Part shown: positions 1 to 64,000 of the stretch, in pieces
How the letters are laid out: every line of letters starts with the position of its first letter
Position numbering within the stretch: position 1 is the first letter of the stretch
From: Bacillota bacterium
GTDB lineage: Bacteria > Bacillota > Sulfobacillia > JAJZYS01 > JAJYTV01
Length of the DNA: 64,000 nt
Reading direction: 5' to 3'
NCBI GenBank assembly: GCA_021799275.1
Contig: JAJZAT010000012.1
Coordinates: 1-64,000 of the forward strand
Made by a program: the position numbers and the translations under genes
The notes under the pieces: model-generated
What the model saw: the letters and a program-made list of their open reading frames with translations, nothing else
The model's database searches: none
What the model was told of the DNA's origin: nothing

Positions 1-18
1 CGGCCCTCCTGCACGAAA

Positions 19-45
19 GAGCCTGCCGCTCTCGACGGCAGGCTC
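19..45. terminator. GC-rich hairpin, possible terminator
   Basis: A perfect 10-bp stem (19-28 with 36-45) closes a 7-base loop. A pyrimidine-rich CTGT tract follows on the plus side. This would fit the end of a plus-strand transcript that begins before the window. No gene is visible to its left, so the assignment rests on structure alone. Confidence 0.45.
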
Positions 46-46
46 A

Positions 47-104
47 CTGTCTGTCTGTCTGTCCTTTGGTCTCAAACATCCCGAGCGACCCTCTGTCTGT
101 CTGT
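47..104. repeat. Short CTGT tetranucleotide tracts
   Basis: Four tandem CTGT units lie at 47-62 and three more at 93-104, in non-coding DNA. Such tracts can vary in length by slippage, but there is no reading frame here for them to switch. Confidence 0.6.
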
Positions 105-133
105 CGCACGCACCGGAAGCGCCCACATTAGAA

Positions 134-167
134 GCAGTGTACCCTGCAGAGTCGCAGGGTGCACTGC
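134..167. repeat. 14-bp inverted repeat
   Basis: Bases 134-147 pair with 154-167 around a 6-base loop, with one G-T type mismatch. It lies in the non-coding region downstream of the minus-strand integrase. It could be a transcription stop for that gene or part of the recombination site. Confidence 0.5.
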
Positions 168-189
168 CGTTTCATCCCTGTAAAATGAC

Positions 190-208
190 AGAGGATTTTA
201 AGTCCTCT
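190..208 (-). other. tRNA-Leu(UAA) anticodon-arm look-alike, candidate integrase core site
   Basis: Read on the minus strand, a 6-bp stem (AGAGGA/TCCTCT) closes the 7-base loop CTTAAAA. That is the layout of an anticodon arm with U33, anticodon UAA and A37, as in tRNA-Leu. The flanks do not fold into the rest of a tRNA. Tyrosine integrases often use anticodon or T arms of tRNA genes as core sites, and an integrase gene lies next door, so a role as attachment core is plausible but inferred. Confidence 0.35.
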
Positions 209-234
209 TGAGGCCTGGGTGCTGCGTGTAGCCG

Positions 235-348
235 CCCTTAGCAGCCCTTAGCCGTGATTCGCCGTTAGACCCAGCAATCTCGCTCTACGAGCGCGTTTGG
301 GAGGCAATGCGGTCTATCCCCAAGTAGTCACGGTTAGCTTCCCTTAGC
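235..348 (+). repeat. Three direct repeats CCCTTAGC near the integrase
   Basis: The octamer CCCTTAGC occurs at 235-242, 245-252 and 341-348, with related GTTAG-containing sequence between. Short direct repeats beside an integrase gene resemble arm-type binding sites for the integrase N-terminal domain. That role is inferred from position only. Confidence 0.4.
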
Positions 349-356
349 CGGGCAGG

Positions 357-378
357 ATGGCGCCATCGATGGCGCCAT
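357..378. repeat. 22-bp perfect palindrome after the integrase stop
   Basis: Two copies of the self-complementary 10-mer ATGGCGCCAT, separated by CG, make a perfect 22-bp palindrome. It ends 2 bases from the integrase stop codon. It could be a transcription stop, a protein-binding dyad or part of the attachment region. Confidence 0.6.
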
Positions 379-380
379 TT

Positions 381-1517
381 CTAGCTCCTGCTCACGAACG
401 CATCGAAGCGGTCGAAGGCCGCCTGGAGAGTTGCGTCGAGAACATGAGCATAGACCTGCGCGGTGAACGCAAACGACTTGTGCCCCAGCATCTTCGAGAT
501 CGCCACGATGTCGATGCCGGCCTGGAGGCCGAGCGAAGCGAAGGTATGCCGCAGGGAATGGAAAGAGTAGGTCGGCAAGCCGAGGCCGTCGCGTACACGT
601 TCGAAGAACGTCTCCACCGACCGTTCGGAGAGGGGGCGACTGTCTTGGCGTACAAAGACCAAGCCATGTTCGTCTGATTGCAGGGGTTCGAGCAGAGCGG
701 TGAGGTGGGCTGTCAGCCGGATAGTGCGAAAGCTCTTGCTCGTCTTGGGGTAGTCTTTGATGATCGCCGGCTGCCGCGGGATCTCGACTAGAGCCCGCTG
801 CACTGACACCATACGGGTCTTCCAGTCGATGTCACCCCACCGAAGGGCAAGGATTTCGCCGAGTCGCAAGCCCGTCTGCCAGGCAAAAGTCGGAATCCTG
901 GCCATGGTGTCGTCCATCCCGGCCAAGGCTTGGTCGAGCACACGCATTTGCTCACGAGTGAACGCTTGGACCACCTTGGGGGACTGCTTCGGTGGACGCA
1001 CCAGGGTTACCGGGTTGTCGCGGATCATTCCGGCCCGCCTCGCCTCATTTAGGGCCGCCCGCAGCACTTGGCGCGCGTAGGCACGGCGGCGGGGAGAGAG
1101 GGGCTTCCCCGTCGGTGTAACCGCGGTGGCCAGCTCGGCCTGCCAGCGCTGCACGTCCACCACCGTCAGGCGGCCAATCTCGATGTGTCCGATGTGGGGC
1201 ACGATGCGCAAGCGCACAAGGCTCTCGTACGATCGGTAGGTGGAAGGCTCAAGCTCCTTGCCGTGGGTCGACAGCCAGCCTGTCAGCCACTCTGCGACTG
1301 TCGTCTTTGGCGGCGGTGAATATCCGGGTCCTTCTGCGCGCAGCTCAGTTGCTCGCTTCTGCCAGTACTCGTTGGCGGCCGTCTTGTTCCCATGGAAGGT
1401 CTCTTGTAGTCGCTGGCGCTGGCCGCCTGCACGTCGCGGCAGATCCCACGTCAGGCGGAACGTCGTCGGCCGATCAGGGCGCTCCCCCTTGCCGGGACGC
1501 GCGACGATGTTGGGCAT
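381..1517 (-). CDS. Tyrosine recombinase (phage/element integrase)
   Basis: Site-specific recombinase expected to insert and excise a mobile element. The protein has an N-terminal arm-binding region, a SAM-like core-binding domain (WLTGWLSTHGKEL onward) and a C-terminal catalytic domain. Catalytic residues are visible: Arg in TGLRLGEI, Lys in YPKTSKSFR, the HSLRH box, His in LGHKS and the Tyr nucleophile in VYAHV near the end. I chose ATG 1517 (378 residues) because GGGAGTG lies just upstream; the frame stays open to a TTG at 1691, but that start has no clear ribosome site. The stop is followed by a palindrome and candidate att repeats. Immediately upstream is a SigK-like gene fragment, so the element may sit in that gene and extend leftwards out of the window. 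Confidence 0.9.
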   Translation of the reverse strand: MPNIVARPGKGERPDRPTTFRLTWDLPRRAGGQRQRLQETFHGNKTAANEYWQKRATELRAEGPGYSPPPKTTVAEWLTGWLSTHGKELEPSTYRSYESLVRLRIVPHIGHIEIGRLTVVDVQRWQAELATAVTPTGKPLSPRRRAYARQVLRAALNEARRAGMIRDNPVTLVRPPKQSPKVVQAFTREQMRVLDQALAGMDDTMARIPTFAWQTGLRLGEILALRWGDIDWKTRMVSVQRALVEIPRQPAIIKDYPKTSKSFRTIRLTAHLTALLEPLQSDEHGLVFVRQDSRPLSERSVETFFERVRDGLGLPTYSFHSLRHTFASLGLQAGIDIVAISKMLGHKSFAFTAQVYAHVLDATLQAAFDRFDAFVSRS

Positions 1518-1871
1518 GCAAAACGTCACTCCCGATGTGTCTGCTGATCGGGGCGTCGCGAGCTTATCCGCCTGTGGACCATCCTCGGCCGGGGTGGTTG
1601 ACTCGTCGGCGGCCTGCCGGGCGGGCGACGTCATCACGATAGAGCGTTCTTCGGAGAAGCGGCGCCAACCTGCGAACTCTTGATATGCCAAAAATCCCGC
1701 GGGGTGCGGCTCGTTGCTCGATGGTGTGCAAAGGCTGTCCTGGAGCGGCTTCCGCGGCCCATTAGCTCACGAATGCCGATACTGCGGCATCGCGTTCTGA
1801 GGAAATCGGGGACCATCCCGGGGACCGGGCGGACATGGTCCTTCCTCGTGAGGAGGCCTCGTGCATGTCGG
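1518..1871. other. Region between integrase and SigK fragment, no supported gene
   Basis: Open frames here look like chance products of high GC; I see no convincing excisionase. The stretch contains two GGGGACC repeats near 1805-1822. It should contain one element-chromosome junction if the neighbouring SigK fragment was split by integration. Confidence 0.4.
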
Positions 1872-1967
1872 CTTGACGATATGGGCGACAAGACGAAGGT
1901 TGCGTTCGATCAGCAGTTGCCGGGCAGTATGGTCGCCGCCTCTCAGCCGACTGATGGCGTCGCCCTC
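1872..1967 (-). pseudogene. sigK: SigK-like sporulation sigma factor fragment
   Basis: A 32-residue stretch in one minus-strand frame runs from EGDAISRLRGGD to LLIERNLRLVAHIVK. This closely matches the start of sigma-70 region 2 in the mother-cell sporulation factor SigK, whose consensus is LIEHNLRLVAHIVKKF. Similarity stops abruptly after HIVK: the next residues (PTC) and all that follow have no sigma character. The frame is open back to an ATG at 2072, but the residues before EGDA do not look like a SigK N-terminus and a terminator overlaps that ATG. It is therefore a broken gene, or the 5' part of one interrupted by the adjacent integrase element. No C-terminal SigK part is visible in the window. 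Confidence 0.6.
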
Positions 1968-2072
1968 TTGCCGTATCGGTCTACGGCGACGCCGCGATTC
2001 GGTTACTGCATTCTTTCGGGCAAGGCGCGCGAAGTCGCCGCGCACCCAGCATACCTGGGGGAGCCTGGACAT

Positions 2073-2097
2073 AAAAGGCCCGCTTGTCCGGCGGGCC
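2073..2097 (-). terminator. Rho-independent terminator
   Basis: On the minus strand a 7-bp GGCCCGC/GCGGGCC stem with a 7-base loop is followed by TTTT. It probably ends the minus-strand transcript of the cassette that finishes at 2281. Confidence 0.65.
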
Positions 2098-2280
2098 GAT
2101 CGAGTCCATGGCGTCTGGCAGCGATCGACGCGGATTCCGAGAACACACACGCCGGCTCGAGCTACCAAAGGAGCGCCGCGGTCCACCACTGCGGCACCCA
2201 GTCGCTATTCAGCGTCATGCATAAGTCGTCTGCTGAGACCGCCCTCAGGGGGGACACGCAACCGAGCCGAAGCGGGTCTC

Positions 2281-2916
2281 TTACGAGGTGGCTTGTGGCG
2301 TAGGGTGTGGCTTGGGTTGCCTACTGATGTCCAACGCCTCGGGTTTGCAAATGAACCTTTGCACAACTAGGCCATCCGGGGCGAACAGCCTCTGCTTTCT
2401 GGCGCCAGTGGCGACGATGGCAGTGTCTGCGCTCATGGCTATGACGGGTTCCCCCTGCGAGACCAGACCGGCTTCGGTCGCCATGATTACCGCTTGGATG
2501 CAAAGAGACAGGCCCCCACTAACCAAGTTCATGGTCTGGACAATCGTTTTCAGCTTCGAGTCGTCCGCGCCCGGGATGAAGGCATCATCGAACGGCAGAC
2601 CCGCCTGCACTATTTCGACGCCGTTAGCCTGCAGCTGTTCCCTGACATTCGGGTCGGGGATCCCAGTAGGCACTCGAGTTGATTCCCTCCCTGCGACGGT
2701 GGTGCCTCTCGGGAAAGTGCAGGCGATGACCTGAATCTCCTTCCCTGCAAAAGACTTCGCTGCTCGCAGCGGGCCATCTCCATCAGCGGTAAACATCACG
2801 ACCTTGAAAAGGTTCCACCGGGCAGCAGCGGCGCCAACTAGCGTGATCGTCTTACGTAGATTCTGCTTGCCCTCTCTGGAAAAGTAGTAGATTCCTTCGG
2901 ACTTACCGTCAGACAT
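2281..2916 (-). CDS. Stand-alone pyruvate kinase C-terminal-like domain protein
   Basis: 211 residues. The opening YYFSREGKQNLRKTITLVGAA, followed by alternating beta strands and helices, resembles free-standing proteins with the pyruvate kinase alpha/beta (C-terminal) fold. That domain lacks the catalytic barrel of pyruvate kinase. Segments such as KVVMFTADGDGP and IQVIACTFPRGT fit Rossmann-like strand-loop-helix units that could bind a small ligand. The start overlaps the end of the upstream gene by 8 bases, so the two are probably translated together. A cytosolic ligand-binding or sensing role is conceivable, but nothing in the sequence shows a reaction. The family call is by eye and moderate. 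Confidence 0.5.
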   Translation of the reverse strand: MSDGKSEGIYYFSREGKQNLRKTITLVGAAAARWNLFKVVMFTADGDGPLRAAKSFAGKEIQVIACTFPRGTTVAGRESTRVPTGIPDPNVREQLQANGVEIVQAGLPFDDAFIPGADDSKLKTIVQTMNLVSGGLSLCIQAVIMATEAGLVSQGEPVIAMSADTAIVATGARKQRLFAPDGLVVQRFICKPEALDISRQPKPHPTPQATS

Positions 2917-3415
2917 GCAACTGGCGCCTCCCCTGGGTTAATATCAGGTTCGCCACATCTGGCGAATCGATTGGGTCCAGCCCGCCCTGGATTGGCTCAA
3001 GGAGCAGCATTGTGATGTATGAGTTCATTGGGAAGGCATCCAACGTCGTGTCCTCGGGATGGATGCGAACATGGTCTTTGGGATAATTGATGTGGTCGAC
3101 CTCGAACCGAAGAATAAATGGGCGACGATGGCGTGTGGAACTACATTGGATGTGGTAGTTGTAGTCAACCTCGCGTACTTTCAGATGGCTACGCCCGTGC
3201 CTGCGACTGACCGTAACTACCCCTAAAGTTTCGCGGCCTATGCGAAGTGACGTTTCGCCGGTGACAATCGGTTCAGTTAGGCTTACTTCGACGAAGACCG
3301 GCCGATCCTCGGCACCGTCCACAACAACTTCCCACTGCCACGCGGTTGGCTGTCCGTGTAGTTGGCCTATTGCTGCTTCGACGGCGTGAACGTAGTCTCT
3401 GATCAGAAAAGCCAT
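2909..3415 (-). CDS. Conserved-looking protein of unknown function, cassette middle gene
   Basis: 168 residues. ATG 3415 is chosen because GGAGGA lies 5 bases upstream. I do not recognise the family. The protein looks soluble and beta-rich, with charged strands in the middle. Near residues 115-140 there is a cluster, RFEVDHINYPKDHVRIHP, with Asp and several His. This recalls the His-rich strand of small nuclease toxins such as the TumE group, but the match is too weak for a call. It lies between a gene that overlaps it at the 5' side and a pyruvate kinase-like domain gene that overlaps it at the 3' side, so the three form one unit. Confidence 0.6.
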   Translation of the reverse strand: MAFLIRDYVHAVEAAIGQLHGQPTAWQWEVVVDGAEDRPVFVEVSLTEPIVTGETSLRIGRETLGVVTVSRRHGRSHLKVREVDYNYHIQCSSTRHRRPFILRFEVDHINYPKDHVRIHPEDTTLDAFPMNSYITMLLLEPIQGGLDPIDSPDVANLILTQGRRQLHV

Positions 3416-3731
3416 TGGTCTCCTCCGAAAAACTGAAGGCTGGAGGGTTTTCCTCCAGCCTGTCCTTCGTGAAGTGACCAGGATGTTCCTGCTGCAGTTC
3501 CTGTTGTATAAGGAACTTGCGGACCCAGTAAGCCCACAGCTCTGCCACCGACTCCGGCAGGCCGTCAACACCGGCAATCCACCGTTCGTAGAACACCCAA
3601 TATGGGAGCGAGAATCGCACCTCAAACTCCCGCACGCGTTCAGCTGCAACATCCTCAGCGTAGATCACGCGCACCGGTTCTTCGATTCCCTCGATCAGGA
3701 TCGTGTGGTTCCTCTGTTCGTTGCGGATCAC
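3273..3731 (-). CDS. Small helical protein of unknown function, cassette first gene
   Basis: 152 residues from GTG 3731, which has GGAGG 8 bases upstream; a TTG at 3746 is possible but poorly placed. Residues 25-80 (EFEVRFSLPYWVFYERWI onward) are predicted by eye to be helical with many aromatics. After about residue 105 the frame runs out of phase across the next gene for 142 bases and becomes Arg/Ser-rich, which looks like non-selected sequence. Either the real protein ends early through a sequencing or genuine frameshift, or the tail is unusual. No family is recognised. It leads a three-gene minus-strand cassette. Confidence 0.5.
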   Translation of the reverse strand: MIRNEQRNHTILIEGIEEPVRVIYAEDVAAERVREFEVRFSLPYWVFYERWIAGVDGLPESVAELWAYWVRKFLIQQELQQEHPGHFTKDRLEENPPAFSFSEETNGFSDQRLRSRRRSSNRPTTRTANRVAVGSCCGRCRGSAGLRRSKPN

Positions 3732-4133
3732 GGAGACAACCTCCAAACGCAGCAGGTCGTGCGGCTAGTGTTCCCCATTCTCAGACGCCTAGTCAAGGGC
3801 AGTAGAACGGGTTCCGCACACACGCACACATCGACACACTCAATCTTATCCTTAACCCACCGGAATATTACACAGAGAGATGTGCGTGTCGCGCACTCTG
3901 TGGAGCCGTCCATGGTCCTCAGCGGAGTTTGGGAGTGGCTCGCGTAGCCTAACGCTGCCAATCGTGTTGGGAAGCGTCCAACGGTGTGCGACGGCTGCGG
4001 GACAGGTGTTCCGCTCGTGTGAGGCCGATCTGATCGAATATCTGAAGCCGGGCCCCAGGCAACAACGGCAGCCTACATGCCGCAGGAAACTGCGCCTTCT
4101 TGCCGTCCGCCTGCGCCTCATAATAGTCCGCCC
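3732..4133. other. 402-base intergenic stretch
   Basis: No supported gene. Short open frames on both strands lack ribosome sites and family features. It separates the ubiquitin-like operon (upstream on the minus strand) from the three-gene unknown cassette, so it probably carries the terminator of one and the promoter of the other. I see no clear -35/-10 pair. Confidence 0.4.
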
Positions 4134-4535
4134 TCACCTACCAAACAGGTTGCGGACCCAGCGCCACAGTATCTGCCAAAGTCCCTCTGGTCTCGCGTAC
4201 ATCGCATCGTAATATGCCTTACGGCGTATCGCTTCTGCGCTGCGCCCTGCTTCGACCTGCTCCTGCGTCCACGCCTCGGCCCAAAGAACCTGCCCATCCC
4301 GGATCCAGTAGTGCGACTTGCACATCTGCTGCCAGTTTCCAATGGAAGGATATAGCGTCGGGCCATGTTCTGTCTCTACGAATTGCCATTCTGTCGGTCC
4401 CAGGGGGGTCCGGATCTTCGCACCACATCCGCATGCGCAGAGATGAACAGCGATCCCAAACTCCTCGGATACGTATAATACTCCAGATGTCGCGTCTTTC
4501 GGCATGAAGTGCACGCGCTCAGTTCTAATCCTCAT
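4134..4535 (-). CDS. DUF6527 family protein of a ubiquitin-like operon
   Basis: 133 residues. ATG 4535 is chosen because it overlaps the E1 gene's TAG by 11 bases and gives the family's usual start (an ERVHFMP segment, then GVLYVSEEFGIAVHLCACGCG). The CACGCG cluster and a later Cys-Lys-Ser-His suggest a small metal-binding core, and LGPTEWQF plus the SHYWIRDG box near residue 80 are typical of DUF6527. DUF6527 genes accompany multiubiquitin-type Ubl and ThiF/E1 genes in bacterial ubiquitin-like operons, where a processing or protease-like role has been suggested. Here it is the last gene of the operon. The family call is good; the activity is unproven. Confidence 0.75.
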   Translation of the reverse strand: MRIRTERVHFMPKDATSGVLYVSEEFGIAVHLCACGCGAKIRTPLGPTEWQFVETEHGPTLYPSIGNWQQMCKSHYWIRDGQVLWAEAWTQEQVEAGRSAEAIRRKAYYDAMYARPEGLWQILWRWVRNLFGR

Positions 4536-5712
4536 CAGTCTCGCCAACAGACATGAGATCGGCCACCTCAAACAAGAGATGATAGTATGGCGATTTTTCC
4601 GCGTAAAACCCGCGCAACTGCTTATACCTAATAACCGCCAAGCTTGCATTGAGCGCATTTAGCTCAGCAATCTGGATATTGCTTCTATAAAAGTCGTCAG
4701 GACGATCTGCCAGCTCAACCAAGCCTCTCTCCGCCACACGTTGACCCGTCTCGGCAGAGAAGTATGTTATTCTCAACATTCCATTCAGTGGTCCACCTTC
4801 ACGATGAAGCCCCATGCCCACATCAATAAACGGTATCTGCAACGACCGCAGCAAGTCGATGATGTCAGCCCGCGAAGATCCCTTGTCGACGCAAACAAAG
4901 GCGAATGTTACGCCCTGTAGGTCGCTTTCGCAAGTGCTATCTATGAACTTTGGTCTAGTACTCAATCCGTATCGAAAGTTCTCATAACGCGCCACATAGA
5001 CTTCTGCTTTGGACTTGCCAAGCTCGTCTTCCTGGAGCCTTCCAGGGGATCTAAAGGCATTATGAACGTAGTATCGATCCACATCAAACGCACGAATCTC
5101 ACGTACGGGCGTTTTGGCTAACATATCTAGAACGTACGCTCCGGTTCCACCAAGTCCAATAATAGCAAGAACCTCATCATGAAATCTCGAAGACAAATCT
5201 ACAATTCCAGCTCTAGATGTGAGAGTGTCATTCAACTTAAACACAGAATCAACGTCTACCCGTTCTACCGTCCTAAAGGTATATGGATTAGCGTCATACA
5301 ATTGCATCGCAGGTCCAGAAATAATCCCTACGTAGCTTTCGATCTTCTCGTAAAAGTCAGCAAACTTTCCAGTTACCCGAGGCTTATTCGAAAACGAGCG
5401 CTCGACAACCACGTCCGGGCTGGCTGCGCTTAGAGGCAAGCTAACGGGTCCACCCGCAAGATTAGAGATTGGCTTTCCGTCCATATTACACGGAACCGAT
5501 CCCGCAAAATACACTTGGTGATCGTCTTGAACGACCTTGTTGGCGTCAACAAACACAAGTTTCGCGACAATAGCACCGACTCTCAACTCGCGGTTCGTGT
5601 CTAAGTACGGAATGTCTCTTATGACAAGATAGTTGCTATCAAAACTAACCGCGTACCCTCTATCTATCAGCCGCTTAATATCGTCATTATGACTGACCAG
5701 TCTCTGAAACAC
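4525..5712 (-). CDS. E1-like ThiF adenylyltransferase with N-terminal DUF6791-type domain
   Basis: 395 residues. Residues 1-165 resemble the DUF6791 domain found fused ahead of ThiF domains. Residues 180-385 form a ThiF/E1 Rossmann domain with the nucleotide loop GLGGTG (186-191), acidic DVD (210-212) and an FVCVDKGSSR segment (272-281) at the adenylation site. Such enzymes activate the C-terminus of a ubiquitin-like protein with ATP. Cys261 and Cys274 are candidate thiols, but no zinc CxxC pairs are present. The start overlaps the Ubl gene by 26 bases and the stop overlaps the DUF6527 gene, implying tight coupling. The DNA is visibly AT-richer than the surrounding chromosome, which suggests horizontal transfer. 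Confidence 0.85.
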   Translation of the reverse strand: MFQRLVSHNDDIKRLIDRGYAVSFDSNYLVIRDIPYLDTNRELRVGAIVAKLVFVDANKVVQDDHQVYFAGSVPCNMDGKPISNLAGGPVSLPLSAASPDVVVERSFSNKPRVTGKFADFYEKIESYVGIISGPAMQLYDANPYTFRTVERVDVDSVFKLNDTLTSRAGIVDLSSRFHDEVLAIIGLGGTGAYVLDMLAKTPVREIRAFDVDRYYVHNAFRSPGRLQEDELGKSKAEVYVARYENFRYGLSTRPKFIDSTCESDLQGVTFAFVCVDKGSSRADIIDLLRSLQIPFIDVGMGLHREGGPLNGMLRITYFSAETGQRVAERGLVELADRPDDFYRSNIQIAELNALNASLAVIRYKQLRGFYAEKSPYYHLLFEVADLMSVGETDED

Positions 5713-5938
5713 TGAATACCATACCTTCCTTCACCCTTACTGACCCTCCCGGTGCAAGTATGCCGGCTGGTTTATTCCCATGACCATTAGTGTACTTGAC
5801 GGAATATGTGATCTCCGGGTGTGACAGGTAGTCCGGGACCTCAAGCGTAACGACCTCAGCATAGGTGATTTCGCCCTTGGGCCATTTGTGCGGTGTGCCG
5901 TTGACGATGATCGTTACTTGCTTTTCGGGCTCTGGCAA
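5687..5938 (-). CDS. Ubiquitin-like protein, multiubiquitin-domain type
   Basis: 83 residues from TTG 5938, supported by GGAGGG 8 bases upstream. The whole protein is one beta-grasp domain of the multiubiquitin kind (PF14452): VTIIVNG, then PKGEITYAEVVTLEVP, YSVKY, and the closing VRVKEGMVFSVSETGQS. In this family several copies are often fused in tandem; here there is only one. The C-terminus ends in Gly-Gln-Ser rather than a free Gly-Gly, so conjugation would need trimming or different chemistry. It is the first gene of the operon and overlaps the E1-like gene. Its likely job is to be activated by that enzyme and attached to a target. Confidence 0.85.
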   Translation of the reverse strand: MPEPEKQVTIIVNGTPHKWPKGEITYAEVVTLEVPDYLSHPEITYSVKYTNGHGNKPAGILAPGGSVRVKEGMVFSVSETGQS

Positions 5939-6171
5939 TGCTCTTACCCTCCCTATGAGTCATGGTACCTCTTTCCACAGAGTAGTCTGTCGGAGGGAGC
6001 CTGTCTAGCCTTCAGAGGGCGCCACCCAAATTCCATGCCGTCCCCTCTATCGTCGGGCTTGGTTGCGGGAGGATCGTGCGGTAGTTTCGGTGTCGGGGTC
6101 TCGTCTCAGCAGATCTCGCTGCCGTCCGCGAAAAGCGTTAGCAGGCCATGGTCCAGGCTGCTCCTGATGCG

Positions 6172-8784
6172 TCACACCTCGAACACCTTGAGCACCTCGT
6201 CGCCGTAGTGGTTGATGACCTTCACGGCGATCTTGCCGGACTCGGGATTGGCAAACGGTCGGCTCACGGTCCGGTAGAGACTGCTCCACGCTGCTTCATC
6301 TATCTCCGTCCGCAGTGCCCGTTGAAGCTTTTCGTAAGGCTCATCCGCCCCTGTGAAGTAGGCGTGGCGCACGAAAAAGCTCTCGCCATTGTACTCCGTG
6401 TCGATGAACCAGCAGGCGATGTCGTCGGTCGAAGCGCTTCGGATCTGTCCAGTGGTCGGGTCATACACGTCTACGCCCTTGATCTGCACGACGAGCTGCC
6501 CGTCACTCTGCTTCGAGATGTCCACGTCTGGCTCGCCGAACACCATGAATAGATTTCCAGCACCCGTCTTCTTGAGCAGTTCGTCGCCCATGGCCAAGTC
6601 GGGGTTCATCTTGGTCGGTAGCACGGTCAGTTTGCCGTAGCGTTTCACCTCTTCGTCGACGTGCGGGTCGAAGGCAAAACCGCAGACGATCAGCATGTCG
6701 AACCCCACACCCTGCACAGCTTCCTTGGCTGCCTCCTTCACCTGCTGAGGGCCGACCGTACCGTGCTCAGGGCCTATGGAGATTGCCACGCGCCGAGCCT
6801 TACCTTCGGCATCTGTGTACTCTCCGCTGGCTTGTAGCCACGTCCCCGCATAGGGGTCGAGACGTTCAAAGATCAGCCGTTCTTCCTTGCGAGTGTTCTC
6901 TACACCAGCCTTCATCAAGTTATCAAGGATCATGGAGGCGAAGTCTTGATGCTTACGCGCTTCCTGCTCAGTCACCGTGACATCCTGTCCCTCGTCGTCG
7001 GTGGACAGCACGCGATGTGGTGACAGGCTTTCCACCGAGAACGGACCGCACACGCGTACCCGCTTGGTGTCTTCGTAGGGCTGGTCGAACAGCATCTCCG
7101 TGTCAGCGTGGCGGGCAATCGCAGCGTCGATCTGCTCGCGCGACAGGCCCTCGCTTATGTCCGGGTTGTTAGCAATGGACTTGAGTGTGACGTGCGGCGC
7201 GCGCCTGTACACGAACCCTTTCTTGATGTCTCTTTCCGCCCAGTGCTCGAAGGGGCGCTTGCCAGTCAATTCAGCTTCTTTCGAGACGCCTTCGGGTGAG
7301 TCGGCCAGCAAGTAGTAGGGGTACTTAGCTGACATCAAGCGCGTGCGTGCGAGCGCAAGTGCGACGCGGCTGGTGTCGCAGGTGATCCAGCGCCGTCCCC
7401 ACTGCTCGGCGACATATGCGGTGGTACCACTTCCGCATGTAGGGTCAAGCACTAAGTCCCCGGGGTCGGTGGTCAGAAGTAGGCAACGCTCGATTACCTT
7501 TGCACTTGTCTGAACGACATACACCTTGTCCATTCCGCTTCCAGATGCGGTGTCACTCCAGAAGTTTGATATCGGATTCACGGGAAAGTCGTCAGCAAAC
7601 CGTACATAAGACAGTGTACTGCCAGATTCCACCACACGGTTTGAGGCTATGAGATTGTCCATTCCCGCTTTATTAGTGGCCCAGCTACGACCGGCTGTTG
7701 GGTGATACAGCCGTTCGCCATAGCTAATAGGATAAATACAACTCTCCGTCCGTCCAGCGGATAATAAGATTTGATTGCGGTAGACACGAGAACCTTGCGG
7801 CAAGTTAGTGTGATCCGAACGTTCTTCGCTCGTCATCCGTCGCCTCGTTCCGTCTGGAAGTTGAACGAACGCATAGGCTGCGTCGCCCTCAAGTTCCTTC
7901 GGAAGGTACAAAGGTCGCACCTTGTTTTGCTCTATATAATTGGCATACCACAAGACGAAGTCCGTAACAGCAGGTATGGAGTCTGTTCCAAGTCCCGCTG
8001 TTTTCTTGATTGTGATTATTGATCTAAAATTTTCGCTTCCAAAAACCTCATCCATCACCGACCGTACGAGATGGACATTCTCGTCTCCAATCTGCACGAA
8101 AACACTACCGGTCTCGGTCAGCAGTTCCCTGGCAACAACCAGGCGGTCACGCAGATACGCCAAGTAAGAGTGAATACCCAGCTTCCAGGTGTCGCGGAAT
8201 GCGCGGACTTGTTCGGGCTGGCGAGTCGCATCCTCGGCCCTGCCGTCCTTCACATCACGCTTGCGTGTGCTCACCTGCCAGTTGGAACCGAACTTAATAC
8301 CGTAGGGCGGATCAATGTAGATGGTCTGTACTTTACCCTTGAGTCCCTCTTTCTCTGCCAGTGAAGCCATCACCAACAGCGAATCGCCAAGGATCATGCG
8401 GTTAGTCCAGTTTTGCTCGTGGTGGTAGAAGTCGACTTTCTGGTCAAACTCGTGTGGACCGCCGTTGAAGTCGGCGAAGAGGTTCAGCAGATCGTCACCA
8501 GGTTGTTCGATGCGCGGAAGGGCGTCGATTATGGCCTGCGGGTGGATCTTCTCCTGGATGTAGATCGGGACCACGGGGACTGCGAGATCCTCGCGGTCCT
8601 GCTCGTCCTTGCCCTTCCACACCAGTTGCGGATCAAGCGAAGGGTCTCGTGGGTAGAGCATGGTCTTAGGGGCAAGTTCCTCGTCAGCCACGAAGTCGCG
8701 CAACTCCTCCGTGGGGATATTGGTGCGCTTATCCTTGTGGCGGATGGATTCGACCCTCGTCACGCTGGCGTTGTTCCTAGCCAT
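6172..8784 (-). CDS. Type III restriction system methyltransferase (Mod)
   Basis: 870 residues. A beta-class amino-methyltransferase that would methylate adenine in a short asymmetric site and supply recognition for the paired Res subunit. The catalytic motif DPPY is at 158-161 and the S-adenosylmethionine-binding motif DPTCGSGTT is at 447-455; in the beta class the catalytic motif comes first, as here. The region between them is the likely target-recognition part. The C-terminal 350 residues are long for a Mod and probably contact Res. The gene starts inside the last codons of the res gene (8-base overlap), so both are co-translated. Mod follows Res in transcription order. Confidence 0.9.
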   Translation of the reverse strand: MARNNASVTRVESIRHKDKRTNIPTEELRDFVADEELAPKTMLYPRDPSLDPQLVWKGKDEQDREDLAVPVVPIYIQEKIHPQAIIDALPRIEQPGDDLLNLFADFNGGPHEFDQKVDFYHHEQNWTNRMILGDSLLVMASLAEKEGLKGKVQTIYIDPPYGIKFGSNWQVSTRKRDVKDGRAEDATRQPEQVRAFRDTWKLGIHSYLAYLRDRLVVARELLTETGSVFVQIGDENVHLVRSVMDEVFGSENFRSIITIKKTAGLGTDSIPAVTDFVLWYANYIEQNKVRPLYLPKELEGDAAYAFVQLPDGTRRRMTSEERSDHTNLPQGSRVYRNQILLSAGRTESCIYPISYGERLYHPTAGRSWATNKAGMDNLIASNRVVESGSTLSYVRFADDFPVNPISNFWSDTASGSGMDKVYVVQTSAKVIERCLLLTTDPGDLVLDPTCGSGTTAYVAEQWGRRWITCDTSRVALALARTRLMSAKYPYYLLADSPEGVSKEAELTGKRPFEHWAERDIKKGFVYRRAPHVTLKSIANNPDISEGLSREQIDAAIARHADTEMLFDQPYEDTKRVRVCGPFSVESLSPHRVLSTDDEGQDVTVTEQEARKHQDFASMILDNLMKAGVENTRKEERLIFERLDPYAGTWLQASGEYTDAEGKARRVAISIGPEHGTVGPQQVKEAAKEAVQGVGFDMLIVCGFAFDPHVDEEVKRYGKLTVLPTKMNPDLAMGDELLKKTGAGNLFMVFGEPDVDISKQSDGQLVVQIKGVDVYDPTTGQIRSASTDDIACWFIDTEYNGESFFVRHAYFTGADEPYEKLQRALRTEIDEAAWSSLYRTVSRPFANPESGKIAVKVINHYGDEVLKVFEV

Positions 8785-11700
8785 GAGCGATCTCCTCTCT
8801 TGATTCCGCCTGAGTCTCTTTCAGAAAGCGACGGATCAGACTCTGTGCTTCCCACGGGTCGACGACTTCGACAAACGCCCAACGCCCGAAGCCGCCGTGG
8901 TTGTTAATGGCGGGGACCCACAACGTCCGCGCCGTAGCGACCTTGGCGGCTTTGTCTTTCTTCTTCTCGCCGGTGACTTCGACGATCAGGTTGAGCAGGT
9001 TGTCTTGGCCGTGGCCGACGTCAACGCACGCGATGAAGTCGGGAATGTAGTTCCTCTCCTCGCCGTTGAGCGTGTAGGGGATGGTGAAGCCGAGGTTGTG
9101 GTTCTTGACGTATCGAACGACCTCGCTCATGTCCTCAAGTGTTTGGGCCAATTTCTGTTCCCACGAGTCGGTGTCGGCAACGACGTGGGATACGTGGCAC
9201 TTGTCCTCGCGAGTGGCCCAGACGGGTCTGGTGGTATCGAAGTCTACGTAACGGGTGGTGCCGATGGTGTCATAGGGACGCAGAATGGGTTTGACGGCAG
9301 CAGTACCGTCCGTTGTGGCGACGATGGCCTTGTAGATGCGATCGGTGGCATCATGTGCGAACTCAATGAGTAGCAGTAGTTGCGGGAAAGTGTTGTCCTT
9401 GAGCGTCACGCATTCGGACAGCCAGCGCTTTGCTATGCCTAGCAGTTGCGGGAAGAGCCAGGGCTTATCGTTGCCCCCGTCATCACGGAAGTATTTCTCT
9501 AGCGTGAGCTTCGCCAGCAGGAAGGCGACTTCGTTGACTCGCCGACGCTTTAGATCGTCGAGGGTATGAATGCTGGACTCTCCCACGATCGGCGCATTCT
9601 CTGTCTTTGTGGGGAGGTCAGCGGTGGAGAGGCTCATCTTGGACTCGTCAGTAAAGGTCGCGGTGAGTCTCTCGCCGACTACGTCGTAGCGATAGCCCAG
9701 TAAACGTGGGAATCTGATCTCACAAGCGTTCCGGCTTTCGATGGCGCGGACGCGGGTCGGCATGGGGCCTGGCTTAGGGTCCTTGACCGCACCACTGGAG
9801 GGGATGAAAGAGAACGGCACCCCGTAAACTTCCGCGTACTCGGGGTCGAAGTGGCCGCTCTCGTTGGCGGCGTAACTCATGCGACGCAAGGCCCGCCCTA
9901 CCACCTGCTCGCACAGAAGCTGGGTGCCAAAGGCGCGCACGCCGAGAATGTGGGTGACCGTGTTTGCGTCCCAGCCCTCAGTAAGCATGGAGACGCTTAC
10001 CACGCACTTGACGTGCTCGCCTAGTTTGCCTTCCTTGCCGACGGTGTTCATCACTTCGCGAAGCAGGTCTTCGTCGGTGAGGTTATCGGCGTCGCGGCCC
10101 GGGAAGCGGATGCGGTATTCCGCCTTGAACTCGTCGATCTCGCGTGACGCGATCTTCTTAAACTCTTCGCTCATTGATTCGCCGGATTCGAGCTGTTGGC
10201 TGTCAACCAAAATGGTGTTCGGGCGCTGCAGCCAATGGCCATCGCCATCATCATTTCGGAAAATGGGCAATTGCCCGGCCTGCACGACGGTCTCGTTGTC
10301 GATCTTCCGTTCCCAGCCAGCGATGTAGTCGAAGACCAGTTTCGAGACGTTGGTGTTGTTGCAGACAACGATGAACACCGGAGGCGTGATGCCACGTTCC
10401 CGCGCCTCGGCGTTCTGTTCCCACAGACGGTAGTATTTCTCGTAGTTGCCATAGAGGCTCAAAAGTGCCCCTTGCAGTTCGACAGGGAGGTTGGGTTCCC
10501 CGCCGACTGCATCGGTCTTCCGGCCCTTCTTTGGCAGGTGCTCGCGTATGCGCAGCCAGAGGTCGCGATAGGTCGGCTGATCACCGATCATCGAATCGTC
10601 GGCGACGGGCACCCTTGGAACCTTGACGATTCCAGCCTCGATCGCGTCGATGAGGGAGAAATCGGAAACCACCCATGGAAAGAGCGTGCCCTCTGGGTAG
10701 CCAGATCCGCGCAGGAAGAACGGTGTCGCCGAAAGATCGTAGATAGACTTGACACCGATCTTGTCCTTTACGGCCTCGATGCCCGATATCCAAATGCGGG
10801 CCTCTTCGTCGCGGCTCTTGGCTTCGACCCGATCGTCGCCAGTCAGGGCTTCTCTCTCACCATCCGGTTTGCGCCGATAGCAATGGTGGGCCTCATCGTT
10901 GATGACGATAATGTTCTTCTTGGAGCCAAGGTCGCGACAAACTCTGCGCACCATCTGATCGGGGGTCTCGGTGAACGGGTTGGCCTGTCCATCGGCGAGG
11001 ATCGACTTGGTGATCTTGCCGGCCTCCACCCTTTCACGCAGTTGGAACGCATGGTAGTTGGTGATCACAAACTTGGCCTGCGTGAGCTGGTCTTGTAGCT
11101 GAGCCGGAACGATGTCGCGCTGTCGGTAATAGTTCTCGGGGTCGTTAGGCAGCAACACTCGCAGGCGGTCGCGGATTGTGATGCCGGGTGTGACGATCAG
11201 GAATGTGTCGGAGAAGCGTGCATCTTGCGGGTTGGCTCGCTTGTTGAGTGTGTGCCACGCGATGAGCATGGCCATGACCACGGTCTTGCCAGTGCCAGTA
11301 GCCATCTTGAACGCTGTTCTCGGCAGGCCGGGGTTGGAGGTGTCGTTCGCTTTGCGCAGTTCATTCTCGATCCATGTTTCGCCGTATTTCCGTGCCACTT
11401 CGGTTATGTAGATCGCGGTTTCCAGGGCTTCGTTCTGGCAGAAGAAGAGCTTCTTCTCGCGACTCGGATCAGTCCAGTAGGCGATGAGGCGTGCGGTGGT
11501 GGGCGTGACACCATGGTATCCGCCCCTTCGCCACAATGAGACGCGACGCCGGATGTCGTTGACGAGCCTGTTCTCCTCGATCCGTTCCTGCGTCCACTCG
11601 GTATCAAACAGCGCCGCAGGCGCGCCCTTCTTCTTCTTGGGCGGGGCGATCGGCACGAAGTAGGAACTGGTGCGACGGCCATCGACGATCTCGTTGGTGA

Positions 11701-11785
11701 TCCCTTCATCAGAGAACGCGAAATGACGGGTTGGCTCGTCGAAAGGCGAGTTGATGATCGGGTTTTCTATGACAACTTGCCTCAC
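8777..11785 (-). CDS. Type III restriction subunit (Res), helicase-nuclease
   Basis: 1002 residues, GTG start with GGAGGG upstream. An SF2 helicase-type ATPase coupled to a nuclease. Walker A ATGTGKT is at 162-168, the DEAH box at 297-300, then the SATPF motif and a C-terminal RecA-like half with QVVGRALRR. Near residues 915-960, IPDFIACVD followed by IVEVTGEKKKDK fits a PD-(D/E)xK nuclease core. It cleaves unmethylated foreign DNA together with the downstream Mod. The frame is intact with all expected motifs, so the system looks functional. It sits at the promoter-proximal end of the pair, with only a small conserved gene further upstream. Confidence 0.9.
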   Translation of the reverse strand: MRQVVIENPIINSPFDEPTRHFAFSDEGITNEIVDGRRTSSYFVPIAPPKKKKGAPAALFDTEWTQERIEENRLVNDIRRRVSLWRRGGYHGVTPTTARLIAYWTDPSREKKLFFCQNEALETAIYITEVARKYGETWIENELRKANDTSNPGLPRTAFKMATGTGKTVVMAMLIAWHTLNKRANPQDARFSDTFLIVTPGITIRDRLRVLLPNDPENYYRQRDIVPAQLQDQLTQAKFVITNYHAFQLRERVEAGKITKSILADGQANPFTETPDQMVRRVCRDLGSKKNIIVINDEAHHCYRRKPDGEREALTGDDRVEAKSRDEEARIWISGIEAVKDKIGVKSIYDLSATPFFLRGSGYPEGTLFPWVVSDFSLIDAIEAGIVKVPRVPVADDSMIGDQPTYRDLWLRIREHLPKKGRKTDAVGGEPNLPVELQGALLSLYGNYEKYYRLWEQNAEARERGITPPVFIVVCNNTNVSKLVFDYIAGWERKIDNETVVQAGQLPIFRNDDGDGHWLQRPNTILVDSQQLESGESMSEEFKKIASREIDEFKAEYRIRFPGRDADNLTDEDLLREVMNTVGKEGKLGEHVKCVVSVSMLTEGWDANTVTHILGVRAFGTQLLCEQVVGRALRRMSYAANESGHFDPEYAEVYGVPFSFIPSSGAVKDPKPGPMPTRVRAIESRNACEIRFPRLLGYRYDVVGERLTATFTDESKMSLSTADLPTKTENAPIVGESSIHTLDDLKRRRVNEVAFLLAKLTLEKYFRDDGGNDKPWLFPQLLGIAKRWLSECVTLKDNTFPQLLLLIEFAHDATDRIYKAIVATTDGTAAVKPILRPYDTIGTTRYVDFDTTRPVWATREDKCHVSHVVADTDSWEQKLAQTLEDMSEVVRYVKNHNLGFTIPYTLNGEERNYIPDFIACVDVGHGQDNLLNLIVEVTGEKKKDKAAKVATARTLWVPAINNHGGFGRWAFVEVVDPWEAQSLIRRFLKETQAESREEIAHG

Positions 11786-11883
11786 ACCAGCACCCTCCAG
11801 TGACGACCTTCATGGTGCGACCTCTGATCTGACCCTCTACCGGCCCGCCATGTGAAGCGGGATTGCCACCTTATTGCCTCAGC

Positions 11884-12066
11884 TCAGCGTGGCCGTGGCT
11901 TGTAGCAGTTCAGTCCCATCTTAATGTCAGATCCCTGCACATCGACATTTCCTTCGGTGCTCGCGATGATCGTCGTCTTGCCCGAGGACGATGGCCCGAA
12001 TTCCTTAGTGAGGTCCACGCGGATCGTCAGTATGTTGCCATCGACCTGCATCTCGACGTTTTTCAC
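11884..12066 (-). CDS. Small conserved protein of unknown function (60 aa)
   Basis: 60 residues from GTG 12066 with GGAGGAG upstream. The sequence begins KNVEMQVDGNILTI and continues through KEFGPSSSGKT and IIASTEGNV, a pattern I recognise from short hypothetical proteins found in several phyla. SSSGKT resembles a P-loop end but the protein is too short for a P-loop domain. It is acidic-neutral and beta-rich by eye. It lies about 100 bases upstream of the restriction gene on the same strand. The 275 bases before it contain no convincing gene. Confidence 0.6.
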   Translation of the reverse strand: MKNVEMQVDGNILTIRVDLTKEFGPSSSGKTTIIASTEGNVDVQGSDIKMGLNCYKPRPR

Positions 12067-12341
12067 GGAAGCTCCTCCCCACTCTCGCCCGAACCCCCGG
12101 GACGTTTCGCGCTGAACAGTGGCGTATCCTACCTCTCTGAGAGTAGCACGCGACAAAAGGAAATCCTTTAGGCGCACCCAAAGCGAACGAGAGGAACCGC
12201 CTCCCGAGCCGGGTCGTAGACGAGCGAAGGCGGCCCCTTTTTGGCGCGCTACCTCTTGAATGTGAGGCAGGAGGTCGTTTGGCATTCGGTATCGCAACAG
12301 TGCCACCGACGCGATGCGGGTGAACTTAGCCCGCAGTGGAC

Positions 12342-12674
12342 TCAACTTGCACGTGGGTAAACCGTCACACCGTCCTCAAGGGCCGTGGCCAGAAAGGAAT
12401 CGGGTTGGGCAGACGCGATCTTGGATGGCGTGTAGGGTATTACGTCGACGTCGACATCGACCGACGGTAGGCAGCGGTAGAGTAACGCAAAGTCCGCTAG
12501 GATGTCGTCTCCGAAATCTGATGACACCACCAGGAGGTCAACGTCACTCGATTCTCCCGCGTCGCCCCTGGCCCTGGAGCCAAACAGAATGACCCTCTCC
12601 ACATGGATCTTCGTGCTAAGCGTTTCTACGAAAGACGCTACGATGCGCTCGACGTCAACCGCTGTTTCGCCCAC
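12342..12674 (-). CDS. MNT-type nucleotidyltransferase, probable antitoxin
   Basis: 110 residues from GTG 12674. A minimal nucleotidyltransferase with the motif GSRARGDAGESSDVDLLVV at about residues 32-50; the Asp-x-Asp pair would bind metal. In HEPN/MNT pairs this protein counteracts the HEPN RNase, in several studied cases by adding AMP to it. Its start overlaps the end of the HEPN gene by 37 bases, as usual for such pairs. The protein is intact and of normal length. Confidence 0.85.
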   Translation of the reverse strand: MGETAVDVERIVASFVETLSTKIHVERVILFGSRARGDAGESSDVDLLVVSSDFGDDILADFALLYRCLPSVDVDVDVIPYTPSKIASAQPDSFLATALEDGVTVYPRAS

Positions 12675-13027
12675 GCGATCACCTCCTGAGCCGTAGTCAG
12701 GAGCCCTTCAGCAACATCCAATGTCGTCCTTTGGCCGAGTTCCTTCCGTACCTCTGGATAGCGAGTAGCGATGTAATACGCGGACAAGGTCGCCAGACGT
12801 TCTATTAGGTCCTGTCGTTCGAGGCCCGCTTCACTCGCAAGGGTGACAAGGTTGTGGATCTTGGGCGGCACCCGCGTGGTCTCCTGAATCACCGCTTTTA
12901 GCGCTTTCTCAGCCGACTGCTGGGACTCAAAGCCGGCGTAGAGATACCTGCCGCCGCGAAACATAGCCTCAGCAGCATCAAGGTCTTCCTGCGCAATTTC
13001 CAGCCACTCGACGGTTGTAGGCTTCAT
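12638..13027 (-). CDS. HEPN domain protein, probable toxin partner
   Basis: 129 residues from ATG 13027, preceded by GGGAGTGA. A four-helix HEPN protein of the COG2250 type: WLEIAQEDLDAAEAMF, then SAEKALKAVI, PPKIHNL and the YYIATRYPE box. The usual RNase motif Arg-x4-6-His is not clear, so catalytic activity is uncertain; the RYPE segment is the nearest candidate. It forms an overlapping pair with the nucleotidyltransferase gene and is the first gene of the minus-strand island as transcribed. Confidence 0.8.
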   Translation of the reverse strand: MKPTTVEWLEIAQEDLDAAEAMFRGGRYLYAGFESQQSAEKALKAVIQETTRVPPKIHNLVTLASEAGLERQDLIERLATLSAYYIATRYPEVRKELGQRTTLDVAEGLLTTAQEVIAWAKQRLTSSAS

Positions 13028-13772
13028 GCTCTCACTCCCAGAAAGCTGCGTGCTGAGGACATCCTCGCCCCGCATCCTTGCTGCAGAATTTCTCTAGCAG
13101 TTCTGCCTAACCTCCCCCCAAACCCTAGCATTCAGCAGGTGGCCTGCTCACAGATGCACCAGGTGGGCCACGCCCACACACCAGTCCTCCCGGCACGCTT
13201 CGGAAGGGGAAGAGGTCAATCACGTCGCTGTGCACGACGGTAAGGACGCGCCTTGGGCGTCCAATGCGAGAGTCAGCGCATCGCTTTGGGCTGTGCAAAG
13301 GCCGATCAAGCAAGGATCATCGGACGGCGAAATAGGAATGTAGGCTTGGCTACCCTGGGCATATCCCTTGCAGACCACTCAAAGCTGGCCAGCAGCGGTG
13401 AGTCAAAGATCCTCACTGATGCGGATCTTCCCGCGCAGCAAGCCTGCACACGCTTGCGCACTACGGTCTCCGGCACTACCGGACTACCGGCTTACCAGCC
13501 CTAGAAATGATAATCTCATTGCCACCTGCAACTCTATCCGGGAGGCTCGACAGATGGATCTTCGCCTCGCGCTCGTCGACCAACTTTCCCAAACGCCGTC
13601 TTTCTGGATACTGAGCACAGTCGAACTACTACCGCAGCGTCAAGGCTCTGGCCTCAGCCGTTCAACCGAGAGCAAGTATGAATCGCACCTGGCGCTTCCT
13701 TTGTCGCGACGGGCTTGCCTTCTGCGAGGCGTGATAAAACAAACCGAACTGTGAAGGGAGACAACCCGACCG
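13028..13772. other. 745-base region without a supported gene
   Basis: Open frames on both strands lack good ribosome sites and recognisable features. The stretch separates the minus-strand defence island from plus-strand chromosomal genes and is a natural place for an island boundary. I found no tRNA, no clear terminal inverted repeat and no transposase remnant by eye. Confidence 0.4.
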
Positions 13773-14252
13773 GTGATGCGCATACGGACGATCTCACCCG
13801 ACGAGTGGCAGATCTGGCGAGGTCTCAGGTTGGATGCTCTCCGCGAAGCGCCTCATGCCTTCGCCACAAAGCTTAAGGACTGGGAAGGCGAAGGCGATAC
13901 GGAGGCCCGTTGGAGAGCCAGGCTCCATGAGTTGACGTTCAACGCGATCGCGGAGGTAGATGGGGTCCCGTCTGGAATGGTCGGCGGGATGGAGCGTGAC
14001 AACGAGGTCGAGCTGCTCAATCTGTGGGTGGCTCCGCATGCTCGCGGCCAGGGAGTGAGCGACGCGCTGGTCGAAGCCGTGATCGCCTGGGCGCGATCAC
14101 GCCGCGCAGAAGAGGTATCGCTCGGAGTATGGGCAGGGAATGACCACGCCTTCGAGCTGTACCGTCGCCACGGCTTCGTCGACGTCGAGCCGATCCGAGG
14201 CGATGCCTCCAACGGACCACGCAAGCACCAGATGGTCCTTCGCAGGCTGTAA
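13773..14252 (+). CDS. GNAT family N-acetyltransferase
   Basis: 159 residues. GTG 13773 or the adjacent ATG 13776 are both possible; GGGAG lies upstream. The GNAT fold is shown by the acetyl-CoA-binding turn VAPHARGQGVSDALVEAVIAW (a variant R/Q-x-x-G-x-G/A), a beta bulge near LGVWAGNDHAFELYRRHGF and the initial RTISPDEWQ strand. It would transfer acetyl from acetyl-CoA to an amine; the substrate cannot be told from sequence. It stands alone on the plus strand and converges on the amino-acid operon. Confidence 0.85.
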   Translation: MMRIRTISPDEWQIWRGLRLDALREAPHAFATKLKDWEGEGDTEARWRARLHELTFNAIAEVDGVPSGMVGGMERDNEVELLNLWVAPHARGQGVSDALVEAVIAWARSRRAEEVSLGVWAGNDHAFELYRRHGFVDVEPIRGDASNGPRKHQMVLRRL

Positions 14253-14352
14253 GTCCTCCCGCCGGCACCTACTCGTGCACCACGATCTGAGGTCGAACCG
14301 CTCGCGCGTCCACCGCTCCGCCCGGCGCCTTATCCGGCCTCGCAGTCGTTCC

Positions 14353-15354
14353 CTATCCCGCGAACGGTTGCCCGGAAAACTCGACCCAGTGGCCGATTCC
14401 GACCTCTTCCGCTCGCAGCAGGCAGTAGTTCGCGGCCGCGAGGTCTTCTATGGCCAGCCCGACAGACTTGAACAGGGTCACTTCCGCGTCTGACGTCCTG
14501 CCCTCGCGCCGCCCGGCGAACGCGTCGCCGACCTCCGTGACGTCCTCCTCCGCCAGCTGTCCCGCCGCCAATGGCAGGCGCACGTCATCCGCCTCGCGCA
14601 GGCAATGCTCGCGCGAGTCCACGAACACACGGGAGCGCCCCATCGTCTCGGGCTCGATCTCGCCATAGCCCGGCGCAGCGGCACCTACCGCGTTCACATG
14701 GGCTCCTGCCGCAACGCACCCGTCCGGCAAAACCGGTTCACGCGCCGACGTGAGCGTGCAGACAATGTCGGCGCCCTCCACCGCTTCCCTCGCGTCCGCC
14801 GCGACCCGCAGGACGCCGCCATACCGCGCGCCCGCGCGCCGCGCGAAGTCCTCGGCATGACCCGCGGTCGCGCTCCACACCCGCACCTCGCGGATCGGGC
14901 GCACGGCCAGCATCGCCGGCAGGTGGGCTTCCGCGAGCCCCCCGCTGCCGAGCAAGGCCAGCACCTGCGCATCCGGGCGCGCCAGGAAGTCTGTGGCGGC
15001 CGCGGTCACCGCGGCCGTCCGCGCCGCCGTCACGGCGTCGGCGTCGAGGATGGCCTCGACATGGCCATCGCTCGGCGAGAACAGCACCACCACCCCCTGG
15101 TGACTGTTCATGCCCTGGCGGCGGTTCTCCGGGTAGACCGACACCACCTTGCTGCCGAAGAGCTTGCCGCCAGCGGCCAGAGCCGGCATCCAGGCGATCA
15201 GTCCGGGATGGGAGGGGTGTTCAAGCACCTGGCGCGGGGGAAGCAGCGTACGCCCCGCGCTCAGGTCCTCGAGCGTGGCGCGCATGACCGGCACGAGCCC
15301 GTGAAAGTCGAGGAGCCTCTGCACCTCCGCGTAACCGAGCACCAACGTGCGCAC
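14353..15354 (-). CDS. Ornithine cyclodeaminase/mu-crystallin family enzyme
   Basis: 333 residues, GTG 15354 with GAGGAGG 8 bases upstream. The NAD(P)-binding turn LLGSGGLAEAHL and the substrate segment GGKLFGSKVVSVYPENRRQG are typical of this family. Members include ornithine and lysine cyclodeaminases, alanine dehydrogenases and ketimine or pyrroline-2-carboxylate reductases, so the exact reaction is open. It is the last gene of a five-gene minus-strand operon with two aminotransferases and an amino-acid permease. That context favours a ketimine or cyclic imino acid step after transamination. Confidence 0.85.
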   Translation of the reverse strand: MRTLVLGYAEVQRLLDFHGLVPVMRATLEDLSAGRTLLPPRQVLEHPSHPGLIAWMPALAAGGKLFGSKVVSVYPENRRQGMNSHQGVVVLFSPSDGHVEAILDADAVTAARTAAVTAAATDFLARPDAQVLALLGSGGLAEAHLPAMLAVRPIREVRVWSATAGHAEDFARRAGARYGGVLRVAADAREAVEGADIVCTLTSAREPVLPDGCVAAGAHVNAVGAAAPGYGEIEPETMGRSRVFVDSREHCLREADDVRLPLAAGQLAEEDVTEVGDAFAGRREGRTSDAEVTLFKSVGLAIEDLAAANYCLLRAEEVGIGHWVEFSGQPFAG

Positions 15355-15378
15355 GCGGTAGACCTCCTCACGCGGCGA

Positions 15379-15421
15379 GGCAGGCCCAAGGCGGGGCCAG
15401 AGGGCCCGCCTTGGGCCTGCC
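15379..15421. terminator. Long 17-bp hairpin between operon genes
   Basis: Perfect inverted repeat 15379-15395 with 15405-15421 around a 9-base loop. It lies between the aminotransferase and the cyclodeaminase genes, both on the minus strand. No T-run follows on either side. It could attenuate transcription or stabilise the upstream mRNA, lowering expression of the last gene. Confidence 0.55.
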
Positions 15422-15434
15422 GCCGGCTTCAGGT

Positions 15435-16673
15435 TCAGGCGATGACGCCGCTCTGGTAGTCCGGCGCCTTGCGGGCGCCCTCCTGGCGCAGGACCGCGGC
15501 GAGGCGGTCCACATCCTCGTGGGTGTTGAAGTAGTGGCAGGACACCCGCAGCCCGCCGATCCGCGACGTGAAGCGCATCGCGACATAGACGCCCTGGCGG
15601 TGGATCTCCCGCATCAGGCGCTGCTCCTCGGCCATGTCCTGGTAGAAGCGGAACACGACGATCGCGGAGCGGTTGCCCTCCGGCGCCTCCGCACGCGTCA
15701 CCACGTGGGCGCCGGCATCCCCGAGAACCTCGGCGCAGTACGAAGCGAGCTCGAGGTTGTGGCGCTCGACGTTCTCGATGCCGATCTCGTTGACGAGCGC
15801 GAGGCTCTCGCCCAGGGCCACCGCGCCTGGATAGTTCGAGGTCCCACCAACTTCGAGCCGGCGGGCGGTCTGCACGAAGTGCCAGTCGTCGACGGGCTGG
15901 ATGCTCGGCGTGCCGAAGTAGCCGGGCCAGCCCTGCGGCGGCGTCACCAGGTTGAGGTAGCCCCAGAGCGGCGGGTCGAGCTTGCCCAGAAGCTCCCGGT
16001 TGACGTAGAGGAGGCCGCAGCCGAACGGGGCGTTCAGCCACTTGTGGCCGCCGGCCGTCATCATGTCGATGTGGGCGTCCCGCACATCGAAGTCCAGCAC
16101 CCCGACGTGCTGGATGTCGTCGACCACAAAGTGGATCCCCCGCTCGTGGCAGAAGCGCCCGAGCTCCTTGACGTCGATGCGCCAGCCGTTGCACCACTCC
16201 ACCGACGAGACGACGATCATGCGGGTGCGCGCGTCGGCGAGGGCCTCGAAGTCTTCAAGCGCGAAACGCCCGTCGCGCCCTGGCACCACCACGACCTCGC
16301 AGTCCTTGGCCATGGCCCAGGGCATCGCCACCTGCAGGAACTCGAGACTGGTCGTGAGCACCCGGCTGCCCGCCGGCAGCGGCAGGCTCAGGGCCGCCAC
16401 GTTGAGGCCGTAGGTCGTGCTCTCGACGAGCGCGATCTCCTCCTCCGCCGCGTGCAGCAGCCGCGCGCCTTCCGCGTACGCCTTCGCGCGCATGCCATCC
16501 ATGGCCACGTGGTGGGCGCTCGAGTCCTCTTCGACGCAGTCCGCGGCGGCGTCCGCGAACGCCTTGACGGCCGCCACGGCGCGCGCCGGCGCCAGACTGA
16601 CGCACGCGGCGTCGAGGAAGGCCTTGTCGCGAAGCGCCGGAAACTCTCTCAGGCGCACCTCTGCGAGGTCCAT
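15435..16673 (-). CDS. Class V aminotransferase-fold PLP enzyme
   Basis: 412 residues. Fold-type I PLP enzyme of the class V (NifS/isopenicillin-N epimerase-like) group. The Schiff-base lysine is Lys211 in TAGGHKWLNAPFG, preceded by the cofactor-binding Asp-Asp of FVVDDIQHVG. The N-terminus FLDAACVSLAP is the usual opening of the epimerase-like branch. It could be a transaminase, lyase or epimerase; no cysteine-desulfurase active-site loop is evident. The gene is second to last in the operon and has a paralogue three genes upstream. Confidence 0.85.
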   Translation of the reverse strand: MDLAEVRLREFPALRDKAFLDAACVSLAPARAVAAVKAFADAAADCVEEDSSAHHVAMDGMRAKAYAEGARLLHAAEEEIALVESTTYGLNVAALSLPLPAGSRVLTTSLEFLQVAMPWAMAKDCEVVVVPGRDGRFALEDFEALADARTRMIVVSSVEWCNGWRIDVKELGRFCHERGIHFVVDDIQHVGVLDFDVRDAHIDMMTAGGHKWLNAPFGCGLLYVNRELLGKLDPPLWGYLNLVTPPQGWPGYFGTPSIQPVDDWHFVQTARRLEVGGTSNYPGAVALGESLALVNEIGIENVERHNLELASYCAEVLGDAGAHVVTRAEAPEGNRSAIVVFRFYQDMAEEQRLMREIHRQGVYVAMRFTSRIGGLRVSCHYFNTHEDVDRLAAVLRQEGARKAPDYQSGVIA

Positions 16674-16691
16674 TGGGCAGGCTCCTTTCCT

Positions 16692-16719
16692 CCCGCCCCC
16701 CGGGGGCCCGGGGGGCGGG
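16692..16719. terminator. GC-only hairpin between permease and aminotransferase
   Basis: 13-bp perfect inverted repeat (16692-16704 with 16707-16719) made only of G and C. It lies between the permease gene and the aminotransferase gene of the same operon. Like the hairpin at 15379 it may tune expression of the distal genes. Confidence 0.5.
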
Positions 16720-16739
16720 CATGCGGATGGGGCGTGGGA

Positions 16740-18170
16740 CTACGAGGCCGACTTGTGCTCCGGCGCGTCCGGCGCCTGCGCAGGCGTCTGCGTGCCGCGG
16801 CGCACGAAGTAGTAGATGATCGAGATCACGACGATGTAGGGCACGCCGGCGTACCAGGCGACCTGCAGGCCGTCCGGGAAGGCCGTCAGGAGGATGCCGA
16901 ACAGCGCCACGAGGCCGAAGATCGCCGACCACGGGTAGAGCGGCATCTGCAGCGGCGACGGCGGCAGGCCCTGGGCGGCGCGCTTGCGGCGGAACGCGAG
17001 CACGGTCGCGAGCACGAACATCCAGACCAGAATGCCGCCGAAGATCGAGATGCCGAAGAGATAGAAGTAGGCCGTATCCGCGTAGACGACCGAGAGAATG
17101 GCCGCGAGGGCCAGGCCGACGGTGGAGAGCAGAAGCGCGTTGCGCGGGGCGCCGTTCTGCGCGAGCCTGCCGAAGGACTGCGGCGCGAAGCGGCTGCGCG
17201 ACAGCGAGAACATCATCCTGGTCGTGAGGTAGAGGTTCGTGTTCATGCTGGAGAGCGCCGCGGTCAGCACCACGAAGTTCATGATCCCGGCGGCGGCGGG
17301 GATGCCCACGTCGCGGAAGACCAGCACGAACGGGCTCGTGGTGACGCCGCTGTGCAGTCCGGCCTGGGTCCAGGGCACGACCGCGACGACGATGGCGATG
17401 GCGATCACGTAGAAGAGGGTCAGGCGGAGCACCATGGAGCGCATCGCGCGCGGCAGGGACTTCTCGGGGTTCTTGGCCTCGCCCGACGTGACCGACACGA
17501 CCTCGACCCCGTAGAAGCTGAAGATCACGATCAGCATGGCGCACCATGCGCCCCAGACACCGTGCGGGAAGAAGCCCTGGTGGCTCACCCAGTTGACGAA
17601 ACCGACGTTCGGCATGCCGCCCCAGCCGAAGATCAGGACGCCCAGACCGAGGATGATGAAGAGGGCGATCACCACCACCTTGATCATCGCGAACCAGTAC
17701 TCGAACTCGCCGAACGCCTTGACGTTCGCCGCGTTGACCCCGATCAGGATGATCGAGTAGGCGATGACGAAGTACCAGAGCGGAACGTTGGGCAGCCAGT
17801 ACTGCGTGTAGATGCCCGCCGCCGTGACCTCGCCGCCGATGGCGATCACCTGCGCGAGCCAGTAGGTCCAGCGGACGACGAATCCGGAGTATGGATTCAG
17901 GTATTCCTCCGCGTAGACGCCGAAGGATCCCGCGGTGGGGTGGACGACGCTCATCTCGGAGAGCGCCCAGATCATCAGCAGAGCGATGATCGCGCCGAAG
18001 ACGTAGGACAGGATGACGGCGGGGCCAGCGAGCGAGATGGCCAGGGTGGAACCGAGGAACAGGCCGGTGCCGATCGCTCCGCCGATCGCGATCATGGCCA
18101 GCTGGCGCTCGCTCAGGCTTCGATGCAGTCCAGACTCGCGTTGGGTAATGGGATCAGTGGCCATGGCCAT
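16740..18170 (-). CDS. APC-family amino acid permease
   Basis: 476 residues, about 12 hydrophobic membrane segments. The N-terminus LSERQLAMIAIGGAIGTGLF is the signature of the amino-acid transporter (AAT) branch of the APC superfamily, which imports amino acids with protons. Further family marks are GEFEYWFAMIKV and FSFYGVEVVSVTSGEA. The substrate is probably an amino acid or small amine consumed by the flanking aminotransferases and cyclodeaminase. It acts in the cytoplasmic membrane and lies in the middle of the operon. Confidence 0.9.
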   Translation of the reverse strand: MAMATDPITQRESGLHRSLSERQLAMIAIGGAIGTGLFLGSTLAISLAGPAVILSYVFGAIIALLMIWALSEMSVVHPTAGSFGVYAEEYLNPYSGFVVRWTYWLAQVIAIGGEVTAAGIYTQYWLPNVPLWYFVIAYSIILIGVNAANVKAFGEFEYWFAMIKVVVIALFIILGLGVLIFGWGGMPNVGFVNWVSHQGFFPHGVWGAWCAMLIVIFSFYGVEVVSVTSGEAKNPEKSLPRAMRSMVLRLTLFYVIAIAIVVAVVPWTQAGLHSGVTTSPFVLVFRDVGIPAAAGIMNFVVLTAALSSMNTNLYLTTRMMFSLSRSRFAPQSFGRLAQNGAPRNALLLSTVGLALAAILSVVYADTAYFYLFGISIFGGILVWMFVLATVLAFRRKRAAQGLPPSPLQMPLYPWSAIFGLVALFGILLTAFPDGLQVAWYAGVPYIVVISIIYYFVRRGTQTPAQAPDAPEHKSAS

Positions 18171-18209
18171 GGAATAATCTCTACTCCCTATCCGCGACCC
18201 GTGGCGACC

Positions 18210-19367
18210 TCAGAGCGCGTGTCCCTTGCGGTACTCGAGCACCCCCTCCACCACTCGACGGGCATCGTCGAGGTTGTTGTAGTAGTGCAGGCTGATGCGG
18301 ATCGCCTGCCCGCGCGGCGACACCAGTACGCCGCGCTCCGCCAGGTAGGCGCCGAGTCCTTCCGCGTCCTGCGCCAGCACCGAGACCTGCGGGCCGCGGC
18401 GAGACCGCTCCCGCGGGGAGAAAAGGGCCACTCCCGCCCGCAGGAACTCCTCCTGCAGGTAGTCGCCCAGAGCCAGTACGTGTTCGAGGTTCCGCGCCGG
18501 GTCGGTCTCCAGGATCAAGGAGAGGCCAGCCGCGCCGGCGAAGGCCGCGGGAATGGCCGGAGTGCCGGTCTGGAAGCGCCGCGCGTCGTCCGCGTAATCG
18601 AGCAGGCGCGGGTTGAACGCGAACGGTTCCTTGCGGGCGAACCAGCCCGTGAGCGGCGGGTCAAGGGGCAGTTCGAGGCCCGGACGCACGTAGAGGAAGC
18701 AGATGCCGGGCGCTCCCAGGAGGTACTTGAGGGTACCGGACACGAGGTAGTCGCAGTCGAGCTCGCGCACGTCCGCCGGCACGACGCCAGCGCCCTGGTA
18801 GGCGTCGACGAACACGCGGGCGCCCTTGGCGTGGGCCGCGTCGGCGATCTCCCGGACAGGGAGGCGCAGACCGTTCGCGTAGGAGACGAGCGGCACCGAG
18901 ACGAGCGCATCGTCGTCGTGGAGAGCGGCGACGTAGTCCTCGGCCGTGATGACGCCGTCCTTGTGCCCGACAAAGTCCACCGCGGCGCCGCGCTGTCCCT
19001 GCGCGAGCCAGACGTGCGCCACGGACGGGAACTCGAGGTCGTTCGTGAGGATGCGGCTGCGCTTTTCGTAGGAGAGCGTGGACGCGACGTGGTAGGCCGC
19101 CTCGGAGGCGCAGGAGACGACGGCGATGTCCCCGGGATCCGCGTGGATCAGCTCGGCGAAGCGCCCGCGAGCGATATCGACGTAGTCCATCCACTCGTGC
19201 CAGGGCGCGCCGTGCACCCGCCAGCTGGTCATGAACTCGGACATCGCGACGATGACGCGATCCGAGAGCGCGCCTTCGCTGCAGCTGCAGAGGTGCGCCT
19301 TGTCCTCGAAGATCGGGAAGTGGCTGCGGAATGCATCGGGTGTCAGTGCCTGACTGGCCAAATCCAT
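18210..19367 (-). CDS. Second class V aminotransferase-fold PLP enzyme
   Basis: 385 residues. Class V PLP fold with Lys214 in SGTLKYLLGAPG as Schiff-base lysine and FVDAYQGAG as the cofactor Asp-Gln segment. It is only distantly similar to the other class V enzyme of this operon, so the two probably act on different substrates or steps. The ATG has a GGAAAGGGG-like ribosome site. It is the first enzyme gene after the regulator, about 25 bases downstream of it. Confidence 0.85.
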   Translation of the reverse strand: MDLASQALTPDAFRSHFPIFEDKAHLCSCSEGALSDRVIVAMSEFMTSWRVHGAPWHEWMDYVDIARGRFAELIHADPGDIAVVSCASEAAYHVASTLSYEKRSRILTNDLEFPSVAHVWLAQGQRGAAVDFVGHKDGVITAEDYVAALHDDDALVSVPLVSYANGLRLPVREIADAAHAKGARVFVDAYQGAGVVPADVRELDCDYLVSGTLKYLLGAPGICFLYVRPGLELPLDPPLTGWFARKEPFAFNPRLLDYADDARRFQTGTPAIPAAFAGAAGLSLILETDPARNLEHVLALGDYLQEEFLRAGVALFSPRERSRRGPQVSVLAQDAEGLGAYLAERGVLVSPRGQAIRISLHYYNNLDDARRVVEGVLEYRKGHAL

Positions 19368-19393
19368 ATAGGTGAGCCCCTTTCCTCGGATCG

Positions 19394-19939
19394 CTAGTAG
19401 CTCGGTGGCGTGATGGCGACGATGTACACCGTCCTATGCTGGCTGTCGTTGCGGTAGAGATGGGGCAGGCGCGAGTCGAAGTAGATGCTGTCCCCGGCGG
19501 AGAGCGCGTGGACCTCTCCCTCCACCACGACGCTGAGTTCGCCCTCGAGCACCACCGCGCACTCCTCCGACGGGTGGCCCCAGGGGGCCGGCGATGAGGA
19601 GTCGCCAGGCTGCAGGACGCCCTCCAGCACCTCGAGGCGACCAAAGCCTGGTGAGATGCGGGCATAGGCCACCGCGCCGTCGGGCGGTAGAAGCCGCAGG
19701 CGCCGCTCCCGCCTCACCACGGCAATACGCCGCTCCTCGGGCTCGTCGAGCAGATTGAAGAGCGGCTCATCGAGCGCCTGGGCCAACTTGCGCAGCGTCT
19801 CGAGACTGGGAGCCGTCACACCGCGTTCAACCTGGCTGATCAGCGCGGCAGACATGCCCACCTGGGCCGCCAGCTGGCGCAGGCTGATCTTGCGCTGCTC
19901 ACGCACTTCTCGCAGGCGCACGTGGTTGATTCCGCGCAC
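19394..19939 (-). CDS. XRE-cupin transcriptional regulator
   Basis: 181 residues, GTG start with GAGGTGAGG upstream. Residues 8-65 form an XRE helix-turn-helix (LRQLAAQVGMSAALISQVERG). Residues 110-180 form a cupin barrel (HPSEECAVVLEGELSVVVEG, then SAGDSIYFDSRLPHLYRN) that would bind a small ligand. This architecture usually represses genes for uptake and breakdown of amino acids or amines. A perfect palindrome sits just upstream of the start codon, which suggests self-regulation of the whole five-gene operon. Confidence 0.9.
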   Translation of the reverse strand: MRGINHVRLREVREQRKISLRQLAAQVGMSAALISQVERGVTAPSLETLRKLAQALDEPLFNLLDEPEERRIAVVRRERRLRLLPPDGAVAYARISPGFGRLEVLEGVLQPGDSSSPAPWGHPSEECAVVLEGELSVVVEGEVHALSAGDSIYFDSRLPHLYRNDSQHRTVYIVAITPPSY

Positions 19940-19949
19940 TGCCTCACCT

Positions 19950-19968
19950 CGTTAAGTCACACTTAACG
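19950..19968. promoter_or_regulatory. Palindromic operator upstream of the XRE-cupin gene
   Basis: CGTTAAGT and ACTTAACG form perfect 8-bp arms around CAC, 11-29 bases upstream of the regulator's start codon. Position and symmetry fit a binding site for the dimeric XRE-cupin protein. Confidence 0.6.
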
Positions 19969-20082
19969 CGTACATGAGGCGGTCGCAATAGGTCAACCGG
20001 ACCATCCTGCCGGGCGTCGGTCCTGCGCAGATCGGTCCGCGGCCCGTCCCGTTGCGTCTCCAGAGCTCTCTTGCCCAGCCTT

Positions 20083-21276
20083 CTACGCCTCGACCGCGAC
20101 CTCCGCACCAGGCTTGCGCCGTCCGACGGACAGCGCAAACACCAAGGTCGCCGCGACATCCACGAGCGCCATGCCGCCGAACAGCGCCGTCTTGCCGTCG
20201 GCCATCGCCAGTCCCCCGAGCACCGGCCCGACAGCGGAGGCAAGCCCCCACACGATGTTCTGCAGCGTAAAGAACGTCGCCCGCTGGTCCCTCGGTGCAT
20301 AGATGGCGATGATCGCCTGCTGCACCGGCGAGAGCAGCACCTCGCCGATGGTGAAGACGACATTCATGCCGATCCACGCCGCAGGCGCCACCGCGAAGAT
20401 GAAAGCCGCGTTGGCAATGGCGTAGATCGCCGCTCCGCCGACGAATCCGAGCCCAAGCGACCTGCCCTCCTGCCAGCGGCTGAGGAACGGCTGGAGCAGC
20501 ACCACCGTGATCGCGTTGGCCGAGATCATGTAGGCGTAGAGGTGGGCGCCGTTGGTGTAGTGAAGACCGATGAACTGCGGCAGCGACGACTCGATCTGGC
20601 TGTAAGTGACGGAGATCAGGAACATGCCGACGAAGGGCCAGAGAAGGAGCGGGTTCGCGACGCCTCGCCCCATGTGCCGCAAGCTCTCGAGAGCGCTCGC
20701 GCCCGAGGGGGCCTCGCCGGCGGAGCGAGGCACGAGCGCGAGGATCACCACGATCATCGCGGCCTGCGCCGCGGCGGCGAAGAGGAAGGGAAGCGGAGAA
20801 CGCCCGGACCCCAGCACTGCGCCGAGCAAGGGGCCGATCGCGGCTCCGATGTTGACCGCCCAGTAGTTGAAGCCGAACACCCGCACACGGCGCGGCTCGG
20901 GGGTGAGATCGGTCAGCAGGGCCTGGTAGGCTGGGCCCGAGATGGCCCAGGACATGCCGGTGAAGACCTGCAAGGCTGCGAAGGCGTCAAAGCTGCGCGC
21001 GTAACCGAAGCCGACGAGACCGATCAGCTGCACGAGCGATCCGGCGATGAGCGACGGCTTGCGGCCAAGTCGATCCGAAAGCGGGCCGAGGAGAAAACTC
21101 GAGAGCAGGCTCGAGACGGAGCCGAGGCCGATCACAAGGCCGACCGACGCGGGACTCGCGCCGGTCACGATGTGCATATAGAGCGCGAGGAACGGCATGA
21201 CCATGAAACGGAAGGCCGCGCCGAAGCCGTCTCCCGCGATCAGGATCCAGACCACGTTGGGGATGCGCTGGTTCAC
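20083..21276 (-). CDS. MFS transporter (drug/metabolite efflux type)
   Basis: 397 residues with about 12 membrane segments. Typical MFS marks are the loop 2-3 motif GPLSDRLGRKPSL and GPAYQALLTDLTPEPRRVRVFGFNY. The sequence fits the MdtH/multidrug efflux-like branch, but substrate and direction cannot be told. It lies upstream of the XRE-cupin operon on the same strand with about 140 bases between; it may be a separate unit. Confidence 0.85.
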   Translation of the reverse strand: MNQRIPNVVWILIAGDGFGAAFRFMVMPFLALYMHIVTGASPASVGLVIGLGSVSSLLSSFLLGPLSDRLGRKPSLIAGSLVQLIGLVGFGYARSFDAFAALQVFTGMSWAISGPAYQALLTDLTPEPRRVRVFGFNYWAVNIGAAIGPLLGAVLGSGRSPLPFLFAAAAQAAMIVVILALVPRSAGEAPSGASALESLRHMGRGVANPLLLWPFVGMFLISVTYSQIESSLPQFIGLHYTNGAHLYAYMISANAITVVLLQPFLSRWQEGRSLGLGFVGGAAIYAIANAAFIFAVAPAAWIGMNVVFTIGEVLLSPVQQAIIAIYAPRDQRATFFTLQNIVWGLASAVGPVLGGLAMADGKTALFGGMALVDVAATLVFALSVGRRKPGAEVAVEA

Positions 21277-21729
21277 AAGTCCTCCTGGCGGGACACATGG
21301 ACCCTCAGTCTAGCGGATCGGGTCCCCGCATGCCACCAATGGAACGTCGAACATTCGTGCGTAATTCGATGCATGGCGCCGAGATCGCGACGCAACCGGC
21401 CCAGGTCCCGGCAGGCACCCGGCAGATGTGGCGTGCCGCCACACCCCGTTCTCCGCCCCAGCCGCCGGCCCCGTCGCCAGCCGTCCATCGGCCCCTGTGA
21501 CCGGCAGACCGTCCGTCGACAGGGTCCCCACCCCACCCGACCCGCCAGGTGATCACCTATCTTGGCGACGTCCGACAGCCCAGGCCACCGTCCACTGGTG
21601 GTGTTTGTCTCGGAGCGGCTCGGAGCCTGCAGGAGCAGCCGACCCAGAGGAGGAAACCTGCTCACGGGATTGCCCTCCGGGGCACGGTTTTGCCAGTGCG
21701 CAGACAACAAGAGATGAGGTGCCAGCATC
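21277..21729. other. 453-base divergent intergenic region
   Basis: It separates the minus-strand MFS gene from the plus-strand flavoprotein gene and must hold both promoters. I see no confident -35/-10 pair. Open frames on both strands look like GC artefacts. Confidence 0.4.
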
Positions 21730-23445
21730 ATGTCAGCGGATAGGCCCTTCGCAGTGCAGCCGGCCGCGTATCCGCCGCCCGGGGATCTCAGGGAGGAAGC
21801 GATCAAGCGGGAGCTCGACGCGCCCGACAGCCGGATCGACGTCGGCGTGGCGATCGTCGGCGGCGGCCCCGCGGGCCTCGCCTGCGCCATCCGCCTTCTG
21901 CAGCTGCTGTCGGAGGCCCCGGAGGTTATGGAGCGGCTCGGCGAGGTGCCGGTCGCCGTCGTCGAGAAGGGCAAGTTCTGTGGCGCCCACAACCTGAGCG
22001 GCGCGGTGATGCGTCCCTCGGGCCTGCAGGCTCTCTTCCCCGACATGGATCCGTCCGAGTGGCCGACCTACGGCAAGGTCGAGCGGGACAGCGTCTACTG
22101 GCTGCACGGACCGACCTCAGAGACCCTCTTCAACGCGACGCCGAAGACCTTTCAGAACCACGGCAACTACGTCGTCAGCGTGGCGGAACTCTCGCGCTGG
22201 CTCTCCGAGCAAGCGGAAGCCCTGGGAGCCTACATCCTGACGGAAACGGCCGGCCAGCAGCTCCTCGTGACGGATGGCGCCGTGCGAGGCGTGCACTCGG
22301 GCGACAAGGGACGCTCCACGCGCACGGACCGCCCCGGCAACTTCGAACCGGGCGTCGACATCGTCGCCAAGGCGACCGTGCTCGCCGATGGCCCCTGGGG
22401 CCACCTCGGCCGCGCGGCGATCGAGGAGTTCCATCTGGCCGAAGGGCGCGAGCCGCAGGTCTGGGCCCTGGGCGTCAAGGAGGTCTGGTCCGTCCCGAAG
22501 CCCCTCGACCGCGTCATCCACACGCTCGGCTGGCCTCTGCGTCCCGCGGCCAGGTGGCGCGAGTTCGGCGGCTCCTGGATGTACCCGATGGGCAAGGACA
22601 AGGTGTCGCTCGGCTTCGTCGTCGGCCTCGGCTATACCGACGCCACCCTCTCGGCCCACGACCTCCTGCAGCTCTTCAAGAGCTCGACGCTCGTGCGCGA
22701 GGTGCTCGAAGGGGGCGAACGTCTGGCCTGGGGCGCGAAGGTCATCCCGGAGGGCGGCTTCTGGTCCATCCCGAAGTTGTCCGCTCCCGGCATGGTCCTC
22801 TGCGGCGACACCGCCGGGCTCGTCAACGTGCCGTACCTCAAGGGCATCCACTACGCGATCCACTCCGGCATCCACGCCGCGGAGACGATCTTCGAGCAGC
22901 TCAGTCATGACAGCACCGACTTCACCTCCTACGAGGAGCGCGTGAAAGACTCGGTCATTTGGAAGGACCTCTACGCGGCGCGCAACATGCGCCAGCCGTT
23001 CGAGCGCGGCTTCTACCAAGGCAGCGCGATCGCCAACCTGATGGTGGCGACCGGGGGGTCCTTCCCCGGCGGCCGCTGGCCGAACCACCCCGACGCCGAC
23101 GCCCCCATGGTGATCGGCGACCGCAAGGACGCGTATCCGCAGCCCGACGACAAGTACATCTTCGACAAGCTCTCGTCCGTCTACATCTCCGGCACCAGCA
23201 CGAGGGACGACGAGCCAAGCCACATCCGCGTGCAGCAGCGCGTCCCGCGGCAGGTTGCGGAAACCTGGCGCTGGATGTGCCCGGCAGCGGTCTACGAGAT
23301 CGCGGAGAACACGCCGGACGACGCGGAGGAGGTCGACATGATCGTGCACTCCGCGAACTGCGTCCAGTGCGGCGCGATCACGGCCAAGGGAGGACGCCTG
23401 ACACCACCGGAAGGCGGGACGGGTCCCACCTACACCAACACGTAA
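21730..23445 (+). CDS. Electron-transfer flavoprotein:quinone oxidoreductase-like protein
   Basis: 571 residues, ATG with GAGGTG upstream. FAD-binding motif VGGGPAGLACA (43-53) and the ETF-QO hallmark GAHNLSGAVMRP are present. A second FAD motif CGDTAGLVNVPYLKGIHYA occurs mid-protein. ETF-QO passes electrons from ETF to the membrane quinone pool through FAD and one [4Fe-4S] cluster. In the C-terminal ferredoxin domain Cys517, Cys544 and Cys547 are present, but the expected fourth Cys is Ile550 (CVQCGAI instead of CxxCxxC). The cluster may be absent, three-iron or otherwise ligated. No etfAB genes are nearby. Confidence 0.85.
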   Translation: MSADRPFAVQPAAYPPPGDLREEAIKRELDAPDSRIDVGVAIVGGGPAGLACAIRLLQLLSEAPEVMERLGEVPVAVVEKGKFCGAHNLSGAVMRPSGLQALFPDMDPSEWPTYGKVERDSVYWLHGPTSETLFNATPKTFQNHGNYVVSVAELSRWLSEQAEALGAYILTETAGQQLLVTDGAVRGVHSGDKGRSTRTDRPGNFEPGVDIVAKATVLADGPWGHLGRAAIEEFHLAEGREPQVWALGVKEVWSVPKPLDRVIHTLGWPLRPAARWREFGGSWMYPMGKDKVSLGFVVGLGYTDATLSAHDLLQLFKSSTLVREVLEGGERLAWGAKVIPEGGFWSIPKLSAPGMVLCGDTAGLVNVPYLKGIHYAIHSGIHAAETIFEQLSHDSTDFTSYEERVKDSVIWKDLYAARNMRQPFERGFYQGSAIANLMVATGGSFPGGRWPNHPDADAPMVIGDRKDAYPQPDDKYIFDKLSSVYISGTSTRDDEPSHIRVQQRVPRQVAETWRWMCPAAVYEIAENTPDDAEEVDMIVHSANCVQCGAITAKGGRLTPPEGGTGPTYTNT

Positions 23446-23612
23446 GATCATGCACGTGAGCCCCGATGGTTTTTCGCCACCCGAGCCAGCCGAATGTCGC
23501 TCTACTTCCGCGGGCGGACGGCGGCGGCCATCTACCGCAAACTGAAGGAATCATCCTTAGGCGGTAGAATAAGGCATCCGACATGACAGGATACAACGGA
23601 GACGAGTTCGGA

Positions 23613-24632
23613 ATGGTCGCCAACAGGGCGCCACGGCGGCTCCGGCCATGGGCTCGGTGGGCTCTGCCGGCCGCCACGGCGCTCGTCCTGACCGCCTGCT
23701 CCGGCTCTGTGACCTCTTCCACCTTTAGGCCGGGCCCCAGGATCGCCAGCGTGACGCATTCGAGGGCCGACGGCACGCCCATATCCCTGCGGCGGATCGT
23801 CAAGTCCGAAACAACCAGACACTTGCCCCCGGGGCAGCGCCTCTACACTCTCCGCTATTGGAGTCGCGGGGTGGACGTCCAGGGTTACCTCGATGTGCCC
23901 AGCGGTCACGGGCCGTTTCCGCTTGTGCTGTACCTGCATGGAGGCTTGCCCACGCCAGAGCCGAGCCACTGGTCCGCAGGAGACTTAACCTACAACGCTC
24001 TGGCCGCCGCGGAGGCCGCGAGTCCTGGCACGATCGTCTTCATGCCGAACTACGGCGGATATGGGCCGAGTCGCGGCACCATCTGCAGCCCATACGACTG
24101 CAGCCTCGATGCGGCCAACGGTCTCAAGGCGCTGAGGCGCGTCGAAGGGCTGCACGTGAAGTCGGGCGCAACCTATCTGATCGGCTTCTCGCTTGGTGGC
24201 TACGTCGCGATGCAGCTGGCCGAAGGCGATAGCGCTGTGCGCGCTGCCGTGCTCGACAGTCCTTGGCTCGGGGCGCAGACGTACGAGGCCTGGGCCCAGC
24301 GCGTGCAAGTCGCGAACCTCGGCGCCTACGACCTGTCTATCTGGACGATGGTTGTCTCCGCGTTTGGTCAAGACCCGAAGTCCAATCTCATGCGAGAGAA
24401 CTCGATCCAGTTCGGGCGACTCCACGTGCCGGTCCTCCTCATCGGAGGTACCAGGGATCCGGCAGTGCCACCGTCGCAGGTGCGCTTCCTCTACAGCCAG
24501 ATGCGGCTGGGCGGCGTCCACGTGACCATGCGTTTCTTCAGCGCCGGTCACGCTCCCATCACACCGCAAGTCCATACGTTGGTCCGCACCTGGCTCCTTG
24601 CACAACATCTGCGCCTTGTATGGCGTCCGTGA
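23613..24632 (+). CDS. Secreted lipoprotein alpha/beta hydrolase (prolyl-oligopeptidase-like)
   Basis: 339 residues from ATG 23613, with GGAG upstream; an in-frame ATG at 23583 would add 10 residues. A TAGAAT -10-like box at 23565-23570 leaves the earlier ATG almost leaderless. A signal peptide ends in the lipobox LTAC, so the protein is probably anchored outside the membrane. The alpha/beta hydrolase core shows the nucleophile elbow GFSLGG, the acid in GGTRDPAVPP and the His in SAGHAP. The arrangement fits an S9-type esterase or peptidase. Substrate unknown. Confidence 0.8.
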   Translation: MVANRAPRRLRPWARWALPAATALVLTACSGSVTSSTFRPGPRIASVTHSRADGTPISLRRIVKSETTRHLPPGQRLYTLRYWSRGVDVQGYLDVPSGHGPFPLVLYLHGGLPTPEPSHWSAGDLTYNALAAAEAASPGTIVFMPNYGGYGPSRGTICSPYDCSLDAANGLKALRRVEGLHVKSGATYLIGFSLGGYVAMQLAEGDSAVRAAVLDSPWLGAQTYEAWAQRVQVANLGAYDLSIWTMVVSAFGQDPKSNLMRENSIQFGRLHVPVLLIGGTRDPAVPPSQVRFLYSQMRLGGVHVTMRFFSAGHAPITPQVHTLVRTWLLAQHLRLVWRP

Positions 24633-24650
24633 GCCCCAAGCAAAACGGAG

Positions 24651-24682
24651 ACCCGCAGATCCTATCCACAGGATCTGCGGGT
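24651..24682. terminator. Bidirectional terminator
   Basis: 13-bp perfect stem (24651-24663 with 24670-24682), 6-base loop, followed by a pyrimidine-rich TTCCTCTTC on the plus side. It lies between the plus-strand hydrolase and the minus-strand tRNAs and could end both transcripts. Confidence 0.75.
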
Positions 24683-24696
24683 TCCTCTTCACAAGA

Positions 24697-24771
24697 TGGT
24701 GGGCACGGCAGGTTTCGAACCTGCGACCTCATGAATGTGAGTCATGCGCTCTACCCCTGAGCTACGCGCCC
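24697..24771 (-). tRNA. tRNA-Val (CAC)
   Basis: Full cloverleaf on the minus strand: 7-bp acceptor GGGCGCG/CGTGCCC, D arm GCTC...GAGC, anticodon arm CATGA-CTCACAT-TCATG with anticodon CAC, T arm GCAGG-TTCGAAA-CCTGC, discriminator A and encoded CCA. Last of three tRNAs transcribed together. Confidence 0.95.
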
Positions 24772-24778
24772 GAACATT

Positions 24779-24853
24779 TGGTGGGCCCAGCATGATTCGA
24801 ACATGCGACCAACCGGTTATGAGCCGGCAGCTCTACCGCTGAGCTATGGGCCC
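24779..24853 (-). tRNA. tRNA with CAT anticodon (Met elongator or Ile2)
   Basis: Cloverleaf with acceptor GGGCCCA/TGGGCCC, anticodon loop CTCATAA, T arm GCATG-TTCGAAT-CATGC, discriminator A and encoded CCA. The fully paired first acceptor base pair rules against initiator tRNA. Whether C34 is changed to lysidine (Ile2) cannot be read from sequence. Confidence 0.92.
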
Positions 24854-24871
24854 ATGCTGAACCCAAAAACT

Positions 24872-24946
24872 TGGCTCCTCGAGCAGGATTCGAACCTGCA
24901 ACCCTCCGGTTAACAGCCGGATGCTCTACCGTTGAGCTATCGAGGA
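24872..24946 (-). tRNA. tRNA-Asn (GTT)
   Basis: Cloverleaf with acceptor TCCTCGA/TCGAGGA, anticodon loop CTGTTAA (anticodon GTT), T arm GCAGG-TTCGAAT-CCTGC, discriminator G and encoded CCA. First tRNA after the promoter. Confidence 0.95.
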
Positions 24947-24963
24947 ACGTCTCGACAACTGCC

Positions 24964-24992
24964 ATTGTAGCCGGGGGACGAAAGACGGTCAA
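24964..24992 (-). promoter_or_regulatory. SigA-type promoter of the tRNA operon
   Basis: On the minus strand TTGACC (24992-24987) and TACAAT (24969-24964) are separated by 17 bases and lie about 18 bases before tRNA-Asn. This is close to the vegetative consensus. Confidence 0.85.
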
Positions 24993-25484
24993 GCGCGGCG
25001 CAAGGCGCCCTGGCGCGATCGCGACCGTCGCATACCGCCGTGCGCCGTGTTCGTCCCGCCCGGAGCGTCCGAACCCGAAAATGGCCGCGCGTGCGACGTG
25101 GCTTGCGCTTCCTTGCAGACCCGCTCGCGGCAACGGCGATACCCTCGCGTGGCACTTGCCCGGGAACGATCCTAGGCGCGGTTGGCAATGCTGAACGTGA
25201 GACCGCCCCACCAAATGGCCGGCCCGATGCCGACAGGGGTCGCGTCCAGAAGGCCACGGCTGCATGCTGTGCAAGCCTCACGTTGTCCACATCAAGCATG
25301 CGCCCGTCCACGCTATACTTGTAGCATGCGCGTTCCTACAACCGATACCACGCGAAGGCAGGTGGCGCCGACATGCCCGGCGATGCAGCACAGTCGCACA
25401 CAGGCAACGCATTCGGCGCGGCCGCTTCATGAATAGATTCCCTAGCGGTGCCATGTTTGCGCTGGTGACGTCCGTGCTCCGGCC
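24993..25484. other. Intergenic region before the LCP-like gene
   Basis: 492 bases without a supported gene. A plus-strand TATACT (25314-25319) could be a -10 box, but no good -35 is 16-18 bases upstream. A 28-codon plus-strand frame starting at 25430 lacks a ribosome site. Confidence 0.35.
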
Positions 25485-26261
25485 GTGGCCCGCTTCGTGC
25501 GGCGGCCCATGCTGAGCGATCAGGGCCCCGTCAAGAGCCCGGCGCCCGCCAAGCACCACCCGCAGTTCTTCGGCCAGCGCTTCCTGCTGTGGCTGGCCGT
25601 GCTGGCGATCCTGGCGGCCATCCTGATCGTCCACGCGGGAGGCGTGGCCCAGCGCCCGGACCCGACCACGGCGAAGGCGCAGGCGGTGCTCGTCGTGATC
25701 CGGGGGACCGACACCAGCACGTCAGGTCCCGGCATCGCGGCCTTCGTCGCCGTGATCAGGCCGACGAGCCGCGCGATCGGAATCCTGCCTGTCTCGGGGG
25801 ACCTCAACACGGCGACCGGGGTGACCCTGGCGGCGGGAGCGCCCACGTTGACACGCCAGGCGATCGCGACGGCGGTCAGCCAGGACCTCGGCATCAAGCT
25901 GAACGGCTACATCGTGATCGACGCCGGCGTGGTCGAAAACGTGCTCACGTCGCTGCAGCAGGACATCCCGGCCTGGCCCGCCAACCTGACCCCGCATCAG
26001 GCGCTCGTCGAACTTGGCTGGCCGGCGGCGCGTCCAGACCGCAAGGGACAGATCCAGGTGATCTCGGACCTGATCACCTACGTGCCGCAGCTGCAGGGCG
26101 ACGCCACCGTGCTGGCCGGACAAGTTCTCACCGGATCTCGAACCAGCTTGTCCTTTCAGGAGCTCTTCGTGCTCGTCACGTACGTGAACGACCAGAAGGT
26201 GGCACCGATCCGCCTGAAGCAACTGCCGAAAACGCTGCTCCAGAAACGGGTGAAGCCTTGA
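25485..26261 (+). CDS. Divergent LytR-CpsA-Psr (LCP)-like membrane protein
   Basis: 258 residues from GTG 25485 (ATG 25509 is an alternative; neither has a good ribosome site). One N-terminal membrane segment (LLWLAVLAILAAILIVHAG) is followed by an extracellular domain. That domain has the LCP order of a VLVVIRGTD strand, FVAVIRPTSRAIGILPVSGDL, TRQAIATAVSQDLGIKLNGYIVIDAGVV and a long tail. LCP proteins attach wall polymers to peptidoglycan. Here the catalytic-site Arg of the usual IPRDT motif is replaced (LPVSGD), so it may be a degenerate or differently acting member. It overlaps the next membrane-protein gene by 4 bases. Confidence 0.65.
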   Translation: MARFVRRPMLSDQGPVKSPAPAKHHPQFFGQRFLLWLAVLAILAAILIVHAGGVAQRPDPTTAKAQAVLVVIRGTDTSTSGPGIAAFVAVIRPTSRAIGILPVSGDLNTATGVTLAAGAPTLTRQAIATAVSQDLGIKLNGYIVIDAGVVENVLTSLQQDIPAWPANLTPHQALVELGWPAARPDRKGQIQVISDLITYVPQLQGDATVLAGQVLTGSRTSLSFQELFVLVTYVNDQKVAPIRLKQLPKTLLQKRVKP

Positions 26262-27475
26262 ACCGGGCATTCTCGGCGCGCCGTGACCTCCAGGCCCGTG
26301 AGCGCCAAGGCGGCGCGCTCGCTTGGCTGCAGTCCCCGCTCGGTCTGCTCGCGGCGCTCGTCGTCATGTCGCGCGTCGTCGTCCTCGAGATCGGTGCCCT
26401 CGCCTACCGGTTCTTTCCCCATGCCTGGGTGCAGACCGTCCCCGGTTACCTCGTCCCGCCATCCGGCTACTGGAGCCAAAGCCTCCTTGGCGTCTGGGCC
26501 CACTGGGACGGATTCTGGTACCTCTCGATCGCCACCTTGGGCTACACGGGGCGCGCCGTCGCCACGGCGTTCTTCCCGCTCTACCCCCTTCTCGTCCACC
26601 TCTTCGGCGGCACCGATGTTTCCGGGATCCTCGTCTCGTTCGCCTGCTTTCTCGGCGGCAGCTGGCTGATCTACCAGATCGCCCGGCGCGAGCTGGGGCA
26701 CGACGCCGCCTGGTACACGATCGTCGCCCTCGCCTTCTTCCCGAGCAGTTTCTACTTCACCGCGGTCTACCCGGAAGCGCTCGTGCTCCTGCTCTCCGCC
26801 GGCACCATCTACCTGCTCTCGCTGGGCCGCGTCGGCTGGGCCGCGCTCGTCGCGGGCATCGCCTCGGCTGCCTCGGTCGACGGCATCCTGCTCGCACTGC
26901 CCATCCTGATCACGCTCTGGCAGCAGCACCGCCCCTGGCGCGAGTGGCTGTCGCTCCTGCTGGTGCCGCTCGGGCTGCTCGCCTACATGGCCTACCTCTC
27001 CTTCACCTTCGGCAGCCCGCTCACGTTCCAGCACGCCCAGGCCCACTGGGGCCGCAGCTTCGCACCGCTCTGGACGACGTTCTGGCTCGCCGCCCGGGAC
27101 TTCTGGCGCCACTTCCCACAGCTCGCGTGGCCGCACCTCTTCGCGACGGGCGAGCCGCTCGTCGTCATCTCGAACACCTGGAACCTGCTGTTCACCCTGC
27201 TCGGCCTCGCGCTGCTCTACTACGCCATCCGCCGGCTGCGCCCGGCGCTCTGGTCCTACGCGCTCGTCGTGCTGCTCGTACCGCTGTTCTATCCCTCCAA
27301 CGGCGTGCCGCTGATGTCCGCACCGCGCTTCCTGCTCTCGGCCTGGCCGATCTTCCTGGCCGCGGGCCTCTTCCTCAAGGAGCATCCGCCTTGGGCGCGT
27401 CCCTTGCTCTGGGCGTCTGTGGTGTGCGGGGGGCTGTTCGTCGCCCTGTTCGCCACGGCCCACTGGGTGGCCTAG
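26258..27475 (+). CDS. Polytopic membrane protein, PIG-V mannosyltransferase-like
   Basis: 405 residues. TTG 26258 overlaps the LCP-like gene's TGA, implying coupling. About 10-11 hydrophobic segments. The segment LGVWAHWDGFWYLSIATLGY is typical of the PIG-V/GT-C type membrane glycosyltransferases (lipid-sugar donors, transfer on the outer face). GRAVATAFFPLYPLL and FFPSSFYFTAVYPEAL also fit. Pairing with an LCP-like protein suggests work on a cell-surface glycan. The exact sugar and acceptor are unknown. Confidence 0.75.
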   Translation: MNRAFSARRDLQARERQGGALAWLQSPLGLLAALVVMSRVVVLEIGALAYRFFPHAWVQTVPGYLVPPSGYWSQSLLGVWAHWDGFWYLSIATLGYTGRAVATAFFPLYPLLVHLFGGTDVSGILVSFACFLGGSWLIYQIARRELGHDAAWYTIVALAFFPSSFYFTAVYPEALVLLLSAGTIYLLSLGRVGWAALVAGIASAASVDGILLALPILITLWQQHRPWREWLSLLLVPLGLLAYMAYLSFTFGSPLTFQHAQAHWGRSFAPLWTTFWLAARDFWRHFPQLAWPHLFATGEPLVVISNTWNLLFTLLGLALLYYAIRRLRPALWSYALVVLLVPLFYPSNGVPLMSAPRFLLSAWPIFLAAGLFLKEHPPWARPLLWASVVCGGLFVALFATAHWVA

Positions 27476-27519
27476 CCCACCAGGTACATCCATTCTCTTC
27501 CATCCGATGCCTGCGCTGT

Positions 27520-27547
27520 GGCACACTCCCCTTCGAGGGAGTGTGCC
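27520..27547. promoter_or_regulatory. Hairpin directly before the integrase start codon
   Basis: 11-bp perfect inverted repeat (27520-27530 with 27537-27547), loop CTTCGA, ending 3 bases before ATG 27551. It occupies the place of the ribosome site. It could end the upstream transcript, hold down translation of the integrase or be a recombination site. Confidence 0.6.
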
Positions 27548-27550
27548 ATA

Positions 27551-28528
27551 ATGCTCCAGCCCACCGATTCCCAGACGCCCGTCCGGGCCTACATGCAGGC
27601 CTGGCTCGCCGCCCGTACCCCAGACCTGCGCCCCGCGACGCTCGATACCTATGCCAGGCTGACTCGCCTGCACATCCTGCCCCACCTCGGGGCCCTCGGC
27701 CTCGACGAGCTGACGCCACTGCGCCTGCAGCTCTGGCTCGGCGAGCTCGCGCAGAAGGAGGCGCGCGGCGGCGGCAGGCTTTCGGCGCGCACCGTGACCT
27801 ACACGATGTCCGTCCTGCGTGCGGCGCTCGCGGACGCGGTGCGGCTCGGCGTCCTGCAGGAGAGCCCCTTCAAGCGGGTACGCCCGCCCCGGCCCTCCGC
27901 CCGCCTCGTCAGTTCGTTCACGCTCGAGGACATGCGTCGCCTGGATGCCGCCGCCGACCGGCATCGTCTCGGGCCGCTCTTCTCGTTCCTCTGGCAGACG
28001 GGCCTGCGCATCGGCGAGGCGATCGCGCTCAGTTGGTCCGATGTGGATCTGCCGCGCGAGAGTCTGCGGGTCCGGCGCGCCGCCGCGGAGGTGGCGGGGC
28101 ATGTCCTCGTCGGGCCGCCCAAGACGGCGGCCGGCCTGCGCGAGATCGCCCTGACGGGCCAGACCGTCGCGCTGCTGCGCCGCCACCGTGAGGATCAGGT
28201 GGGCGGCGGTCCGAATCCCCTGGGTCTTGTCTTCCCGAGCCGCAAAGGGACTTTCCTCTCGCGCCGCAACGTGGCGCGCGCCTGGGTGACGGCGCGCGAA
28301 GAGGCGGGGCTGCCGCCGCACGGCCTGCATGCCCTGCGCCACACGAACGCAAGCCTGCAGCTTCTGGCTGGGGTCGGCCTCAGGGAGATCTCGTCGCACC
28401 TCGGCCACGAGAGCACGGCCCTCACCGCACGCGTCTACGCGCACGTGCTCGTGGACACGAGGCGACAGGCGGCGCGTCGGCTCGCAAGTCTCCTCGAGAG
28501 CCCGTCTGAGGAGCCCACGGACGCCTAG
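27551..28528 (+). CDS. Solitary tyrosine recombinase
   Basis: 325 residues from ATG 27551; an upstream in-frame GTG at 27518 lies before the hairpin. A core-binding domain (YMQAWLAARTPDLRPATLDTY onward) precedes a catalytic domain with Arg in TGLRIGEA, Lys in PPKTAAGLRE, HALRH, His in HLGHES and Tyr in VYAHVL. All catalytic residues are present. It is distinct from the integrase at 381-1517. No phage or element genes surround it, and codon and base use match the chromosome. It may be a domesticated or remnant recombinase. Confidence 0.88.
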   Translation: MLQPTDSQTPVRAYMQAWLAARTPDLRPATLDTYARLTRLHILPHLGALGLDELTPLRLQLWLGELAQKEARGGGRLSARTVTYTMSVLRAALADAVRLGVLQESPFKRVRPPRPSARLVSSFTLEDMRRLDAAADRHRLGPLFSFLWQTGLRIGEAIALSWSDVDLPRESLRVRRAAAEVAGHVLVGPPKTAAGLREIALTGQTVALLRRHREDQVGGGPNPLGLVFPSRKGTFLSRRNVARAWVTAREEAGLPPHGLHALRHTNASLQLLAGVGLREISSHLGHESTALTARVYAHVLVDTRRQAARRLASLLESPSEEPTDA

Positions 28529-28545
28529 GAGAGGCGGAGCAAAAG

Positions 28546-28584
28546 AGCGGAGAGGGTCCGCGCCGGGTGCGGTCCCTCTCCGCT
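28546..28584. terminator. Bidirectional terminator between convergent genes
   Basis: 11-bp perfect stem (28546-28556 with 28574-28584) with further inner pairing. It lies between the plus-strand integrase and the minus-strand S53 protease; AAAA just before it gives the minus transcript a T-run. Confidence 0.75.
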
Positions 28585-28603
28585 GCCGTCTTGCCTTGAT
28601 GCC

Positions 28604-30409
28604 TCAGTGGGGCTGCGGCCCGCCGGGCGGCGGGGTTGGGGCGGGCGCGGGACCTCCGGGCGGCTGGAGGTTCGCCGCCGGCACGAACGGCCGGATGGCG
28701 GACATCATCGCCTGCACGTCGAAGGTGCCGAGTCCCGTATCGTAGTTGTAGCCGGGCGTCTCGGGATACGGGGCGTTGTCGCCGGCCACGGGCGCGTGGA
28801 ACGCCGGCGTCGTGCAGATGTCCTCGAGCGTCGTCAGGTCGGTCTGACACGAGCCCGCCATGTAGACGTCGTAGAGCACCGGCGCCGCGAAGCCGAGCCT
28901 GTTGCCGTAGAGCGACTCGATCCTCGCCCAGACGCCGAGCGCGAGCGGCGCGGAGAGGCTTGTGCCGCCCACCCCGATGAAGCCGCCATTGCTCTGGCTG
29001 TAGACGTTCGCCCCGGACTCCGGGTCCGCGTCCATCGCGATGTCCGGCACACCGCGGTCGCCCACCGTCCCGGACTGGATCGGCAGGACCTCCTTCTGCC
29101 AGTAGGGGGCGCTCTCGAGCTGGCTCAGCCCGCCGCCGCCGGCATACCACGAGAGTTCCTCGTCATAGGTGCCATTCGAGTTCGTCAGCAGTGTCGTGCC
29201 GCCCACCGCGACGACGTAGGGCGAGGAGGCAGGATAGTTCACCATCGGCGCACCCGAGCCCGGCACGCCGTTCGTGCCCGCGACGGCGCAGCTGGCGCCG
29301 GTGTCGCCGGAGCTCGCGAACATCGTTTGCCCCTGGGCCGCCGCCTCGGCAAAGATCTCGTCATCGATCAGCATCGAGCCGTCGAGGTACGGGAAGGCTT
29401 CGCACTCGCCGAGAGAGGCGCTGCCCGCCTTCGCGAGATCCTGGCTCGCGAAGGCGTTGAACGCTCTCGCGAGGTCCGAGTCGGTCAGGGACGTGGTGTC
29501 GTAGAAGTAGAAGTGGGAGACGCTTTGGGCCATGCCCGTCGCAAACTGGCTGTCGAGGTCCCACTCGAGGTTGCCGGAGGTGTCGGGGCTTGCGATGCCC
29601 ACCTGCTCCACCGTCACCGGCACCTGCGGCAGGTGGTTCAGCTGCTCCTCCGTCCGCAGGTTCTGCAGCGGTCGCGTGAGGTCGCCCTCCGCGAAGGTGG
29701 CGATGCTCGTCTGGGCGCCGGTCGGCTGGTTCTGGGCCTGATACGCCGTCCAGAAGCCCTCCGGACTGTAGACCGCCGGGTAGTTCGGGAGCGACGTCGA
29801 CGTGGTCGGCGACGCCTGCATCGGCGCGTAGGAGAAGCGGAACGCGTTCGTCAGCCCGAGCACCGCCACCACTCCGGAGAGTGTCGACGGCACCATCGCC
29901 GGCCCGGTGTTGGCGTAGACGGTGCGGCCGAACTGGCTGTAGGCCTCGAGCGGCGTGTTGAACGCCTGCTCGGCTTCCTGCGCCGTGCCGTCCGCGGTGA
30001 CGAGGATGCGGTTGGGCGACACCGCGATGTTGGTGAAGCCCTCGTCCGCGAGGTAGGACGCGACCGCCGCCGCCTCGGAGGACGACGGGCCGAAGGCCGC
30101 CGTGAAGCCCGACGGCGTGTAGACGTCGCCGAAGTCCGGCGAAGCGGGGTTCGACGCGTCCGCGATGAAGTTCTGCAGCGCCGTCTCGTTCTGGAGCGCG
30201 AGGCCCACGGTGATGTGGAGCTCGGTCCCGGACGCCAGGGGTCCCAGATCCGTGGCGCTTTGGAGCTGCACGGCCTGCGTCGCGGTCGGCACCCAGGTGG
30301 TGCCGGTGGAGGCCGCGCCTGCCGTCTCCGCGAGCCCGAATGCCGCGACAAGGGTACAGGCCAGCAGCAGGGCAGACCCCCGCGTCACGGGCCGAAGCAG
30401 TCTGCGCAA
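28604..30409 (-). CDS. S53 family serine-carboxyl peptidase (sedolisin/kumamolisin type)
   Basis: 601 residues from TTG 30409, supported by GGAGGGG 6 bases upstream. A signal peptide (residues 1-33, ending AETAGAAS) directs secretion. Residues 40-190 are the pro-domain. The mature catalytic domain carries Glu282 and Asp286 (LEWDLD), oxyanion Asp369 (SSGDTGAS) and Ser484 (GGTSLSAP), the complete sedolisin set. A Ca-site region near PGYNYDTGLGTFDV precedes a Pro/Gly-rich tail. Enzymes of this family digest proteins at acidic pH. The gene stands alone on the minus strand with terminators on both sides. Confidence 0.93.
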   Translation of the reverse strand: MRRLLRPVTRGSALLLACTLVAAFGLAETAGAASTGTTWVPTATQAVQLQSATDLGPLASGTELHITVGLALQNETALQNFIADASNPASPDFGDVYTPSGFTAAFGPSSSEAAAVASYLADEGFTNIAVSPNRILVTADGTAQEAEQAFNTPLEAYSQFGRTVYANTGPAMVPSTLSGVVAVLGLTNAFRFSYAPMQASPTTSTSLPNYPAVYSPEGFWTAYQAQNQPTGAQTSIATFAEGDLTRPLQNLRTEEQLNHLPQVPVTVEQVGIASPDTSGNLEWDLDSQFATGMAQSVSHFYFYDTTSLTDSDLARAFNAFASQDLAKAGSASLGECEAFPYLDGSMLIDDEIFAEAAAQGQTMFASSGDTGASCAVAGTNGVPGSGAPMVNYPASSPYVVAVGGTTLLTNSNGTYDEELSWYAGGGGLSQLESAPYWQKEVLPIQSGTVGDRGVPDIAMDADPESGANVYSQSNGGFIGVGGTSLSAPLALGVWARIESLYGNRLGFAAPVLYDVYMAGSCQTDLTTLEDICTTPAFHAPVAGDNAPYPETPGYNYDTGLGTFDVQAMMSAIRPFVPAANLQPPGGPAPAPTPPPGGPQPH

Positions 30410-30596
30410 TAGACTCCCCTCCTGTCTGGGCGCGGGTAGCGCAAGGCGAGCCGGTGCGCTGTGCGCACGGCGCGTTGGCGCCTCGTGTCGGAGCCCGGAC
30501 CGCTCCTCCACCCCGCGTCCCCGGTCTGCCAGATTCTTCGTTTGTCCCTGGAGGATTTTGTCCGTCGCCGCATTCGCAACGTCGCCTACATAGGCA

Positions 30597-30619
30597 AGGC
30601 CGGGCTGCCCGCCCGGCCT
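30597..30619. terminator. Hairpin between hydrolase and protease genes
   Basis: 9-bp perfect stem (30597-30605 with 30611-30619). It probably ends the minus-strand hydrolase transcript, though no strong T-run follows on that strand. Confidence 0.45.
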
Positions 30620-30643
30620 CTCTTCAATCCGTCGCACCGATGC

Positions 30644-31675
30644 TCAGGACCCGCCGAGCCTGCCCGAAACCGGATCCGGGGAGGCATCGCCCGCGCCGGC
30701 CGGCATCAGGCGCTCCAGGAACGGCAGAAGGATTCCCCGCAACCGCCCGAGGCTCGGCGTGAAGAGATGGCCCATGCCCGGCACGACGTGGAGTTCCGCT
30801 CCAAGGCATCTGGCCACCTCGGGGGCCCAGACGGCGGGGACGAGAGGATCGAGTTCGCCGTAGACGAGGCAGACGGGAACGCCGGGGGGCTGAGCCGGCA
30901 GGTCGAGGAGGCTGCGCTCGAGCCAGGGCACGGGGAGCCTGGCCGGTCGGGGTGGCGTCTCGCCAACGCGGAGAAGGGCTGGCGCGATCAGGATGAGGGC
31001 CCGGACGCGCTCCGGCCTCAGCAGGGCGTAGCGCAGGGCCAGGTGCGCCCCGTAGGAATGCCCCACCAGCAGCGCGGGCCGATCGCCGAGTTCCGCCTCG
31101 AGCCACCCGAGCTGCCCGGCGATGTCGAGTGGGTGTCGCGGCCTCGGCGTCAGGCCGAAGCCCGGCAGGGCCAATGCCTTCACGGGCCCCAGGCGCCGCA
31201 AAAGGGGCGTGAGACCATGCCAGACCTCGGCCGGCTCCCGCATGCCCGCGACGCAGACGACGACAGGATCGCGAAGGCGTACTTGTGCCGCCGACGCGAC
31301 ACGCCGGCGGAGCGCTGTCCAAAGCAGAGGCAGTGCGACAGCCAGCAGGAGCGGCGCCGCTTGCCCGAGCTCTGCCGGCACGCTGCCGGGCAGTGCACCC
31401 TCGAGGTAGCTGCCTGCGACGAGGCCAGTCAGACCGAGATAGATGTTCGCTACCCAGGGCGATGCCGGGCGATGCCCCGTCGCCACCAGGAGGACCACCG
31501 CGGCGGCCGCGGCAACCACGGGGATCCAGAACAGCAGGACATGCACGCCGTTGGCCGTGGGCACAAGGGACGGCCGGAAGACGCTCACGGCCGTGCCGAG
31601 CACGAAAGGCGCAACGACGAGCGGCAGGAGGATCCAGAGCGTGAAATCCTGGTTGCCCACAAGCCAGCGGCGCAA
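30644..31675 (-). CDS. Membrane-anchored alpha/beta hydrolase fusion
   Basis: 343 residues. About four hydrophobic segments occupy residues 10-125. A complete alpha/beta hydrolase domain follows: VVVCVAGMREPAEVWHGL, nucleophile elbow VGHSYGAHLAL, acid Asp in GELDPLVP, and His in GMGHLF near the end. The catalytic domain would face one side of the membrane. Substrate unknown; a lipid or ester is plausible given the anchor. The stop lies downstream of the spermidine synthase-like gene's region on the same strand, but about 40 bases separate their coding ends and starts, so co-transcription is possible. Confidence 0.75.
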   Translation of the reverse strand: MRRWLVGNQDFTLWILLPLVVAPFVLGTAVSVFRPSLVPTANGVHVLLFWIPVVAAAAAVVLLVATGHRPASPWVANIYLGLTGLVAGSYLEGALPGSVPAELGQAAPLLLAVALPLLWTALRRRVASAAQVRLRDPVVVCVAGMREPAEVWHGLTPLLRRLGPVKALALPGFGLTPRPRHPLDIAGQLGWLEAELGDRPALLVGHSYGAHLALRYALLRPERVRALILIAPALLRVGETPPRPARLPVPWLERSLLDLPAQPPGVPVCLVYGELDPLVPAVWAPEVARCLGAELHVVPGMGHLFTPSLGRLRGILLPFLERLMPAGAGDASPDPVSGRLGGS

Positions 31676-31718
31676 TGTCCCACCTCGGTCCCCGCGCAGG
31701 TCCGGCGCTGGTAACAGC

Positions 31719-33239
31719 TTACAGAATCTGGCCGAGGCGGTCCAGGATCATCTGGTCCGTAAGGGTCTCGACAGGCGCCCTGTTGTCCGTCAGCACGAGA
31801 CCGGGTCCGGGCTTCGGCCGACGCCACGTGGCCGAGAGTCCCGCGGCCACCGGCTGGAGGTAGCCCGGCAGGGCCGCCGGCGCCGGCAAGGCGATCGGCC
31901 GAGCGCTCGCCACGATCAGCCGGTTGTAGAGTCCGGGAGCGCGCGAGACGTAGACGTAGGGGAACACCGTCATCGCGGTGCGTTCGATCGCCTGCAGCAG
32001 GGCGGCGTGGCTCGAGACGGCGTTCACGTTGAGCGCCAGCACGCCGTCGCCGGTCAGGTGGGAGCGGCAGAGCGCGAAGAACTGCCGCGTCGTCAGGTAG
32101 AACGGGATGTAGATCTCCTGGCTGTAGGCGTCAACGATCATCAGCCGATACCGGTTCCGGCTGGTCTCGAGGTAGACCCGGCCGTCCTCGCTCACCACCT
32201 TCGCCGCGTCCGGCGTGAGGTGGAAGTAGCGCCGGCCGAGGGCGACGAGCGTCGGATCGATCTCGACGCCTGTCAGGTCCACCTTGCGATAGGGCCCGAC
32301 GTCGCGCTGCAGCATGGTCGGGATGGTGCCCGCGGCCATGCCGATGAGGAGCGACCTGACAGCGGTCCCCTTCGGGAAGAGGAACGGCAGCACGAGGTAC
32401 GCATCGTAGTAGAGGCCCGTCAGGCGCCTCTTCGTGTAGACCGACTGGATGCCCGCCGCGTCGTTCACCGAGAGAGCCGTCTCGCCGCTCGGCAGGCGGT
32501 AGACCTCCGCGAACTGGTACGGCGTCTCCCACTCGCCGATCAGGCCCGGCATTGGCTTCAGCAGCGGCGACTGGGCAAAGGGCAGCAGGACGGGCAGCAG
32601 AACGAGCGGGCCGAAGGCGAAGCGCCTCGCCATCAGCACGCCCAGCGCGATCAAGAGCGCCGCCGATAGCCAGAAGGTCGCGCGCACGCCGAAGCTCGGG
32701 ATGATCCAGAAGGCGGGCAGGAAGGTGCCAAGCAGGCTGCCGAGCGTCGAAAACGCGTAGAGCGAGCCGGCGCGGCGGCCGGACGTCTCGTCCCCGGCGG
32801 CCGCCAGCCGGATCGCGAAGGGACTCGCGACGCCGAGGGCGGCCACCGGAGGCATGAAGAGGAGCACGGTGCCGAAGAGCGACGCGAGCACCACGCCGGC
32901 CGGCGTACCGAGGAGGCCGCCCACCATCGCCCGCAAGAGGGGCTCCGCCATGAGTGGCAGCAGGGCGACGAAGACACCGGCTCCGAGCGTGATGTAGCCG
33001 AGCGTCGCGCGGCGGGGCCAGCGGTCCGCGAGCCGCCCGCCCACCTCGTAGCCGATCGAGAGGGCAAGCAGGATGAGCCCTATGAGGCTCGCCCAGACGA
33101 GCTGCGACGAGCCGAAGAAGGGCTCCATCAGGCGTTCCGCCCCGAACTCGACCGCCATCACGGCGGCGCCGGCGCCGAACACGAAGAGGCGCAGGAATCC
33201 CCTAGAGACGCCCGCCCTGGCGGGCCGGGCCGAGGTCAC
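31719..33239 (-). CDS. Fused MFS-like membrane / spermidine synthase-like protein
   Basis: 506 residues, GTG start. The N-terminal 215 residues contain about six to seven membrane segments (GAGAAVMAVEFGAERLMEPFFG onward). The C-terminal part has the spermidine synthase-like Rossmann fold: SLLIGMAAGTIPTML, VDLTGVEIDPTLVALGRRYF and LMIVDAYSQEIYIPFYLTT. Such fusions are common, but many lack true aminopropyltransferase activity. Here the catalytic Asp region reads DAYS and the Gly-rich loop is GMAAGT, so a polyamine product is uncertain. A dyad overlaps the start codon. Confidence 0.8.
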   Translation of the reverse strand: MTSARPARAGVSRGFLRLFVFGAGAAVMAVEFGAERLMEPFFGSSQLVWASLIGLILLALSIGYEVGGRLADRWPRRATLGYITLGAGVFVALLPLMAEPLLRAMVGGLLGTPAGVVLASLFGTVLLFMPPVAALGVASPFAIRLAAAGDETSGRRAGSLYAFSTLGSLLGTFLPAFWIIPSFGVRATFWLSAALLIALGVLMARRFAFGPLVLLPVLLPFAQSPLLKPMPGLIGEWETPYQFAEVYRLPSGETALSVNDAAGIQSVYTKRRLTGLYYDAYLVLPFLFPKGTAVRSLLIGMAAGTIPTMLQRDVGPYRKVDLTGVEIDPTLVALGRRYFHLTPDAAKVVSEDGRVYLETSRNRYRLMIVDAYSQEIYIPFYLTTRQFFALCRSHLTGDGVLALNVNAVSSHAALLQAIERTAMTVFPYVYVSRAPGLYNRLIVASARPIALPAPAALPGYLQPVAAGLSATWRRPKPGPGLVLTDNRAPVETLTDQMILDRLGQIL

Positions 33240-33255
33240 CGTCTCGGCCCGGCCC
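33222..33255. terminator. Dyad spanning the spermidine synthase-like gene start
   Basis: 13-bp perfect inverted repeat (33222-33234 with 33243-33255) that brackets GTG 33239. It may end the aldo/keto reductase transcript or fold over the start codon and limit translation. Confidence 0.45.
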
Positions 33256-33260
33256 CGGGG

Positions 33261-34253
33261 CTAGCGGGCACGGTCGATCGCCCGCATGGCCCCTTCGGGG
33301 TAACGCTCGCCCGACACCTCGTCGGGTGAGAATGCACCGCCGATGCGCCCGGTCTCCTGCGGCGTGAGCGCGATGTCGATGGCCCGCAGGTTCTCCTCGA
33401 GATACTTGCGCCGCTTGGTGCCGGGGATGGGCACGATGTCGTCGCCCTGGTGCAGCACCCAGGCGAGGGCGAGCTGCGCCGGCGTCACGCCCCGCTCTCT
33501 GGCGATCTCCTCGACGCGCCGGACGAGCGCCAGGTTTTGCTTCATGTTGTCCACCTGGAAGCGCGGCGACATCCGCCGGTAGTCGTTCTCCGGCAGGTCC
33601 TCAGGGGCACGGAAGCGGCCGGTGAGGAAGCCCCGCCCGAGCGGGCTGTAGGGTACGAAGCCGATGCCGAGCTCCCGGCAGGTCGGCAGGATCTCCGCTT
33701 CCACATGCCGCGTCCAGAGCGAGTACTCGGTCTGCAGGGCGGTGATCGGGTGGATCTTCGCGGCGCGCCGGATCGTCTCGGGCGCCGCCTCAGAGAGGCC
33801 GAAGAAGCGGACCTTGCCCTGGCGCACCAGGGCCGACATCGCGCCGACGGTGTCCTCGATCGGCACCCTAGGGTCGACGCGGTGCTGGTAGTAGAGGTCG
33901 ATGTGGTCCACCTTGAGACGCATGAGGCTCTTGTCGCACGCCTCGCGCACGTACTCCGGGCTGCCGTCGACGCCAAGGTGCTCGCCCTTCGGACCGCGCA
34001 CGTTGCCGAACTTGGTCGCGAGGAAGACCTCGTTGCGCCGGCTGCGGATCGCGCGCCCGACGAGCTCCTCGTTCCTCCCGACGCCATACATGTCGGCGGT
34101 GTCAAGGAAGTTGACTCCGAGATCGAGGGCCCGCTCGATCGTGCGGATCGACTCCTCGTCGTCCTGGCCCGCATAGAAGTCCGACATGCCCATGCAGCCG
34201 AGCCCGAGCGCCGATACCTCCGGACCGTCCTTGCCCAGAGTGCGCATCTTCAT
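33261..34253 (-). CDS. Aldo/keto reductase
   Basis: 330 residues; ATG 34253 is chosen because the protein then opens with the family's usual [24 protein letters not shown]. The catalytic tetrad is visible: Asp and Tyr in [10 protein letters not shown], Lys in ATKFG, His in LYYQHRVD. The C-terminal NADPH site is around [15 protein letters not shown]. It would reduce aldehydes or ketones, or act in detoxification, with NADPH in the cytosol. The sequence fits the large YajO/Tas-like AKR group. Divergently placed from the TSUP exporter. Confidence 0.92.
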
Positions 34254-34477
34254 GACGTCACGCCCCTTCCAGCCCGCAGACAGGGAGGCCTCCCGGCCAC
34301 CCTTCCGGACGGGCCCAATTGCCTGGTACCTTCCATTGTCCCCCTCGGACCGCCCTCGATCAACCTGACTGGCCGCTAGGCGGGGGCAGCGACGGAAGGT
34401 ACACTTCGAAGAGCAGGCGCATATCGGGGCCCCGCCCCGACCGCCCGCCACCCTCCTGCCCGACCGGAGGTCCGCCC

Positions 34478-35239
34478 ATGCTGTCCATGCTGCAGTTTTT
34501 GCTCGTCTTCCTCGCCGCCATCGCCGGTGGCATCGTCAATGCCCTCGCGGGCGGCGGCACCCTGATCACGTTCCCCGTCCTCACCGCCGTGGGCCTGCCG
34601 GCCGTGGCGGCGAACATGACCAACACCGTGGCGCTCTGTCCCGGATACCTCGGCGGCACCCTGGCGCAGCGCCGGGATCTCGAGGGCCAGGAACGGCGAC
34701 TCTGGCGTCTCCTGCCGGCGGGCATCGTCGGCGGCCTTTTGGGCGCCTGGCTCCTGCAGGTAAGCCCCGAGCACCTCTTCCGCTTCCTCGTGCCCTATCT
34801 GATCCTGATCGGCACCGTGCTGCTGGCGCTCCAGCCCCGCATCAAGGCCTGGCTCGACCGCAGGGCCGAGCGGCGCGGCTCAGGTTCCGGCGAGACCTGG
34901 AGCCTGCCGACGATCGGTTTCGCCACCGTCTACGGCGGCTACTTCGGCGCGGGTCTCGGCGTCATTACCCTGGCGGTCCTAGGCCTGACCGTCACGGAGT
35001 CCCTCACGCGGCTCAACGCCGTCAAGCAGGCCATCTCGTTCGCCACCAACGTGGCGGCGGCCGTCTTCTTCGTCTTCTCGGGGCTGGTGGTGTGGCCAGC
35101 GGCCGTCGTGATGTTCCTCGGGTCGCTGCTCGGCGGCTCGCTCGGAGGTCGCCTCGCGGGAAGGGTGCAGCCGGGGCTCCTGCGGCAGATCGTGGTCGGC
35201 ATCGGCCTCGTGGTGGCCGCCATCTACTTCGTCATCTGA
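34478..35239 (+). CDS. TSUP family permease (TauE/SafE, sulfite/organosulfonate exporter type)
   Basis: 253 residues, ATG 34478 with GGAGG 7 bases upstream. About eight membrane segments. Both halves carry the family's duplicated motif: [19 protein letters not shown] with NMTNTVAL at the N-terminus, and the [11 protein letters not shown] box with [13 protein letters not shown] in the second half. Members export sulfite, sulfoacetate or related anions, or take up organic acids. No neighbouring gene fixes the substrate. Confidence 0.9.
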
Positions 35240-35349
35240 ATGGGCCGCAGGAATCCGCCCACCACAGGAGGAAGCAACCGCCAGCTCGCGGAGTGGAGAA
35301 GCGTCCGCTAAGCCGCGGGCGACGATTCCCTCGCGCGAGGAGGTGGAGG

Positions 35350-36624
35350 ATGCCAGACATCGCTTGGCGCCGTACGGTTCTGGCGGCTTTGTCGGCGCTG
35401 GTCCTGGCCGGCTGCGGCGTGCAGCGCGGACCCGCCCCGGACGCGTCGGGCAGCGGTCGAAACCGCGCCCCCGTTACCGTCAGGCATGCTGCGCCGGTCA
35501 CCGCCGGTGCGCCGGCGAGCGACTCGAGCGGCCTGGGCCCCGCGGCCGCGTCCGAACCGACGCTCGCCCCCTCGACCCATCCCGTGAACGGCTGCAGGCC
35601 CGATGTATTCGGCTTCTGCGTCTCGACCCTGCCCCAGTTCTACTGCTGCTCCGCGGCCTACACGGGCTGGAGCCACGTCTACGTCGACGAGACCGTCGAC
35701 GTGCGCGGCTCCGTGCCGCTCTTCACGAACGGCCAGCCGGACGCCAGCGCCGTCTTCATCGTCACGCCTTCCCGCATGCGCATCGTGCTGCCCGTCGACA
35801 AGGCCGGAGGCTTCTCGCGGCGCATCCGCTTCAGCGAGCAAGGCAGGTACGCAATGGGACTCGTCCCTTCCCGCAAGGGATACCAGTGGGGCATGCCGGT
35901 TCCGTTCTATGTCGCCTACCGAGCCGTTCCCGAGACCACGGAAACTCTCAGGTCCGTCTTTCCGCTCTCGCGCGTAAGCTGGCAGGGCATCAAGGTGCTC
36001 GCCGCTCCCGTCGGCAGCGACGAGACGTTCGGCGTCCGCTTCGTCGACTGGTACGGACACCCCGCGGCGAACGTCACCCTGCAGGTGGCCGGCCACGCCG
36101 TCACCACCGACAGCGAGGGCTACGCCGACATCCCCTACCTAAGCCCCGCCCAGTACATGCTTGACGGAATCTACACGGGTCTCTTCGTCCAGACCTACTC
36201 GCATATCGAGGTGCAGGACGGCCAGCTCACCGGCCTCGTCCGCCTCTCCCCGACCCTGGGTCCGAAGACCGTGCGCGTGATCACGGTCCACGGCACGCCG
36301 ATGGTCGACGTGGCGGATTTTTTCGACTACGGCTTTGGGGAGCAGGCGCCGGGGACGCCCGGAATCTCCCTCGACGCCAAGACGGGCGTCTTGCATTTCG
36401 GCAACAGGAACGCCCCGACCCTCGACACGCGCACGGGGGTTTATCGCGGCTGGGCGCCCGCAGGGATCCGCTACCAGCCGGTCACGGTCGGCGTCCACAC
36501 GGTCGTGCAGGGTGGGCAAGTCTATCTGACGCTTGGGAACCTCGCCCAGATCCTCGACACGTACGCCTGGGCCACGGCAGAACCGGACGGCAGCATGCTG
36601 TTCTCGACCTTCACGGTGCCATAA
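35350..36624 (+). CDS. Secreted lipoprotein of unknown function
   Basis: 424 residues, ATG 35350 with GAGGTGGAG upstream. Signal peptide with lipobox LAGC at residues 18-21, then a Ser/Ala/Pro-rich linker to about residue 75. A Cys-rich stretch follows (GCRPDVFGFCVSTLPQFYCC). The middle contains beta-rich, Ig-like segments (FVDWYGHPAANVTLQVAGH, a possible carboxypeptidase-regulatory-like fold). The C-terminal 80 residues, with GVHTVVQGGQVYLTLGNLAQIL, resemble the copper amine oxidase N-terminal-type stalk domain often seen on Bacillota surface proteins. No enzyme motif is visible. Confidence 0.75.
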   Translation: MPDIAWRRTVLAALSALVLAGCGVQRGPAPDASGSGRNRAPVTVRHAAPVTAGAPASDSSGLGPAAASEPTLAPSTHPVNGCRPDVFGFCVSTLPQFYCCSAAYTGWSHVYVDETVDVRGSVPLFTNGQPDASAVFIVTPSRMRIVLPVDKAGGFSRRIRFSEQGRYAMGLVPSRKGYQWGMPVPFYVAYRAVPETTETLRSVFPLSRVSWQGIKVLAAPVGSDETFGVRFVDWYGHPAANVTLQVAGHAVTTDSEGYADIPYLSPAQYMLDGIYTGLFVQTYSHIEVQDGQLTGLVRLSPTLGPKTVRVITVHGTPMVDVADFFDYGFGEQAPGTPGISLDAKTGVLHFGNRNAPTLDTRTGVYRGWAPAGIRYQPVTVGVHTVVQGGQVYLTLGNLAQILDTYAWATAEPDGSMLFSTFTVP

Positions 36625-36832
36625 CGGTCTCAACACGCCTTTGAAGTGGCGGAACATCGCGAGCGATTCCCACATGGCGCGCAAGTCACGGGCGACCTGC
36701 GCACTCCTCGGTCAGGTCCCGACGCATCCTCGGCCCCGAGCATCGCCAGGACCGAGTGGCAGACATGTCCATGGACCGCCCGCTGGCGAAGACTCCATGC
36801 TAGTCTCATCAACGCGGGCGGAGGCTCTCGAT

Positions 36833-37276
36833 ATGCAAACCGTGTTCAAGAGCGCGAGCGAATGGCTGCGCTACGAAGGCAAGCGGCGCGCTCGCCCGGC
36901 GGGGCTTGTCGCCTACAGCCTGTTCATCGCGGTATTCATCCTGGGCTTCCTCGTCGGGTCCGGATCCGCGCGATGGTTTCAGTCGATCGCCTTTCCGATC
37001 ACGGAGGCGTTCGTGGGCGCGTACCTCGTCTTCGCGCTGGTCGCCCTGCGGTCTCTGCGCGTCTATGGCAAGTTCCGGCGGCTCGTGCAGTCCGTCGCGG
37101 ACCGGAACCTTCGCGAAGAGCGCGAGGCATTAGGCGACGAGGCGTGGCGCCGCAGCGCCGAGCTATCGTGCCGGATCGTGCAAGAAGAGGTCGAGCGGCT
37201 TCGCTATCCGGTGCGCCCGGAGTTCGACTTGACAGAAGTCGGTGAGACTTCCACCCCTGCCGGCGCCACACCCTAG
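36833..37276 (+). CDS. Small two-helix membrane protein, unknown function
   Basis: 147 residues from ATG 36833, with GGAGG 8 bases upstream. Two hydrophobic helices (about residues 22-44 and 52-72) are followed by a charged helical tail, rich in Arg and Glu, likely cytosolic. No family recognised. It is followed by a strong bidirectional terminator. The 208 bases before it hold no supported gene. Confidence 0.65.
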   Translation: MQTVFKSASEWLRYEGKRRARPAGLVAYSLFIAVFILGFLVGSGSARWFQSIAFPITEAFVGAYLVFALVALRSLRVYGKFRRLVQSVADRNLREEREALGDEAWRRSAELSCRIVQEEVERLRYPVRPEFDLTEVGETSTPAGATP

Positions 37277-37307
37277 TCGGCTGGACGGGACTGGCGCGGC
37301 GGGCGAC

Positions 37308-37341
37308 GAGCGGGGATCCGGGCTTGCCCGGATCCCCGCTC
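37308..37341. terminator. Strong bidirectional terminator
   Basis: 15-bp perfect stem (37308-37322 with 37327-37341) with a CTTG loop, followed by CTTCGTCTTTTT on the plus strand. It separates the plus-strand membrane protein from the minus-strand osmolyte transporter operon. Confidence 0.9.
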
Positions 37342-37359
37342 ATCTTCGTCTTTTTCGTC

Positions 37360-38292
37360 CTAACCCTTCAGCAGGCCCTTCGAGACCAGGAACTGCTTCG
37401 CCACCTGCGGGATCGACTGCTTCGAGATGTCCACCTCGTAGTCGAGGTGCTCCATCTCCGCATTGCTGATCTGGCCCGCCAGCTTGTTCAGGACCCCCTG
37501 CACCTCCGGATGCTGCTTCAGGAAGTCCTGGCGGATCACCGCGGCCGCGTAGTAGGCGGGGAAGAAGTTCTTGTTGTCCTTCAGCACCGCGAGGTGATAC
37601 TTCTCGAGCCCTCCGTCCGTCGTGTAGGCGTCGGTCGCCTGGATCCTGCCCTGGGCCATCGCCTGATAGACGAGCGAGTGGTCGATCGTCAGGACGCTCT
37701 TGAAGTGCAGGCCGTAGTCCTTCTCTAGGCCCGGCAGACAGTCCGGGCGGTTCTGGCACTCGGAGTCGATGCCGGCCGTCATCTGCGGCGCGTACTTCGC
37801 GAGCTGGCTGATCGTCTGGATGTTGTCCTTCGCGGCGATGGACTGCGGGATCGCCATGGCGTACGTGTCGTTGAAGCCGAGCGGCTTCAGCCATTCAAGA
37901 CCCCACTTCTTCTGGTACTGCTGCTGTACGTAGTCGTACATCGCCTGCTCGCTCTCGGCCTTCGGCTGCTTCAGGATCTCGACGTAACCCGTGCCGGTGT
38001 AGTCCGGGTAGACGTCGATCTGCCCGCCCTTCAGGGCGTTGAACGCCACGAGGGTGCCGCCCATGTCCTGCTTGAGCACGACGTTCATCTTGGTGTTCGC
38101 CTGGATAAGGTCCGCGAACATCTGCGCGAGGATTTCGTTCTCGGTGAAGTTCTTCGAACCGATCACGATCGTGCCGGTGTCGGGAGAACCGCCCGAGACA
38201 CTGGAACCGCAGCCGGCCACGAGAAGCAGCGTCGACGCCGCCAGCGCGGCGCCCGCCATGAACCTGGTCCGTCGATGAGCAGCGAACTTCAA
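37360..38292 (-). CDS. opuCC: Osmolyte (glycine betaine/choline) ABC transporter substrate-binding lipoprotein
   Basis: 310 residues, TTG 38292 overlapping the upstream permease stop as TTGA, with GGAG upstream. Signal peptide and lipobox LVAGC place it outside the membrane. The OpuAC-type fold is shown by IVIGSKNFTENEILAQM, the DVYPDYTGTGY motif, and GRIQATDAYTTDGG. These proteins capture quaternary amines such as betaine, carnitine or choline for osmoprotection. It is the last gene of a four-gene operon. The OpuC-type assignment is likely; the exact ligand is not readable. Confidence 0.88.
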   Translation of the reverse strand: MKFAAHRRTRFMAGAALAASTLLLVAGCGSSVSGGSPDTGTIVIGSKNFTENEILAQMFADLIQANTKMNVVLKQDMGGTLVAFNALKGGQIDVYPDYTGTGYVEILKQPKAESEQAMYDYVQQQYQKKWGLEWLKPLGFNDTYAMAIPQSIAAKDNIQTISQLAKYAPQMTAGIDSECQNRPDCLPGLEKDYGLHFKSVLTIDHSLVYQAMAQGRIQATDAYTTDGGLEKYHLAVLKDNKNFFPAYYAAAVIRQDFLKQHPEVQGVLNKLAGQISNAEMEHLDYEVDISKQSIPQVAKQFLVSKGLLKG

Positions 38293-38981
38293 TCGAGTCC
38301 ATCTCCTTTGACCGTCTCTTGGATCGCCAGGGGCCGCCGCCGCGCCTGGCCCTGAGGCTCCCTGCGCCTCTTCGTCCGCCCCGCGATGAACGCCAGCAGG
38401 CCGTCGAACACGATGGCCATGAGCGCCGCCGGCAGGGCGCCGGCGAAGATCTGCGAGGCGCTCTGCACCTGCATGCCGCCGTAGATGATGCTGCCGAGAC
38501 CGTCCGCGCCGATGAAGACGCCAACGGTGGCAATGCCGATCGAGGTGACGAGCGCCACGCGGAAGCCCGTCAGGATGATCGGCGCCGCGAGCGGCACCTG
38601 GACGCGCCACATCGTCTGGCGGCTCGACATGCCGAGCGCCCGCGAAGTGTCGACGAGCGCGGGGTCCACGCTCAGGAGCCCCTCCACGGTGTTGTGCAGC
38701 ATCGGCATCAGGGCATAGAGGAAGAGGGCCACAACCAGCGTCGTGTCGCCGATGCCGAACCAGATCATCAGGATCGCCAGAAGGGCGAGACTCGGGATGG
38801 TCTGGATCGTCTCGGCCACGGCGGCGGCCACGCGGCGCACGCCGGGGCGCCGGTAGGCGTAGAGCCCGAACGGGATCGCCACAAGGGCTCCCAGCACCGT
38901 GCCCTCGATCGAGAGCATCGCGTGCGTTCCGGCCGTCTGCATGATCGACCCGAGATTCTGCTCGAGGTAGGAGAAGAGCAT
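38289..38981 (-). CDS. Osmolyte ABC transporter permease
   Basis: 230 residues, about five to six membrane segments. The ABC contact (EAA) loop is ALVDTSRALGMSSRQTMWRVQVPLAAP-like, around residues 105-135, with the IPFGLYAYRR box near the N-terminus. It pairs with the other permease of the operon to form the channel. The start overlaps the previous permease stop by one base and the stop overlaps the binding-protein start. Confidence 0.9.
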   Translation of the reverse strand: MLFSYLEQNLGSIMQTAGTHAMLSIEGTVLGALVAIPFGLYAYRRPGVRRVAAAVAETIQTIPSLALLAILMIWFGIGDTTLVVALFLYALMPMLHNTVEGLLSVDPALVDTSRALGMSSRQTMWRVQVPLAAPIILTGFRVALVTSIGIATVGVFIGADGLGSIIYGGMQVQSASQIFAGALPAALMAIVFDGLLAFIAGRTKRRREPQGQARRRPLAIQETVKGDGLD

Positions 38982-39643
38982 CAGGCACCCCTCCCGCCCG
39001 CGGCCATCTTGCGCATCCCGACCGGCGTCAGCAGGCGCTGCAGCCAGCCGAGCAGGAGGCCGGCCAGGATGGCCAGAAGGGCGGCCGGCACGGCGCCGGC
39101 GAGCACGAGCCCGAAGTCATAGGTCGAGAGGCCCTCGAGGATCAGTACCCCGAGGCCGCCGCCGCCGATCAGGGCCGCCAGCACCGCCCAGGAGATCAGG
39201 TAGATGGTCGAGAGGCGCACCCCCGCGACAATCACCGGGATCGCCATGGGCAACTCGACGCGGAGGAGCGCCTGCAGGCTGCTCATGCCCATCGCCTTGG
39301 CGCAGTCCACCGTCCCGGCCGGGACGCCCCGGACGCCGACGTAGGTGTTGCGCAGGATCGGCAGCAGGGCGTAGAGCGCGAGCGCCGTGATCGACGGCAC
39401 GAGGCCGATGCCGAGGACCGGCAGCGCGAGCGCCAGGAGCGCGAGGCTCGGTACGGTCTGGATGAGACCGGTGATCGTGATGACGATCTCGGCCATGCGG
39501 GTGTGGCGGGTGAGCCACACGCCGAGCGGAATCGCCACGACGCAGCCGAACACCACCGAGATCAGCACGAGCTCGACGTGCTGGCCGAGGTCCTGCCAGA
39601 CGAGCGGCAGGTGCGCCACGATATCGGGCCAGATGCCGCTCAT
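38981..39643 (-). CDS. Osmolyte ABC transporter permease
   Basis: 220 residues, about six membrane segments. The EAA-type loop lies at GTVDCAKAMGMSSLQALLRVELP and the N-terminal IPLGVWLTRHTRMAEIV segment matches OpuB/OpuC permeases. It overlaps the ATPase gene by 4 bases and the next permease by 1, so the operon is translated as a coupled unit. Confidence 0.9.
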   Translation of the reverse strand: MSGIWPDIVAHLPLVWQDLGQHVELVLISVVFGCVVAIPLGVWLTRHTRMAEIVITITGLIQTVPSLALLALALPVLGIGLVPSITALALYALLPILRNTYVGVRGVPAGTVDCAKAMGMSSLQALLRVELPMAIPVIVAGVRLSTIYLISWAVLAALIGGGGLGVLILEGLSTYDFGLVLAGAVPAALLAILAGLLLGWLQRLLTPVGMRKMAAGGRGA

Positions 39644-40761
39644 TGCGCCTCACCCCAGACCGCCGCCGCCAGGGCCCGCACCATCGAGCGGCGCGTGACG
39701 ATGCCCTTGAGCCGCCCGTCCTCGACCACCGCGAGGTACGGCAGGTGCTCCTGGTCCATGCGGCTGAAGGCGGTCGCCGCGTCGTCGTAGGGGCCCGTGA
39801 CCGCGACGTCCGGCTCGCAGATCTCGCCCAGGGTGCGGCCCGTCGCACGCCGGTGCGCGAGGTGCAGGGCGCTCACGTAGCCGTGCAGCGCGCCCTGCGC
39901 GTCCACCACCAGCAACGTGTCGACCTGGCGGCTCTGCATCAGGGCGAACGCCTCCTCGGTGGAAGCGCCGGGGCCGAGCACCACCGGGCGCGTGTTCATG
40001 ATCTCGCGCACCGTTTGCGGCCCTTCGCGCTCCGCGAGGCGGTGGCGCCCGACGAACTGCGCCACGAACTCGTCGGCGGGGCTCCTGAGGATCTCCGCCG
40101 GCGTCGCGTACTGCAGGAGCCGGCCCTGGCGCAGCACCGCGATGCGGCTCGCGAGGCGCAGGGCCTCGTCCATGTCGTGCGTCACGAAGACGATCGTCTT
40201 GTGCACCGCCTCCTGCAGGCGCTTGAGTTCGTCCTGCAGCTGCTCGCGCGTGATCGGGTCGAGCGCGCCGAACGGTTCGTCCATCAGGATCACTTCGGGG
40301 TCCGCCGCGAGGGCGCGCAGCACGCCGATGCGCTGCTGCTGGCCGCCCGAGAGCTCGTGCGGGAAGCGGTCGCGATAGACGGAGGGATCCATGCCCACGA
40401 GGGCCAGGAGCTCCGAGACGCGCTGGCGGCGTTTCTCGGCCGCCCAGCCCAGGAGGCGCGGCACCACCTCGATGTTCTCGGCGATCGTCATGTGCGGAAA
40501 GAGTCCGATCTGCTGCACCACATAGCCGATGCCGCGCCTGAGCTGCACGGGGTCGTAGGACGTGACATCGCGTCCCTCGAGCAGGATCGAACCCCCGCTC
40601 GGCTCCACCATGCGGTTGATCATGCGCAGGCTCGTCGTCTTGCCGCAGCCGGACGGGCCGATCAGCACGGCGATCTCGCCACGCTCGACCTCGAGGCTGA
40701 GATTGTCCACCGCCACCGTGCCGTCGCGGTACGACTTGCTGACGTGTTCGAATCGAAGCAA
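39640..40761 (-). CDS. opuCA: Osmolyte ABC transporter ATP-binding protein with CBS domains
   Basis: 373 residues. Walker A GPSGCGKT is at 35-42, signature LSGGQQQR at about 138, Walker B ILMDEPFGALDP follows, with the H-loop in FVTHDMDEAL. Residues 250-365 form a pair of CBS domains (MNTRPVVLGPGASTEEAFAL; VTGPYDDAATAFSRMDQEHL), which in OpuA-type transporters sense ionic strength or cyclic di-AMP. First gene of the operon, behind a clear promoter. Confidence 0.92.
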   Translation of the reverse strand: MLRFEHVSKSYRDGTVAVDNLSLEVERGEIAVLIGPSGCGKTTSLRMINRMVEPSGGSILLEGRDVTSYDPVQLRRGIGYVVQQIGLFPHMTIAENIEVVPRLLGWAAEKRRQRVSELLALVGMDPSVYRDRFPHELSGGQQQRIGVLRALAADPEVILMDEPFGALDPITREQLQDELKRLQEAVHKTIVFVTHDMDEALRLASRIAVLRQGRLLQYATPAEILRSPADEFVAQFVGRHRLAEREGPQTVREIMNTRPVVLGPGASTEEAFALMQSRQVDTLLVVDAQGALHGYVSALHLAHRRATGRTLGEICEPDVAVTGPYDDAATAFSRMDQEHLPYLAVVEDGRLKGIVTRRSMVRALAAAVWGEAQ

Positions 40762-40784
40762 CGATGATAGCCCCTCTCTGTAAA

Positions 40785-40800
40785 CACGCCCAAGGGCGTG
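40785..40800. promoter_or_regulatory. Palindrome between promoter and opuC operon
   Basis: CACGCCC and GGGCGTG form a 7-bp dyad around AA, just downstream of the predicted -10 box and upstream of the ATPase gene. It could be an operator for the osmolyte transporter. Confidence 0.4.
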
Positions 40801-40811
40801 CTGACAACTTT

Positions 40812-40841
40812 ATATTACAATCAAGTCGTCGGATGTGACAA
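40812..40841 (-). promoter_or_regulatory. SigA-type promoter of the osmolyte transporter operon
   Basis: On the minus strand TTGTCA (40841-40836) and TAATAT (40817-40812) are 18 bases apart, about 50 bases before the ATPase gene. This is a good vegetative promoter. Confidence 0.75.
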
Positions 40842-41114
40842 GTTGAACAGGCTGCCACCGTTCGACATGCGCCTCCGCATTCGGCGGCAGCCCCGTCTGC
40901 GCGCGGCGCTCTCGGGCCCTCGATGGCTTGCCGGCGCGGGCTTGCGCGCGGACCGGGCATCGGCTGCGTCCGCGTCAAGGCACCGCCGAGTCCATTGGCA
41001 TGCTAAGATACAGACACTTCGGGCTTGGCCGCGACACGGCACACCCCGACTTACGACACGGACCAGCAACCTTTCACGTGGGCCAAGATCAGCATGACGA
41101 GCGGGGGGTCCTCG

Positions 41115-41708
41115 ATGGCCGACAGAAGCCCCAAAGTGGACGAGTTCATCAGACGGGCGAAGAAGTGGCGCGAGGAGTACGGGGCACTGCGGGAGATCGT
41201 CCTCGGCTGCGATCTCAGCGAGGACTTCAAGTGGATGCACCCCTGTTACACGCTCGATGGGCAAAACGTCGTCCTGATCCACGGCTTCAAGGAATACTGC
41301 GCGCTTCTGTTCCACAAGGGCGCGCTGCTCACGGACGCGCATGGGGTGCTCGTCCAGCAGACCGAGAACGTCCAGGCGGCGCGCCAGATCCGGTTTCGCA
41401 GCCTTCAGGAGATCGTGGCGCTGGAACCGGTCGTGGAGGCGTACGTCCGTGAGGCGATCGAAGTCGAGCGGGCGGGTCTCGAGGTGCCCCTCAAGGACAC
41501 GTCCGAATACCTCGTCCCGGATGAGCTCCAGCGGATGTTCGAGGCGGACCCCGCCTTCAAGTCGGCCTTCGAGGCACTGACACCCGGGCGGCAACGAGGC
41601 TACATCCTCCACTTCTCCGCCCCCAAACAGGCGAAGACGCGGCAGGCGAGGATCGAGAAGCACCAGGAGCGGATTCTTGCGGGGAAAGGCTTGAACGATC
41701 CCGCGTGA
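41115..41708 (+). CDS. YdeI/DUF1801-like protein
   Basis: 197 residues from ATG 41115; an in-frame ATG at 41094 is an alternative. The opening [24 protein letters not shown] and [36 protein letters not shown] are typical of the YdeI/DUF1801 (YdhG-like) fold. The tail with [26 protein letters not shown] matches the YdeI C-terminal helix. The group has been linked to bacteriocin protection and OmpD association in enterics, but its biochemical role is unknown. Single gene, ended by a terminator shared with sigA. Confidence 0.8.
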
Positions 41709-41766
41709 TCCGCGCGCCGCGCGAAGGGTGTCCTCCGCAGCGCGCCTGACCGCGGCGCAATGCGAA

Positions 41767-41795
41767 AGCCGAACCGGCGCCACGCCGGTTCGGCT
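41767..41795. terminator. Bidirectional terminator
   Basis: 13-bp perfect stem (41767-41779 with 41783-41795), 3-base loop, between the plus-strand YdeI-like gene and the minus-strand sigA gene. GTCTGTTTGG follows on the plus side. Confidence 0.75.
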
Positions 41796-41839
41796 CGTCT
41801 GTTTGGTGGACCGCGGGGGCAACTTACGCCCCTCGCAGG

Positions 41840-42912
<1,073 letters not shown>

Positions 42913-42916
<4 letters not shown>

Positions 42917-44679
42917 GGCCGCTGCTCACCCCCTTTGGCCGAAGCACCAAGTTCCCTGCTCAGCTCATGGGACAGGACTAGCAGCGACGGATCGACCGCT
43001 TGGCCCGCCTCCAGGAGCTCCCTGATGCGCCGATTGACTTCGTTCAGGCGCAGCCTAATACCTGCTTGCGCCCATCTGGCGATGGTCTTCTCCACCTCGG
43101 ACTCCGGCAGGTCCACGGCGAGCGACGCCTCCGCCCAGGCCGAGCGCACCGCCTCGTCCTCCGCCGCCGACACGTCGCGGCCTGCGGCCGCAATCTCCAG
43201 CGCCGCGTCGAGCGTCTGGTCGTTGAGCGGACGGCAGGTGGCGCGGATACCGGCGGCCCGAGCCGGATACTGGGACGCCAGGGCCAGCAGCTGGCGCTCG
43301 ATCGGCAGCCATTCGGCGATCTTCGGCGTTTCCGCAGTGTTCCTAGTACTATTCCTAGGTCTCGCCAGGGTATGCGTTCTGTCGCCGCTGGGTGCGCCAC
43401 GCTGGTATTCGAGGCGCAGGGCTTCCTCCCGCACCTCGAGCCGCTGGGCGAGGCGTCTCAGTTCCTCGTCCCGCACGAGCGGGCTCTGGATGGCCCGGAT
43501 CGCGGTGAAGACCTCCTGCGCCACGGCCGCCTTGCCGTCGGGCGTCGACGCGTCGTGGCGCCGCGCCGCCACGGCGTAGAGCCAGTCGGTCACCGCGACC
43601 GCCTGCTCGAGCGTCCCCCGCCAAGCCTCGGCTCCCCCGGGCGCCTTCAGGATCTCGTCCGGGTCCTTGCCGCCCTGCGGCAGGGCCACCAGCACCTCGA
43701 TGCCCTGTTGCAGCAACGGCTCCGCGCTCCGCCGGACCGCCGCCTGACCGGCCGCGTCGCTGTCGAACGCCAGGTAGGCGCGCTTCACCGCGCGCCCCAG
43801 CTGCCGCGCGTGATCCTCCGTCAGGGCGGTGCCGAGCGTCGCCACCGTCGCGACGAAGCCGCCGCGGTGCAGGGCGATCGCGTCCATGTACCCCTCGACG
43901 AGCGTCACCGCCTGCTCCTCGCGCATGTTGCGCATGGCCCAGGACCAGCCGTAGAGGAGGCTCCCCTTGTGGAAGAGCGGCGTCTCGGCGGAGTTGAGGT
44001 ACTTCGGCTGGCCGTCGCCGAGCAGCCTGCCGCCGAAACCGACGATGTGGCCGGCGCGGTCGCGGATCGCGAACGTGACGCGCTCGCGGAAGCGGTCGTA
44101 GAGACGCCCGCCCTGGCTGCGCGCGCCGAGCCCGGCCTCCAGAAGGAGCTCCGGCGACGCCTTCAAGGCGCGGCAGATGTCGTCTCCGCCTACGGCGTAG
44201 CCGAGATCGAAGCGGGAGAGGTCCTCCCCTCTCAGGCCCCGTCCGGCGAGATACCGGCGCGCTGCCTCCCCTTCCGCCGCCTGCAGGTGGTGGCTGAAGC
44301 GGTCCTGGGCAGCCTCGAGCAGGCGCAGGAGGACCTGCCGGCGCTCCTGGCGCTGGGCGGCCTCGGGGGTCGCCTCTTCCTCCGGCAGCTCGACATGGAA
44401 CTCCGCCGCGAGGTACGCGACAGCGTCCGGGAACGAGAAGCCGTCGCGCTTCATCACATAGTCGATGACATCGCCGCCGGCGTGGCAGCCGAAGCAGTAA
44501 AAAAGGCCCCGCTCCGCTGAGACGGAGAAGGACGGGCTCTTTTCCTGGTGGAACGGGCAGAGTCCGACGAGCCGCTGGCCCTGGCGCCGCAACCCAACCG
44601 TCTGGCTGACGACGGCCACGATATCCGCCTTGCGCCTGAGTTCGTCGAGCCCCTCCGCACGGAAGGGCAAGAAGGCCAC
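42913..44679 (-). CDS. dnaG: DNA primase DnaG
   Basis: 588 residues from GTG 44679; GAGG lies 7 bases upstream, and a TTG at 44670 has an even better spaced site, but homology favours the opening MAFLPFR. The zinc-binding CHC2 domain has Cys41, His44, Cys62 and Cys65. The TOPRIM core includes [14 protein letters not shown] and [14 protein letters not shown]. The C-terminal domain would bind the replicative helicase. It makes the RNA primers for replication and is co-translated with sigA. Confidence 0.96.
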
Positions 44680-44761
44680 CTCCTCGCCTCAGGCTCCTAG
44701 CTTTCGGCGCAACCGTGGTGAATCCTGCGGCGGGGCCCCTGGCAGCCCGGACGCGGGCCTG

Positions 44762-44809
44762 TTGACAGGAAACCTATGCTTGGTTTAATTATTGACTGAC
44801 GATCAGTCA
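44762..44809 (+). promoter_or_regulatory. Promoter and palindromic operator of the TetR gene
   Basis: TTGACA (44762-44767) and TTAATT (44785-44790) with 17-base spacing form a near-consensus promoter. The palindrome TGACTGA-CGA-TCAGTCA (44793-44809) covers the expected transcription start and lies 17 bases before the TetR gene. This is the layout of an autorepressed tetR-type promoter. Confidence 0.8.
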
Positions 44810-44826
44810 GTAAAGGAGGCAACGGC

Positions 44827-45417
44827 ATGGCTCGCAGAAACCGCGACGCTCGGTACGCGGACCTTATCTCCGCCGCGATGGCGACGTTCGCGGAGCGCGG
44901 GGTCCGGAACACGCTCGTGAGCGACATCGTGAAGGCCGCCGGCGTCGCTCAGGGCACCTTCTATCTCTACTTCAAGACGAAGGACGATATCGTGCTGGCT
45001 GTGGTCGACAGCATCGTCGACCGGTTGCAGGCAAACCTGGAGCGGGCGGTCGCCGAGGGCGGCTCGGCCGTCGAGCGCCTGCAGCGGCTGTGCGATATGC
45101 TCGGCGGACTCACGGACAAGCCCGGCACGACGGAGATCGTCGACTTCATGCACCTGGCGGAGAACCGCCCCCTGCACGACCGGCTCGTCGCCGCCCTTGC
45201 GCCGAAGCTGGTCGAGCTGATGGAAGGGGTCGTCCGCCAAGGCGTGGCGGAGGGAACGTTCGACGTTCCGGATCCGAGGGCGGCCGCCTGGTTCGTGCTC
45301 GCCGGCCTGCAGGGGACCGAGCTTTCCGGCACGCCCGTCGCCGAGGCGCCGCAGGCGCTCGGCTCCGCCGCCGTCCTCGCCTTGCGTGCCTTGGGCTATC
45401 AGGAGCCCCGGCCATGA
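44827..45417 (+). CDS. TetR family repressor
   Basis: 196 residues, ATG with AAAGGAGG upstream. N-terminal helix-turn-helix (LISAAMATFAERGVRNTLVSDIVKAAGVAQGTFYLYF) is typical TetR; the C-terminal helices form the ligand pocket. It probably represses itself and the downstream ABC exporter through the palindrome in front of it. The stop overlaps the ABC ATPase start as ATGA. Confidence 0.93.
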   Translation: MARRNRDARYADLISAAMATFAERGVRNTLVSDIVKAAGVAQGTFYLYFKTKDDIVLAVVDSIVDRLQANLERAVAEGGSAVERLQRLCDMLGGLTDKPGTTEIVDFMHLAENRPLHDRLVAALAPKLVELMEGVVRQGVAEGTFDVPDPRAAAWFVLAGLQGTELSGTPVAEAPQALGSAAVLALRALGYQEPRP

Positions 45418-46325
45418 GCGGCGACGTCGCGATCGCCGCCCGCTCGCTCACCAAGCGCTATGCTGCCGTAACCGCCGTCCGGGACCTGCGGCTCACCGTG
45501 CGGCGCGGCGAGATCTACGGCTTCCTCGGCCTGAACGGCGCCGGCAAGACGACCACCATCCGCATGCTGCTGGGGCTCATCCGGCCGACCGCCGGATCGG
45601 TCGAGGTGATGGGTGACCCCGTACGCCCAGGCGCGACACGTTTCCTGCGTCGCGTCGGCTGCCTGATCGAATCCGCGACCGCCTACCCCAACCTGACCGT
45701 CCGGGAGAACCTCGAACTGCAACGCCGCCTGACCGAAGCGCCGCAGGAGGCTGTGGACGAGACGATCGATCTCATGGGCCTCGGACCCTACGCGCCCCGG
45801 CGCGCGGGGGATCTCTCGTTCGGCAACAGGCAGCGTCTGGCGCTCGGCCGGGCGCTCCTCCACCACCCCGACCTCATCGTCCTGGACGAACCCGCCAACG
45901 GTCTGGACCCGGCGGGCATCGTCGAGATCCGCGAACTCCTGCGCAGCCTTTCGCGGGAGCATGGCGTCACGGTCTTCATGTCGAGCCACATCCTCTCGGA
46001 GGTCGCGCAACTCGCCGACCGTCTCGGCATCGTGCATCAAGGCCGACTCCTCGAGGAACTGGACCGCGGGCAGTTGGAGCAGAAGATGCGCGCCTTCCTC
46101 GAGATCGGCACCCCCGAGCCGGACCGCGCCGAAGCCGCCCTTGCGGCGGCCGGCTTCGGCGACGTGAGCGCCGTGGCGGACGGACTGCGGCTCTTCGCTA
46201 CAAAGGAGCGCACGCCGGATGTCGCGCGGGCTCTCCTTCAGGGCGGCATACCGTTCACAGGCATCGCGCCGCGCAAGGAGGACCTCGAATCCTACTTCCT
46301 GCGTCTCACGGGAGGCGAGCACTGA
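45414..46325 (+). CDS. ABC-2 type exporter, ATP-binding subunit
   Basis: 303 residues. Walker A GLNGAGKTTT is near residue 38, the signature region reads LSFGNRQRLALGRALL (Asn-Arg in place of the usual Gly-Gln-Gln), Walker B is LIVLDEPANGLDP, and the H-loop is FMSSHILSE. This is the CcmA/bacitracin-type ATPase group, which powers drug or lipid export. The C-terminal 80 residues are the usual extension. Overlaps both the TetR and permease genes. Confidence 0.92.
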   Translation: MSGDVAIAARSLTKRYAAVTAVRDLRLTVRRGEIYGFLGLNGAGKTTTIRMLLGLIRPTAGSVEVMGDPVRPGATRFLRRVGCLIESATAYPNLTVRENLELQRRLTEAPQEAVDETIDLMGLGPYAPRRAGDLSFGNRQRLALGRALLHHPDLIVLDEPANGLDPAGIVEIRELLRSLSREHGVTVFMSSHILSEVAQLADRLGIVHQGRLLEELDRGQLEQKMRAFLEIGTPEPDRAEAALAAAGFGDVSAVADGLRLFATKERTPDVARALLQGGIPFTGIAPRKEDLESYFLRLTGGEH

Positions 46326-47107
46326 TGTTCCCCAAGGTCCTCGCGGCGGAGTTCCTGAAGCTCAGGCACAGCCGCGTGCCGGTCGTGTCGCTCCTCGCCT
46401 TCTCCCTCGGTCCCCTGGGCCTTTGGCTCTTCATGTGGATCGCGGCGGAACCGGGCCGAGCGCGCAACCTCGGCCTCATTGGCGCCAAGGCGGGCCTCAT
46501 GGGACTCACCGCGACCTGGCCCTCCTTTCTCACGATGTTCGCGGAGATGGTCGGCGGCGGCGGCCTCCTGCTGCTGGCCTTCGTCGTCGCCTATCTCTTT
46601 GGACGCGAATACGTGGAAGGTACGGCCAAGGTGATGCTCGCGACCCCCGCCCCCCGCCACCTCTTCGTGCTGGCGAAGTTCCTGGTCGCAGCCGTCTGGT
46701 GGGCCTGCATCGTGACCGGCGTCCTCGTGGAGGCCGCGGTCATCGGCCTTGGCCTCGGCCTTCGCGGCTTCACCCCCGCGCTCGCCTCCACCGCGTTGAG
46801 CCAGACCTTCGTCCTGGCCGGCGTCGCCTTCCTCCTCACGACCTTCGAAGGCTGGATCGCGGTCCTGGGCAGGGGTTATCTCGCGCCACTCGGCTTCGCC
46901 ATCGGCACCCTCGCGCTCGGGGACCTCTTCGGCCACACCGGTTGGGCCCAGTGGTTCCCGTGGTCGATCATGTCGCTCCTCGCGGGTACCGCCGGTCCCC
47001 GCACGAGCTCCCTCCCACCCGGCAGCCTCCTGGTGCTGGTGCTGACATGCATCCTGGGCATCGCGGCCACCGCGGCGCAGCTGCGCTGGGGCGACAACAC
47101 CCAATAG
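46325..47107 (+). CDS. ABC-2 type exporter, permease subunit
   Basis: 260 residues with about six membrane segments. The N-terminus (VLAAEFLKLRHSRVPVVSLLAF) is typical of ABC-2 permeases paired with bacitracin-type ATPases. The start shares one base with the ATPase stop. The substrate is probably a drug, peptide or lipid that also induces the TetR repressor. Confidence 0.87.
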   Translation: MFPKVLAAEFLKLRHSRVPVVSLLAFSLGPLGLWLFMWIAAEPGRARNLGLIGAKAGLMGLTATWPSFLTMFAEMVGGGGLLLLAFVVAYLFGREYVEGTAKVMLATPAPRHLFVLAKFLVAAVWWACIVTGVLVEAAVIGLGLGLRGFTPALASTALSQTFVLAGVAFLLTTFEGWIAVLGRGYLAPLGFAIGTLALGDLFGHTGWAQWFPWSIMSLLAGTAGPRTSSLPPGSLLVLVLTCILGIAATAAQLRWGDNTQ

Positions 47108-47145
47108 CTCCGGCCGGACCCGGCCGGCCCTCCGCCTCGCGTCCG

Positions 47146-47763
47146 CTAGAGCGGGCGGCGCTCCCGCCTCAGGAGGTAGTGGACGCGCGGGCTGGTGCCA
47201 AGCTCCTCGAAGAGCCGCTTGGCCGGGCGCGCGGCGAGTAGCCGCGCCACCTCGCTATCGGGATCGGAGGGATCGCCGAAGACGCGCGCCCCCTGCGCGC
47301 AGGCCGCGACGCAGACGGGCGTGAGCCCCTGGTCGACGCGCGCAGCGCAGAAGTCGCACTTCTCGACGACGCCCCCGCCTCGGGCTCCCTGACCCGGCGG
47401 CACGTAGCTCCTTGCGCCGTAGGGACAGGCCGCGATGCAGGCGCGGCAGCCGTTGCAGAGGTCGTAGTCCAGCGCGACGATGCCGTCCGGCCTCGGGTAG
47501 GTCGCGCCGGTCGGGCAGACCTTGACGCAGGGCGCGTCCTCGCAGTGCTGGCATCCGACGGGATAGTAGGTGAGGTCGAGGTCGGGATAGTTGCCGCTCG
47601 GCACGTCCTGCGCGTCGCCCTCGCCCGTCATCACCACATTCCAGGCGAAGCCCTGGGCGACACCGTTCGCCTCGCGGCAGGCGACGGAACAGGCCCAGCA
47701 GCCTGTGCAGCGGTCGAGGTCGATCACCATGGCGTAGCTTCTCGGCCGATCGCCTTCAGCCAT
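47146..47763 (-). CDS. DmsB/HybA-like four-cluster iron-sulfur protein
   Basis: 205 residues. Four ferredoxin-type Cys groups: CTGCWACSVAC, CQHCEDAPCVKVC, CNGCRACIAAC and CDFCAARVDQG with later Cys. This is the electron-transfer subunit of molybdenum/tungsten bis-MGD oxidoreductases (DmsB, PhsB, FdhB type). It would pass electrons to or from the catalytic subunit encoded upstream, with which it overlaps by 8 bases. No membrane-anchor gene of the DmsC/NrfD type follows. Confidence 0.9.
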   Translation of the reverse strand: MAEGDRPRSYAMVIDLDRCTGCWACSVACREANGVAQGFAWNVVMTGEGDAQDVPSGNYPDLDLTYYPVGCQHCEDAPCVKVCPTGATYPRPDGIVALDYDLCNGCRACIAACPYGARSYVPPGQGARGGGVVEKCDFCAARVDQGLTPVCVAACAQGARVFGDPSDPDSEVARLLAARPAKRLFEELGTSPRVHYLLRRERRPL

Positions 47764-50029
47764 CGAGTTCGCCCTCCTCGAGCCGCCGCACCTCGCAGGC
47801 CTGCTCGTAGAACGGTGCCGTCGTGCCGAAGACCCAGCCCATCGGCCGGCCCTCCTCCTGGTAGATGGCCTCCTGGCGCGCCGAGCGGTGGCGCGCCGTC
47901 AGGTGCTGCAGGCTGCCACGGCGGAACTGTGCGTTCCACCAGCCGTTCGCGATCCTGACGCTGCCTGCGCGCTGGCCCGGCGTGACCCTGGCCCGCAGGA
48001 CCGCCTCGCCCGCGGCGCTCCGCACGAGGGCCCAGTCCCCGTCCGCGACACCTCGCGTCCGGGCGTCCTCCGGGCTCAGCTCGACGAGCGGCCGGGGATC
48101 GATCGCGAGCAGCGATGGCACGTTCGCGTAGGTCGAGTGCGTGCGAAAGCGCGTATGGGCGCTCTGCAGCCGCAGGGGAAACTCCCGCGACACCCCCAAC
48201 TCCGGCGGCAGGTAGTCGGCGACGGTGCAGCCGTAGGGCCTGAGCTCCTCGAGGTAGAACTGCGCGCGACCCGTGGCTGTCCCGTAGACGCCGTCCTGAT
48301 GCGGCACGGGGGGCTCGTCCGGCACCTCGAGGCGCACCACGCCCTCCCGCCGCAGCCGCTCGAGGCTGACGCGCCGCACGCGCTCGTCGCCGCCCGCGAG
48401 CATCTTTTGCATCACCGCCTCGGGGCTCTCCTCGAACCAGCGCCCGACGCCCAGGCCTTCGGCGATCGCCCGGTAGATGTCGAGGTCGCTGCGCGAGGAG
48501 AAGAGCGGCTCGATCAGCTTCTGCTGCAGTCCGATGTAGGAGAAGGGCAACGTGAGGAGATCGTCCTTCTCGAAGAAGCTGCAGGCCGGCAGCACGATGT
48601 CGGCATAACGCGCGCTCGTCGTCATGAAGAGGTCGACGCAGGCGACGAAGTCGGTGCGGTCGGGATCCGAGAGCACCCGCTCGGTGTGGCCGAAGTCCGG
48701 AAACCACTGCTGCAGGGGATTGCCCAGCACGAGCCAGGTCCGGACCGGCGAGCCCTCATCCATCGCCCGCATCGGGCCGAGGTAGCCGACGTCGCGCAGG
48801 TCCTCCCCGGGCGCCGGCGGCCACGGACCGAGCTCGACCGGCCAGGACGACGTCGAGCGCCCGACGCCGCCGCCCGGCACGCCGACGCTCCCCGTGAGGA
48901 TCGGCAGGGTGTAGATCGCCATCGCGCTCTGATCGCCGTTCGTCCAGCGCTCGACGCCGTAGCCGGGCCGGATCACGGCGGGCTTCTCGGTGGCGTAGGC
49001 CCTGGCGAGGCGCTCGATCATCCCGGGGGGCACCTTCGTGATCTCGGCCGCGCTGGACGGGGCGTAGTCCTGGACGCGACGGCGAAGCAGCTCAAGCGAT
49101 GGGCGCACGGCGATGCCCTGGAACGGGAAGGTGCCCTCGAGCGCGGGCTCGACGGCCTCTTCGGGTGCCACGACGCGCCCGGAGGCGAGGTCGAAGACGG
49201 CGAACGTCTCGGCCCCGGCGCCAGGCAGGCGCAGGTAGCGCCCGTCGTCTTCGCGCACCAGAAGGGGCGCCGCGCTGTGACGCACAAGGTAGGTGCGATC
49301 CTCGAGGCCGTCCCGCAGAATGACGTGGGCCATCGAGAGCGCCAGGGCGGCATCGCTGCCCGGCTCGATCGGGATGTAGAAGTCGGCGTGCGCAGCGGTC
49401 GGCGTGAAGCGCGGGTCGATCGCGACCACCTTCGCCCCGCGTTCCTTGGCCTCGAAGAGGAAGTGGCTCATGCCGGGCGCCGTCTCGACCATGTTGTTGC
49501 CCCAGAGGATGATGAGCCGCGTCTCCCTACCGCCCTCGTAGGGCGGGTCCGACGCACCGCCGAGCATGGCGCGGTCCGCCCAGGGAATGCCCTGATCGAT
49601 GCCGCCCAGGATGACGGTGGCCCCTAGGGCAGACGCGAGCCGGCGCCAGGGACTCAGCGCGTTGCCGGCGCCGAAGGAGCCGACGAGCCCAAGCGAGCGC
49701 GGTCCGTGCCGCTCGATGCCGTCGCGCATCGCGCCCGCGACGGCGTCCAGGGCCTCGTCCCAGGAGACCGGCTCGAACTCCCCGCTGCCGCGCGGTCCCG
49801 TCCTGCGCAGCGGCTCGCGCAGCCGGTCGGGGGCGTAGACCCAGTCGCGGCGCGCGAGACCCTTGAGGCAGATCCGCTCGACGTACGGGCGGTCGGGGAA
49901 GGACACCTTGGCGATGCCCATGATCTTGCCGTCGCGCACCGTGACGGCGAGCGGGCAGTTCTGGTCGTAGCAGTTGGGCGAGCAGACGGTGACCTGCGTG
50001 CGCTCACCCGCTCGCATCGCGTCAGCCAT
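47756..50029 (-). CDS. Molybdopterin oxidoreductase catalytic subunit (DmsA-like)
   Basis: 757 residues from ATG 50029. N-terminal [4Fe-4S] site: Cys16, Cys20, Cys25 and Cys54. It has the molybdopterin domains typical of the DMSO reductase family, with WGNNMVETAPGMSHFLFEA, ADIVLPACSFFEKDD and the C-terminal dinucleotide-binding barrel (THSTYANV onward). The protein begins almost directly with the cluster motif, so there is no Tat signal and the enzyme is probably cytosolic. Substrate cannot be read; thiosulfate/polysulfide, DMSO-like or formate-type reactions are all possible. Frame and length are intact. Confidence 0.9.
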   Translation of the reverse strand: MADAMRAGERTQVTVCSPNCYDQNCPLAVTVRDGKIMGIAKVSFPDRPYVERICLKGLARRDWVYAPDRLREPLRRTGPRGSGEFEPVSWDEALDAVAGAMRDGIERHGPRSLGLVGSFGAGNALSPWRRLASALGATVILGGIDQGIPWADRAMLGGASDPPYEGGRETRLIILWGNNMVETAPGMSHFLFEAKERGAKVVAIDPRFTPTAAHADFYIPIEPGSDAALALSMAHVILRDGLEDRTYLVRHSAAPLLVREDDGRYLRLPGAGAETFAVFDLASGRVVAPEEAVEPALEGTFPFQGIAVRPSLELLRRRVQDYAPSSAAEITKVPPGMIERLARAYATEKPAVIRPGYGVERWTNGDQSAMAIYTLPILTGSVGVPGGGVGRSTSSWPVELGPWPPAPGEDLRDVGYLGPMRAMDEGSPVRTWLVLGNPLQQWFPDFGHTERVLSDPDRTDFVACVDLFMTTSARYADIVLPACSFFEKDDLLTLPFSYIGLQQKLIEPLFSSRSDLDIYRAIAEGLGVGRWFEESPEAVMQKMLAGGDERVRRVSLERLRREGVVRLEVPDEPPVPHQDGVYGTATGRAQFYLEELRPYGCTVADYLPPELGVSREFPLRLQSAHTRFRTHSTYANVPSLLAIDPRPLVELSPEDARTRGVADGDWALVRSAAGEAVLRARVTPGQRAGSVRIANGWWNAQFRRGSLQHLTARHRSARQEAIYQEEGRPMGWVFGTTAPFYEQACEVRRLEEGELDG

Positions 50030-50137
50030 GGCAAGGAAAACCTCCCAGGGCGGGCCTGGGCCCACGTCCCTGAGCATGCCATGGCGGGCCGCCCCTGCCA
50101 GCGGCCACTCGTCCCTCGAAGCTCGCACGGTCGACGC

Positions 50138-50779
50138 TCAGTGACTGGACTTCGACGATGCGATGACGACCGCCCAGACCGTGCCGGCCGGCGCCGTCAC
50201 CCGAAAGCGTAAGGGAACGCCCTCCGCGTCCTGCCAGACCGATCCCGCCGAGAGCGGCTGAGCCACCGCGGTGGTGACGTCGGTCTTCGTCAGGACCCCT
50301 GTCGACGCGGACGGTCCGCTCGGCGCCGCGCCAGGCGTCAGTGCGAGCGGCACCGAGACCTTCGGCACGGCCGTCACCGGCTCGGGCCCCTGGACGGGCC
50401 ACGTCCCGCTGCACGCCGTCTGCTGCCGCGGCGGGGGCGGAAAGAGGGACGGGGGGCTGGCGGCACCCGTCCCCACCGGCGCCAGCGTCACGCTCCCCGC
50501 GCCGACGCACGACACCACAAGTTCGAGATACGCCTGATGGGAAACGATCGTCCCGAGCGTGGAGTCGCCCACGCCGAACGCGGCGAGCAAGGTCCTCTTG
50601 CCGGGCTGCCTCGACCCGGAGCGCAGCTCTGCCAGGAGCTTCGTCGCACGGGCGGCCTCGGAGGACGTCAGGGAGAGACCCGAGGATTGCGGCGGCCGCG
50701 GGTGCGAGTTTGCGCCCGAGAAGCCACATCCAGCCAGCGCGAAGGCGGACACCAGAGCCATCAGGATCCCTCTACGCAT
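50138..50779 (-). CDS. Small secreted lipoprotein of unknown function
   Basis: 213 residues, starting MRRGILMALVSAFALAGC, a clear lipoprotein signal with lipobox at Cys18. The mature part is Pro/Ser/Ala-rich with two Cys (SCVGAG and TACSGTW) that could pair. No family recognised. Its first 48 bases or so and leader are duplicated 1.57 kb upstream (52304-52425). It lies just downstream of the BNR-type protein gene on the same strand. Confidence 0.7.
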   Translation of the reverse strand: MRRGILMALVSAFALAGCGFSGANSHPRPPQSSGLSLTSSEAARATKLLAELRSGSRQPGKRTLLAAFGVGDSTLGTIVSHQAYLELVVSCVGAGSVTLAPVGTGAASPPSLFPPPPRQQTACSGTWPVQGPEPVTAVPKVSVPLALTPGAAPSGPSASTGVLTKTDVTTAVAQPLSAGSVWQDAEGVPLRFRVTAPAGTVWAVVIASSKSSH

Positions 50780-50852
50780 CGAACCACTCCCGCCAACGCG
50801 GCACCCATGACGTCTCGTCCCTTTTGTACCTCTGATTCCGCTCTACGCCATC
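50731..50852. repeat. 122-base direct repeat, copy 1
   Basis: This segment, covering the lipoprotein start, its ribosome site and leader up to the BNR-type gene stop, is about 90 percent identical by eye to 52304-52425 in the same orientation. The two copies flank the BNR-type gene. Confidence 0.85.
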
Positions 50853-51963
50853 ACGTCCGGCCGCCGTCGCTGGTCGCGTAGAGCACCTTCTCCATCTGGC
50901 CGGCGCCCGGCGTCGACAGCGCGACGTCCCGAGGAGTCGTGAAAGCGAGATCGACGCCCCCTTGCGCGGCGGTGGGGAACGTCGACACCTGCCAATGGGA
51001 GCCCGCGTCGGAGATGCGCGCGATAGCGACCATCGAACACGCGCCCCGCCCCTGAACCTCGACGGCCACCCGGCCGTGCGCGCGATCGAGGAAGAAGAGG
51101 GCGGAGCCGAACGCGTTCTGGATGCCGGAGAAAGGACTCGCGGGCGTGACGTCGCTCCACCGCCTGCCGCCGTCCGACGTGCGGAGGATGGCCACCTGAG
51201 AGGTGGAAGAGGTGATGAACATCTGGTCGAGGCTCCAGGACGGCAGGTCGTGGCGGGTCAGGGTCGTGAAGGCGAAGGCGCTTGCGGGACCGGTCATCTG
51301 CAGGCCGAGGACCTGCGCCATCGCGGTCGGCGGTGCGGCGTGGCTCAAGGTCGGCTTGCGGCGCGATGCGGCCAGCGTGATCGGCACACTCTTCCACCAG
51401 CTCAGGTCACGGCCGAGGAAGGTCTGATCGTGGACAAGGGTCACGAACCCGCCGGTTCGGGGCTGGATCCTGCCCGTGACGAAAATGCGGCAGTGCAGCG
51501 AGTTCTTCGCCCCCGCGAAGGACTCCCAGATGTTTTGGTTCAGCATGAGCGGCCCCGCAGACTCTCCCCGCCCCAGGACGCCATGCGCCCGCAGTGCCAT
51601 GGCGAAGAGGGCGTCGCCCGAAGTGTCGCGCGCGCTGTCGCAGGTGCCGCCCGCACCCTCGGCACCGGTCGAGAGGTAGGCGAACTCGGCGTTCGGGATG
51701 TAGGGATAGAAGCCGTCCAACCCGGTGCCAGGCGGCAGCTGCAGCGGCGAGCGCGCTGCGGCGCCGCGCAGGTCTACCGTGATGTCGAGCTTCCAGTAGC
51801 GCTTCATCCAGGGGAGCGTGTTGCCTTGTTCCGGCGACCGCAGGACGGCGCTGACGCGCGCGGCCTTTGGCGCGACGCTTGGCCGCAGGCCGAGATATAA
51901 GGCGAAGAGAGCCAATAGGAGCAGAGCGGCGGCGGAAGGACCGAGCCACCTGCGCACGTCCAT
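50851..51963 (-). CDS. Membrane-anchored protein with BNR/Asp-box repeats
   Basis: 370 residues, ATG with GGAAGG upstream. One N-terminal membrane segment (SAAALLLLALFALYLGL) leads to an extracellular domain. Beta-propeller type Asp-boxes are visible: RTSDGGRRWSDV, ISDAGSHWQV and the terminal ATSDGGRT. The last box is cut by the stop codon, so the propeller appears truncated at the point where the 122-base repeat begins. That suggests the 3' end was replaced by the duplication event. Role unknown; such repeats occur in sialidases, photosystem assembly factors and surface proteins. Confidence 0.75.
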   Translation of the reverse strand: MDVRRWLGPSAAALLLLALFALYLGLRPSVAPKAARVSAVLRSPEQGNTLPWMKRYWKLDITVDLRGAAARSPLQLPPGTGLDGFYPYIPNAEFAYLSTGAEGAGGTCDSARDTSGDALFAMALRAHGVLGRGESAGPLMLNQNIWESFAGAKNSLHCRIFVTGRIQPRTGGFVTLVHDQTFLGRDLSWWKSVPITLAASRRKPTLSHAAPPTAMAQVLGLQMTGPASAFAFTTLTRHDLPSWSLDQMFITSSTSQVAILRTSDGGRRWSDVTPASPFSGIQNAFGSALFFLDRAHGRVAVEVQGRGACSMVAIARISDAGSHWQVSTFPTAAQGGVDLAFTTPRDVALSTPGAGQMEKVLYATSDGGRT

Positions 51964-52271
51964 CTTCCTTCCGCAGAGATCAGTAAACCCGGCCTGAGTC
52001 CCCTATGGTGGTGGATCGCCGTCGACCGCCCGCGCCAACGGCCGCACTTGGGCACAGCCAGCAGTCGAAACGGCCTATGAGCGCGGTTCTCGGACCGATC
52101 CGAAATGCCACCGCCTACTCCTGGCACACTACCGTGGCCGCCACGCAGGTCGCAGCGCGAGGCATGACATGCTATCCGCTCTCGCCCCACCTCATCCGCG
52201 CATTCGCCGCAGCCCGGGGTCTCCATCCTTCACGCAGTAACGACGCGCGCCGACAAGAAGCCGCAGCGTTG

Positions 52272-52352
52272 CTAACAGGCGCCTCTGCTTAGGCAGCCGC
52301 CTCCGGCCAGCGCGAGAGCAGACACCAGGGCCATCACGATCCCGCTGCGCAT
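52272..52352 (-). pseudogene. Duplicated 5' end of a lipoprotein gene
   Basis: ATG 52352 starts MRSGIVMALVSALALAGGGC and stops after 26 codons. It matches the start of the lipoprotein at 50138-50779, including the ribosome-site leader. The lipobox is shifted by a Gly insertion. This is a remnant of a partial duplication rather than a working gene, although a short secreted peptide cannot be excluded. Confidence 0.7.
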
Positions 52353-52425
52353 CGAACCACTCCCGCCAACGCGGCACCCATGGCGTCTCGTCCCTTTTGT
52401 ACCTCTGATTCCACTCTACGCCATC
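52304..52425. repeat. 122-base direct repeat, copy 2
   Basis: Second copy of the segment at 50731-50852. The rest of 51964-52303 and 52426-52513 has no supported gene. Confidence 0.85.
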
Positions 52426-52513
52426 TGACTCCGCCCGACCACCTCGGCCGGCGGGAATCCGCCGTCGGGCCGGGTCCGCGGGGTTCGCGGGGTTCGCGGC
52501 CGGCGTGGAAGAA

Positions 52514-52549
52514 GGCCGGTCCCGTGCGGCACCCCGCACGAGACCGGCC
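52514..52549 (-). terminator. Terminator after dgt
   Basis: 16-bp stem with one mismatch (52514-52529 with 52534-52549) and a 4-base loop, 43 bases past the dgt stop on the minus strand, followed by TTCTTCC. It ends the long operon that begins at or before ybeY. Confidence 0.7.
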
Positions 52550-52591
52550 CCGTAGATGGTTCTCCTCTACAGCCGCCCATGCGGCCGCCCC

Positions 52592-53584
52592 TCAGTTCTC
52601 CTCGGCCCGCCAGGGCCTCGGCAGGAAGTGCTGGGCGTAGACCGAGATGGCGAAGTGGTCCGTCATGCCCGCGCAGTAGTCCCGCACCCCGGCGTCGCCG
52701 TCGGCGCTGCCCTCCGGCAGCAGCTCCGGATGCTCGCGGAAGTGGATGTAAAGCGTCCGCAGGAGCCCTTCCGCCTTCTTCTCCTCCACCTTCGGCGGCG
52801 AGCCGAAGTAGACGCGCTGGAAGAGGAACTGCCTCAGTTCCTCGAGGGCGTCCTTCTCCCGCTGCCGCATCGCCACCTCAGGCCGTCCCTGGGACTCCGC
52901 GAGCACCGCCTCGACGAGGCGGCCGATCCGTTCGGAGTGGCGGTGGCCCAGCACCTCGATCGGCGCGGCGGGCAGGTCCTCCGGGCCGAGGATCTGTGCG
53001 CGCATCGCGTCGTCGATGTCGTGGTTCACGTAGGCGATGCGGTCCGCGAGGTGCACGAGCCTCGCCTCGAGCGTCGAGGGCGTGCCGCCCGCCGTGTGCT
53101 GCGCGATGCCGTTCCGCACCTCCTGCGTCAGGTTGAGGCCGCCTGGCCGCTCCAGCACGTCGACGACCCGCAGGCTCTGCTCGAAGTGGCGGAAGCCACC
53201 CGGCACGAGCTCGTCCAGCACGCGCTCGCCGGCGTGGCCGAAGGGCGTGTGGCCGATGTCGTGCGCGAGGGCGATCGCCTCGGTGAGATCCTCGTTGAGC
53301 GAGAGCGCCCGCGCCAGGGTGCGCGCGATCTGCGCCACCTCGAGCGTGTGCGTCAGGCGCGTGCGGTAGTGGTCGCCCTCGGCGGCGATGAAGACCTGCG
53401 TCTTGTCCTTGAGCCGCCGGAAGGCCTTGGCGTGGATGATGCGGTCGCGGTCGCGCTGGAAGGCCGTGCGCACGGGGTCCGGCTCCTCCGGACGCTGCCT
53501 GCCCCGCGACAGGGCGGCCTTGGCTGCCCAGGGCGCCAGGATGCGCTCCTCGATACCCTCCTGCCGCTCGCGCGGCGTCGTCAT
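52592..53584 (-). CDS. dgt: Deoxyguanosinetriphosphate triphosphohydrolase-like protein
   Basis: 330 residues. HD-domain hydrolase with RLTHTLEVAQIARTLA (first His), LAHDIGHTPFGHAGE (HD and second His) and a later Asp in RIAYVNHDIDDAM. Dgt enzymes cleave dNTPs to deoxynucleoside and tripolyphosphate and limit dNTP pools. In many Bacillota this gene lies between ppdK and dnaG, as it would here without the intervening cassette. Its ATG overlaps the upstream gene's stop as ATGA. Confidence 0.92.
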   Translation of the reverse strand: MTTPRERQEGIEERILAPWAAKAALSRGRQRPEEPDPVRTAFQRDRDRIIHAKAFRRLKDKTQVFIAAEGDHYRTRLTHTLEVAQIARTLARALSLNEDLTEAIALAHDIGHTPFGHAGERVLDELVPGGFRHFEQSLRVVDVLERPGGLNLTQEVRNGIAQHTAGGTPSTLEARLVHLADRIAYVNHDIDDAMRAQILGPEDLPAAPIEVLGHRHSERIGRLVEAVLAESQGRPEVAMRQREKDALEELRQFLFQRVYFGSPPKVEEKKAEGLLRTLYIHFREHPELLPEGSADGDAGVRDYCAGMTDHFAISVYAQHFLPRPWRAEEN

Positions 53585-55005
53585 GCCCCCACCTCCTCCG
53601 GCAGTCCTCCCCGCTGGAGAATGCGGCCATGCGCCGCCGCGGGGCTCTCGCCGCCAGCGACGCGCCGTCGCACCTCCTCACTGATCGCCTGCTCGAGCCA
53701 GAAGGGCGCCGCCCCGAGCAGCGGCTGGCGCCAGATGGCCGCGAGCTCCGCCTGACGGAACTCCTCCGGCAGTCCCTGCGGCCTGCCGAGGAGATCGAGG
53801 ATCCGCCGCTCGTCCGCAAGCCCGGCGTGCAAGGCCACGTCGGCGAACGCCCTGGCTGCACGCTGCGCCGCGTCGAGCGCCTGCAGGAGCTGCACCTTCG
53901 GGCGCTGGAGGCGCTGCGCGACGTACCCCGCCGCGTACTGGGACCAGCCGAGCGCGACGTATGGCGACAGCATGATGCGGCTCGCCATGTCCCGCGCCGG
54001 CGCCGAGGAGAAGAGAAGATGGCTGCCCGGCACGCCACCCTGGGCGGTCGTCAGCACGAGCCGGCTGCGCATGTGCATGACCTGCATCGGTCCCTGCCCC
54101 GCGAAGACGAGCATCCGTCCGGGGCTGCGGGCGTCTCCGGGCACATACGCCGTGAGCGGCAGGAGGCCGTGCAGGTGCGCGGGCCCCGGCCGCCACTCCG
54201 GGCTCGGCACCGCGGGGAAGTCGCCGCCGACCGCCGCCAGCAGCTCCGCCTGGGCATCCTCGTAGGCCGCCATGAGCTCCTGCGGCCCCTCGGGGCAGTC
54301 CTCGCCCATGTCCTCGAGAATCTCGGCGATGTCCCGGCCCGGCGCGATCTCCCGCCCGAGCCGCGCCACCTCGAGGAGTTCCGCGTCGAGGCGCAGCAGC
54401 GCCGCCTCCGCCAGCTCCTTCGGCACGACGTAGCTGCCGAGCTCGTCCCACATCAGTTCATGGTAGGCGTGCGGACCCATGGTCTCCCCGGGCGACGCCG
54501 TCTCCCGCGCCGCGTCGAGCAGGCGGACGTAGTGCTCGAGGGCCATGAAGGCCTTCGCCTTCGGTTCGCCCTGGTCGCTCTCCTCCGGCTTCGCGCCGAT
54601 CGCGATCAGGAGCCCCGCCGCGAGCGCCGCGGCCCGCGCCGCCTGATCGAGAGCCTGCGGGTCCTGGCCGGGTCCAACGGCGCCGCCGAGCGCGTCCGGA
54701 ATCGCCCGCCAGACCTGCTCGCGGGCCTCGTCCCTCAGTTCGGACTGCACGAGGGCCGTCAGGACCGCCTCCGCGATCGACGCGGGCCCTTGGTCGTCCG
54801 CCTGCCGCAGGGCGCGCCGGGCCAGGCGCATGCCTGGCCCTTCGCCGATCTCCCTTGCCCATTCCTTGGCCTGCGAGCGCCGCCGCTCGAGCGCCGCCGC
54901 ATCCCGGGGCCCGAAGCCCCCGAAAGGCAGGCCGAGCTCCTGGCGCACGGCCGGGAAGGCCTCGAGATACCAGGCCCCGAGGGCCTCGAGCTGTGCCTCG
55001 ATCAT
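53581..55005 (-). CDS. Uncharacterised protein, distant DUF885-like
   Basis: 474 residues. ATG 55005 shares one base with the ppdK stop. Largely helical. Near residues 345-385, GGVPGSHLLFSSAPARDMA followed by SPYVALGWSQYAAGYVAQRL recalls the PGHHLQ and EGWALYAE motifs of the DUF885 family (M32-like fold). The His that would bind metal is Ser here, so peptidase activity is unlikely if the match is real. It sits in a conserved operon between ppdK and dgt with overlaps on both sides, so it is surely expressed. Function unknown. Confidence 0.7.
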   Translation of the reverse strand: MIEAQLEALGAWYLEAFPAVRQELGLPFGGFGPRDAAALERRRSQAKEWAREIGEGPGMRLARRALRQADDQGPASIAEAVLTALVQSELRDEAREQVWRAIPDALGGAVGPGQDPQALDQAARAAALAAGLLIAIGAKPEESDQGEPKAKAFMALEHYVRLLDAARETASPGETMGPHAYHELMWDELGSYVVPKELAEAALLRLDAELLEVARLGREIAPGRDIAEILEDMGEDCPEGPQELMAAYEDAQAELLAAVGGDFPAVPSPEWRPGPAHLHGLLPLTAYVPGDARSPGRMLVFAGQGPMQVMHMRSRLVLTTAQGGVPGSHLLFSSAPARDMASRIMLSPYVALGWSQYAAGYVAQRLQRPKVQLLQALDAAQRAARAFADVALHAGLADERRILDLLGRPQGLPEEFRQAELAAIWRQPLLGAAPFWLEQAISEEVRRRVAGGESPAAAHGRILQRGGLPEEVGA

Positions 55006-57644
55006 CAGTCCTCGAGGGCAGCGCGGGCTGCCGAGATCCTGGCGATCGGCACGCGGTAGGGGGAGCAGGAGACGTAGTTGAGGCCCGCGCGGTGGCAGAA
55101 CGCGATCGACTGCGGCTCGCCGCCGTGCTCGCCGCAGATGCCCACCTTGAGTTCGGGCTTGCGCGAGCGGCCGCGCGCCACGCCGAGCTCGACGAGCTGG
55201 CCGACGCCGCTCTGGTCCAGCACCGCGAACGGGTTCTGCGGCAGCACCTTGTCCTCGAGGTAGCGGGTGAGGAACTTCGCCTCGGCGTCGTCGCGGCTGA
55301 AGCCGAACGTCGTCTGCGTCAGGTCGTTCGTGCCGAACGAGAAGAAGTCGGCGTGCTCCGCGATGTCGTACGCCAGGAGGCACGCCCGCGGGATCTCGAG
55401 CATCGTGCCCACCTTGAGCGGCAGCTCGCGGCCCGTCTCGCGCTGCACCTCGTCATGCACCTGCACGACCATCTTGCGGGTGATCTCGAGCTCCTTCGGG
55501 TCGCCGACGAGCGGGATCATCACCTCGGGCCTGGCGTCGACGCCCTCCGAGAGCAGGCGCGCGGCGGCCTGGTAGACGGCCCTCGCCTGCATCTCGTAGA
55601 TCTCCGGATAGATGAGGCCGAGGCGGCAGCCGCGGAAGCCGAGCATCGGGTTGAACTCCGAGAGCGCCCGCGCCTTGCGCAGCAGGTCGGACTTGCGCCG
55701 GTACTCCTCGCTGCCCTGCTCGTCCTTGGCGCGCATCACGGCGATGTCGACGGCGAGTTCCTCGACGTCGGGCAGGAATTCGTGCAGCGGCGGGTCGAGC
55801 AGGCGGATCGTCACGGGCAGGCCCTGCATCGCCTTGAGGATGCCGTAGAAGTCGCCCTCCTGCATCGGCAGGAGGCGGCTCAGCGCCGCCCTGCGGTCCT
55901 CCTCGGTGTCGGCGAGGATCATCTCCTGCACCACCGGCAGGCGGTCCTGGGCCATGAACATGTGCTCGGTGCGGCAGAGGCCGACGCCGCCGGCGCCGAA
56001 GGAGCGTGCCCGCTCGGCGTCCTCGGGGGTGTCGGCGTTCGCCATGACGCCGAGCCGGCGGATCTCGTCGGCCCAGCGCAAGAGCTCCGCCGTCTCGCCG
56101 CCGAGCTGCGGCTCCACCATGCCCACCTCGCCCAGGAAGACGCGGCCGGTGGCGCCGTCGATCGAGATGACGTCGTCCTCGTGCAGGGTGCGTCCCGCCA
56201 CCTGCAGCTCCTTGCGCATCAGGTCGATCCTGAGGGACTCGCAGCCGACGATGCAGGGCTTGCCCATGCCGCGGGCCACGATCGCCGCGTGGCAGGTCAT
56301 GCCGCCGCGGGACGTCAGGACGCCCTGCGCCAGCACGATGCCGTGGATGTCGTCGGGCGCCGTCTCGGGCCGCACCAGGATCACGCGATGGCCGACGCGG
56401 CCGAGCTCCTCGGCGGTGTCGGCGTCGAACGTGATGCGCCCGGTGGCGGCTCCCGGCGAGGCCGGCAGGCCCTTCGCCAGCACCTCGTTCGAGGCCGCGG
56501 GGTCGACGCCGCGGTGCAGCAGCTGGTCGATCTGCTCCGGCGTCACGCGGCGGATCGCCTCCGCCTTGTCGATCCTGCCCTCGTGCACGAGGTCCACGGC
56601 CACCTTCACGGCGGCGCGCGCCGAGCGCTTGCCGCTGCGCGTCTGCAGGAGGTAGAGCTTGCCGTCCTCGATCGTGAACTCGATGTCCTGCATGTCGCTG
56701 TAATGCTTCTCAAGGAGGTCCGCCACCCGCTCCACCTCGGCGTAGGCGGCCGGGATGTCCTCCGCGAGGACGTTGATCTCCTTCGGCGTGCGGATGCCCG
56801 CCACGACGTCCTCGCCCTGCGCCTGCGTCAGGTACTCCCCGTAGAGCACCTTCTCGCCGGTGTTGGGGTTGCGCGTGAAGAGCACGCCCGTGCCGGAGCT
56901 GGGGCTCAGGTTGCCGAAGACCATGGCCTGGACGTTGACGGCGGTACCGAGATCGTCGGGGATCTGGTTGATCTTGCGGTAGACCTTGGCGCGCGGGTTC
57001 TCCCAGGAGTCGAACACGGCCCGCACGGCGAGCATCAGCTGCTCCTTCGGCTCCTCCGGGAAGGGCCTGCCGGTCTGCCGCTGCACCAGCTCGAGGTAGC
57101 GGGCGATGACGTGCTCGAGCTCGCCCTCGCCCAGCTGGTGGTCGTGCTCCACGCCGGCGTGCTCGCGCACGTCGGAGAGGATCTTCTCGAAGGCGCTGTG
57201 GTCCATGTGCAGCACGACGTTGCCGAACATCTGGATGAAGCGGCGGTGGCAGTCGAGCGCGAAGCGCCTGCCGGCGCGGCGGCCGAGCGCCTCCGTGGTC
57301 TTGGGATTGAGGCCGAGGTTCAAAATCGTGTCCATCATGCCGGGCATGGAGACGGCGGCGCCGGAGCGCACCGAGACGAGCAGCGGGTTCTCCTCGTCGC
57401 CGAAGTGCTTGCCGAGCCGCTCCTCGAGCACCTGAACCTCCTGCCAGATCGCGTCCTCGAGTCCCTCGGGGAACTTCTGGCCCAGCGAGTTGTAGACGTT
57501 GCAGGCCTGGGCGGACACCGTGAAGCCTGGCGGGACCGGCAGGCCCACCTTGGTCATCTCCGCGAGGTTCGCACCCTTGCCGCCGAGACGCGCGCGGTCG
57601 TCCTTCGAGCCCTCCTCGAAGCGGAACACGAGCTTCTCCGTCAC
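55005..57644 (-). CDS. ppdK: Pyruvate, phosphate dikinase
   Basis: 879 residues from GTG 57644, with GGGAGG 8 bases upstream. It interconverts pyruvate, ATP and phosphate with PEP, AMP and pyrophosphate. The N-terminal ATP-grasp domain opens with LGGKGANLAEMTKVGLPVPPG. The phosphohistidine swivel domain has GGMTCHAAIVARGMGKP (catalytic His) and its regulatory Thr two residues before. The C-terminal PEP barrel shows GVGLCRTEHMF and GICGEHGGEP. Length is normal. The upstream neighbour encodes its regulatory kinase-pyrophosphorylase. Confidence 0.96.
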   Translation of the reverse strand: MTEKLVFRFEEGSKDDRARLGGKGANLAEMTKVGLPVPPGFTVSAQACNVYNSLGQKFPEGLEDAIWQEVQVLEERLGKHFGDEENPLLVSVRSGAAVSMPGMMDTILNLGLNPKTTEALGRRAGRRFALDCHRRFIQMFGNVVLHMDHSAFEKILSDVREHAGVEHDHQLGEGELEHVIARYLELVQRQTGRPFPEEPKEQLMLAVRAVFDSWENPRAKVYRKINQIPDDLGTAVNVQAMVFGNLSPSSGTGVLFTRNPNTGEKVLYGEYLTQAQGEDVVAGIRTPKEINVLAEDIPAAYAEVERVADLLEKHYSDMQDIEFTIEDGKLYLLQTRSGKRSARAAVKVAVDLVHEGRIDKAEAIRRVTPEQIDQLLHRGVDPAASNEVLAKGLPASPGAATGRITFDADTAEELGRVGHRVILVRPETAPDDIHGIVLAQGVLTSRGGMTCHAAIVARGMGKPCIVGCESLRIDLMRKELQVAGRTLHEDDVISIDGATGRVFLGEVGMVEPQLGGETAELLRWADEIRRLGVMANADTPEDAERARSFGAGGVGLCRTEHMFMAQDRLPVVQEMILADTEEDRRAALSRLLPMQEGDFYGILKAMQGLPVTIRLLDPPLHEFLPDVEELAVDIAVMRAKDEQGSEEYRRKSDLLRKARALSEFNPMLGFRGCRLGLIYPEIYEMQARAVYQAAARLLSEGVDARPEVMIPLVGDPKELEITRKMVVQVHDEVQRETGRELPLKVGTMLEIPRACLLAYDIAEHADFFSFGTNDLTQTTFGFSRDDAEAKFLTRYLEDKVLPQNPFAVLDQSGVGQLVELGVARGRSRKPELKVGICGEHGGEPQSIAFCHRAGLNYVSCSPYRVPIARISAARAALED

Positions 57645-57646
57645 TG

Positions 57647-58492
57647 TCAGGCCCTCCCAAGAATGTCGAGAATGTAGTTCGCGGTCTCCTCGACCGCACG
57701 CTGCGACACGTCGATCACCGTGCATCCGAGACGCTTGTAGACCCTGTCCGCGTGCTCGAGCTCCTCGAGGATGCGGCCGAGGTCCGCGTAACGCGATCCG
57801 GCGCCGAGGCCGAGGCTCCTCAGGCGCTCGGTCCGGATCTGCAGCAGGTTCTCCGGGTTGATCGTCAGGCCGATGATCTTGCGCGGCGAAATCTGGTAGA
57901 GCTCGTCGGGCAGATCCGCCTCCGGCACGATCGGCACGTTCGCCACCTTGATCTGGCGGTGCGCGAGGTACATCGACGTCGGGGTCTTCGACGTGCGCGA
58001 GACACCGAGCAACACGACGTCGGCGCGCAGGATGCCTGCGGGATCCTTGCCGTCGTCGTAGCGCACCGCGAACTCCACCGCCTCGACGCGGCGGAAGTAG
58101 CGGGCGTCGAGCTGGTGCACGAGGCCCGGCGTGCGGCTGGGAGCGGCCGAGAGCGCGGCCTGCAGCCCGTCCAGCACCGGACCCATCACGTCCGCGTACG
58201 GCAGGCCCGCGGCCTCGCAGTGGCGGACGATCGACGCCCGCAGCTCCGGCAGGATGATCGTGAACACGACCGCGCAGGGCATGCGCTGCAGTCCCTGCAT
58301 CACCTGCAGGAACTCGCCTTCGGTCGTCACGTGCGGATAGCGCCGCACCTCGATCGGATGCCCAGGAAACTGGCTCGCGGCCGCCTGGGCCACCAGTTCC
58401 GCCGTCTCCCCGAGCGCGTCCGAGATGACGACCACCAGCGCCGCCTCGCCGCCCGAGCCGCTATTCCCTGTCAGAGCGGCCACCTCCTTCAC
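57647..58492 (-). CDS. PPDK regulatory protein (kinase-pyrophosphorylase, YqfL/DUF299 type)
   Basis: 281 residues. GTG 58492 overlaps the glyS stop as GTGA. P-loop-like GVSRTSKTPTSMYLA is near residue 160, the N-terminal VVVISDALGETAELVAQA is typical of the family, and the C-terminal GCTVIDVSQRAVEETA completes it. These enzymes switch PPDK off by ADP-dependent phosphorylation of a Thr beside its catalytic His, and on again by phosphorolysis. The adjacent ppdK makes this role likely rather than control of CcpN or PEP synthase. Confidence 0.92.
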   Translation of the reverse strand: MKEVAALTGNSGSGGEAALVVVISDALGETAELVAQAAASQFPGHPIEVRRYPHVTTEGEFLQVMQGLQRMPCAVVFTIILPELRASIVRHCEAAGLPYADVMGPVLDGLQAALSAAPSRTPGLVHQLDARYFRRVEAVEFAVRYDDGKDPAGILRADVVLLGVSRTSKTPTSMYLAHRQIKVANVPIVPEADLPDELYQISPRKIIGLTINPENLLQIRTERLRSLGLGAGSRYADLGRILEELEHADRVYKRLGCTVIDVSQRAVEETANYILDILGRA

Positions 58493-60527
58493 TCTCCCGC
58501 GCTCAGCGCGGCGATCTCCGCAACCCGTGAAAGCGCCACGTGCGCCCGGTGGAGGAGAGCCTGGCGCCGCAGGCGCACGTCCTCCTCCTCCGCCATCACC
58601 ATCGCCGCGGCGAAGAAGCGGTCGAGCGGCTCGAAGAGCCCCGCCGCGCGCCTCAGGTAGCCGAGGTAGTCGCGCCGGGAGAGCAGGTCCCTGCCCTCGG
58701 CGTCGAGCGCCGCAACCTCCTGCAGCAGCTCCCGCTCGGCACCCTCGGCGCCCTCGGTGCTGCCCTCCCGCGCGAGGTTCTTCGCCCGGCGCGCCGCCTG
58801 GACGAGCCGCGTCCAGGCCTCGCCCTGCGCTGCCTGCTGCAGGGCCTCGATCCGCGGCATGACCTCCGACGGATACTCTATGCCGCTCGCCAGCACCGCC
58901 TGCACGATGCGCGGGTCGTGGCCGAGTTCCTGAGCGCGGGCCGCGAGGCGCGCAGCGAGGAAGGGCCGCACCGCCGAAATCGCCTCGTCGGCCGTTTCGC
59001 CGAGCAGGTCGCGATAGCCGTCGGCGGCCGCCTGCAGGGCGGGAGCGAGGGCGAGCTGCGGCAAGGTCTCCCAGAGCCGGATCGCACCGATCGCCGCACG
59101 CCTGAGCCCGAAGGGGTCCTGGGATCCCGTCGGTCCCTTGCCGACCGCGAGGAAGCCGGCGAGCTGGTCCAGGCGGTCGGCGAGCGCCAGAAGGCGCCCC
59201 GCCTCGTCCCCGGGCAGTTCGTCGTCGCCGCCGCGCGGCCGCACCCGCGCCGCGATCGCCCGTGCTACCGCGTCGTCCTCCCCGCCGAGGCGGGCGTAGA
59301 CGCCGCCCATCGTACCCTCGAGCTCCGGCAGTTCGCGCACGAGCGCCGTGGCGCGGTCCGAGAGGGCGAGGGCGCCGGCCCTCTCCAGCACCGGCACGAG
59401 GTCCTCCCGCCCCGCCGCCTCGCCAAGCCGCGCGGCGAGCCTCTCAAGACGCTCGCTGCGGTCGTAGAGGCTGCCTAGGCGCGGCGCGTAGGCGATGCCC
59501 CTGAGCTCCTGCCGGCGCTCCGCGAAGGCGGTCTTCCGATCCTCGCGGTAGAAGAAGAGGGCGTCCGCGAGCCGCGCCGCCAGGACCGTCTCGTTGCCGC
59601 GCCGCACGATCGCCTCGTCGCCGCCGTTGCGCACGGCGCAGAAGCGCGCCGCGAGCCGGCCGTCGGCAGTGCGCAGCGGGAAGAAGCGCTGGTGGTGCAC
59701 CATCGTCGCGACGAGCACCGGGTCCGGCACGTCCAGGTACTCCGCCGCGAAGGCGCCGACGAAGGCCTGCGGCCACTCGCAGAGGTCCGTGACCTCCTCG
59801 AGGAGCGGGAGGGACATCTCCGGCTGGAGTCCTTCGGCCGCGGCGGCCGCCCGCACCATCGCCGCCACCTGATCGCGCCTCAGATTGCGGTCCGGTTCGA
59901 CAAAGCTCCGGCGCAGCACCTCGTGGTAGTCCTGGGCCCCGCTCACCTCGTGCGGTCCCGGCGCCAGGACGCGGTGGCCGTACGTGACGCGACCGGCCGC
60001 GATGGGGCCGATCCCAACGGGCAGCACCTCCCCGTCGAGCAGGGCGAGCAGCCAGCCGAGCGGCCGCGGCAGGCGCGGCGCATCCTTGGCCCAGCGCATC
60101 GTGCGCGGAAAGTGGAAGGCACGCCCCGCCTCCGCGATTGCCTCGGCCATGATCTCGCCCGCCCCGCGGCCCGGCACCTCGCGGCGCAGGTAAAGGTAGG
60201 CCCCCGTCGGCGTCTCCCGCCGCTCGAGCTGCTCGGGCGGGACTTCCTGGCCGCGCGCGAAGCCGAGGGCCGCCTGGGTGTAGTTGCCCTCGTTGTCGAG
60301 GGCCGCCTTGAGGGATGGTCCGCGCACCTCCACGATGCGGTCGCTCTGGCGCGCCTTGAGGCCGTCGAGCACCGCGCAGAGCCGCCTCGGCGTCGAGTAG
60401 ACGGCGGTTCGGGCGTCTTCTTCGAGGAGACCCGCCGCCTCGGCCGCAGCCCGCAGACTGACGAGGAGTTCCTCGGCGGCGGGCGCGATGGTGCCGGACG
60501 GCAGTTCCGGAAAGCCGAACTCGACGA

Positions 60528-60537
<10 letters not shown>
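58489..60537 (-). CDS. glyS: Glycyl-tRNA synthetase beta subunit
   Basis: 682 residues. Opening [15 protein letters not shown] (usually EIGTEELP; here FGFPELP), with [14 protein letters not shown] and the tRNA-binding C-terminal DALR-type domain. It charges tRNA-Gly together with the alpha subunit. It overlaps glyQ by 10 bases and the PPDK regulator by 4. Length is normal for the bacterial alpha2-beta2 enzyme. Confidence 0.95.
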
Positions 60538-61412
<875 letters not shown>

Positions 61413-61439
61413 GGCCTTCGCCTCCCGGCCAAGAAGATA

Positions 61440-61665
61440 GGCGCCTCCGTCCCTCAGGGACGGGAGGCGCCTCCCGCGGTTCCACCCTGCTTCCCCCTTG
61501 CGGGGGCCACTCTTCGAAGGGGCTTTACTGACGGCCGACGGCCGTGTTCCTCCCCGGGCTTGCGGGCGCCGGACACGCCGTGAGCCGGCCCGGCTTCCAC
61601 CTCCCCGGGCTCGCTTGGCAGCTCGGCGGGGCGTTTCCCTCCCGCGCATTGCCTTCGATAACCAG
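61440..61665 (-). promoter_or_regulatory. T-box riboswitch of glyQS
   Basis: On the minus strand the T-box sequence AGGGTGGAACCGCG lies at 61488-61475. Before it is a stem III hairpin (CCCCC/GGGGG, 61493-61506). After it is a terminator (61440-61453 pairing with 61457-61471, one bulge) followed by TATCTTCTT. Uncharged tRNA-Gly would favour the antiterminator and let glyQS be transcribed. The 5' limit (about 61665) and the specifier codon, expected to be a Gly codon, were not resolved. A TTGACT at 61694-61689 may be the -35. Confidence 0.88.
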
Positions 61666-61725
61666 AGTGCCAAGGGTCAGGTCGGAAGTCAAGTTGCGAA
61701 CGGCCTGCCCCGAATGACCATGCCT

Positions 61726-62313
61726 CTACGGGACACGGCGCTCGAGATCGCCGATGCGACGCTCGTGGTCGTTTGCGATGCGTTCCAGGCGCTCGGCCCG
61801 CAGGACAACGTTCTCCGCGACCACCTGCAGCGTGTGCTCCATGCGCTCGAGCATCATCATGGTCCCACGTTGCTGCTCCATCGCCAGATCGAACCTCTCG
61901 TCCGTATGCGCCATCGCCTGATCGAAGCGCAGATCGGTGTGCTCCATCGCCAGATCGAACCTCTCGTCCGTGTGCGCCATCGCCTGATCGAAGCGCAGAT
62001 CGGTGTGCTGCATCGCCTGCGCGAACTTCTCGTCCGTATGCGCCATCGCCTGGTCGAAGCGCAGATCGGTGTGCTGCATCGCCTTCGCGAACTGCTCGTC
62101 CGTATGCGTCATCGCCTGGTCGAAGCGCTCGTCCGTGTGCTGCATCGCCTTCGCGAACTGCTCGTCCGTATGCGTCATCGCCTGGTCGAAGCGCTCGTCC
62201 GTGTGCGCGGCAGTTCTCGCGACGATATCCTCGCGCATGGCCTCCAGATACTGGCGCATCTCCTCGTCCGTCGCTGCCACGCTCCTCTCGGGTACATACT
62301 TCGCCACCCGCAA
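61726..62313 (-). CDS. Hendecad-repeat coiled-coil protein
   Basis: 195 residues from TTG 62313, with GGAAGG 7 bases upstream. Residues 37-146 are ten exact-length 11-residue repeats of the form HTD-E/L-R/Q-F-D/A-x-AM-x, alternating HTDERFDQAMT with HTDEQFAKAMQ. Eleven-residue periodicity suits a long right-handed or near-straight coiled coil. A heptad-like C-terminus (LERMEHTLQVVAENV onward) could trimerise or dimerise. There is no signal peptide. It sits between recO and the glyQ T-box, outside the usual gene order. Function unknown; structural or phage-fibre-like roles are possible. Confidence 0.75.
   Translation of the reverse strand: MRVAKYVPERSVAATDEEMRQYLEAMREDIVARTAAHTDERFDQAMTHTDEQFAKAMQHTDERFDQAMTHTDEQFAKAMQHTDLRFDQAMAHTDEKFAQAMQHTDLRFDQAMAHTDERFDLAMEHTDLRFDQAMAHTDERFDLAMEQQRGTMMMLERMEHTLQVVAENVVLRAERLERIANDHERRIGDLERRVP
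61876..62205 (-). repeat. Ten 33-base in-frame tandem repeats
   Basis: The 330 bases encode the ten 11-residue units of the coiled-coil protein. Units alternate, giving a 66-base higher-order period. Copy number could change by recombination without frameshift. Confidence 0.9.
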
Positions 62314-62331
62314 GTCAGTTCCTTCCAGTTC

Positions 62332-63048
62332 CTAGCCGTCCAAAACGCTTTCGGCGAACGCAGCAGAGCGCAGCGGCGCCTCGAGGTGCGCACGCCACGT
62401 GAGGTGCAGAAGAGCCCTGGCTTCCGCCGCGCCGGGCCCCGGCGCCTCGCCGGCCGCAGAGGCTCGGAGCGCGGAGAGTGCGGCCTCGCCGGCTGCGACG
62501 CCGCCCATTGCGGCGCAGCGTCCGCAGGTGAAGCCGCCCAGCTCCACCTGGTACTTGAGCGGCGGTCTCAACTCCCCACCGCAGTCGACACAGCGCGAGA
62601 GTTCGAGGCCCCAGCCGTAGGCGGCCAGGAGGCCCAGCTCGCCTTGCAGCCAGGCGGACGCGGGGTCCGGGGACTCGTCGAGGAGGCGCAAGGCCTGCGC
62701 CAGCATGGCAAAGGGCCGCAAGGCCTCCTCCTCGCCGCTCTGCACATCGCAGATCTCGAGCAGCACCTGCGCGGCGGAGACCCTCAGCAGATCCTCGTGC
62801 AGGCGGCGGAACGAAGCGATCTGCGACGCTCCGGTGACCACCGCCTGCGCCCCGGGACGCTCGTAGAGCGTCACCTGGACGAGCGACGCTGGCTGCAGAA
62901 GCCCGGCGAGTCTGCTCTTCGCCTTGCGCGCGCCAGGTACGCGCGCAAGGCAGCGGCCCTCCGGCGTCAGCAGCGACAGGCGCCGGTCCGCCTCGCGGAG
63001 GTCCTGCGAGCGCAGCACCACCGCCTGGGTTTCGCGGTAGCCGCTCAC
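62332..63048 (-). CDS. recO: DNA repair protein RecO
   Basis: 238 residues from GTG 63048, overlapping the dgkA stop as GTGA. The N-terminal OB-fold starts YRETQAVVLRSQDLREADRRLSLLTPEG. A zinc site CVDCGG...CGRC lies near residues 150-175, with a helical C-terminus. RecO helps RecR load RecA at SSB-coated gaps. Length is typical. Confidence 0.92.
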   Translation of the reverse strand: MSGYRETQAVVLRSQDLREADRRLSLLTPEGRCLARVPGARKAKSRLAGLLQPASLVQVTLYERPGAQAVVTGASQIASFRRLHEDLLRVSAAQVLLEICDVQSGEEEALRPFAMLAQALRLLDESPDPASAWLQGELGLLAAYGWGLELSRCVDCGGELRPPLKYQVELGGFTCGRCAAMGGVAAGEAALSALRASAAGEAPGPGAAEARALLHLTWRAHLEAPLRSAAFAESVLDG

Positions 63049-63500
63049 TGGCCCGGTCCGCGCCGGCGCACGGCTGGACGGAAGGTCAGCACGAGGGCGA
63101 CGAGCAGCACCAGGAAGCCGAGCTCGAGCGGCGGCCTGCCCGGCACGGACGCCAGGCGGAAGAGACCCGGCCAGAGCAGCACGAACCCAACCGCCGCCGC
63201 TCCCACGGCGCCGATCAGCACCGCCCCCGCGGCGGCGTCCTTGGCCGCGGCCGCCAGCCGCTCCTGTCTCGTGCCCACCGTGAGATCCACCGCGCGCTCC
63301 ACCGCCGTATTGACGAGTTCGAGCGCCAGCACGAAGGCGATCGCCAGGATGAGCATGGCCCACCTGGCCGCATCGACACCCTCGACCACGGCAAGGTAGA
63401 CGACGACCTCGGCGACCGCGAGGTGGATGCGCATGTTGGCCTCCGCGCCGAAGGCGAGGGCCACGCCGCGCAGGGCGTAGCGGAACGCCGCCGGTCGCAT
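63045..63500 (-). CDS. dgkA: Diacylglycerol/undecaprenol kinase family protein
   Basis: 151 residues with about four membrane segments. The family motif is ALELVNTAVERAVDLT followed by AAAAKDAAAGAVLIGA. In Gram-positive bacteria this enzyme phosphorylates undecaprenol. The C-terminal 40 residues add an extra hydrophobic helix beyond the usual length. It shares one base with the ybeY stop. Confidence 0.9.
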   Translation of the reverse strand: MRPAAFRYALRGVALAFGAEANMRIHLAVAEVVVYLAVVEGVDAARWAMLILAIAFVLALELVNTAVERAVDLTVGTRQERLAAAAKDAAAGAVLIGAVGAAAVGFVLLWPGLFRLASVPGRPPLELGFLVLLVALVLTFRPAVRRRGPGQ

Positions 63501-63940
63501 CAGCGCGTGATGCCGAGGCCCGCCAGGACCTCTTCCTGCAGGCGCTGCATCTCCTCGTCCTCTTCGGGCGTCATGTGGTCGTAGCCCAGGAGATGCAGGG
63601 TCCCGTGCACGACGAGAAAGCTCATCTCGCGCATGAGGCTGTGGCCGTACTCCTCCGCCTGCTGCTTAGCCTTCGGAGCCGAAACGATGATGTCGCCGAG
63701 GAGGCACGGCTCCTTGGGCCTGTCCTCCTCGAGGGGAAAACTCAGCACATCCGTCGTTCGGTCGACGCCACGATACTGCAGATTGAGCTCGTGCATCTCG
63801 CGGTCGTCCACGATGCTCAGCGAGACCTCGGAGCCTTTGAGCCCCTGGGTCTCGAGGCAGGTCTCGATGCTGAGCTCCATCGCCCGCAGCACGGAACTGT
63901 CGAGCGCCACCTCGTCCTGCCGAACCTCGATGTCCACCAA
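63500..63940 (-). CDS. ybeY: Endoribonuclease YbeY (rRNA maturation factor)
   Basis: 146 residues; TTG 63940 or the adjacent GTG 63937 start. Zinc motif HGTLHLLGYDH (His-x3-His-x5-His) and YRGVDRTTDVLSFPLEE are diagnostic. It trims 16S rRNA 3' ends and takes part in 70S quality control. It is the first complete gene of the minus-strand cluster visible here. The 60 bases before it (63941-64000) probably hold the end of another minus-strand gene, which cannot be identified. Confidence 0.95.
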   Translation of the reverse strand: MVDIEVRQDEVALDSSVLRAMELSIETCLETQGLKGSEVSLSIVDDREMHELNLQYRGVDRTTDVLSFPLEEDRPKEPCLLGDIIVSAPKAKQQAEEYGHSLMREMSFLVVHGTLHLLGYDHMTPEEDEEMQRLQEEVLAGLGITR

Positions 63941-64000
63941 GCGGTCGCGCGCCCCCAGAGGGGCGCTCCCTCCATTCCTAGCCGCGCCGGCGCAGAAGCT

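Follow-up and report, generated by a model that had tools for sequence, protein, structure and literature searches.

The Bub pathway is reportedly the subject of papers by Gong (2025) and by Ye et al. (2026), both cited in PMC13373217, the title of the latter being said to concern protein conjugation. Its Citrobacter components BubA, BubB and BubCD are represented by solved structures (PDB 9ea4, 9ea5, 9ea8, 9eae and 9eav), and the BubCD mutant D104A falls on the JAMM aspartate. Under the name type 6e, Iyer et al. 2006 listed operons with one to three repeats of a ubiquitin-like protein (Ubl) and an E1 fused to JAB, together with an inactive E2/RWD-like protein and a metal-binding protein for which a zinc finger was proposed; a subset has an E1 with an unknown N-terminal 'domain X' instead of JAB, which was unassigned in 2006 and for which a JAB-like role was guessed (PMC1779556, Table 1 row 6e and section 14). 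Judged by protein matches, Bub is type 6e in the cases examined, because the proteins of a Citrobacter freundii plasmid operon (L118) match the solved ones, the JAB-E1 corresponding to BubCD with E=1e-253, the E2-like domain to BubB and the polyUbl to BubA, of which a fragment ending at Gly229 has been solved. Among 14 sequences of the E2-like BubB family (Prok-E2_E) there is no conserved cysteine, and Ser-Arg-His is invariant in all 14. The classical form, found in Synechocystis pSYSX, Methylocystis and Agrobacterium plasmids, combines multi-Ub, an E2/UBC that is separate or fused, JAB-ThiF and DUF6527. In such E2/JAB-type operons the Ubl ends in ...TEGG, or in another Gly followed by a tail, or runs straight into the E2, so that cleavage by a JAB is required.

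The locus analyzed here lies in a 64,000-nucleotide stretch of contig JAJZAT010000012.1 (the window, taken at its full length) of a Bacillota bacterium, whose assembly has 3.14 Mb in 61 contigs, is 97.5% complete and is not closed. Its features are the following:

5938..5687, minus strand: Ubl gene, TTG start, 83 aa, one beta-grasp domain (PF14452, Multi_ubiq), protein ending in TGQS
5712..4525, minus strand: E1 gene, GTG start, 395 aa, N-terminal DUF6791 and C-terminal ThiF
5218..5712, minus strand: DUF6791 domain (PF20590), E1 residues 1-165, possibly with an E2-like fold
4535..4134, minus strand: DUF6527 gene, 133 aa, small metal-binding (zinc-finger-like) protein
5687..5712, minus strand: overlap of the Ubl 3' end and the E1 5' start, 26 nt, position kept in relatives
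4525..4535, minus strand: overlap of the E1 stop region and the DUF6527 start, 11 nt

The preliminary description had read 4134-5938 as a Ubl-E1-DUF6527 trio in overlapping minus-strand frames, and this reading is borne out by strong Pfam and NCBIfam matches and by the recurrence of the same gene order in relatives. The Ubl scores 64.5 bits against PF14452 (cut-off 24.5) and the DUF6527 protein 85 bits against PF20137, so that both of the profile assignments made there are recovered, and the E1 scores 148 bits against PF20590 (DUF6791), 41 bits against PF00899 (ThiF) and 625.6 bits against NCBIfam PRK06153.1-2. The DUF6527 gene starts at 4535; the mechanical open reading frame extends upstream to 4658, within the E1 gene. 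A genome-wide search with the E1 yielded a related set of 80 loci, with E1 proteins about 55-75% identical to the query. Both the Ubl and DUF6527 are found in 79/80 of them (the locus lacking the Ubl is cut by a contig end), the order is always Ubl-E1-DUF6527, and the trio occurs in this order in at least 78/80 loci. This recurrence rules out chance, and the trio at 5938..4134 on the minus strand is a genuine mobile module.

The distribution is broad. Twelve phyla are represented among the 76 E1 proteins of a maximum-likelihood tree, and in several well-supported pairs the partners belong to different phyla, such as Peptococcaceae next to an actinobacterial bin, or one bin each of Chitinophagaceae and Geobacteraceae, some rows of the tree being metagenome bins with possibly misplaced contigs. 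The E1 is present on 116 plasmid records, often conjugative or mobilizable, and in none of 50,697 phage records; in the plasmid records that were opened NCBI annotates the trio under those names, except in a Methylomonas record (L088), where DUF6527 is not annotated and an IS256 transposase follows the E1. Of 337 genomes drawn evenly from one class (that of Afipia), five have DUF6791, including the draw's centre genome. Taken from tree and records, the picture is that of a horizontally mobile cassette spread across many bacterial phyla. Damaged cassettes are also observed, for which assembly errors are possible: DUF6527 is split by about 2.4 kb in L033 and was not found in L080, and the E1 frame is broken in L048, L071 and L082.

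The G+C content of the trio is 50%, compared with 66.6% for the window as a whole, and along the sequence it drops from about 60-65% to 48% at the trio. DUF6791 is absent from all of 100 kin genomes, of which five belong to the same genus. On account of the low G+C and this absence from kin, the trio was probably acquired from outside. A tyrosine integrase (PF00589) is encoded near the contig start (381..1691, minus strand), and together with the G+C drop it is consistent with an integrated island of about 1 to 13 kb. Directly upstream of the trio, on the same strand, lies a Mod/Res restriction-modification-like pair (6172..11785, minus strand), with Mod matching the MTase_III profile PDLC03632 at E=1e-284 and Res the NCBIfam BPTD_3080 family restriction endonuclease at 1224 bits. 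A functional link of this pair to the trio was considered and rejected, since no homologue of either gene occurs in the 80 related loci, and the neighbourhood of the trio is thus local. Downstream, on the same strand, there are open reading frames of 211 aa (2281-2916), 247 aa (2909-3652) and 157 aa (3273-3746), the last two overlapping; these frames at 2281..3746 show no significant Pfam, NCBIfam or PADLOC match, and none recurs in the 80 loci. An Rfam scan of the first 13 kb of the window gave no matches.

The lack of an E2 or JAB gene in the operon, already pointed out in the preliminary description, extends to the related set, as none is adjacent in any of the 80 loci. Profiles for E2 (Prok-E2_E) and JAB were built from sister operons and score E=1e-6 to 1e-51 on positive-control loci; over the 80 loci the E2 profile has no match and the JAB profile no significant one, with only two weak matches at E=0.02 and 0.05. 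It had also been proposed that a partner is encoded elsewhere; an E2 or JAB at another place in the genome would make the trio an incomplete system. The genome does hold one Prok-JAB gene, and as the assembly is 97.5% complete, a missing contig is possible. However, that lone JAB match is on a different contig, next to a sulfur-carrier cluster (ubiquitin-like/MoeB-ThiF-rhodanese), the profile search of this 97.5% complete assembly found no Prok-E2_E and no Prok-E2_B, and the trio alone recurs on plasmids. In 50 genomes (the window's own and 49 relatives) Prok-E2_E is above the cut-off in five, and the loci recovered are distinct multi-Ub operons, each with a JAB-E1 of its own. A partner encoded elsewhere therefore appears unlikely, the genome having no Prok-E2_E or Prok-E2_B and its only JAB being in an unlinked cluster, and we give very little credence to an incomplete trio.

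Concerning the Ubl, its end had been described as Gly-Gln-Ser without a diglycine, and the sequence indeed ends in TGQS. Exactly these residues are found in 72/80 loci, the others having TSQS, TGES, TSES, SGQS or TGQA, and divergent relatives end in TVQS, TIQS, TDKS, TSRS, TNRS or TGES. Read from these alignments, the Ubl ends by the rule Thr-x-(Gln/Glu/Lys/Arg)-Ser, immediately followed by the stop codon, with the glycine dispensable, because divergent relatives keep the pattern without it. The possibility that this end is conserved merely through its overlap with the start of the E1 gene is contradicted by a count of sites in the two frames: three sites in the overlap that are silent in the Ubl but change the E1 are variable in 17, 22 and 18 of 80 loci, whereas four sites at which substitutions alter the Ubl but not, or hardly, the E1 are variable in 1, 4, 4 and 1. 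Because E1-changing sites vary and Ubl-changing sites scarcely do, the codon pattern indicates that selection acts on the protein end and maintains the C-terminus in the Ubl frame. Since a T-x-[QEKR]-S end at the stop leaves nothing to trim, JAB is probably dispensable here. The Ubl has a single domain in 68/79 of the close set and extra upstream Ubl domains in 11/79, so a one-domain Ubl is normal in this set. It has no conserved cysteine.

Adenylation by the E1 is likely, because 88 E1 sequences keep the ATP-site residues D210, D212, H217, R221, K235 and D276 with little or no variation. The same comparison of 88 sequences shows no conserved cysteine: C274, which adjoins the Mg-binding Asp, is replaced by Ser or Ala in divergent E1s, and C75, within DUF6791, is Cys in 9/11 divergent members and His or Tyr in most close ones. 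The E1 has no match to the JAB profile, no rhodanese domain and no conserved CxxC. Against the PDB, the ThiF part has TcdA as its best match and also matches Citrobacter BubCD (E=0.003) and MccB (E=0.099). A generic adenylator of this kind could also modify the Ubl C-terminus with a small group, in the manner of MccB and microcin C7, or serve a sulfur carrier like ThiS/MoaD, and type 6e pathways were themselves predicted from sequence alone. We find this quite improbable: a sulfur transfer is at odds with the lack of a diglycine, of a rhodanese and of a conserved CxxC in the E1, and conjugation is favoured by the conserved metal-binding partner and by the close sister Bub, in which BubA, BubB and BubCD stand together in solved structures and for which the title of Ye et al. 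(2026) is said to concern protein conjugation.

The N-terminal DUF6791 domain has five invariant residues, H65, S108, K110, K123 and Y127 (88/88), and its AlphaFold2 model (pLDDT 86) shows the order helix-helix-four/five strands-long loop-strand-helix. A Foldseek search of 350,542 PDB chains places the E2 enzymes Atg10 (E=0.03) and Atg3 (E=0.065) at ranks 1 and 2, with Atg10 a second time at rank 8, UBE2H at rank 19 and Rad6b at rank 29; these PDB matches span most or all of DUF6791, while the other top matches, largely CorA, cover short stretches. In a viral structure library, ranks 7 and 13 go to E2 enzymes and rank 34 to a CBASS E2 domain. None of these structural matches is significant, TM-scores being about 0.2-0.4 (0.3 for the best hit, with E=0.03). 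At the sequence level, hhalign aligns DUF6791 with Prok-E2_E over 28 columns in the right register with P=0.007, compared with 0.18-0.97 for control families; this local match does not extend in a global alignment, HMMER searches between the two families in both directions give nothing above controls, and DUF6791 has no E2 match in Pfam. Homology of DUF6791 with Prok-E2_E by sequence is not claimed, the hhalign match being only local and HMMER negative, and a relation to JAB was discarded (hhalign P about 0.6). Sequence-profile searches of the PDB with DUF6791, and likewise with DUF6527, return chance matches only. We consider an E2-like fold of DUF6791 about as likely as not. When the two families are aligned together, the invariant S108 is placed opposite the Ser that never varies in the W-S-R-H motif of Prok-E2_E (14/14), and as aligners always align something, this correspondence is to be read as a lead. 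The designation of the operon as minimal, with no E2, is accurate in that there is no separate E2 or JAB gene, but may mislead, since the best whole-domain structural matches of DUF6791 are E2s.

The third protein, DUF6527, carries the motif H-x-C-x-C-x-C ... C-x2-H, with C33, C35, C37, C72 and H75 present in 66/66 aligned relatives of the same type, and its AlphaFold model (pLDDT 92) has no PDB structural match and no known fold. It could be the transferase itself: the E1 would make Ubl-AMP, a free Cys of the H-x-C-x-C-x-C motif would take the thioester, and DUF6791 would position the Ubl. Its four cysteines are the only invariant ones in the whole system, and together with H75 and H31 they exceed the four ligands of one zinc, which would leave at least one Cys spare. 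But DUF6527 is also encoded in operons with an E2-like protein or E2/UBC and a JAB-E1 (Synechocystis L116, Methylocystis L121, Agrobacterium L120), and in such E2-bearing operons C35 is Ser (L116) and C37 is Thr (L121), so that these two cysteines are not universal; in addition, the pattern fits a zinc finger and the model lacks a known fold. This weakens the earlier suggestion that DUF6527 performs the missing E2 step, which was rejected for the main model: occurring in operons with and without E2, DUF6527 does not look like an E2 substitute, and we consider a transferase role rather unlikely. In the best model it is the part common to both operon types and would act as an accessory.

The reading that we retain is a Bub-like conjugation in which the Ubl would be activated and transferred by a single Cys-free DUF6791-E1, with DUF6527 as accessory, and we give it a probability of roughly 0.6; it keeps the earlier idea, which we judge right, that the E1-like enzyme may transfer the Ubl directly. 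According to this model, the reactive C-terminus of the Ubl (Thr-x-x-Ser, next to the stop) would be free from synthesis onwards, so that JAB maturation would not be required. The ThiF domain would adenylate this C-terminus with ATP, and the Ubl would then reach its target without passing through a cysteine thioester on an E1 or E2, either from the acyl-adenylate or via a non-Cys residue of DUF6791, the E2-like part, for which Ser108, His65, Lys110 and Lys123 are the candidates. The zinc-finger-like DUF6527 would help to select or present targets. Adenylation activity, transfer route, E2-like role and targets are what we infer, as is a role in stress or against phage. A more specific version, with a complete system of at most two catalytic polypeptides that has neither a catalytic Cys in E1 or E2 nor a maturation protease, in which the terminal Ser would be adenylated, the Ubl carried as an oxyester on Ser108 of an E2-like DUF6791 and passed to a target chosen by DUF6527, seems unlikely to us as a whole.

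It should be noted that regulatory genes accompany many of the related loci. An HExxH protein is encoded just upstream in 49/76 of them, almost always divergently, and downstream in 2, and the two examples that were scanned are IrrE/M78 peptidases; other loci have WYL, UvrD or sigma-70 genes, or a pair of an ATPase and a winged-helix protein. In a Cytobacillus plasmid (L114) a HATPase and winged-helix pair (692..2203), CapK+CapS-like, lies upstream of a DUF6791-type trio, and DarT and macro-domain genes lie downstream. In the window there is no regulator gene beside the trio, which follows the Mod/Res genes. The DNA-damage regulators CapP/CapH, CapW and CapK/CapS have been reported for CBASS, Bil and Bub, and the same source notes that phage protection by Bub is as yet undemonstrated (PMC13373217). 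The IrrE/M78, WYL and ATPase plus wHTH genes of the related loci resemble CapP/CapH, CapW and CapK/CapS, which supports a stress or defence role of the trio only by association. In 2016 it was stated that 70% of PF14452 genes are beside a DUF955/COG2856 'toxin-antitoxin' pair (PMC4963859); this pair may be better read as an HTH plus metallopeptidase regulator of the CapH+CapP type, such as lies upstream of operons of this kind (L111, L113, L115, L116).

If the three genes suffice for conjugation, a minimal ubiquitin-like system would have a strong candidate in the trio, which would directly test whether E2 Cys chemistry and JAB maturation are optional; if the model is true, a function would be assigned to DUF6791 and DUF6527, two families of unknown function. 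For specialists, its value lies in an E1 and a Ubl without conserved Cys and in a Ubl that would need no trimming. The cassette is short and mobile and occurs in many culturable bacteria and plasmids, which makes reconstitution in laboratory E. coli practical. The trio is real, but this type of operon had already been listed in 2006 (PMC1779556): the class has been known since then, and the system does not represent a novel type.

Compared with the ThiS/MoaD-ThiF/MoeB systems, the trio has no diglycine, and the sole near-conserved Cys of its E1, C274, varies in divergent members. With BilABCD it shares a Ubl and an E1-like protein, the Bil Ubl (8u38) being related to multi-Ub proteins; Bil has an E2 with an active-site Cys (BilB) and a JAB (BilC), neither of which was found for the window trio. 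The last domain of the 'ZDHYS365 multi-ubiquitin domain protein' (PDB 9cd2) matches the window Ubl with E=1e-4, and 9cd2 aligns to the C-terminal end with a Ubl from a DUF6791-type plasmid operon; it is a multi-domain protein, whereas the window Ubl has one domain. The Synechocystis pSYSX cassette (PMC4963859; L116), which adjoins a divergent HTH and ImmA/IrrE pair, is similar in its Ubl class, E1 and DUF6527, and differs in having a separate E2/UBC gene and a JAB-E1, both absent from the window trio.

The likeness to Bub includes a PF14452-class Ubl, a related E1 domain, the presence of DUF6527 in many Bub-type operons and similar upstream regulators in relatives, and the trio probably works like Bub. 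Bub has an E2-like BubB (Prok-E2_E), separate or fused to the Ubl, a JAB fused to the E1 and a Ubl with Gly plus tail; the window trio, in contrast, has no E2 gene, no JAB and no Gly freed by cleavage, and its Ubl ends in T-x-x-S. As E2 and JAB define strict Bub and both are absent, the operon is filed under the domain-X subset of type 6e and not under Bub; in this compact subset DUF6791-ThiF would stand where Bub has its separate E2-like gene and its JAB-E1 fusion. It resembles that subset in its PF14452-class Ubl, its non-JAB N-terminal E1 domain and its adjacent metal-binding protein, with a signature of the C-x3-C...H-x2-C type, and in its scatter across phyla; DUF6791 and DUF6527 were not named in 2006, so the match is one of architecture, and the window Ubl is one-domain. 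From its position and context we infer that domain X is DUF6791. On these comparisons, the operon in the window is a member of the type 6e domain-X subset, a compact sister of Bub that lacks the E2 and JAB genes.
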